Source: Bacteriovoracaceae bacterium
GTDB taxonomy: Bacteria; Bdellovibrionota; Bacteriovoracia; Bacteriovoracales; Bacteriovoracaceae
DNA: 32,641 nt
Reading direction: 5' to 3'
NCBI GenBank assembly: GCA_947446575.1
Contig: CANFHC010000034.1
Coordinates: 1-32,641, forward strand
Every line of letters begins with the position of its first letter. Position 1 is the first letter of the stretch. A model generated the notes under the pieces. That model saw nothing but the letters and a program-made list of their open reading frames with translations. It was not told the DNA's origin and made no database searches. Position numbers and translations under genes: made by a program. This document shows, in pieces, positions 1-32,641 of this stretch.

Positions 1-2
1 GA

Positions 3-761
3 TTATTTCCAATTCACATCATTCATGGTGGCAAATGTAAAACCTCTATCTTCTAACTCAGGAATAAGTTTTGTAAGCATTTCCACCGATTGATGACGTA
101 GATCGTGCATTAAAACGACACCACCTTTATGTTGTTTCGCCTCGTAAAGATATCCACTCATACAGTCATCAATGGATACCTTTTTTGACCAACATTCCCA
201 ATCAGCGGCTTGAACATATTTTCCATTTCGCACTTCCAATTCACCACCGATATCCCAAAGGATGGGACCCTTATAGGATTTCCCAATCTCATTCCCATTG
301 AGAAAATCTGCATATTTTTGTGCCCATGCACCTTCTGGTGCTCGGAAAAAAAAGAATCGATCATTTGTCATATAAGGAGAAATAACTTCGTGAGCATCCA
401 AAACTTCACTCTTAACTTTTGCTTTCCAAAGTAATGGATCTAAATTTTTAAGCGGAGTGTGAGTCATCGAATGATTGCCTACCATATGTCCTTCAGCAAC
501 AATTCTTTTCATTAAATCAGGATGGGCCAAAACATTTTTGCCGATAACAAAAAATGTAGCCTTTATATTATGCTCTAATAAAATATCTAAAACTTTATTA
601 GTTACACCGGGATTTGGACCGTCATCAAAAGTTAAAATTATTTCATTATGTCCGGTATGAATATTTTCTACGTTTGTTTTTGAAAAATCTTTATCGATAA
701 CTTCTTGGGCAAAAACAGAGTTTATGGTGAAAAGAAAAAATAGGGAAATGAGTTTCTTCAT
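3..761 (-). CDS. Secreted polysaccharide deacetylase (NodB domain)
   Basis: Predicted exported carbohydrate esterase family 4 enzyme that removes N-acetyl groups from a polysaccharide such as chitin or peptidoglycan. Residues 1-18 form a signal peptide (MKK start, hydrophobic core, VFAQ end). The NodB motifs are all visible: TFDDGPN with catalytic base D46 and metal ligand D47; HSMTH with metal ligands H97 and H101; RAPEG at R140; and LMH with H219 near the C-terminus. The frame is open upstream to about 812, but ATG at 761 is preceded by AGGAG and begins the signal peptide, so I chose it (252 residues). The stop is at the window edge but the gene is complete. In Bdellovibrio, related enzymes deacetylate prey peptidoglycan; a similar role here is inference. 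Confidence 0.9.
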   Translation of the reverse strand: MKKLISLFFLFTINSVFAQEVIDKDFSKTNVENIHTGHNEIILTFDDGPNPGVTNKVLDILLEHNIKATFFVIGKNVLAHPDLMKRIVAEGHMVGNHSMTHTPLKNLDPLLWKAKVKSEVLDAHEVISPYMTNDRFFFFRAPEGAWAQKYADFLNGNEIGKSYKGPILWDIGGELEVRNGKYVQAADWECWSKKVSIDDCMSGYLYEAKQHKGGVVLMHDLRHQSVEMLTKLIPELEDRGFTFATMNDVNWK

Positions 762-841
762 TACAATCTCCTGATTAACCTTGAATGATTTTATAGTCCT
801 CACAATGGACATTGAATATAGGAAAAAAAGATTTTTTGTTG

Positions 842-847
842 TATAAT
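842..847 (+). promoter_or_regulatory. Possible -10 box for the methyltransferase gene
   Basis: A perfect TATAAT lies 30 bases upstream of the ATG at 878 in the divergent intergenic region. No good -35 box lies at the usual 16-18 base spacing; the nearest TTGAAT is 24 bases upstream, so the assignment is tentative. Confidence 0.35.
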
Positions 848-877
848 GAATTCATACATTTTCCATAAGATTTAATT

Positions 878-1564
878 ATGAAAAGCAATCACGGTTTTCT
901 CTATCAAACAAAAGAGATTAAAGTCCTAGATTTTAATCTTACGACTATTCGCGATCTCGATGAAAGTATCGATACACTTTGTGACTTTTTTGGCGAAGCT
1001 GATCAAGACAATTCTTTAGCAGAGGAATACTGCCCTTATTTCGGCGTTCTTTGGGAAGCGGGCATCGGCCTTAGTCAGTACCTTTTAAAAATGGATTTGA
1101 ACAATAAGCGCGTTTTAGAAATTGGTTGTGGTCTTGCTTTGCCTTCTTTTTTAGTTACAAAAATGGGCGGAGAAATAATTGCGACAGACTTCCACGCTGA
1201 TGTACCTTTGTTTTTAGAATTTAATCAAAATAAAAATAAAATTCAGTTCCCTTATCGTGTGATGAATTGGCGTGATGAAGTTGAGCGAACCAAATCAGAT
1301 TTAGGATTATTCGATTTGGTTTTGGGTTCTGATATTTTGTATGAAAGCCAACACCCAATGCAGGTTGCGATTGCCTTAATTGCTTTTTTAAAACCTGGAG
1401 GAAAAATAATTCTCTCTGATCCAGGGCGTGCCTATATTCAAAAATTTATTACCTCCATGAATGAATGTGGATATGCAGAAAATTTTACAACTCAAATTGT
1501 TGCAGCCGAACTAACTCCGAAAAAACAACAACGTGATATTTTTATTTTTGAATTTACTAAATAA
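878..1564 (+). CDS. SAM-dependent methyltransferase, METTL/Methyltransf_16-like
   Basis: Class I SAM-dependent methyltransferase of 228 residues. The SAM-binding loop is VLEIGCGLALPS (about residues 80-91), followed by an acidic strand end IATDFHAD and the motif GSDILYE, which resembles the DxxY motif of the METTL21-type protein-lysine methyltransferases. The N-terminal 60 residues, rich in acidic residues and containing an EEYCPYFGVLWEAG segment, are also typical of that group. The substrate cannot be read from sequence; a protein lysine side chain is the best family-based guess. The ATG at 878 has only a weak ribosome-binding site. The gene ends 8 bases inside the convergent M24-family gene. 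Confidence 0.75.
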   Translation: MKSNHGFLYQTKEIKVLDFNLTTIRDLDESIDTLCDFFGEADQDNSLAEEYCPYFGVLWEAGIGLSQYLLKMDLNNKRVLEIGCGLALPSFLVTKMGGEIIATDFHADVPLFLEFNQNKNKIQFPYRVMNWRDEVERTKSDLGLFDLVLGSDILYESQHPMQVAIALIAFLKPGGKIILSDPGRAYIQKFITSMNECGYAENFTTQIVAAELTPKKQQRDIFIFEFTK

Positions 1565-2219
1565 GAACGTCTTCGAAAAAAGCACCTCGCCCAAGACTTT
1601 CATCCAATACATGTATTTCTAAGACCCATAGATGAGGGAGAGGGAAGAAATCCTGATTTCCCAATTTCCCTTTATAATGAAGAGCGTGAGGAAAATCACC
1701 CAAGCGATGCCCATACATATTACTGTTTAATTTTAAATTCATTTTTTCGGCTTCATTTGATGCAAATTCATAGAGCTCAACACCCGTTAATTCATCTTGT
1801 TTCCAAGCTTCTTGAGTCGCCATAAAGATTTTTTTTGGTGCTGATTGCAGATGAATTAACTGAGGATCATTTCCTAAAACAAAAGTTTCTCCATAATCAG
1901 CTTCATGATTAAAAAATACCGGACCTATATCAATAAAAAATAAATCCTGTTCTTTTAATCTTACTTCATCTGAGAGGTCTCTAAAATTTTTAGTCGTATT
2001 GGAATTCACACGAAACTTAGTAGGATGCCAAAATTTTTCAACTCCAGAGGCACTGAGCTCTTTCGTTAGAATTGAATTACATTGGGACTCATCCATTCCA
2101 GGTCGAATATTTTGAGCAGTCATTTGTACGGCTAAAATAGCTTTAGCTCGTGCATTTAGATAGAGGTCTAAATTGAATTCTGATCCACAATTTTCTTCGA
2201 AGTGAATTGAGAAACTCAT
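1557..2219 (-). CDS. M24 family metallopeptidase-like protein
   Basis: A 220-residue pita-bread-fold protein of the methionine aminopeptidase / Xaa-Pro peptidase family (M24). All five dimetal ligands appear to be present: D97 in FIDIGP, D108 in EADYGET, H171 in YGHRLGD, E201 in LEIHV and E216 in AFFEDV; H65 may be the substrate-side histidine. It lacks the N-terminal domain of aminopeptidase P and is shorter than a typical MetAP, so the substrate is open. Its start overlaps the stop of the upstream 92-residue gene by four bases, which suggests translational coupling. Confidence 0.8.
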   Translation of the reverse strand: MSFSIHFEENCGSEFNLDLYLNARAKAILAVQMTAQNIRPGMDESQCNSILTKELSASGVEKFWHPTKFRVNSNTTKNFRDLSDEVRLKEQDLFFIDIGPVFFNHEADYGETFVLGNDPQLIHLQSAPKKIFMATQEAWKQDELTGVELYEFASNEAEKMNLKLNSNMYGHRLGDFPHALHYKGKLGNQDFFPLPHLWVLEIHVLDESLGRGAFFEDVLI

Positions 2220-2494
2220 ACTGATTTAGGCGGAGGGCAGATAGCGCAACCAAAGTCATCTTCATGATCTTCGATTTCTTGGTCTAAAGATTTTTTGTAC
2301 TCTGCGATCTCTTGGTCATTTGCACCCAAAGATGCAATGAGTGTTTCAGTAAGTCCAGGTGCTTCAATGCGAATATCTAGCCCTTCAGCTTCTAATTGGG
2401 CCGCAAAAGCATAGGCATCACCTATACTCTCGAGTGTAGTCTCTAGAAGAGTTGTTCCTGAAATATTATCAATGACGCGAACTTGGTTTGACAT
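2216..2494 (-). CDS. Small conserved-looking protein with C-terminal CxxC
   Basis: A 92-residue acidic protein I do not recognise. The first half looks like a small alpha/beta fold (VRVIDNISGTTLLETTLES, then a helix). The second half is helical and very acidic and ends in DDFGCAICPPP, a possible metal-binding or redox CxxC. The ATGA overlap with the M24-family gene suggests the two proteins are made together and may act together. Only 28 bases separate it from the divergent receiver-like gene. Confidence 0.65.
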   Translation of the reverse strand: MSNQVRVIDNISGTTLLETTLESIGDAYAFAAQLEAEGLDIRIEAPGLTETLIASLGANDQEIAEYKKSLDQEIEDHEDDFGCAICPPPKSV

Positions 2495-2522
2495 TTACTA
2501 AGAGTAACAAGAAAATGGTCCT

Positions 2523-2876
2523 ATGGTAAAGACAGAAGATAGTCAGAAGAAAATTTTTTACATCGAAAAAGGTGATTTTTTGCGCTCAATGATGGAATTT
2601 GCAATAAGGGCCCGTGGAGCGGATATTTACACCGTAGACACTCTAGAGAACAATTTCTACCTGTTGGATGAGTTAGTTCCTGACTTAATTATTTTTGACG
2701 TTAAAACAGTGTTCAATCAGCTGGAAGAATTAAAAAAATATAAGAATAAGGCCCACTTTGTAGCCGTAGGTGACGAAGGTGATCAAAATCTTGTCGCAGA
2801 TTTCGCAACCACATTTTTTACCAAGCCTCTCGAAGCAAAAAACATTGCGAGCCGCTTGCTTGCATTACTTGACTGA
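2523..2876 (+). CDS. Degenerate CheY-like receiver domain protein
   Basis: A 117-residue stand-alone protein with the length and pattern of a response-regulator receiver. The phospho-acceptor-like aspartate (D59 in LIIFDV) and the conserved lysine (K101 in FTKPL) are present. The acidic pair that binds Mg2+ is altered (IEKG at 14-17 in place of VDD) and the conserved Thr/Ser after beta-4 is a glycine (AVGDEG). It may therefore not be phosphorylated normally and could act as a constitutive adaptor. It lies 62 bases upstream of the MFS gene on the same strand and could be co-transcribed with the acyl-activation operon, though the gap is larger than any inside that operon. Confidence 0.65.
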   Translation: MVKTEDSQKKIFYIEKGDFLRSMMEFAIRARGADIYTVDTLENNFYLLDELVPDLIIFDVKTVFNQLEELKKYKNKAHFVAVGDEGDQNLVADFATTFFTKPLEAKNIASRLLALLD

Positions 2877-2938
2877 ATTCCTAATTGGCCTAAAATTTCC
2901 ATCTGTTCCGGAGTACATTCTCCCCCTAAAATAGGTTA

Positions 2939-4165
2939 ATGGGTGGAATAAATTTTGAAATTCTTAAAGATAAGAATGCGTTGGTCATTTTTGTCTCGCA
3001 ACTTGTGTCGATTATTTGTGACAAGATGATGTCGCTAGGACTCGTTTGGTATTTAACCAGTAAGTTTTCCATCAATGTTGTTCCTTGGTATATGGCAGTT
3101 TGTTTTTTACCCCATTTATTGATGGCCTTCTTTTCAACAAAACTTATAAATCGCGTAGGTGTTTTACAGAGTGTAATTTTTTCAGAATTTTTTAGGGCAC
3201 TTGTTTTAATCATCCTATATGTATTTATTTTATTTTTCCATTTAGAAGGGGATCAACTTCTAACTGCACTTTTTATTGCAGGATTTTTCGTAGGTCTTGG
3301 GGGAAGTGTTTTTAATCCTGCCGTTCTTTCATTGCCTCCACAGTTAGTAACTCCAGAAAAAGTCATAGGCTTAAATGCGCTGATTGATACAAGTATGTCC
3401 ATCTCTACGATCTTGGGAGCAACATTTGCTATTTTTCTTTTAAATATTGTCGATCTCAAAATGCTCATTTTGATAAATGCACTTAGTTTTTTATGGGCGG
3501 GTGCTTTACAACTTGGTTTAGAAGTTAACATAAAAGAGATAGTAGAGGATAGGAGCGAAGAACTTGTTCTTGGATCAAGGGCGGTATTAAAAAAATATCC
3601 TGATATCGCAAGAATGCTCGGAAGTTTTTTATTTCTCAATTTAGTGTTTACTCCCATTCTCGTAATGATTCCTTGGTATGTTCAAAATATGTATAGAGGA
3701 AACTCTGGTACACTCGCTTTGATTGAAGGAGCAATGGGACTTGGAGCCTTTTTAACAGGGCTTTATTTATCGCTGGCAAGTTTTCGAATTGATGGAGCAA
3801 AAAGAATTACTATGATTAGCATCGTTTCATTTTTATTCGGTATATTTTTTCTTTTTTTTGCTTTTTCAAAATTTACTTGGCAAGGCGCCATTGTCTTATT
3901 TGCTATTGGAATTCTAAGTACCTTTTTAAATATCCAAGTTCTAACTTATTTTCAAACTGCTCTTAAAGTAGAAGAAATTCCCACAATTATGACGGCCGTG
4001 AATATCATAAGTGCTGCTTCTGTACCATTGTCATTAGGATTTTCTGGACTCATCTTTCCCCACGTCTTCATTCCAAATTTCGCTAAAGCAAGCGGAGTAT
4101 TGGTAATTATAATTGCGCTTATTATGCCTCGCTATTTAAAAGGATCGATATGGAAATTGGAATAG
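2939..4165 (+). CDS. MFS transporter
   Basis: A 408-residue integral membrane protein with about 12 hydrophobic segments split by a charged central loop (about residues 195-220, with EIVEDRSEELVLGSRAVLKK). This is the layout of major facilitator superfamily exporters, closest in look to the MefA/EntS-type (MFS_3) group. No lone substrate motif is readable. It is the first gene of a tightly packed operon, overlapping the GNAT gene by 16 bases, so it probably exports the product of the acyl-activating enzymes that follow. The export role is inference. The start ATG has a weak AGGTT ribosome-binding site. Confidence 0.8.
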   Translation: MGGINFEILKDKNALVIFVSQLVSIICDKMMSLGLVWYLTSKFSINVVPWYMAVCFLPHLLMAFFSTKLINRVGVLQSVIFSEFFRALVLIILYVFILFFHLEGDQLLTALFIAGFFVGLGGSVFNPAVLSLPPQLVTPEKVIGLNALIDTSMSISTILGATFAIFLLNIVDLKMLILINALSFLWAGALQLGLEVNIKEIVEDRSEELVLGSRAVLKKYPDIARMLGSFLFLNLVFTPILVMIPWYVQNMYRGNSGTLALIEGAMGLGAFLTGLYLSLASFRIDGAKRITMISIVSFLFGIFFLFFAFSKFTWQGAIVLFAIGILSTFLNIQVLTYFQTALKVEEIPTIMTAVNIISAASVPLSLGFSGLIFPHVFIPNFAKASGVLVIIIALIMPRYLKGSIWKLE

Positions 4166-5319
4166 AAATAAAAATACAAGAAGCAGATGCGGATGATGTT
4201 GATGAAATAATCAATTTATATCGTGCCGTATATGGAAGAAAATATCCTCTTTCTTATGGAACAGATCCCGATCTATTAAAGCGGGCTATCTTAAATAAAG
4301 AAACACATATGTGTTTAGTTGCCAGAGATGTCATGAATCGAGTTATTGGGGGAGCATTGATTGTTGAGATCGACGCTTATAATAAAATTGGAAAATTGTT
4401 GGGCCTTGTCGTTCATCCAACCTATCAACGCCATAAAATTGGCAATAGCCTTGTTAGTCACGTGAGTGATTTTTTTCTCAAAAAAGATCCAAGACTGAAT
4501 TCACTGTATGCCACAACTAGAACTATTACGGTTGGACCACAGATGATTTTTATTAAAAATAATTATCTTCCTTTAGGCATTTTTCCCAATGCTCACCGCT
4601 TGCATCAATATGAAACGGTAACTTTATTTGCAAAATTTAGAGAAAATATTTTAGAAAAAAGAACTCCCGTGCCATCAGCTTCGGTAAAACTAATGCCAAT
4701 GTACGGAATTTTAAAAAACCTTGTTCCTGAAATTGATCTTCCAAAGCCTGAAGATGTAAAACCCTTAGCCGTAAACGAAGATGCCGACGAGTGGGAGTTT
4801 GAAGTAATCAGAGCTCCCAATTACGTTTACAGAAAATTTTTAGAACGCTTTCCTGATCCAAGTGATCGCTTCTTTCCTTTCCATACACCGAATATGTTGA
4901 TCTCTGAAAAAAAAGGTCGAATGGATATTTTTGCGTATTTCAGTAAGCGTGATGGTTACTGCACATTAATTAAAGCAACACATCCGATTTCAGATTTGAA
5001 TGGGAGGCTCACAAGTCTCTACATGCAACTCGATGATATCGGAGTTTCCTATATCGAAGTTTTAGTTAATGTAAAACACACTCCACTAATCGACACTCTC
5101 TTGGGGGGGCAATTCCTCCCATCTGCTATTTATCCCGCGATGAGAGAAATTGATAATAACTATGAAGATTATATCGTAATGAGCAGAACAATGGAGCCTT
5201 TGAATTTTAAAGGTATGCACGTTGTTTCTCCTTTTAAACCATTTATTGATCAGTACGTAGAGGCTTGGAAGCAAGTCAACTTAGATACGATCGAGGTAAT
5301 TTATGGATCAAAAACTTAA
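4150..5319 (+). CDS. GNAT-family acetyltransferase, possibly tandem GNAT
   Basis: A 389-residue protein. Residues 5-150 are a GNAT acyltransferase fold: VARDVMNRVIGGALIVEI, then LGLVVHPTYQRHKIG with the acetyl-CoA pyrophosphate loop at about 93-98, then a helix and a strand pair. The C-terminal half (about 195-370) ends with LLGGQFLPSAIYPAM followed by DYIVMSRT, which looks like the second half of another GNAT domain with a degenerate CoA loop. It probably transfers an acyl group within the pathway encoded by its neighbours; the acceptor is unknown. The start has an AAGGA ribosome-binding site six bases upstream. It overlaps the MFS gene by 16 bases and the LuxE-like gene by 17. Confidence 0.75.
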   Translation: MEIGIEIKIQEADADDVDEIINLYRAVYGRKYPLSYGTDPDLLKRAILNKETHMCLVARDVMNRVIGGALIVEIDAYNKIGKLLGLVVHPTYQRHKIGNSLVSHVSDFFLKKDPRLNSLYATTRTITVGPQMIFIKNNYLPLGIFPNAHRLHQYETVTLFAKFRENILEKRTPVPSASVKLMPMYGILKNLVPEIDLPKPEDVKPLAVNEDADEWEFEVIRAPNYVYRKFLERFPDPSDRFFPFHTPNMLISEKKGRMDIFAYFSKRDGYCTLIKATHPISDLNGRLTSLYMQLDDIGVSYIEVLVNVKHTPLIDTLLGGQFLPSAIYPAMREIDNNYEDYIVMSRTMEPLNFKGMHVVSPFKPFIDQYVEAWKQVNLDTIEVIYGSKT

Positions 5320-6472
5320 TGTCCCTGATTCATCAAAATTAAAAAATGTTCAAAAGATTTGTGATGAAACATCACCATATGAAAATTTGGATAATCACGA
5401 TGCTGAATTTGTAATCGCGATGAGAGAAATTACATTGTGGCATTTGGAAAAATGTGAATTTTACAAAAAACTTGCGGCATCACAAAACTTTAAAATTTCG
5501 CAGGTAAAAACACTAGACGATTGTCTTTTAATTCCACATTTGTGGGCCCATTTTTTTAAAACTCATGAAGTTTTGTCTGTACCAGAAAAAGATGTCTTTT
5601 TGCATCTGACATCTTCAGGAACGACTGGACAAAAATCTCAAATATTTTTCGATGAATGGACAATTAAGTCAGCACAAAGAATGGTCGACTCAATTTTTGA
5701 AAAATACAATTGGGTAACACCCAATCAAAAATGTAATTATGTTCTCTTTAGTTATGAAACTGAAAGCTCTTCCAAACTAGGAACTGCCTACACCGATAAT
5801 TTTCTTTGCAAATATGCACCTGTAAATGAAGTGTTCTATGCTTTAAAACTTACCGGAAGTGGGGGGCATGAATTTGACTGTTTTGGGACTATCGAAGTCT
5901 TTTTAAAATACGCGAAAGAGGGATTGCCTGTAAGGCTGTTTGGTTTTCCAGCTTTTTTTTATTTTGCTTTAGAGCGAATGAAAAAATTAGGAATTCCTCC
6001 CGTTAAAATGCACCCTGATTCAATGGTGTTTTTAGGTGGTGGTTGGAAAGGAAATGCCGATAAGGCCATTGCCAAAGAAGATTTTTATTCTTTAGTGGAA
6101 GAAATGTTAGGAATTCCCAACGAAAGACTGCGTGATGGCTTTGGTTCAGTTGAGCACTGTGTACCATACGTAGAATGTAAAAATCATGAATTTCATGTTC
6201 CTGTTTGGTCGAGAGTCTTTATTAGAGATGTCGAAACATTAAAACCATTAGGATTTAATGAATTAGGTTTTTTACATTTTATTTCACCCTATATTACTTC
6301 TATGCCGGCGCATTCAGTGATCATGGGTGATATGGCCTCACTTCATCCGGCAGAATCTTGCGGCTGTGGATTGCCGACCCCCTTTTTTAAAGTGCACGGA
6401 AGAGCTGGAATTTCAAAAAATAAAAGTTGTGCACTCGCGGCAAGCGAACTTTTAAAAGGGAAAGCATCATGA
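5303..6472 (+). CDS. LuxE-family acyl-protein synthetase
   Basis: A 389-residue adenylate-forming protein of the LuxE type, which in luminous bacteria activates a fatty acid with ATP and carries it as a thioester to the reductase LuxC. The ATP-binding motif TSSGTTGQKS is at about 103-112. The C-terminal half has the LuxE pattern: DGFGSVEHCVPYVEC, FHVPVWSRV, a CGCG pair and GRAGISKNKSCA. C376 near the C-terminus is placed like the acylated cysteine of Vibrio LuxE. The next gene encodes LuxC, so the pair is complete, but no luxA or luxB is seen. A GAGGT ribosome-binding site precedes the ATG. The stop overlaps the next start as ATGA. Confidence 0.85.
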   Translation: MDQKLNVPDSSKLKNVQKICDETSPYENLDNHDAEFVIAMREITLWHLEKCEFYKKLAASQNFKISQVKTLDDCLLIPHLWAHFFKTHEVLSVPEKDVFLHLTSSGTTGQKSQIFFDEWTIKSAQRMVDSIFEKYNWVTPNQKCNYVLFSYETESSSKLGTAYTDNFLCKYAPVNEVFYALKLTGSGGHEFDCFGTIEVFLKYAKEGLPVRLFGFPAFFYFALERMKKLGIPPVKMHPDSMVFLGGGWKGNADKAIAKEDFYSLVEEMLGIPNERLRDGFGSVEHCVPYVECKNHEFHVPVWSRVFIRDVETLKPLGFNELGFLHFISPYITSMPAHSVIMGDMASLHPAESCGCGLPTPFFKVHGRAGISKNKSCALAASELLKGKAS

Positions 6473-8982
6473 ATTTATGGCAGGGACGCATAGTAAGCGA
6501 TGAAGAATTTAAAAACAACTTTTATGAAAAAATAAAGGATTCAGACTTTTGGAGTCATCCTCCGCTGTCTCATCAATTATTTTTCGAACTTATTGACCTA
6601 GCGACTTTAAAATTAAAAGAAAAAGGTGATTTTTATAATAAGCTTATCAGAGACTTAAGAGCAAGATCAGACATTCGTGAAGATGAAGTAATTCTTTGTA
6701 TGAAATCCTTGGAAGATTTCCTAGATTCTTCTAACTTGCGGTTGAAAGTTAAACGTGAATTGGGAAGTGAATTTCCTTTTGAGCTAAAAAGAATAAATTT
6801 TAAAGAAAATCATTTTGAATCTTGGTTTCCTTTAGGTGTATTAGTGCATGTGACTCCGAATAACTCACCATTGCTTGGCGTACTTGGAGTTATCGAAGGA
6901 TTGTTAGCCGGAAACGTAAATGTGTTAAAATTGGCCAGAAAAGACAGTGCATTTGCTGCCATTTTTTATCAAGAGCTTTGCGCGCTTGATACTAGTTCAA
7001 CTTTTAAGAATTATATTACCATCGGTAAAGTTTCTTCAAATGACAAAAAATACTTAAACGATTTTTTATCAATTGCTGATGTTATTTCTGCCTGGGGAAA
7101 TGAAGAAAGTATAAAAAGTTTAAGAGAGATGGCTCCTAGTAGAGCTCGTATAGTAGAATGGGGTCATAAAATTTCTTTTTCGTATGTTTCAAAGTCTACG
7201 TCGCAAGATGAAGATATGTTGAAAAAATTAGCATTTGAAATTTGTAATAACGAACAAATGGCCTGTTCGAGCCCTCAATGTGTTTTTGTAGAAGACGCAA
7301 GTTTTGAAGACTTAAAAACCTTTGCCACAAATCTTAGTATTGCATTAGGTATTGTTTCACCAACGATAGCTAGAGTTATGCCAGGTGTACAAGAAACAGC
7401 AGAGTTAACCGTCTCTAAAGAGCAAGTTAGACTTAATTCACTCTTTGGAAACAGTGAAGTTATTGTCGCTCCAAATAATGAATGGAGAATTTTCATTGAA
7501 GATTCGGCAGGATTAAAGGCCTCTCCGCTTTTTAGAACGATCTGGGTTAAGCCACTTCCAAAAAATAAAATTATTCATAATCTTAGACCCCTCAAAGTCT
7601 ATTTGCAGACGGTTGGGATTTCTGCAGGCCGAGATGAAATTGAAAAACTTTCTCGAGAGTTTTTTCAAGCAGGCGTTCAACGAGTGCGTGCCATTGGTGA
7701 AATGACCGATTCATATCTTGGCGAACCTCATGACGGTGTTTATGCATTAGAGCGCTATTGTCAAAAAATTTCTTTTACTGATTCGACATCTAAAAATTTA
7801 ATGAAAGGCAAAAATACTTTTGAAGAAATCAAAAGACCACTAATGCCTAAAAAACAAAACATTATGGAAAAGACTGACTTTCAAGATTTAAAAGTAGATC
7901 CGCGCTTTAGTGATTTATACTTTTATAGTGGTGGAAGCTCAGGAGATCCTAAACTTTCTATTTTCACTTATGATGATTACCATCGCCAAATGGAACTTGC
8001 CGCGGAAGGATTATTTGCAGCGGGTCTCGATCCTAAAGTTGATCGCTGTATGAATTTATTTTATGCAGGTAGTTTGTATGGTGGATTCATCAGCTTTTTT
8101 ACTATTTTAGAAAAGTTATTGGCCGTGCATTTTCCAATGGGAGCCAGTACTGATTTTGAATTAGTAGGAAAGACTCTTGTGACCAATAAAGTAGATACGC
8201 TCTTAGGAATGCCTTCTTACTTAATCCAGCTCTTTTCAGCCAATGCAGAAAGATTTAAAAAATACCACGGGATAAAAAAAATATTTTATGGTGGAGAACA
8301 CTTTAGTGAGGCACAAAAAAACTTTTTTAAAAAAGAATACGGTGTAGAAGTAGTTCGCTCCGCAAGTTATGGCTCTGTCGATGCAGGCCCCTTGGGCTTT
8401 CAATGTGAATTTTCCAATGGGGGAATTCACCATCTGCATGAGCGCCTTCACGAATTAGAAGTTGTAGAATTAGAAATCGACCAAGTGGTGAATCCAGGCA
8501 GTGTTGGAAGATTCCTCTTCACCTCAAAAGTTCGTCAAGGACAAAAAATCGAACGCTATGCGATTGGAGATGTAGGTCGCATTATCGAAGGGAAATGTGA
8601 ATGTGGAAGATCAGGGGTACGTTTTGATCTCATGGGCAGACATGGAGATGTGTTTAGAATTGGGACTACTTTTTTAAGTTATCAAAAATTTCAAAAGTTA
8701 TTAATTGATAAATATGATTTTGAGGGCTCTATTCAATTACACCTTTATGCTGGAAGTGGAGATGAAAAGGAAAAAGTTCAATTAAAAGTTGAAAACCAAT
8801 TTAAATTCCCAGTATCCAAGGAAACTCTCATGAAAGATTTGATGGATAATTACAAAGATTTAAAAGAAGTTGTGATGATTGATCTAGTGTTGGATTTTGA
8901 AATTGAATTGACGGAAAGAGCTGGGCTTACATTCAGCTCCAGTACTGGGAAATTACGAAGTGTAATTGATCATAGGAATTAG
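6469..8982 (+). CDS. LuxC acyl-CoA reductase fused to PaaK-like adenylating ligase
   Basis: An 837-residue two-domain protein. Residues about 1-435 match LuxC acyl-CoA reductase, which reduces an acyl thioester to an aldehyde with NADPH: HVTPNNSPLLGV and the segment to about 160, the active-site cysteine C266 in NEQMACSSPQ, and the C-terminal signature GEPHDGVYALERY at 418-430. After a linker (436-475), residues 476-837 form a phenylacetate-CoA-ligase/F390-synthetase-like domain with the phosphate loop SGGSSGDPK (487-495), SYGSVDAGPLGF, an IGDVGRI strand and a CECGR pair. The frame opens at 6427, but ATG at 6469 follows an AAAAGGGA ribosome-binding site and overlaps the LuxE-like stop by four bases. 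Family LuxC proteins usually stand alone at about 480 residues, so the fusion is unusual. Confidence 0.85.
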   Translation: MNLWQGRIVSDEEFKNNFYEKIKDSDFWSHPPLSHQLFFELIDLATLKLKEKGDFYNKLIRDLRARSDIREDEVILCMKSLEDFLDSSNLRLKVKRELGSEFPFELKRINFKENHFESWFPLGVLVHVTPNNSPLLGVLGVIEGLLAGNVNVLKLARKDSAFAAIFYQELCALDTSSTFKNYITIGKVSSNDKKYLNDFLSIADVISAWGNEESIKSLREMAPSRARIVEWGHKISFSYVSKSTSQDEDMLKKLAFEICNNEQMACSSPQCVFVEDASFEDLKTFATNLSIALGIVSPTIARVMPGVQETAELTVSKEQVRLNSLFGNSEVIVAPNNEWRIFIEDSAGLKASPLFRTIWVKPLPKNKIIHNLRPLKVYLQTVGISAGRDEIEKLSREFFQAGVQRVRAIGEMTDSYLGEPHDGVYALERYCQKISFTDSTSKNLMKGKNTFEEIKRPLMPKKQNIMEKTDFQDLKVDPRFSDLYFYSGGSSGDPKLSIFTYDDYHRQMELAAEGLFAAGLDPKVDRCMNLFYAGSLYGGFISFFTILEKLLAVHFPMGASTDFELVGKTLVTNKVDTLLGMPSYLIQLFSANAERFKKYHGIKKIFYGGEHFSEAQKNFFKKEYGVEVVRSASYGSVDAGPLGFQCEFSNGGIHHLHERLHELEVVELEIDQVVNPGSVGRFLFTSKVRQGQKIERYAIGDVGRIIEGKCECGRSGVRFDLMGRHGDVFRIGTTFLSYQKFQKLLIDKYDFEGSIQLHLYAGSGDEKEKVQLKVENQFKFPVSKETLMKDLMDNYKDLKEVVMIDLVLDFEIELTERAGLTFSSSTGKLRSVIDHRN

Positions 8983-8983
8983 A

Positions 8984-10249
8984 ATGAATATTCAAAAATG
9001 GACATTAAAAGAAATCGTTGAGCATGCTAAGAAAAATTCTCCATTTTATGGTGAATTGTACAAAAATATTGATGCTTCTGAATTATCCAGTTTACCAATA
9101 ATCGATCAATCAAATTTTTGGAAAAGCGAAGTCCTAACAACTAAAAATCAAGATGGAATAGTTTTTAAAAGTGGTGGAAGCACTGGTGCTCCTAAGTATT
9201 CTTTTTTTACTTCATTAGAATGGCAAAGTTTTACAACCGCTTTTGGCTGGGGAATTGCTCAAGGGATTTTGGAAGATAGTGACAAGGTTGCCAACCTTTT
9301 TTACGTTGGTGATCTCTATGCTTCATTTTTATTTATAAAAGATTCACTGCAATGGATACCTGTTGAATCCAAAAAGATTCTCCAATTTCCAATTGCTGGT
9401 GCAACAGACTCTAAGCAGATCTTAAAAACATTGGAAGAGTTCTCTGTAAATGTGATTGTCGGAGTTCCTTCTGCCATCCTCACTTTATTGGAAGATTATA
9501 TGCAAGATAAAAAATCTTATCCCAATATAAAAATAGAAAAGCTACTTTTTGGTGGTGAAGCACTTTACCCAGATCAATATTTAGCGATAAAAGAAATTTT
9601 TCCTAATATACAAATTTCTTCTATTGGATACGCTAGTGTCGATGCTGGTCTCTTGGGATTTTCAGATCGGACATGTGCCGATGGTGAACACCGAGTTTTT
9701 GACAAAGCTAATATCATCGAAATTGTTGATCCAGATACACTTGAAGTCATAACAGAGATGAATCGAGTAGGTAAAGTACTCATAACAAATTTGACTCGAA
9801 AATTAATGCCTATCATTCGCTACCCAGCTGGCGATTTAGCGATGTGGATGGAAAGTGCAGAGACTCCTTTTCGAAAATTTAAACTACTTGGTCGATCGGA
9901 TGAGGCTGCAAGGCTAGGGACTATTAGTGTTTATTTTGAAGACACTAGAGTCATGGTGATAAATGCATTACAAGAAATTCATGGATTACAATTTCAGATG
10001 ATTTTGAATCATTCTAATAATAAAGATGAATTAATTTTTAGAATCGCAGGGACCGGTTTAAATCCTGATTCTAAAATTATCGATCGAGTTTTGAATGCTT
10101 TTAAAAAAGAAAAACCAGCGTATGAAGACATATTGAAAAAGAATCTTATTCATCCATTGAGAGTAGAAATTTTAGATATGCACCTTTTAGAAGGAAATTC
10201 TCGAACGGGAAAACTTAAGCGTGTTATAGACAATCGGATAGCAAAATGA
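8984..10249 (+). CDS. PaaK-like adenylate-forming ligase
   Basis: A 421-residue stand-alone ligase of the phenylacetate-CoA ligase family, which activates a carboxylic acid through an acyl-adenylate. The phosphate loop SGGSTGAPK is at 63-71, IGYASVDAGLLGF matches the adenine-binding region, and YPAGDLAMW followed by LLGRSDEAARLG gives the hinge to the small C-terminal domain. It is clearly related to the ligase half of the preceding protein (shared SVDAG.LGF, GD and GR motifs), so the two probably arose by duplication. The frame opens at a TTG at 8966, but ATG at 8984, one base after the upstream stop and with AGGA before it, is preferred. Confidence 0.85.
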   Translation: MNIQKWTLKEIVEHAKKNSPFYGELYKNIDASELSSLPIIDQSNFWKSEVLTTKNQDGIVFKSGGSTGAPKYSFFTSLEWQSFTTAFGWGIAQGILEDSDKVANLFYVGDLYASFLFIKDSLQWIPVESKKILQFPIAGATDSKQILKTLEEFSVNVIVGVPSAILTLLEDYMQDKKSYPNIKIEKLLFGGEALYPDQYLAIKEIFPNIQISSIGYASVDAGLLGFSDRTCADGEHRVFDKANIIEIVDPDTLEVITEMNRVGKVLITNLTRKLMPIIRYPAGDLAMWMESAETPFRKFKLLGRSDEAARLGTISVYFEDTRVMVINALQEIHGLQFQMILNHSNNKDELIFRIAGTGLNPDSKIIDRVLNAFKKEKPAYEDILKKNLIHPLRVEILDMHLLEGNSRTGKLKRVIDNRIAK

Positions 10250-10386
10250 AAAAAAATATCAAACAATGTAGATGGCAATGTCATGGGATTGGATCAATTA
10301 AACATGCTTTAGAGGAATGCTGGATTTCAATTCAGCAAACTAGCAGCAACATTTATTCCCAATGCCAAAACACTTGTGTTGAATAA
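10246..10386 (+). CDS. Possible 46-residue Cys-rich small ORF
   Basis: An open frame of 46 codons whose ATG overlaps the ligase stop as ATGA, the same coupling as earlier junctions of this operon. The peptide has five cysteines, at positions 8, 12, 25, 40 and 44, arranged as two CxxxC pairs around a central cysteine, plus two tryptophans. It has no signal peptide or membrane segment, and no strong ribosome-binding site. Its last 60 bases overlap the convergent DUF1345 gene, which argues against it or means the overlap is tolerated. I do not recognise the sequence. It could be a real operon member or a chance frame. Confidence 0.3.
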   Translation: MKKNIKQCRWQCHGIGSIKHALEECWISIQQTSSNIYSQCQNTCVE

Positions 10387-10992
10387 AAATGCGAGTACAG
10401 ATTGAACCAATACAAGACGGCGTCCTCTTTTGGAAGTCACTGCCACGTCTGCTGTTTGTGAAGCCACTGCAATAGTTACAGAGAAATAAAGAAAATCAAA
10501 ATAATCTGGAAATTCAGGGTTATCGGGAAAGTGCATTGGACGTTTTGCTTCATTATCAGTTAAGTAATAAAGATGAGCGTAGTGGATTGCATACATTGCT
10601 GGCAATAAGGCCCATACGCCAATCAGAGTGATTGCAGGAATAATGAGATGAACAGATTTTAAAATCCCATGAGCTTCTTTGGCAGAACTTAGCTCCAGAG
10701 CAATGGTTACCAAAGTTACAATCGAAGCAATAGAAGAAACTCCCAAAACAAAATTAGCACTTTCGTCTTCTATAATGGCCCGCTTTTTTATGTGATGATA
10801 ACTTGAAGTAAAAATAATGTAGAGCAAGCATGCTAAATAGCACCATTGAAAAACATTATAAGCAACAAGTATTTTTTCAAGGGTTGTGAAACAGGTTGTG
10901 CATGCTAAATAGTTTAGCGCAACACTCACAATAATCATTAAAGTGATTGAAAAAAGTAATCGAGGTCTGGCATTTATTAAATTCAACTTCAT
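10327..10992 (-). CDS. DUF1345 family membrane protein
   Basis: A 221-residue integral membrane protein of unknown function with about five hydrophobic segments. The C-terminal signature, FDFLYFSVTIAVASQTADVAV then SKRGRRLVLVQSVLAFLFNT, is typical of DUF1345 proteins. A GTG nine bases further up (11001) is possible, but ATG at 10992 follows GTGGA and precedes the RPRL segment usual at the N-terminus of the family, so I prefer it. It is transcribed towards the acyl-activation operon. Confidence 0.8.
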   Translation of the reverse strand: MKLNLINARPRLLFSITLMIIVSVALNYLACTTCFTTLEKILVAYNVFQWCYLACLLYIIFTSSYHHIKKRAIIEDESANFVLGVSSIASIVTLVTIALELSSAKEAHGILKSVHLIIPAITLIGVWALLPAMYAIHYAHLYYLTDNEAKRPMHFPDNPEFPDYFDFLYFSVTIAVASQTADVAVTSKRGRRLVLVQSVLAFLFNTSVLALGINVAASLLN

Positions 10993-11063
10993 CAATTCCA
11001 CATAATATTTTTCTAGTAAGTATGTCCCATTTTGTTAGAATAGAAAAGAGAGGAGTCATAAAA

Positions 11064-11153
11064 ATGGATAAAGATACCCGTATTATATTTTTCGGCATTG
11101 TACTGACACTTGTTGTGTTTTTAGCGGCCGTCTTTTTTAGACTACGCCATTAA
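11064..11153 (+). CDS. Small single-pass membrane peptide, 29 residues
   Basis: A 29-codon ORF with a short charged N-terminus (MDKDTR), one hydrophobic helix at about residues 7-25 and a basic end (RLRH). A strong AGGAG ribosome-binding site sits eight bases before the ATG, much better than most in this window. The frame is open upstream to 10947, but the upstream part has no ribosome-binding site and runs antisense into the DUF1345 start. The stop overlaps the convergent hflX stop by four bases. Positive-inside charge suggests a small inner-membrane peptide; function unknown. Confidence 0.55.
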   Translation: MDKDTRIIFFGIVLTLVVFLAAVFFRLRH

Positions 11154-12496
11154 ACTACTGGATGATTATCGTCCCAAAAACTTTCTTCTTTCATCGGATC
11201 ATTTGGCGCAAGAATATATTTTTGCACTCCTAAATTTCCAAAAATAAAGTCTGGTACTCGAATGCGATAAAAAATACCTTTTTCGTGATTATGTGTGCTT
11301 ACTACGTTTGTTTTAGAAAGAATTGAAGAGTGCGCACTTCCATCTTCATAAGGTATAAACAGATCATAGTGATCTTGTTTTTCAAGAAAATAATTCACTA
11401 TATGCGAGCGTAGGGCCTTCATGTCTTCAGGGTCATAGCTTGAAACTAAAAAGCTATTGGGATATTTTCGCAATATGATTTTTTTTAAAAAGTCGTCATG
11501 CAACTGATCTTTCTTATTAAAAACAATAAGACGCTCTTTTCCCTCTACATCCAACTCTTTTAAAACTTCATTGGTAACATCTAATTGTTTTTCGTAGTGA
11601 GGATCAGAAATATCACAGACAATAATTAGTAAATCAGCTTCAAGTGCTGACTCAAGTGTCGTCTTAAATCCATCAATTAATGTATTGGGAAGGTTAGAGA
11701 TAAATCCTACTGTGTCGATCATAATCATCGGCGGTTTCGTATCTGGATTGAGCATGCGATAAGTTGAATCAAGAGTCGCAAAGAGTTTGTTTTCTTCTAA
11801 AATATCAACTCTACACAACCGATTCATGATCGAAGATTTACCCGCATTGGTATATCCAACTAGGGCCGCTGTCACTGCTTGATTTTCGCGACGTTTTTTT
11901 CTTACGACTCTTTGTTTTTCTAAACCGACTAACTCTTCTTTATAAAATTCAATTTTTTCTCGGATGATACGGCGATCAAGCTCGATTTGTTTTTCCCCTT
12001 CACCACCAAGAACCCCAACTCCACCTCTTTGACGATTTAAATGGGTCCAAAATCCGGCAAGGCGAGGAAGCATGTATTGCAAACGAGCAATCTCGATTTG
12101 AATTTTAGCTTCTTTCGTTCGAGCGTGTTTGGCAAAAATTTCTAGAATAACATGCACGCGATCAACAACTGAAAGACCTGTAAGCCTTCTAATATTTGTA
12201 ATTTGTCTTGCCGTTAATTCAAAATCAAAGACAAGAAGTTTTGATCCTTCGGCTTCTGCAATTTCAGCAATCTCTTTTAATTTTCCCGATCCTAAAATAG
12301 TGGCCGGATCAATCTCTTTTTTATTTTGAATATGAGCGGATGCCGTTTTGAGACCGAGTGTTCTTAAAAGCTCACGTAACTCCGTCATCGATCTTTCTGA
12401 TTCTGCTTGAGTCGTATGATCAGGAAAATTGGGACAAACCAAAGAAACTAATGTCGCTTGGTAGCTCTGATCAATATTAAATTCGTTATCCATCAT
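11150..12496 (-). CDS. hflX: GTPase HflX
   Basis: Ribosome-associated GTPase that splits stalled or stress-damaged ribosomes. It has 448 residues with the HflX N-terminal domain (KEIDPATILGSGKLKEI and the LLVFDFELTARQ region), the glycine-rich segment THLNRQRGGVGVLGGEGEKQIE, a coiled linker, and the GTPase: G1 GYTNAGKS at 214-221, G3 DTVGF at 261-265 and G4 NKKD at 327-330. The start overlaps the panC stop by four bases, with a second ATG immediately after. It is the last gene of the coaBC-panC-hflX run. Confidence 0.95.
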   Translation of the reverse strand: MMDNEFNIDQSYQATLVSLVCPNFPDHTTQAESERSMTELRELLRTLGLKTASAHIQNKKEIDPATILGSGKLKEIAEIAEAEGSKLLVFDFELTARQITNIRRLTGLSVVDRVHVILEIFAKHARTKEAKIQIEIARLQYMLPRLAGFWTHLNRQRGGVGVLGGEGEKQIELDRRIIREKIEFYKEELVGLEKQRVVRKKRRENQAVTAALVGYTNAGKSSIMNRLCRVDILEENKLFATLDSTYRMLNPDTKPPMIMIDTVGFISNLPNTLIDGFKTTLESALEADLLIIVCDISDPHYEKQLDVTNEVLKELDVEGKERLIVFNKKDQLHDDFLKKIILRKYPNSFLVSSYDPEDMKALRSHIVNYFLEKQDHYDLFIPYEDGSAHSSILSKTNVVSTHNHEKGIFYRIRVPDFIFGNLGVQKYILAPNDPMKEESFWDDNHPVV

Positions 12497-13350
12497 AATG
12501 TGTGCACCAAAATATTATCGAGTAGCCTTACGCTTCCTAACTTATAGACTCCAAGAATGACAACTTCTTTAGTTGTCTCTGTTGGTTCTGCGAGTGTTTC
12601 TGCATTTAAAACTTCGAGGTAATCCCATTTGTTATTTGTTAATTCAAATTCTCTAAGCGATTTATAATCGGCCTTATCTTTTATAAAAGATTCTATTTTT
12701 TTAAGAGTTGAAGAAAGATGCAAAGCTTCGCTGCGATCACTTTCATGCAGGTATTGGTTGCGACTTGAAAGTGCTAGGCCTTCAGAGTTTCTAATGATAG
12801 GCATGACGTGAATCTTCACATCAAGTCCCAAGTCATGGACCATTTTTTTGACCACTACACATTGTTGATAATCTTTTTGTCCCAAATAGGCATTTTTTGC
12901 ATTGATGATTCTCAAAAGGCGGTAAACAACAGTTGTCACGCCATCAAAATGAGTTGGACGTTTTGCCCCTTCTAAAATCTCAGTCACTCCTTTTACAGAG
13001 ATGACTGTATTAAATCCTGCTGGATAAATTTCATCATTATTTATTGGAGCGAAGACTACTATTTCTTTTTTACTATCGATTTGATTAGTTTGAAGAGCAA
13101 GGGTAGAAATTTTAGCCAAATCAGCATCAAGCGTGCGTGGATATTTATCAAAATCTTCATTAGGTCCAAATTGTTTTGGGTTAACAAAAATAGTAATAAC
13201 ACTCACGATATTTTCTTCAACGGATTTTCTAAGCAGTGAAATATGCCCTTCGTGCAAATTGCCCATTGTGGGAACAACTCCGATCGAGTCATGTCCTAAG
13301 TTCGCACGAAAATTTCTGTAATCTTTTTCTTTAGTAAAAACTTTTATCAT
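12493..13350 (-). CDS. panC: Pantothenate synthetase
   Basis: Joins pantoate and beta-alanine with ATP to give pantothenate, the vitamin precursor of coenzyme A. The 285-residue protein shows PTMGNLHEGH with the ATP-binding HxGH motif at 33-36, FVNPKQFGPNEDFDKYPR, the segment NAYLGQKDYQQ and the SSRNQYL motif. It lies eight bases after coaBC on the same strand, so the two genes give successive parts of the CoA pathway. panB and panD are not in the window. Confidence 0.95.
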   Translation of the reverse strand: MIKVFTKEKDYRNFRANLGHDSIGVVPTMGNLHEGHISLLRKSVEENIVSVITIFVNPKQFGPNEDFDKYPRTLDADLAKISTLALQTNQIDSKKEIVVFAPINNDEIYPAGFNTVISVKGVTEILEGAKRPTHFDGVTTVVYRLLRIINAKNAYLGQKDYQQCVVVKKMVHDLGLDVKIHVMPIIRNSEGLALSSRNQYLHESDRSEALHLSSTLKKIESFIKDKADYKSLREFELTNNKWDYLEVLNAETLAEPTETTKEVVILGVYKLGSVRLLDNILVHTL

Positions 13351-13358
13351 AATATTTT

Positions 13359-14582
13359 TTAGAGGTTAATCCGTTGGAAGATAATATCGCCTAAAGCTTT
13401 TTTATCCAACATCATTAAGGGAGTTAAGGTTTCTTTTTCCATGAAACGATAGCCGGCACTATCTACATTAAAGCCTTGAGTTTCCTGATTGCTCATCAGT
13501 CCATTATTTACTTTCGTTCCAACTAATAAATCGACGGGTTTAGAATTGTATTTTTTATTAAGAACAGCATCGCTTAAATCTGTCTCGGCTGCAAATCCTA
13601 CTATTTTTAGATTAGGAATTTTGGCATCAATAACAGATTTTAAAATATCGACGGACTTATTAACTTTAAGCGTTTCGGTTATACTTTCTTTTTTTATTTT
13701 TTCATTTGTACTGTCAAATTCTAAATCTGAAACAGCCGCTGCTGATAAATAAGCATCTGCATTTTTTATTTCCGCATGAACAGCTGAATGCATTTCAGAA
13801 ACAGTTGTTACTCTTTGCAATCTATAAAATGGATGTTTGCTTAAAAAATCTAATTCTTTAACTGCATTTTTTCCTGCGATCACAACAACTTGATAGCCTT
13901 TGTGTAAAGCTGAGACTGCTAAGTGAAAACCCGTAATGCCAGAAGAAGAATTTGTTAGGTAACGAACGGGATCAAGTGGAGCAATTGTCGCCCCTGTAGT
14001 AATAACAATTTTTTTGCGTGGGATAGTATTTGTAAAAGGAGCACTAAGACATGGAATGAGGGCCAAAATTTCTTCGACCATTGGTAGTTTTCCTTCACCA
14101 ATTTCATTGCAGGCCAATACTCCTGCGTTTGTGCCAGAAATAAAAACATTGTTAAGAGTTTTTAATTTTTTTAGTTCGTTAAAATTTTCTTGTGTAAAAG
14201 GATGCGAGAGCATGTGTGAGTTCATCGCTGGAAACACGGCAATAGGCTTAGTAGCTTCTAGTGCTAAAAAAACTGAAGAGAGTAAATCGTTAGCAGCGCC
14301 TTGAGCCAGCCTTGAAAGTGTGTTGGCCGAAAGAGGTGCGACAACTAAAATATCACACCAGCGAGCTAAATCGACATGTAAAACATTTTTATGTTTGAAG
14401 TCGGCATCATTTTGATAAACATCAAGAACGCCAAGATAAGTAAAAACTTCAGGGATAACAAATTTTTGTGCTCCCGAAGTCAGGACCACTTTAACAACGT
14501 GTCCGTTATTGACGAGACCTCTTGCGATATCAAGAGACTTATAAGCTGAGATGGAGCCACATACACTTAAGAGTATTTTCAT
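13359..14582 (-). CDS. coaBC: Bifunctional phosphopantothenoylcysteine decarboxylase / synthetase
   Basis: Performs two consecutive steps of CoA synthesis: CTP-dependent joining of cysteine to phosphopantothenate (CoaB) and decarboxylation to phosphopantetheine (CoaC). The N-terminal flavoprotein half shows LLSVCGSISAYKSLDIARGL, PLSANTLSRLAQGAANDL, the active-site PAMNSHM and GVLACNEIGEGKLPM with the catalytic cysteine. The C-terminal CoaB half begins near KKIVITTGATIAPLDPVRYLTN and includes VGFAAET and the LKVNKSVDIL lysine segment. ATG at 14582 is preferred to a TTG two codons upstream (407 residues). It leads the coaBC-panC-hflX run. Confidence 0.95.
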   Translation of the reverse strand: MKILLSVCGSISAYKSLDIARGLVNNGHVVKVVLTSGAQKFVIPEVFTYLGVLDVYQNDADFKHKNVLHVDLARWCDILVVAPLSANTLSRLAQGAANDLLSSVFLALEATKPIAVFPAMNSHMLSHPFTQENFNELKKLKTLNNVFISGTNAGVLACNEIGEGKLPMVEEILALIPCLSAPFTNTIPRKKIVITTGATIAPLDPVRYLTNSSSGITGFHLAVSALHKGYQVVVIAGKNAVKELDFLSKHPFYRLQRVTTVSEMHSAVHAEIKNADAYLSAAAVSDLEFDSTNEKIKKESITETLKVNKSVDILKSVIDAKIPNLKIVGFAAETDLSDAVLNKKYNSKPVDLLVGTKVNNGLMSNQETQGFNVDSAGYRFMEKETLTPLMMLDKKALGDIIFQRINL

Positions 14583-14620
14583 GCTCAAATTTATTTCATA
14601 GTTGAGGGGAGTTTGGCAAT

Positions 14621-14887
14621 TTAAGGCATGATTTTTGAGACGAGAAATTTAGTTTTTGGAATATAACTAATAACAAAAAGTGCTGAGAAAAAGACCAGAA
14701 ATGTAGCCTGTCCCGCTATAATGGCCCAACCCATTTTCCCTAGACCCACTTTAATGGTTCTGCGAGTGTAATTGGTTTTAAGCGTATGTTGACGAAACTC
14801 TTCTGCCGTAGAGAGCTTAGCAATCCTATTTTGGACTTCTGAATCTCTAAATTCTTGGCGCTTCTTCTGTAGTTCGTCTTCTGTCAT
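14621..14887 (-). CDS. Small membrane protein with N-terminal amphipathic helix
   Basis: An 88-residue protein I do not recognise. Residues 1-48 are highly charged and probably helical (TEDELQKKRQEFRDSEVQ...), followed by one membrane segment at about 52-75 (GWAIIAGQATFLVFFSALFV) and a basic tail. A longer frame starts at TTG 14914, but ATG at 14887 has AGGA six bases upstream. It lies 38 bases before coaBC and 80 bases after the radical SAM gene on the same strand, so it may belong to the same transcript. Confidence 0.6.
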   Translation of the reverse strand: MTEDELQKKRQEFRDSEVQNRIAKLSTAEEFRQHTLKTNYTRRTIKVGLGKMGWAIIAGQATFLVFFSALFVISYIPKTKFLVSKIMP

Positions 14888-14967
14888 TGGTCTTCCTAAA
14901 GTTTTTCCTACCAATCCTATCGGATATTCTAAGGCATTCCTTTAATAGTCCCAAATCTGGACTTAAC

Positions 14968-15837
14968 TCATTGAAATCTCTTAATGTAGGTACAGCGCTG
15001 GCAAAGGTCTTCTGCCAACTTTTTCTGAGCAAATCCTTCGCGCATAGTGCGGGCCCGAAGTCCGTTCAAAATTTCACTTAATGGCATAGTCGCGCAATTT
15101 CCTAAATCGAGACGGGCCTCTTTATCAAGACAGCAAGGAACAACTGTTCCATCGGCATGGATTCCGATATGAGAAGAAAGTGCGTGGCAAAAACCTTTTG
15201 TTGATTGCAGTGGCATCAAGGGATGCGGCCATTCAAAACGCGAATCAAAATGCAGATAGACTCGGTTCCAAATGCGTTTACTTTTTATTGATCCAACATC
15301 AATATCTTCTTTAATTTCGACATCAAAAAACTTTGCGATGTTAGCCAAAATATCTTTATTGGAATCATTTTGCGTCGTCGTCTCAAAGATATTCCACATA
15401 CGGTAATTGATATAAAGTTCTGGTTTTCGCTCGAACGCAAGCTTAGAAAAATTTAAAATATCTGTGAGATAGGGCAATATACTTTTGTCTTTAAAATTAT
15501 CTTTAAAGCTATGAATCGAAAAATTTACCTGATGAATTGCTGGACTTGTCGAAAGCAGCTCAGCATAGCGATTGAGTAAAATTCCATTAGTCGTTAAATT
15601 GATTTTTACGTTATAAGCAACACATATTTTAATGATGTTTTCAAATTCTGGATGTGCCAATGGTTCACCCATAAGGTGCAAACAAACTTGTTCTGTGAGG
15701 GGAGCAACTTCACTTATTGTTTTTTCAAACAGCTCTAACCCCATAATCTTTTTATCTCGATCTACGACTGGGCAGAACGAACACTGCAGATTACATATAT
15801 TACTTATCTCAATATAAACGCGTTTGAATTTTTCCAT
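14968..15837 (-). CDS. Radical SAM protein with SPASM-like C-terminus
   Basis: A 289-residue radical SAM enzyme. The [4Fe-4S]-binding CxxxCxxC motif is at C15, C19 and C22 (NICNLQCSFCP), followed by HLMGEPLAHPEF and NLTTNGILL, typical of the TIM-barrel radical SAM core. The C-terminus (GIHADGTVVPCC...GNCATMPL...LCQRC) looks like a short SPASM auxiliary-cluster domain. Substrate unknown; no obvious precursor peptide is next to it. The frame extends to a GTG at 15867 that would overlap the divergent gene; ATG at 15837 is conservative, but neither has a clear ribosome-binding site. Confidence 0.8.
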   Translation of the reverse strand: MEKFKRVYIEISNICNLQCSFCPVVDRDKKIMGLELFEKTISEVAPLTEQVCLHLMGEPLAHPEFENIIKICVAYNVKINLTTNGILLNRYAELLSTSPAIHQVNFSIHSFKDNFKDKSILPYLTDILNFSKLAFERKPELYINYRMWNIFETTTQNDSNKDILANIAKFFDVEIKEDIDVGSIKSKRIWNRVYLHFDSRFEWPHPLMPLQSTKGFCHALSSHIGIHADGTVVPCCLDKEARLDLGNCATMPLSEILNGLRARTMREGFAQKKLAEDLCQRCTYIKRFQ

Positions 15838-15860
15838 TTTAGTGGTATCTATCACAGAAC

Positions 15861-16805
15861 ATGTCACAAAACTCAGAAAACCCTGAAACGAATAATTTTT
15901 TCTACTTCCTGTGTAATCCAGGGAGCGAGCCCTTCTTAAAAGAAGAAATACGCCTCATTTACCCAGAGCTAAGATTTGCCTATTCTGCATCCGGCTTCCT
16001 CACCTTTAAAGAAATTAGACCCCTTGGAAAGACGCTAAGACCTGTTTTTTGTCGGCACTTTGGCAGATTCATTATGCGCGGAACACTGGAAGAGGCCAGA
16101 GCTGCTACTGCTGGATTTAAAGGCCCAGTGCTTTTTTATTCAAAAGACGGTGAAATTTTTGAATCCCCAAAAGTTAATTTGGGCGAGTATGCGCTAGAGA
16201 TCATAAAGGTAAATGCTAACGGAAAAGATCAATATTATTTAGGAGAGTTTAAAAGCTCACTTTTAACTGCGCCATGGCCAGGTGGATTTTCTCCCAATGT
16301 ACTTCCAGACATTTCACCTTCGCGCGCTTACTTAAAAGTTCTGGATGGAATTGATTATGTCGGAGCTAAGTTGCAGGCTGGTGAACATGCGCTTGAAATT
16401 GGGTCTAGTCCAGGAGGAGCAACTTACGCCCTACTAGAAAAAGGTTTAAGCGTTGAAGGAATTGATCCGGGACTTATGGATGAAGTGTGCCTTAAGCATC
16501 CTAAGTTTTTACATCATCATGTGGCGATTCAAGATTTCAAACCATACGAATTAAAAAATCATGTCGACTGGCTTTTCGTTGATATGAATCTTCCTCCGGA
16601 AGGAACTTTGCGCGAAATAGAAGCAGTCGTTGAAAAAATTAGACCTTCATTGAAGGGTGCTTTCATAACGCTAAAAATGACTAAGTTCGATTTAGTTAAA
16701 AGAGTTCCAATGTATTTAACCTTTGTTCATAATATGGGGCTAAAAGTAGTCATGGCGACGCAATTGCCTTCAAATAAACAAGAATTTCTCATTTACGCTG
16801 AATAG
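15861..16805 (+). CDS. RlmM-like FtsJ-fold rRNA methyltransferase
   Basis: A 314-residue protein with the layout of RlmM (23S rRNA 2'-O-methyltransferase): an N-terminal THUMP-like part (FFYFLCNPGSEPFLKEEI ... SASGFLTFKE) and a C-terminal Rossmann domain with the SAM loop EIGSSPGG at 179-186, acidic strand GIDPG, VDMNLPP, and ITLKMTK carrying the catalytic lysine region. It is shorter than the E. coli protein (about 366). The exact target (C2498) is family inference. The start has no clear ribosome-binding site and lies close to the divergent radical SAM start. Confidence 0.75.
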   Translation: MSQNSENPETNNFFYFLCNPGSEPFLKEEIRLIYPELRFAYSASGFLTFKEIRPLGKTLRPVFCRHFGRFIMRGTLEEARAATAGFKGPVLFYSKDGEIFESPKVNLGEYALEIIKVNANGKDQYYLGEFKSSLLTAPWPGGFSPNVLPDISPSRAYLKVLDGIDYVGAKLQAGEHALEIGSSPGGATYALLEKGLSVEGIDPGLMDEVCLKHPKFLHHHVAIQDFKPYELKNHVDWLFVDMNLPPEGTLREIEAVVEKIRPSLKGAFITLKMTKFDLVKRVPMYLTFVHNMGLKVVMATQLPSNKQEFLIYAE

Positions 16806-16866
16806 AGTTCTCTACTCAAGTATTATCGGCACATCCCGCCCTCTAAAAAATTCAGCATGAAGCAAT

Positions 16867-16872
16867 TATAAT
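16867..16872 (+). promoter_or_regulatory. Probable -10 box of the PLD lipoprotein gene
   Basis: A perfect TATAAT 47 bases before the start ATG of the PLD-like gene. The -35 region at 16844-16849 (TAAAAA) is poor. Transcription would start near 16879, directly at the inverted repeat described next. Confidence 0.4.
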
Positions 16873-16879
16873 GTAATGG

Positions 16880-16897
16880 TTGATCAGGCTTGATCAA
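16880..16897 (+). promoter_or_regulatory. Inverted repeat TTGATCA-N4-TGATCAA, operator or 5' hairpin
   Basis: A perfect 7-4-7 inverted repeat, with the palindrome TGATCA occurring twice, ten bases apart. It starts where transcription from the TATAAT at 16867 would begin and lies 11 bases before the AGGAG ribosome-binding site. It could be a repressor operator over the start point or an mRNA 5' stem-loop. Confidence 0.4.
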
Positions 16898-16918
16898 AAT
16901 ATTTAATTAGGAGTTGTC

Positions 16919-19144
16919 ATGATGCGTGACCTTATTCAATTTGGAATGTTTATCATTTGTTTGATTTCCATTCTCTCAATGCAGTCTTGTCAAATTCCAG
17001 GATTTCGCCACCCTTCAACAGAGACAGAATTAATTGATTCACAAAAAGTGGAAGAAGGTTATGCACTAAATATTGAACTTAATTATCTAAAGGTAGATGA
17101 AAAAAAACAAAAAGATAAAATGCGTGGAAATTCAAGAGAAAACCAAAATAATTTTGATCTTGATAAACTTCAGAGCATACAAGAAAAAATAAAAAATCTT
17201 GAGCAGAAGTTAATGTCTAAAAATAATAAGTCACTAGAGGAAGTAGATGGCTTAAAAGCAAATGTTCCTCAGTCTCAATGGATAGATTTTAAAAGAGACT
17301 GGCACAAACAAAAAGAAAAACTTGTCATTAGCGATCCTGCCAATTATTCATTAAATGAAGGTAAAATAGTACGCGAATTTAAAATGGATTTAAATAACAC
17401 AACTGAATATCAATTAGGAATTGTAAATAAAGCATTTGCACCAATTGAAAAAAAGAACAATGTCGAAGATGAAAGTACTAACGATGCTAGAAGATATTTT
17501 GAAGCATCAATTCAATGTGATGGAGATTTTAAAATTAAAAAATCTCTCTTTTCAAAATCAGTCTCAAAAAACAAAAAGATTAATTTTAATATTTATGAAC
17601 AGTCAGGTACTTCTCCTAAAATTGTTTTAACTCTTAATCAGAGAGTTGCAAATTGTGAAATACTCTTTAAGGATCCTGAACACTCAGAAAAAAAATATGG
17701 AGTACGTTTAGTTAGCAATGTAAAAGATGAATCTCATTTAAGCGAAGTCAGTAGTCGGTTTGAAGCATGTATCCTGCCAGACGCTTCTGGATTAAGGGGC
17801 CCGGAAAAATTATTTTTAACAGCGGCCTACGACTCAATGACTTGCGCTGATGAAATAAATGATATTCAAACTCTTGAAGTTCCTATTGATGGATTGAAAT
17901 CTAAAGCAGAGGCACTATTAGGTCAGCCACTCCCAGAGGGATTTGCTGAACAAATGAATCCCTACGCCACGCTGGATTTTTCGCAAGCTCCTAAATTAAA
18001 TACAGTGCTAATTTCATATCTTGTCTTTAGACATGATTTTTACGGAACCTTAATTGCTAGACTTGCGAAATGGCACGCAGATCATGGAGCTCAAGTTCGC
18101 CTTTTAATGTCTGATGTAATTGCTAACAAAAAAGACCGCATTATGCTTCATGGGCTTGTTGAGAGTTCAAACAATATTAAAGTTCAAGAATTCCGTTATG
18201 AATCTGACGGTGGAGGACTATGGGATCACTTAAGTGAATTTCATAGAACAATGCACGTAAAACTTTTAATCACGCTAGCTGATAATCCAAAAGATAATGT
18301 GGTATTCATTGGTGGTAGAAATATTCACGATGGTTTTGTTTTTATGAAAACTCCAGATCACTCAGCTTTCCCTGAGCTTATTCAATACGGTAGTCAAAAA
18401 GGAAGTGATGAAGGGTATGCGCCTTGGAGAGATTTTGAGATGAGAATCAGATCAAAACCTCTCGCTGAAAAAATAGCATCTCACTATATGACTTTATGGC
18501 AAAGAGATTCCCAAAGTTTATTTGTAAGAAGTATTAATCAAAACCTAGTATCACACACACCCGCTGATCCAAAGTATTTTGAGCGCGCTGAAAATTCAGC
18601 ACTAGTTCGCCATTTTCTTTCTATTCCATATAAAGATGATGATGCTTTAGAGAATTTTTATATTGATGTTTTTGACAGCGCCGAAAAAAGCATTCGACTA
18701 TCTTCTCCTTATTTTCGTCCCACTAAAAAATTGGGAGAAGCAATGGAGAGAGCAGTGGCTCGCGGTGTAGATGTGAGTTTAATAACTCGAATCGATTTAA
18801 GTGGAGATACGGCGGCGATTATTCTAAGTGAAGTAAACAAAGCGGGGATTAATCGATTCTTAAAAAAAATAAAAGTTTTTGAATACACAGAGCCAGGAGT
18901 TATCTTGCATTCAAAAATTATTTTGGTTGATGGAAAACTCTCTTTTATTGGTTCTGTTAATTTAAACAAGCGCAGCTTTATTCATGATATGGAAAGTGGA
19001 GTGATGATTTACAATCCCGCTTATAATAAAAAAATGAATCTTATTATGGATGGTTATAAAAACCAAACTCGAGAGGTTACTGAAAAGCAAAAAATTGCTC
19101 TATGGAAAAAAGTTGTTATCGGAATTTTCGATGAAGAATTTTAA
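16919..19144 (+). CDS. Phospholipase D-like lipoprotein
   Basis: A 741-residue protein starting with a lipoprotein-type signal peptide (hydrophobic core IIICLISIL region and MQSC with a candidate lipidated cysteine at 24; the -3 Met is unusual). Residues 40-330 are unrecognised, including a charged coiled-coil-like part at about 60-105. The C-terminal 400 residues form a cardiolipin-synthase/PLD-like enzyme. The second HKD motif is canonical (H664-x-K666, D, then GSVNLNKRS); the first (H446-x-K448 ... GGRNIHDG) has a longer loop between the lysine and the aspartates. Likely acts on phospholipids or another phosphodiester in the envelope. An AGGAG ribosome-binding site sits five bases before the first of two tandem ATGs. 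Confidence 0.8.
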   Translation: MMRDLIQFGMFIICLISILSMQSCQIPGFRHPSTETELIDSQKVEEGYALNIELNYLKVDEKKQKDKMRGNSRENQNNFDLDKLQSIQEKIKNLEQKLMSKNNKSLEEVDGLKANVPQSQWIDFKRDWHKQKEKLVISDPANYSLNEGKIVREFKMDLNNTTEYQLGIVNKAFAPIEKKNNVEDESTNDARRYFEASIQCDGDFKIKKSLFSKSVSKNKKINFNIYEQSGTSPKIVLTLNQRVANCEILFKDPEHSEKKYGVRLVSNVKDESHLSEVSSRFEACILPDASGLRGPEKLFLTAAYDSMTCADEINDIQTLEVPIDGLKSKAEALLGQPLPEGFAEQMNPYATLDFSQAPKLNTVLISYLVFRHDFYGTLIARLAKWHADHGAQVRLLMSDVIANKKDRIMLHGLVESSNNIKVQEFRYESDGGGLWDHLSEFHRTMHVKLLITLADNPKDNVVFIGGRNIHDGFVFMKTPDHSAFPELIQYGSQKGSDEGYAPWRDFEMRIRSKPLAEKIASHYMTLWQRDSQSLFVRSINQNLVSHTPADPKYFERAENSALVRHFLSIPYKDDDALENFYIDVFDSAEKSIRLSSPYFRPTKKLGEAMERAVARGVDVSLITRIDLSGDTAAIILSEVNKAGINRFLKKIKVFEYTEPGVILHSKIILVDGKLSFIGSVNLNKRSFIHDMESGVMIYNPAYNKKMNLIMDGYKNQTREVTEKQKIALWKKVVIGIFDEEF

Positions 19145-19147
19145 AAA

Positions 19148-19651
19148 TTAATTAATTAACCGAAGGCCATCAATTTGATGGCCTTCGTGTTTTAAAAGCC
19201 CAACCTTCATATTCATTCCACCAGAATAACCAGTGAGTTTACCACTTGAACCAATCACGCGATGGCAGGGAATAATAATAGGAATAGGATTTTTTCCGTT
19301 TGCTCCGCCTACAGCCCTAGAAGCTTTTGGAGATTTTAAAAATTTTGCTTGTTCTCCATAACTCCAGACTTTACCGAAAGGGATTTTCATCAATGCCTTC
19401 CAGGCTTTTTGTTGAAAAGGAGTTCCAGCTGGGGCAAGTGGTATATCAAACTCAAATCTCTTACCTGCAAAATATTCATCAAGCTGCTTGACTGCAAGAT
19501 TGAGTATTTTATGTGAATTCGTCTTAGTTGCCTCTTTATAAAGATCATTGATGACATTATCTAAAGCAATCAATGCTTGATCGTTAGCTATTAAATAAAG
19601 GTCCCCAATAGGAGAAGATATTTTTTTTGAATAATTCAATTGGATATCCAA
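19148..19651 (-). CDS. ogt: Methylated-DNA--protein-cysteine methyltransferase
   Basis: Suicide DNA-repair protein that removes O6-alkyl groups from guanine. The 167-residue protein has the acceptor cysteine C129 in IIIPCHRVIG, the helix-turn-helix region TPFQQKAWKAL...PFGKVWSYGE and the Asn hinge VGGANGKNP. There is no in-frame ATG upstream of the conserved SPIG segment. The best start is TTG at 19651, which puts 16 bases of overlap with the protease gene upstream; TTG at 19639 is an alternative. Its last codons carry a strong bidirectional terminator. Confidence 0.92.
   Translation of the reverse strand: MDIQLNYSKKISSPIGDLYLIANDQALIALDNVINDLYKEATKTNSHKILNLAVKQLDEYFAGKRFEFDIPLAPAGTPFQQKAWKALMKIPFGKVWSYGEQAKFLKSPKASRAVGGANGKNPIPIIIPCHRVIGSSGKLTGYSGGMNMKVGLLKHEGHQIDGLRLIN
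19161..19187. terminator. Bidirectional intrinsic terminator inside the ogt 3' end
   Basis: A perfect 12-base inverted repeat (CGAAGGCCATCA and TGATGGCCTTCG) with a three-base loop. On the plus strand it is followed by TGTTTT and on the minus strand by GTTAATTAATTAATTTTT, so it can end transcription of both the PLD gene and ogt. It lies within the ogt coding sequence, encoding its last residues (KHEGHQIDGL). Confidence 0.8.
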
Positions 19652-20883
19652 ACATTATTTCTCACAGGGAATATTTTATGAATGGCATTGTAAGCATTAA
19701 CTCTTCCTTGCAAATTCACTGGATCACTAGTTTTCATAAGTCGTTCACGAATTTGAAAAGGAGTAAGAGTAGGCTCTTTTGAAATAAGTAAAGCTGCTAC
19801 TCCCGAAATTTGGGGAGCGGCCATTGATGTTCCACTTAAACTTTCGAAACTATCTTGTAGGAAAGTTGAAAAAATATTATTTCCAGGAGCAGAGATATGC
19901 ACACTTTTGGCCCCATAATTTGAGTAACTAGGAAGTCGATCATATTCATCAGAGGCTGCAACCGAAATGATGTTAGGAATTTGCAGGTTCGCTGGATAAA
20001 AAGGAGTTTTGTCGTTATCCATTCCATTGTTGCCAGCAGAAGTTACAAAAAGAATATTTTCCTTATTAGCTTCGCTGATAGCATCGGCTAAAGCTTGTGA
20101 GTAGGGATCTCCCCCCCAACTAGCATTGATAATTTTTGCTCCCATTTTTCGTGCGTATTCAATGGCAAGAATGGCATTTCTTGTATCGCCATAACCTTTA
20201 GAGTCTAGAAATTTTAAAGGTAATATTGAAACATTCCAGTTAATTCCAGCAATACCAAAATTATTATTGGCTTCAGCTCCGATGGTGCCAGCACAATGAG
20301 TTCCGTGCCCATCATCATCGTTAGCATTAGGAGTGTTGTTTATAAAATTCCATCCATGAACATCGTCGATATATCCATTGCCATCATCGTCGATACCATT
20401 GTCTGGAATTTCTCTGGTGTTTGTATAAAGGTTTTTTTTTAAATCTGGATGTTGGTAGTCGTATCCACTATCAATAATGGCCACGATAATTTTTTGATTT
20501 CCGATAATACCTTCGCGCCATAAATCGATAACGTGAATATCGGCATTTTTATTGTTTTGATTTTGAATATTCCAATTGTCTGAAAAATTAACATCGTTGA
20601 CGATCTTTCCACGAATTAAATCTGTCGAATGATAAATATAATTAGGTTCAATGTAATCAATGTCATTCTTTGAAGTTGAAAGAGCACTTTTAAATGAGAG
20701 CAAGGTCTTATTAGGTGAAGTTTTTGTAAAATAAAATGAACTGTTGCCAATTTGCGTTGAGCCACTTTGAAACAATATTTTATTGGGTTTAACTTTGACA
20801 ATAAATTCACCGGGCACTGCTGTTACATCGGCAAGAGTGGCTGAGTCCCAAAAAAGGAGAGCGAATAATATGGCAATTTTCAT
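19636..20883 (-). CDS. Secreted subtilisin-like serine protease (S8)
   Basis: A 415-residue exported protease. Residues 1-18 are a signal peptide; 19-85 look like a short propeptide ending in DIDYIEPNYIYH. The catalytic domain has D138 (AIIDSG), H196 (DGHGTHCAG), oxyanion N285 (SAGNNG) and S353 (GTSMAAPQ). A calcium-site-like insert NGIDDDGNGYIDD lies between the Asp and His motifs, as in many secreted Gram-negative subtilases. No C-terminal secretion or adhesion domain is seen, so it may be periplasmic or released. The 3' end overlaps the ogt start by 16 bases. In a predator it could digest prey protein; that is inference. Confidence 0.92.
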   Translation of the reverse strand: MKIAILFALLFWDSATLADVTAVPGEFIVKVKPNKILFQSGSTQIGNSSFYFTKTSPNKTLLSFKSALSTSKNDIDYIEPNYIYHSTDLIRGKIVNDVNFSDNWNIQNQNNKNADIHVIDLWREGIIGNQKIIVAIIDSGYDYQHPDLKKNLYTNTREIPDNGIDDDGNGYIDDVHGWNFINNTPNANDDDGHGTHCAGTIGAEANNNFGIAGINWNVSILPLKFLDSKGYGDTRNAILAIEYARKMGAKIINASWGGDPYSQALADAISEANKENILFVTSAGNNGMDNDKTPFYPANLQIPNIISVAASDEYDRLPSYSNYGAKSVHISAPGNNIFSTFLQDSFESLSGTSMAAPQISGVAALLISKEPTLTPFQIRERLMKTSDPVNLQGRVNAYNAIHKIFPVRNNVWISN

Positions 20884-20917
20884 AGTGAAACAGAGTATCT
20901 AGTCAGTAAATTTCTGT

Positions 20918-21481
20918 CTAGTTTAAAAGGATACCAATAGCGAAAACTAAATACAGAATTGCTGCACCAATGTGCACCCATTTCATCGGAATAAATTTAG
21001 TCATTTTATCCCCAAAAAAAACGGCTAATCCATCAGTTAGCATCATTCCAATGGTCGTTCCGATGGTTACCAAAAAAAGATTATTGTATTTAGCGGCCAA
21101 TGTGACAGTTGCTATTTGGGTTTTATCGCCCATTTCGGCTAAAAAAAATGTAACGGCAGTTGTTAAAAAAGCTCCCCATTTCGGTGCTTTCTCAATGTCT
21201 TCTTCTTTGTCTGGAATTAAAATCCAAACGGCAAAAATAAGAAAAATAGCAGCTAGTATCCATTTTAAAATGAGAGCTGAAACAATTTGAGAAACCCAAA
21301 CTCCAACGGAAGCCGCCAACAGATGATTTAAAACGGTTGCTACAAAGATGCCGGCGAAGATGGCCCAAGGCTTTTTAAAGCGGGATGCCAAGACAAAAGC
21401 GAGCAGTTGAGTTTTATCGCCCATTTCTGTAAAAGATATAAGTACGAAAGAATTGAAAATTATTTTTAGCTGTATATACAT
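20918..21481 (-). CDS. TMEM165/GDT1 family cation transporter
   Basis: A 187-residue membrane protein of the UPF0016/GDT1 family, whose bacterial members export Mn2+ and eukaryotic members move Ca2+/Mn2+. Two copies of the signature ExGDKT are present, at EMGDKTQ 19-25 and EMGDKTQ 116-122, each in a three-helix half, with an acidic/basic loop between them (PDKEEDIEKAPK). Function as a Mn2+ exporter is inferred from the family. The upstream 106 bases show no yybP-ykoY-type Mn riboswitch that I can recognise, and no clear ribosome-binding site. Confidence 0.9.
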   Translation of the reverse strand: MYIQLKIIFNSFVLISFTEMGDKTQLLAFVLASRFKKPWAIFAGIFVATVLNHLLAASVGVWVSQIVSALILKWILAAIFLIFAVWILIPDKEEDIEKAPKWGAFLTTAVTFFLAEMGDKTQIATVTLAAKYNNLFLVTIGTTIGMMLTDGLAVFFGDKMTKFIPMKWVHIGAAILYLVFAIGILLN

Positions 21482-21587
21482 TTAAGAGAACTGTAGAAAA
21501 ATGTTATCAATTCGTCAATGAAATGCTTTAAAACAGAGGCTGCAGATTTGCAATCTCAAAAAAAATTGCTAATTGCCGAGAAAATAA

Positions 21588-22712
21588 TTACAAATCAAAA
21601 AAAGTTAATATCAAATTTTTTTTTGCCATTGTATCTTCATACCCTAGTTCAGTAACTTGCATAGTATAAGATGAATCAAAAGCTAAATAACTAAGTAGAT
21701 CTAGACCAGATTTTCCCGAGACACCAATACCTCTTAGGAAATAGCGCAACATTATAGGTAATTCACTATTTAATTTTTCCGTCATAGCACCTAAATCCCT
21801 TGAAGGCTTTAGTGCTAGGATTGGTACATATTTCCAAGGGGATTTTGGTCCCATCATTTCGACAATTGTATTTGTTTTTTCTAATCGTTCAACATCAGCT
21901 TCTAATGAATCTAGAAAAATTGCATTCATCATGACACCTCCAATTTGAGATATTTGTGGCGGAGGATTTTTTTTAAGTGCTAATGTCCTCATGGTCTCTA
22001 CTTCATGATGGTGACGAATTCCAATAGTTAATATTTTTTCTGCCCCCATGTTGATGGCCGGAGAAAGAGGAGTGATTTGTCTAATGCATCCGTCGCCATA
22101 ATAACTTTCACCAATTTTTGCAGACGGAAAAAAGAGAGGAATTGCTGATGAAGCCATTACGTGTTCAATGGTCAATTCTGTTCTGATTGAAAAACGATCT
22201 GTTTTAGACCAGTCTGCAATGGTATTATAGCCATCATAAAAAACGACACTCGAACCTGAATAATAATTAGTAGTAGAAAGACAAAATGCTGATAGATGTT
22301 TGTCGTTAAAATGTTGCCGAATTTTTGAGATTTCAACTTCTCGCTTTAATAATTTTCTTAACGGATCAGTATTTAAAATGCCACTGACGGTTGAATCTTC
22401 ATCATTACTTCTAAAGATAGTTCCTTTTACCCAACGAGTGCCGATTTTGCCCATAGTATACTGGCTAATATCATAAACATCATCAGGGGTAAGTCGTTTC
22501 CAAAGATCCATCAAATATTGGGTAGAGCTACCCCAATCTTCAGCGTTGCTCGCGAGATAGGAGGCATTTATTGCTCCAGCAGAATTGCCAGTAATTATAT
22601 TAAAAAGATTTTGGTCCTTTTTTATTATTTCATAAATTGCTCGAAGGACCCCGACTTGATAACTGGCCCTGGCACCTCCACCACAAAGAACTAAAGCAAT
22701 GTTTTTTTTCAT
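21588..22712 (-). CDS. Patatin-like phospholipase
   Basis: A 374-residue lipid acyl hydrolase of the patatin family. The oxyanion-hole loop is LCGGGARASYQVGVL (9-23), the nucleophile is S44 in GNSAG, and the dyad aspartate is D207 in YYGDGCI, where the usual DGA/DGG is DGC. The start is uncertain: the frame opens at TTG 22730, inside the receiver gene, but ATG at 22712 lies eight bases after that stop and directly precedes the conserved segment. It is the last gene of a kinase-receiver-patatin operon, so its activity may be tied to that signalling pair. No signal peptide, so cytoplasmic or exported by another route. Confidence 0.88.
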   Translation of the reverse strand: MKKNIALVLCGGGARASYQVGVLRAIYEIIKKDQNLFNIITGNSAGAINASYLASNAEDWGSSTQYLMDLWKRLTPDDVYDISQYTMGKIGTRWVKGTIFRSNDEDSTVSGILNTDPLRKLLKREVEISKIRQHFNDKHLSAFCLSTTNYYSGSSVVFYDGYNTIADWSKTDRFSIRTELTIEHVMASSAIPLFFPSAKIGESYYGDGCIRQITPLSPAINMGAEKILTIGIRHHHEVETMRTLALKKNPPPQISQIGGVMMNAIFLDSLEADVERLEKTNTIVEMMGPKSPWKYVPILALKPSRDLGAMTEKLNSELPIMLRYFLRGIGVSGKSGLDLLSYLAFDSSYTMQVTELGYEDTMAKKNLILTFFDL

Positions 22713-22720
22713 AAAAAGAA

Positions 22721-23101
22721 TTAGCCACAATGTTTTGAAACAGCTGTTAGTAATGCATCGAGATCAATTGGCTTTTGAATATAACCTTCAGTTTTAGGAG
22801 TTCCTTTTTTGTCACCGAAAGCACTAACAACAACAACGGGAATAGTAGAGAGCATTATGTCTTTGCTAATTTCTTCAACAAACTCCCAACCATTCATGAC
22901 AGGCATCATAAGATCCAAAAGTATCATACATGGTGTAGGTATTTTTCCTAGTTGCTCAAGACCTTCTTTTCCATTGTCGGCAGTGAAGACACTATAGCCT
23001 TCAATTTCAAGTGCTGCCTTGAGAGAGTCTTGAATCTCTTTATTGTCTTCTAAGACCAGAATGCTTTTGTAATTTGAAGTTTCAACTTTCTTTTCTTCCA
23101 T
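22721..23101 (-). CDS. CheY-like single-domain response regulator
   Basis: A 126-residue receiver with no output domain. All the phosphorylation residues are present: acidic pair E18-D19, phospho-acceptor D63 in LLDLMMP, serine in VVSAF and K110 in IQKPID. It lies 18 bases after the kinase-like gene and eight bases before the patatin start on the same strand. It is a close paralog of the receiver at 30.6 kb (shared LEGYxVFTAxNG and LLDLxMPVMNG stretches). It probably acts by protein-protein contact; the patatin and the other kinases of this region are candidate partners. Confidence 0.9.
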   Translation of the reverse strand: MEEKKVETSNYKSILVLEDNKEIQDSLKAALEIEGYSVFTADNGKEGLEQLGKIPTPCMILLDLMMPVMNGWEFVEEISKDIMLSTIPVVVVSAFGDKKGTPKTEGYIQKPIDLDALLTAVSKHCG

Positions 23102-23119
23102 ACTAACACCGGCCTTTGA

Positions 23120-24550
23120 TTATGGTCTTTTTTGCTTTGTTTCGGGAAATTCTATTACAAATTTTACATGAGGACTTGAGTGGGCAAAATATATTGTCCC
23201 AAAGTTTTCTTCAACAATTCCCTTTAAAATATGTATATTAGCTTCGCTTTTTTTCTCACCGCTATCAGAAATGTCGATAACAACTAATTCTTTTTGTAAG
23301 GATGCAGTAAGTTTTACCCATGAATCTCTTTGTCCATGAACCGAATTATAAGAATTATTTAAAAGTGAAAGTAAAACGTGGGCCAATTGATTTTCTCTGC
23401 CATGAATATAGAGGTTTTCCTCTAATGCAATATCAAGTTTTACTCCATGAATACGGAAACGTTCTTTGCATAAGCTTACAACGTTATCAATTAAGTGTTT
23501 TAGAGGAACGTCGGCAATTTCTTCGTCCTCAGTATTTCGAGCAAAGAGACTTAAGTCTTTTGTCATTTTTCCCAGCCTCTGTACTGATTCTTCAATGCAT
23601 TGAATTTTATTTTTAAGATCTAGCGGGTTAATATTATCGTTTTCAATTTGTTTGTTTAAAAAAGCTACGTGGCTTCCAATAATTGATAATTGCCCGTTGA
23701 CCATATAAGCGAGACCACTGGTGATTTCACCCAGAGAGTAAAATTTAGAAGAATGAATGATGTCTAATTCTTCAGCACGATAATCTGTAATGTCACGGGC
23801 TGTGAAATAAACGAGATTTGTCTCTTTGTCTTTTACAACAACCCAGTCAAAGACTCTATAATCTTTATTTTTTGTTTGATAGCGATTTATAAAATGAATA
23901 GATTTTTGATCCGAAACTTTTTGTAACTCAATACTAGTTGATTCGACATCTTCTGGATGGACTAAATTTATAAATTTCTGAGAAACAATTTCTTGCATTT
24001 GATGACCAAGTACTTCGGTAAAACGGGGATTAATCCTTTTAAAATACCCTTCGCTATTAGCGATAATCATGAGGTCTTGTGAAATATTAAAAAGAAGTTG
24101 AACTTGTTTTAAATCGTTTAATACTCTTTTCATCTCAGTTATATCTGTGAACGTACAAATAACCTGATAAGGAGTTCCCGTTCTGTTATTGACTATAGGA
24201 ACTGCATTCAAAGAGATCCATCTTACTTCGCCATCATATCTGAAAACCCTCATTACTAAATTGCGTTGGATTTCCCCCGTTTTAAGACAATTCATTCCGA
24301 GATGATCTTTGCCGGGGAAAATTTTATCCCATTCGCTTTCACTCATCACGGCACTTGGGTCTGCTTCATTCGAATCTTTATCTTCAGATTCGTTGAGTTG
24401 ATCTTGGGCCATTCCTAAGATTTCAAGAGCCGCTTGATTGAATTGAATAATTCTTCCAGTTTGATCTTGAACGATCATTCCTTCAACCATACTCTGAAGA
24501 AGTGCATTTAAATTATCACTTGCTGCAAGCTCTTCACTGGTATTTGCCAC
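23120..24550 (-). CDS. PAS-domain histidine kinase-like protein, probable pseudokinase
   Basis: A 476-residue soluble sensor protein with two PAS domains (about 12-140 and 145-260) followed by a kinase-like region. At the dimerisation helix the usual histidine-Glu pair after GxA is replaced by Tyr-Met (SLGEITSGLAYMVNGQL, Tyr at about 282). The N-box LLSLLNNSYNSV is kept and a DSGEKK stands where DxGxG is expected, but the glycine-rich GLGL lid is missing (HILKGIVEENFGTI follows directly). It may therefore bind without phosphorylating. I chose GTG at 24550 because GAGGGG lies six bases before it; the frame also extends to TTG 24583. Confidence 0.75.
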   Translation of the reverse strand: MANTSEELAASDNLNALLQSMVEGMIVQDQTGRIIQFNQAALEILGMAQDQLNESEDKDSNEADPSAVMSESEWDKIFPGKDHLGMNCLKTGEIQRNLVMRVFRYDGEVRWISLNAVPIVNNRTGTPYQVICTFTDITEMKRVLNDLKQVQLLFNISQDLMIIANSEGYFKRINPRFTEVLGHQMQEIVSQKFINLVHPEDVESTSIELQKVSDQKSIHFINRYQTKNKDYRVFDWVVVKDKETNLVYFTARDITDYRAEELDIIHSSKFYSLGEITSGLAYMVNGQLSIIGSHVAFLNKQIENDNINPLDLKNKIQCIEESVQRLGKMTKDLSLFARNTEDEEIADVPLKHLIDNVVSLCKERFRIHGVKLDIALEENLYIHGRENQLAHVLLSLLNNSYNSVHGQRDSWVKLTASLQKELVVIDISDSGEKKSEANIHILKGIVEENFGTIYFAHSSPHVKFVIEFPETKQKRP

Positions 24551-24584
24551 CTGTTTCCCCTCGAACACTTGATTTATTCTCAAC

Positions 24585-24598
24585 GATCTCTAAAGATC
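24585..24598. promoter_or_regulatory. Small inverted repeat GATCT-N4-AGATC upstream of the pseudokinase
   Basis: A perfect 5-4-5 inverted repeat in the divergent region between the two kinase genes, just upstream of the GTG/TTG starts. It could be an operator half-site pair; it is short enough to be chance. Confidence 0.2.
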
Positions 24599-24657
24599 AC
24601 TATTATTAGTCGACCATGCTGAAATCTCCATGAAAAATATAAAAAGATTATTGCCTC

Positions 24658-24663
24658 TATAAT
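24658..24663 (+). promoter_or_regulatory. Possible -10 box of the GAF kinase gene
   Basis: A perfect TATAAT 49 bases upstream of the ATG at 24707. The expected -35 position (about 24635-24640) holds only AT-rich sequence. Confidence 0.3.
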
Positions 24664-24706
24664 TTTTTCCAATGAATTTAATCAACTCGTCTTCCTTGAC
24701 TTAAGC

Positions 24707-26458
24707 ATGTATATGAGAGAAAAAAAGCTGCCAACACCGGCGCAAAATCTTTTAATAAAAAATATGTCGAATACTTATAATGCAAAACAAGTTGATGCTT
24801 GGCTCGATCAAGCAACAAAGGATTTACCAGCAAAAAGGCTTGCAGATCTTTTCGGAAACACTTTTCAAGTGCTCTCTAAACGCGCATCTAGAACATTAAA
24901 TAAGACAACGTTGATGGCAATTGTAAAAAGAGTCCTTCTGCTAAGCCAAAAGCAATACCCGGTATTAGAAAAAATAAAAGTTGATAGTTCTGGAATTTCG
25001 TTTGAGCAATTTTCAGAAGAATTGGTTCAGACAGAATCTGTTGATGCAAACAAGGCGTTTCGTCATCTTTTTTCAGAGCTATTTGAAGTTTTAGGCGGGA
25101 TGTCGGCAGATATAATAACCACTTCTCTTCAAAATCAACATGCTCTTCAAGAAACAAATACTGATTTTAGCGAAGATTCAGCCCTGCAAAGACTTGAGGC
25201 TTTGTATGATATTAGTAAATTTCTCGCTACTTTTGAAAGTTTGGAAAAAACTTTTCCAGAAATTCTTAGGAGCTTGAGTTCTCTATATTCTTTTAAAACA
25301 ATTTTTCTTTTGCTGGAAAAAAATGGGCAATGTTCTGCTCATCTTTGGTTAGATGTTCAAGCTTCGCAAGAAAGTATTGATTTGGCCTACAAAAATGCCA
25401 AACGACAATATGAATATTTTGTTGCCCCAATTAAAGACCAAATATGCTTAAATAAGTTTGAGCTTCCTTTTTGCTCGCTTTATAAAAACGAAATTTTTAA
25501 CAATAATATAAATCAATATATTTCACTGCCCCTAAGTTTAAGTAATTTGCAAACTTTTGGAATATTGCAGTTTGAAAGTTTTTCTCCTGTTTGTGAAACA
25601 GATATAAGTTTTATCAATGCACTTTCCAACTTGCTTGCAGTAACTCTTGATAGATATAACAAAGAACAAGAATCAGAGATCAAAAGACAACTAGAGCTAA
25701 GTGAACGAAATAATGAATTAGTGCAAGTGCAGGGGTTTGTAACTAGTTTAGAAAAAGAAAGAGAATTGCGAGAGCAGTTCGTTGCAACGCTAACTCATGA
25801 TTTAAGAACTCCTTTAACTGCTGCAAAGATGGGAGCACAATTTATTTTACGCCGCCCAGAAATTATAGAAAAAACTCAACAGTTAGCAGTCAAGATCATA
25901 AAAAGTATTGATCGCATGGATCAGATGATTAAGGATTTGCTAGATGCTAACCGAATTCGAGCAGGAGAGCCTTTATCACTTACAATGAACTATTGTGACT
26001 TGAAAGATATTGCAATCACTACTCTTCGTGAATTGGGAGCGGCCTACGGTGATCGTTTCTTGTTAGAAATGGAAAAAGAAAACATTACTGGATTTTGGAA
26101 TGAAGATGGAATCAGAAGAGTGATTGAAAATTTAGTTAGCAATGCCGTTAAGTATGGCTTTCCTCAACAGCTAATTACTGTTTCATTGAAACAAACTGAA
26201 ACACTGGTTCAAATAGTTGTTCATAATATGGGTAATCCTATACCGCTCAAAGATCAAGAAGAGTTGTTTCTCCCTTTCCATCGCACAAGTTCCGCTCAAC
26301 GTGGCGGAAAAAAAGGTTGGGGGTTGGGGTTAACTCTGGTTCGAGGCGTAGTCGAAGCCCATGGTGGCGAAGTGAAAGTCGTTAGTACTGATTCGGAAGG
26401 AACAAGTTTTACAGTAACAATGCCAAAAGATTCGCGGGCTTTTCAAATACTGAATTAG
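24707..26458 (+). CDS. GAF-domain sensor histidine kinase
   Basis: A 583-residue soluble histidine kinase with no membrane segment. Residues about 25-145 are a helical N-terminal region I do not recognise (QVDAWLDQATKDLPAKRLAD ...). A GAF-like domain spans about 165-320, then a coiled coil (320-355). HisKA contains phospho-acceptor H364 in LTHDLRTPLT, and the ATPase domain has the N-box LVSNAVKYG, the GLGLTLV lid and HGG. The acidic residue of the G1 box is replaced (VVHNMGNPIPL where DNGxG is usual), which may slow it. ATGs at 24713 and 24767 are alternative starts; none has a good ribosome-binding site. Divergent from the pseudokinase operon. Confidence 0.85.
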   Translation: MYMREKKLPTPAQNLLIKNMSNTYNAKQVDAWLDQATKDLPAKRLADLFGNTFQVLSKRASRTLNKTTLMAIVKRVLLLSQKQYPVLEKIKVDSSGISFEQFSEELVQTESVDANKAFRHLFSELFEVLGGMSADIITTSLQNQHALQETNTDFSEDSALQRLEALYDISKFLATFESLEKTFPEILRSLSSLYSFKTIFLLLEKNGQCSAHLWLDVQASQESIDLAYKNAKRQYEYFVAPIKDQICLNKFELPFCSLYKNEIFNNNINQYISLPLSLSNLQTFGILQFESFSPVCETDISFINALSNLLAVTLDRYNKEQESEIKRQLELSERNNELVQVQGFVTSLEKERELREQFVATLTHDLRTPLTAAKMGAQFILRRPEIIEKTQQLAVKIIKSIDRMDQMIKDLLDANRIRAGEPLSLTMNYCDLKDIAITTLRELGAAYGDRFLLEMEKENITGFWNEDGIRRVIENLVSNAVKYGFPQQLITVSLKQTETLVQIVVHNMGNPIPLKDQEELFLPFHRTSSAQRGGKKGWGLGLTLVRGVVEAHGGEVKVVSTDSEGTSFTVTMPKDSRAFQILN

Positions 26459-26582
26459 GTCCGCAAAGTTTATTAAAAATATTATTTAGCCAAATCAGCA
26501 ACAACTTATCCGTATTTAGTCCTCGCTGCTTAAGTCGGGGCACAAGAGCATAACCAAGCTCAAACTCGTTAATGTAATTCAT

Positions 26583-26611
26583 TTGAAATACTCTACTTAG
26601 TCTTCTATGCT
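26583..26611 (+). promoter_or_regulatory. Promoter of the DUF2252 gene, possibly leaderless
   Basis: TTGAAA (26583-26588) and TATGCT (26606-26611) are separated by 17 bases. Transcription would start about 26618, only a few bases before the ATG at 26622, which has no ribosome-binding site. The 147 bases before it (26459-26605) hold no gene that I can see. Confidence 0.45.
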
Positions 26612-26621
26612 AATTATAAAT

Positions 26622-27701
26622 ATGGAAAAACTAATTATATGCTTTCTCGCATTTTTTTTAAGTTCTAATCTTTTATGTAAAGAAATTCTCTTAAAAGATG
26701 TTCCTTATAGTTTTGATACAGAAAAAGTTCAAGCGGCCAAAAATTCTTTTCATTTTTTGCGAAGCTTCGTCGAATACTATTATTTATTAATTAAAGTAAA
26801 TAAAGATCAACTTCCTGAAATTAATTCAAGATGGGGGATTGTTGGTTGGTGTGCTGGTGACGCTCATCCTGAAAATTTTGGAGTATTAATCGGTGAAAAC
26901 AATAATCGAACATTTACAATAAACGATTGGGATGACTCCGGACCTTGTCCTGTATATCTTGATTTATTTCGTTTGTTAGTAAGTTCTAAGTTGTACGACT
27001 CTAGTTTAAATTTAGAGGAAATACTTTCTGCTTATACATTAGGTCTTTCTGGTGGGAATTTGGACCAACCCAATATTATTCAAGGCATGTTTAGAGAATC
27101 TGAAGATAGAGGTACCACAGTTAATCCTAAAAAAATAAATGGAAATCTTTTATTAAGAAATGCTGAGACGGCCGAAGTTTCTTCTGATGAGAGAAAAAAA
27201 ATTGAATCGGCTGTAGGATTTTCAATTTTAGATATTATAAAAACTGCCAAGCAGGGAGGCGGCTCAGGAGGACTTGAGCGATTTGAAATTTTAGTGAATA
27301 TTGACGGAAAATTAACTCATTTAGAATTAAAAAATGAAATTGATCCAGGTATTTCTCCAATTCAAACTGCTAAAATATCTACAAACTCAGAAAGGTTTAA
27401 TAATTCATTTTTTTATTTTGGTTCAAACAATATTTCCAAGTTATACAAAATGATTTCAATAAACGGTCAAGATTTTTTAGTGCGCCCTCGGTTCTATGGA
27501 AACGTAGGTGTTAATTTAAATGATACTATTGATTTTAAATCTTCGACGTTAATTTCATATGAAGCATTTATCTTGGGAACTTTGCACCAAAAATCTATTT
27601 CAAGTAAAAACTTAATGGATATAGAAATTAGTAAAATTAATGATGAGGTAAACTCTTTCGTCAAAAAATTCCAATCAAAGTTTAATGAATTAAAAAAATG
27701 A
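26622..27701 (+). CDS. Secreted DUF2252 family protein
   Basis: A 359-residue protein with an N-terminal signal peptide (MEKLIICFLAFFLSSNLLC). The DUF2252 signature CAGDAHPENFG is at about 78-87, followed by NDWDDSGPCPVYLDLFRL, the pattern of this kinase/aminoglycoside-phosphotransferase-like family whose function is not established. It lacks much of the usual family length (often over 400) and is probably periplasmic, unusual for this fold. An upstream ATG at 26607 lies inside the -10 box, so ATG 26622 is the likely start. Confidence 0.75.
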   Translation: MEKLIICFLAFFLSSNLLCKEILLKDVPYSFDTEKVQAAKNSFHFLRSFVEYYYLLIKVNKDQLPEINSRWGIVGWCAGDAHPENFGVLIGENNNRTFTINDWDDSGPCPVYLDLFRLLVSSKLYDSSLNLEEILSAYTLGLSGGNLDQPNIIQGMFRESEDRGTTVNPKKINGNLLLRNAETAEVSSDERKKIESAVGFSILDIIKTAKQGGGSGGLERFEILVNIDGKLTHLELKNEIDPGISPIQTAKISTNSERFNNSFFYFGSNNISKLYKMISINGQDFLVRPRFYGNVGVNLNDTIDFKSSTLISYEAFILGTLHQKSISSKNLMDIEISKINDEVNSFVKKFQSKFNELKK

Positions 27702-27943
27702 TTCGAGCAATTGGTTTAAGGCAGCTCTTCCATACTTCTTGAAACTCATTTGTTTATATTGCCTTTTACCGACTAGTTTCGTGACACTAAAAAAAACACA
27801 CTGGTAAGTCTGCCTAATTATCGTTGCGAACAGAATCCAAATATTAAATACAAGTATAATTTCCAGCTATTAATTTGAAATAAATGGTTTTTATTTGCAT
27901 TTTTGTGAAATAATAAAATTCATTTATTTTATTGGAGAGAACA

Positions 27944-30283
27944 ATGTCAGATAAACAAACTATTATCGACAGACGCTTGCTAGTTTTGGTTGAACAGAGT
28001 CCGTTCCCAATTGCAATGTTTGATAAAGAAATGTGTTATCTATTCGCTAGTAAAAAATGGCTCTTAGACTACCGCCTTAACATTGAAGATATTCAAGGAA
28101 AAAATCACTATGAACTCTTTCCAGAAATTTCTGAGCAGTGGAAGGAAGTTCATAGAAGATGCTTAAATGGTGCCATTGAAAAAAACGAGGAAGAAGCTAT
28201 TCATCGAATGGACGGAACCATTGATTGGATTCGCTGGGAGGTCCATCCTTGGTATGAAAATCTTGAAACAATTGGTGGAATTGTAATTTTCACTGAAAAT
28301 ATTTCGTCTCGAAAAAATAACGAAGAGTCACTAAAGAAAGCCAAAGAAGAGCTTACAAAAAAAAATGAAGAACTCGACACCAAGATTCAGGAGAGTATCG
28401 CAGCTGAACTCAATCTGAGTCTGGCACTTGAAAATGGGAAAATGGGTTCGTGGTGGATGGATGTTTTGGCGATGAAGACTGAAATTTCTTCATCGCTGGC
28501 CGCTCTCTATGGCACGACTGAAACTTTATGGAATACTTCTGAATTTATTGACAAATTTATTCATCCAGATGATCGCGCTGAAATTCATCTGTTGGTAACA
28601 AAAGCGCACTATTGCTTAAAACCTTTATATCATGAATTTCGAATTATTCGAGCTGATGGAGAAATTCGATGGCATTACTTACGGTGTTCTTTTTCTTTTG
28701 ATAAAGAAAAAGACACCATTCGCCTTTTAGGCATTCAAGGTGATCGGACAGAGGGAAAAATCAACGGAGACAAACTTCGAGAGTCCGAAGAAAGATACCG
28801 CAATCTTGTTGCCGATGCCCAGGATGGAATTGTTATCATCGACGGAGTTGGACAGATCATATTTGGTAATAGTCAAATCGAAGTGATGTTTGGTTATTGC
28901 TTAAATGAACTTATCAACCAGCCAATCGAGCTTTTAATGCCCTCGCATTTACATATTTCGCACGTTCAACATAGAGACAGATTTTTAGCAAATCCGACAA
29001 AACGCCCAATGGGAAGACCAGGACTTGAGCTTAATGGCCGAAGAAAAGATGGTAGTGAATTTCCTGTAGATATAGGACTAAGTCCTTCACAAACTACAAA
29101 TGGAAAAATAGTTACGGCAATAATTAGAGACATGTCTATAAGAAAGAAAAAAGAAGAGCAGGTAGAATTTATTGCAACTGCCGGCCGAGTGCTTGCGGAG
29201 TCTTTTGAAAACGATGTAGATGTGTTGAAAAAAATAACAGAACTCGTAGTCACTAGATTGGCAGAAGGTTGTGCAGTACGGTTATTGGGAGAGGACAAGC
29301 AACTTCAGTTAGCCTCAATTATTCATCGTGATTTAAATAAACAAAAAATTCTTGAGGAATCATCATCTGCAATTATCGAAGTACTAGAGACTAAGATCGT
29401 TCAGATAAACAATGATTTTAGTGAATTTGGCGAATTCAATAGTGCCATTATTCCAATGAATTCTAATGGTAAGATGATAGGAATAATCAGCATAATTTCT
29501 GATAAATCGAAGATGAAATTCGAAGAGTCAGATAAAGAATTTCTTGAATCAATTGGAACTCAAATTGCAGTAGCTCTTGAAAATTCCCGACTCTATAGTA
29601 AAGCACAAAATGCGATTAAGTTGCGTGAAGAAATTCTTGCGATTGTTTCTCATGATCTCAAAAACCCACTAAATTTGATTCATATGACAGGACAAATCCT
29701 GCCAAGGTTTGCAAATGATAAAGCTAAAATTTTAAACTTCTCTGAAAAAATTTTGAGAGCTTCATCTCAGATGAAAAGAATGATTGATGACCTTATGGAC
29801 TTTTCTAAAATCCAAGAAGGAATGCTCTCCATTGAATTGAAAGTAGAGAAACCAAAACAGGTGCTTGAGACAGTGACGGAAGTAATGAGGCCTCAAGCGG
29901 ATGAAAAAGGTGTGTTGCTAACCATGGACGTAAGTCCTGAGCTTCCAGATATCATGTTTGATAATCAACGAATAGCTCAAGCGCTGTTAAATCTCTTGGG
30001 GAACGCCATCAAATTCACAGAAACTGGTGGGATCGTTCAAATTTCAGCAGTCGAGTCACTTGGCGCTGTAAAGTTTTCTGTAAGTGATACTGGCCCTGGA
30101 ATTCTTGAAGAAGATCTTCCAAAATTATTTGATCGATACTGGCAAGCAAAGAGATCTAATACAGCAAGTGCCGGACTAGGTCTTTCCATTACCAAAGGTA
30201 TTATTGAAGCTCATGGAAGTCTTATTAGAGTTGAGAGTCAGATAGGTAAAGGAAGTACGTTTTATTTCACGTTACCAGTTTAG
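27944..30283 (+). CDS. PAS-PAS-PAS-GAF sensor histidine kinase
   Basis: A 779-residue soluble kinase. Domains in order: PAS (8-120), short coiled coil, PAS_3-type PAS (155-270), PAS (280-405, with RKDGSEFPVDIGLS), GAF (410-555), HisKA with phospho-acceptor H570 in VSHDLKNPLN, and an ATPase with N-box LLGNAIKFT, DTGPG and GLGLSITKG. All the catalytic boxes look intact. ATG at 27944 is preceded by GGAGAG; the frame begins four codons earlier at a TTG. It is followed by a CheY-like receiver 339 bases downstream. The 242 bases before it (27702-27943) hold no gene; TATAAT at 27855 has no partnered -35. Confidence 0.92.
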   Translation: MSDKQTIIDRRLLVLVEQSPFPIAMFDKEMCYLFASKKWLLDYRLNIEDIQGKNHYELFPEISEQWKEVHRRCLNGAIEKNEEEAIHRMDGTIDWIRWEVHPWYENLETIGGIVIFTENISSRKNNEESLKKAKEELTKKNEELDTKIQESIAAELNLSLALENGKMGSWWMDVLAMKTEISSSLAALYGTTETLWNTSEFIDKFIHPDDRAEIHLLVTKAHYCLKPLYHEFRIIRADGEIRWHYLRCSFSFDKEKDTIRLLGIQGDRTEGKINGDKLRESEERYRNLVADAQDGIVIIDGVGQIIFGNSQIEVMFGYCLNELINQPIELLMPSHLHISHVQHRDRFLANPTKRPMGRPGLELNGRRKDGSEFPVDIGLSPSQTTNGKIVTAIIRDMSIRKKKEEQVEFIATAGRVLAESFENDVDVLKKITELVVTRLAEGCAVRLLGEDKQLQLASIIHRDLNKQKILEESSSAIIEVLETKIVQINNDFSEFGEFNSAIIPMNSNGKMIGIISIISDKSKMKFEESDKEFLESIGTQIAVALENSRLYSKAQNAIKLREEILAIVSHDLKNPLNLIHMTGQILPRFANDKAKILNFSEKILRASSQMKRMIDDLMDFSKIQEGMLSIELKVEKPKQVLETVTEVMRPQADEKGVLLTMDVSPELPDIMFDNQRIAQALLNLLGNAIKFTETGGIVQISAVESLGAVKFSVSDTGPGILEEDLPKLFDRYWQAKRSNTASAGLGLSITKGIIEAHGSLIRVESQIGKGSTFYFTLPV

Positions 30284-30622
30284 TGTTGTAAGAAATTTAA
30301 TTTGAACGATTAATAAAAGAATTAAAAAAGTTCTTTCTTAAAGAAAATGGCGGGACTCTGAAAACCTAGTACCGAGTTTTACCTCCAAACACTTGGTTCA
30401 CGATACAGGGGTAAGTTATTATCGGCACAAAATCGGACATGTACAAATATGTCCCAGACTCATCACTATATGAACTACATGTTAGGAAGCATCGTAATGA
30501 TTTCTATATATTATTAATGAAGCCCATTAATTCGCTACGTGGCTAAATAATTGCACTACCACTACTAAAAGGTTGGTTATGAGTTTCATAAAATTAAAAG
30601 ATCAATTAGGTGAGTGTATAAA
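30284..30622. other. 339-base intergenic region with small inverted repeats
   Basis: No convincing gene. It holds the palindrome TTTCTT-A-AAGAAA (30334-30346), the hairpin AAAAC/GTTTT (30361-30380), the perfect inverted repeat GGACAT-N8-ATGTCC (30435-30454) and a 19-codon frame at 30579. A stretch AAAATGGCGGGA at 30344 also occurs at the right edge of the window, where it is probably tRNA-related. No strong promoter boxes were found. Confidence 0.5.
30435..30454. repeat. Inverted repeat GGACAT-N8-ATGTCC
   Basis: A perfect 6-8-6 inverted repeat, with a single extra C on the right arm, about 170 bases upstream of the receiver gene. It could be an operator or a weak hairpin. Confidence 0.35.
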
Positions 30623-30638
30623 ATGGCTGAAAATTTAA
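30579..30638 (+). CDS. Possible 19-codon leader ORF
   Basis: An ATG with AAAGG six bases upstream opens a 19-codon frame that runs through the start of the receiver gene (30623) in another reading frame. Such an overlapping upstream ORF could affect translation of the receiver. Its peptide (KLKDQLGECIKWLK) is amphipathic but otherwise featureless; it may be chance. Confidence 0.2.
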   Translation: MSFIKLKDQLGECIKWLKI

Positions 30639-31006
30639 GCTCTTCTAAATGTCAATGCATCTTAATAGTTGAAGACGAGGAAGACATTCGAGAAAATTTA
30701 AAAATGCTCCTCGAGCTTGAAGGTTACAAAGTCTTTACGGCAGTTAACGGTGATGATGGCCTGAAAGTTCTTCGGACAATGGAGCGGCCTTGCTTGATCC
30801 TGCTTGATTTACTGATGCCAGTTATGAATGGCATGGAGTTTCTGAAAGAAAAAAGGCATGAGGATACCATTGCTCAAATCCCGGTTTGTATTGTTTCAGG
30901 CGTAGCCGAAAAACCAGACATGGCCGGAGTTTCTGTTTTTGTAAAAAAACCAATAGACCTTGAAATACTCCTCAAAGTTGTAAAGATTTACTGTCACCCG
31001 ATTTGA
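30623..31006 (+). CDS. CheY-like single-domain response regulator
   Basis: A 127-residue receiver without output domain. Acidic pair E17-D18, phospho-acceptor D62 in LLDLLMP, serine in IVSGV and K109 in VKKPID are all present. The ATG at 30623 has AGGTGAG upstream; a GTG three codons earlier is also open. It lies between two histidine kinases on the same strand and resembles the receiver at 22.7 kb closely, so the two probably arose by duplication and may read different kinases. Confidence 0.9.
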   Translation: MAENLSSSKCQCILIVEDEEDIRENLKMLLELEGYKVFTAVNGDDGLKVLRTMERPCLILLDLLMPVMNGMEFLKEKRHEDTIAQIPVCIVSGVAEKPDMAGVSVFVKKPIDLEILLKVVKIYCHPI

Positions 31007-31074
31007 TTGTGAAGTAGAGGCTGGAGTGGATAAAATATGCAGAATAAAAACTTAATTAGAGTACGGAGTTATCC

Positions 31075-32580
31075 TTGGAAAAGCAGAAGACTACAAAAAC
31101 AGAAATGTGCGATGTGCTCAACTTTATCACTGGTTTAGAATCTGGAGATTTCTCGAAGCGACTTACTCAAACAGACGATCCGATTTTGCAACCAATTGTT
31201 GAGAAGTTAAATACTGCCGCAAAGGCCTTAGCAGCTCAAGCGGATGCTGCATTTATTATTGACGCTCTCGGGATCGGAATATGGAAATGGGATTTGATCA
31301 CAAATTCTCTTGAGTGGGATAGAAACATGTACCGCCTCTATGGTGTAGATCCAACTGACTTCAATGTTGCATACGATGTGTGGGAGAATTCTTTAACTAC
31401 CAATACAAAGAAAAAAGCTGTTGAAGATATAAATAATGCGGTAGCTGGTGGAAAGTCCTTTGATACCACCTTTCAAGTCGTTCGAAGGAACACTGGAGAG
31501 ATTCAAGAAATTCGAACTCGTGCGTTTGTCATTCGAGATGGGAATGGCAAACCAATAAAGATGTGGGGTATAAATATTGATCGAACAAGGGAATCTGAAC
31601 TTGAAATCAAGCTAAAAAATGAACAATTAAAGGCAGTCGAAGATAAGATTGATTTGCTTAAAGCACAAGCGGCTCAACAGGCAGCAGAGGACATGACTGC
31701 ATTCGCTGACAAAGCAAAAGTAATAGCAGAAAAGTTAAAAGAAGAAGCTCTTCAAGATAAGGAAATGGCAAATAAGTTAAAAGAAGAAGCTCTTCTCGCA
31801 AAAGCCGTAGCAGACAAGGCTATTAAGGACAGGGACTCAATGATTGGAATTATATCCCATGAGCTAAAGAATCCATTAACCAACATGAAATTGAGTACGG
31901 GGTTGCTTTTAAAAGTTCTTCCCCAAAACCAAGAACTTGAAAAAGCTAGAAACATTATAGAAAAAATAAATCCTTCAATTGAACGAATGAGTCGGCTCAT
32001 ATCAGATCTTCTCGATGTAACTCGCATAGATGCTAATTCGCTAAAAGTTGAGATGGGAATTGTTTTGCTTGATAAAATGATGATTGATATGGCTGATTCT
32101 TTTAAACCCTATTTAAACGAAAAAAGTATTAAGCTTAAAACCAATATTCCATCCGATTGCGATGAGGTTTTTTGTGACGAAGATAGAACAATTCAGATAT
32201 TAACTAATCTGATTAATAATGCAATTAAGTTTTCGAACAGTGGCGGGCAGATTTTTATAAACGCAAAAAAAATTAGTAACATGGTTGAGATAAGTGTTGA
32301 AGACACTGGTAAGGGAATTACTGAAGAAAACTTAACTCACGTATTTAATCGCTTCTGGCAGGAAAAAAATCATGCCCATATTGGAACAGGACTAGGCCTT
32401 GCGATTTCAAAAGGTCTTGTTGAGGCTCAAGGAGGAAAAATGTGGGTTAAAAGCCAGAGTGGAGTTGGGACTACGTTTTACTTTACACTTAAATTAGCGG
32501 AAACAAACAATCAGTTATTTGATCTAATCAAGGACCAGACAAGAGAAAAGGTGAATGCCAATGTTGAAAATCTGCACTAA
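31075..32580 (+). CDS. PAS-domain sensor histidine kinase
   Basis: A 501-residue soluble kinase. An N-terminal segment (1-50) is followed by a PAS domain (55-180, with IGIWKWDLITNSLEWD and a PAC-like end), an Ala/Glu/Lys-rich coiled coil (180-255) with a repeated 14-residue unit, HisKA with H262 in ISHELKNPLT, and an ATPase with NNAIKFS, DTGKG and GLGLAISKG. The likely start is TTG at 31075, six bases after GGAG; the next ATG is at 31105. It lies 68 bases after the receiver gene and could be co-transcribed with it. Confidence 0.9.
   Translation: MEKQKTTKTEMCDVLNFITGLESGDFSKRLTQTDDPILQPIVEKLNTAAKALAAQADAAFIIDALGIGIWKWDLITNSLEWDRNMYRLYGVDPTDFNVAYDVWENSLTTNTKKKAVEDINNAVAGGKSFDTTFQVVRRNTGEIQEIRTRAFVIRDGNGKPIKMWGINIDRTRESELEIKLKNEQLKAVEDKIDLLKAQAAQQAAEDMTAFADKAKVIAEKLKEEALQDKEMANKLKEEALLAKAVADKAIKDRDSMIGIISHELKNPLTNMKLSTGLLLKVLPQNQELEKARNIIEKINPSIERMSRLISDLLDVTRIDANSLKVEMGIVLLDKMMIDMADSFKPYLNEKSIKLKTNIPSDCDEVFCDEDRTIQILTNLINNAIKFSNSGGQIFINAKKISNMVEISVEDTGKGITEENLTHVFNRFWQEKNHAHIGTGLGLAISKGLVEAQGGKMWVKSQSGVGTTFYFTLKLAETNNQLFDLIKDQTREKVNANVENLH
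31732..31795 (+). repeat. Two 22-base direct repeats inside the PAS kinase coiled coil
   Basis: A 22-base sequence occurs at 31732-31753 and 31774-31795, 42 bases apart, giving a 14-residue repeat (two heptads, KLKEEAL) in the helix that joins PAS and HisKA. Recent duplication would change signalling-helix length by two heptads. Confidence 0.75.
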
Positions 32581-32629
32581 GAATTGCATTTACGACTAAG
32601 TAATAAAATGAAAATAATGAGTGTAAAAA

Positions 32630-32641
32630 TGGCGGGAGCGA
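32630..32641 (-). tRNA. Partial tRNA 3' end at the window edge, perhaps tRNA-Asp
   Basis: Read on the minus strand, the last 12 bases end as CGCTCCC-G-CCA, which fits a tRNA acceptor 3' strand with a discriminator G and an encoded CCA, followed by a TTTTT tract. A discriminator G with a G1-C72 pair suggests tRNA-Asp or tRNA-Asn, with Asp more likely. Most of the gene lies outside the window, so neither the fold nor the anticodon can be seen. Confidence 0.4.

Follow-up and report, generated by a model that had tools for sequence, protein, structure and literature searches.

A leupeptin-like, carrier-free operon of LuxE, LuxC and PaaK-like ligases in the Bdellovibrionota, with a peptide aldehyde as its probable product

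Background

Leupeptin is Ac-Leu-Leu-argininal, in which the argininal forms the warhead. In Xenorhabdus bovienii, leupeptin synthesis relies on separate AMP-dependent ligases together with a reductase (PMC11212599), and the leupABCD genes are known from Xenorhabdus, Photorhabdus and Klebsiella (Li et al. 2020, as cited in PMC11212599, PMC8283571 and PMC11480411). The leup genes of Klebsiella number four within 5.83 kb, with a transporter adjacent (PMC8283571), and the peptide acid is converted to the aldehyde by an ATP/NADH-dependent reductase (PMC7714073). Pyrazinones derived from leupeptin serve as signals in Klebsiella (PMC11480411).

Here we analyze an operon of comparable gene content in a Bacteriovoracaceae bacterium (assembly GCA_947446575.1, contig CANFHC010000034.1, positions 1-32,641 of the forward strand). 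The whole stretch of 32,641 nucleotides is referred to as the window; it corresponds to contig C34 in an assembly of 3.39 Mb from a Bacteriovorax-type host, and the closest named relatives are Bacteriovorax sp. MAGs.

Structure of the operon

Families were assigned with Pfam and NCBIfam profiles. Five ORFs, all on the + strand, lie in the order MFS, GNAT, LuxE, LuxC-ligase fusion and PaaK-like ligase, and neighboring genes overlap by 4-17 nt or are separated by 1 nt. The first (2939..4165, +) matches MFS_1 (PF07690, 5e-21) and is an exporter, probably for efflux of the product. The second (4150..5319, +) encodes a GNAT N-acyltransferase (PF00583, 8e-8, residues 31-123) with a conserved C-terminal half, proposed to transfer an N-cap (acetyl), and the third (5303..6472, +) a LuxE-type acyl-protein synthetase (PF04443, 1e-29), for which adenylation of a peptide acid and its loading on Cys376 are proposed. 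The fourth (6469..8982, +) joins a LuxC-type acyl reductase (residues ~1-440; PF05893, 1.2e-81) to a PaaK-like AMP-dependent ligase (residues ~450-837; AMP-binding), most likely starting at the ATG at 6469 and overlapping the LuxE gene by 4 nt. The last (8984..10249, +) is a stand-alone PaaK-like AMP-dependent ligase (AMP-binding with AMP-binding_C_2), a proposed second peptide-bond former, and its most likely start is the ATG at 8984, 1 nt after the LuxC-ligase gene.

An initial sequence-only reading of the window had described a co-linear five-gene operon, and this description is borne out by the common strand and the family matches. It had also suggested a search for the same gene order elsewhere; the order is in fact kept in many genomes, so that the arrangement is not due to chance. 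Of the extent given at that time (2939-10386), the start is right and the end is not, as the last gene stops at 10249. Convergent genes, DUF1345 and HflX, come next. A small receiver-like ORF (2523..2876, +; weak response-regulator matches, best E-value 0.003) lies 62 nt upstream of the operon and is conserved in the genus, adjoining the operon in the members examined; it is outside the core cassette and is possibly a regulator or leader gene. A promoter and terminator scan of the locus predicted no more promoters than were predicted in shuffled sequence.

The absence of luciferase, also claimed earlier, holds for the whole assembly (95.5% complete), in which no match to Bac_luciferase (PF00296) was found, while control genomes gave matches. 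Condensation and carrier domains are lacking in the operon; condensation domains of the host genome are found only on another contig (C14).

Catalytic residues and models

Both the LuxE protein and the LuxC part of the fusion align with their counterparts, LuxE and LuxC, in PDB 7xc6. The C-terminal Cys376 of LuxE is invariant in the family (79/79 sequences), and the catalytic Cys of LuxC is kept in 81/81 sequences. A catalytic Lys is retained in 75 of the 81 fused ligases, and the A10-type Lys in all 57 stand-alone ligases. Given this conservation throughout the families, LuxE, LuxC and both ligases look catalytically competent, and the three adenylating modules counted previously are LuxE and the two PaaK-like ligases. 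At one locus (L119), LuxC and its ligase are encoded by separate genes, which indicates that the LuxC-ligase fusion joins two modules. An apparent third ligase, recognized by reading the sequence of another locus (L081), has no Pfam match.

PaaK-like ligases such as AjiA1 use aromatic acids, and the PDB matches of the ligase comprise phenylacetate-CoA ligases, AjiA1 and PaaK-like natural-product ligases. These matches would suit an operon for aryl-acid reduction or amide formation, yielding an aryl aldehyde or aryl amide; however, the operon contains no gene for aromatic-acid biosynthesis, such genes show no regular linkage to it in relatives, and the number of enzymes fits a peptide, so that an aryl product seems very improbable.

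The GNAT protein contains about 200 aa of conserved C-terminal half beyond the GNAT domain. The conserved residues of the family are Y-T-R, GIFPN, Y-E and D, and a conserved canonical CoA P-loop is missing; the protein may not be an acetyltransferase. From shallow alignments, AlphaFold gave a model of low confidence for GNAT (pLDDT 57) and a poor one for the stand-alone ligase (pLDDT 40).

Distribution among the Bdellovibrionota

LuxE (PF04443) is present in 104 of 369 Bdellovibrionota genomes, and three main types of architecture were read from about 80 loci. T1, to which the window belongs, has the order (MFS)-GNAT-LuxE-LuxC/ligase-ligase; with the MFS gene adjacent it exists in the genus of the window, in family f6 and in one genome of family f8. 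A closed genome (G015; 3,435,933 bp) also carries T1. T2 consists of GNAT-LuxE-LuxC/ligase only, whereas T3 comprises a ligase, an ATPase-like/GNAT-like protein of about 485 aa, LuxE and LuxC/ligase, usually followed by MFS and GNAT. The MFS and GNAT genes are missing or non-adjacent in some relatives; the same type of MFS is found in the cassettes of several families and of Streptomyces, with a remnant in Salmonella. No LuxE relatives were found in viral contigs.

No protease gene is consistently linked to the cassette among the relatives examined. A clostripain-family gene was considered as a target or immunity gene at one locus (L077), the only such case, and the idea was dropped as not general.

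Relatives beyond the phylum

Streptomyces megaplasmids (NZ_CP108162 and S. cattleyicolor pSCATT) carry all five families together, in a cassette that is uncharacterized to our knowledge. Identity to the window proteins is 55% for LuxE, 38-39% for the LuxC-ligase, 37% for the ligase and 34% for GNAT. The gene order differs from that of the window, in that PaaK and MFS precede GNAT-LuxE-LuxC/ligase. Salmonella plasmids harbor a partly decayed LuxE-LuxC/ligase-PaaK-GNAT cassette with the MFS remnant; the GNAT frame is broken in one plasmid record and open in the other. Matches to the Salmonella cassette were not found in E. coli genomes.

In the LuxE tree, the window and other T1 sequences group with those of Streptomyces and Salmonella in one clade (supports 98/96 and 98/98). 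This clade excludes T2 and T3 and is distant from both true luxE and the LuxE proteins linked to ACP and SDR. The latter are found beside LuxC, ACP, SDR and AMP-binding genes in Deinococcus, Ponticoccus and Rhizobium plasmids, and they raise the alternative of a cell-surface sugar pathway of the kind seen in tetronate-like O-antigen modules. As the ACP/SDR-linked LuxE belongs to a different clade, and as genes for ACP, SDR or glycosyltransferase are absent at the operon, this alternative is largely refuted by tree and context and has next to no probability.

In the ligase tree, the fused and the stand-alone ligases of T1 form two separate 100/100 clades, each including its own Streptomyces and Salmonella counterpart. 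The distinct jobs of the two ligases therefore appear to predate the spread among phyla, and two distinct ligation steps would be old.

A plasmid of Streptomyces europaeiscabiei carries a LuxE-LuxC pair 80 nt upstream of an ORF of 53 aa that contains four [DN][DE]FPFR repeats, and an enzyme of the RiPP-type MbnB/TglH/ChrH group is encoded nearby. The LuxE of this pair is sister to the LuxE of the Streptomyces cassette. The 53-aa ORF resembles a ribosomally made precursor peptide with multiple cores ending in Arg, and reduction of such cores would give a peptidyl-argininal. The position of an FPFR-repeat ORF beside a related LuxE-LuxC pair points to peptides, possibly Arg-ended, as substrates.

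LuxE and LuxC are best known for the reduction of fatty acids, PDB 7xc6 itself being a lux complex, and a pathway can be envisaged in which they reduce fatty acids, GNAT acylates and MFS exports a fatty aldehyde or lipid. This pathway is improbable. No ACP, ketosynthase or LuxD gene is found in or beside the operon, the LuxE clade is far from luxE, the PaaK-like ligases are conserved together with the reductase, and the related LuxE-LuxC pair adjoins a peptide-repeat ORF. The sequence-only reading had proposed an exported lipid or small molecule derived from an aldehyde or alcohol; an exported aldehyde-type small molecule remains likely, and a lipid or fatty-acid product is unlikely on these grounds.

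Proposed pathway and product

Two ligases, LuxE/LuxC, GNAT and MFS make up a complement that matches the published logic of leupeptin formation. The operon probably makes and exports a small, N-capped, leupeptin-type peptide aldehyde with protease-inhibitor function, the operon itself encoding neither an NRPS nor a carrier protein; we place the probability of this reading at about 0.62. GNAT would add an acyl cap to the first amino acid. Each PaaK-like ligase would adenylate a carboxylate and join the next amino acid, and the number of ligases, their conserved catalytic residues and their separate old clades suggest two such bonds and hence a capped tripeptide acid. LuxE would then adenylate the C-terminal carboxylate and load the peptide on Cys376, and LuxC would accept the peptide on its own Cys and, using NAD(P)H, reduce it to form the aldehyde, which the MFS protein would export. 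The ATP- and NAD(P)H-dependent reduction of carboxylates by LuxE/LuxC is established in other systems. For the operon itself, the analysis shows gene content, conservation, catalytic residues and phylogeny; from these we infer that the ligases form amide bonds, that the N-terminus is acetylated, that the substrate is a peptide, and what the product would be. A basic last residue (argininal) is the best guess. Ten trypsin-family matches were found in the host genome, so that a trypsin-type inhibitor would meet targets within its own producer, a count that says nothing on its use.

The aldehydes may alternatively have another fate: the ligases and LuxE/LuxC might convert amino acids or short peptides to amino-aldehydes that cyclize (to pyrazinones or imines) or are further reduced to alcohols, in which case the product would be a signal instead of a protease inhibitor. 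The signaling pyrazinones of Klebsiella (PMC11480411) set a precedent, and clades with a single ligase (GNAT-LuxE-LuxC/ligase) would yield at most a dipeptide aldehyde. However, an N-cap is suggested by the conserved GNAT. With the free amine blocked in this way, cyclization through it would require a protease to remove the cap, and no gene for a cap-removing protease is consistently linked. A signal is thus rather unlikely as the product.

Extending the preferred reading, that of an N-capped peptide aldehyde, to the phylum gives a more tentative picture. The Bdellovibrionota might share a carrier-free peptide-aldehyde system in which one, two or three PaaK-like modules set the length and LuxE/LuxC reduce the end; predatory lineages might use it to keep trypsin-like proteases, their own or those of others, in check, and the same LuxE-LuxC branch might serve a ribosomal-peptide (FPFR) version in Streptomyces. 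Such a system is possible, and we advance it as a conjecture.

If the proposed product is correct, a bacterial group that includes obligate predators has long possessed operons for peptide-aldehyde protease inhibitors, and a function would be at hand for many LuxC, LuxE, PaaK and GNAT genes whose annotations point to bioluminescence or phenylacetate metabolism. One ligase module per peptide bond would be a suggested rule for NRPS-free peptide assembly. Why a protease-rich predator should make a protease inhibitor would then be a question to be addressed in cultured strains.

Comparison with known systems

The lux operon (luxCDABE) shares with the window operon LuxE and LuxC with their catalytic cysteines. 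It differs in its luciferase genes luxAB and in LuxD, all lacking here, whereas the window operon has extra ligases and a LuxE of another clade. The NRPS-reductase systems for peptide aldehydes (antipain, flavopeptin and livipeptin) resemble it in the class of product, as proposed for the window; in contrast to them, the window operon has no condensation domain or carrier protein, and LuxE/LuxC would carry out the reduction in place of an R domain. The ACP/SDR-linked LuxE-LuxC systems (tetronate-like) have neighbors that are not adjacent to the window operon, and their LuxE is in a different clade.

The earlier suggestion that the pathway may be undescribed stands in part. The use of separate AMP-dependent ligases with a reductase is published for leupeptin (PMC11212599). 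For predatory bacteria, no report of such an operon or product was found in the literature searched, mainly open-access papers. Two published leup primers (leupA/leupB), translated and scanned against the families as short primer-derived queries, gave no clear match; a first impression that the leupB_r primer peptide corresponds to LuxE was not supported by the scan.

The closest likeness is to leupABCD, as known from published description, the host here differing in being a Bacteriovorax-type bacterium. Discrete AMP-dependent ligases are represented here by two PaaK-like modules with conserved catalytic residues and predicted amide formation, and the aldehyde-making reductase by LuxC, with its invariant Cys, and its partner LuxE. 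Both systems have four biosynthetic genes with an adjacent transporter and no NRPS, within 5.8-6.1 kb here (4150-10249 of the window, plus MFS) and 5.83 kb in Klebsiella. In short, the best reading is that of a leupeptin-like, carrier-free peptide-aldehyde operon, widespread and old in the Bdellovibrionota.

Architecture and neighbours of the cassette

A natural split version of the cassette, in which LuxC (450 aa), the ligase (381 aa) and the second ligase (428 aa) are encoded by three genes, occurs at locus L119 (G216:C16). At six loci with a ligase-first cassette (L078, L085, L095, L100, L103 and L104), the cassette encodes one further protein, roughly 480-490 aa long, whose N-terminal part appears HATPase-like and whose middle appears GNAT-like. 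These six proteins mostly gave no Pfam match, and a related protein of locus L081 matched HATPase_c_2 and GNAT.

In the window, a gene for a small receiver-like protein (2523-2876) lies 62 nt ahead of the operon; it is kept within the genus and gave only weak matches. Downstream of a GNAT-LuxE-LuxC/ligase cassette lies a clostripain-family (Peptidase_C11) gene (L077:10129-11370); members of that protease family cleave specifically at Arg and are inhibited by leupeptin. The genome of the window also encodes, separately from the operon, an NRPS in two large ORFs (frames of 1875 and 2193 aa; G000:C14:13485-23315) with two condensation domains.

Copies on plasmids and in a Bacteroidetes MAG

Two Salmonella enterica records carry the cassette on IncF-type conjugative plasmids (L059:13578-19740 and L070:8578-14741); in both, the MFS gene is reduced to a remnant, and the GNAT frame is open in one and broken in the other. 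An MFS-GNAT-LuxE-LuxC/ligase cassette (L133/L026) was found in a Bacteroidetes MAG, where it occupies the end of contig G369:C46 (19.6 kb), which carries ribosomal protein and tsf genes as well. Its LuxE is 68% identical to that of the window, the GC content along the contig is even, and the cassette is absent from 30 relatives; either transfer or mis-assembly may account for it. A LuxE-like gene (30% identity) was also seen in a phage record from human faeces (L147, MT835565.1), an unannotated and unverified scaffold.

A candidate RiPP locus

On a Streptomyces europaeiscabiei plasmid (NZ_CP109155.1; L062:10307-14755), a LuxE-LuxC pair is accompanied by an MbnB/TglH/ChrH enzyme, and 80 nt downstream of these genes lies a 53-aa ORF with four [DN][DE]FPFR repeats, an arrangement found in this single plasmid record only. 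The repeat ORF likely encodes a RiPP precursor with several cores, which may give rise to peptide aldehydes ending in Arg.
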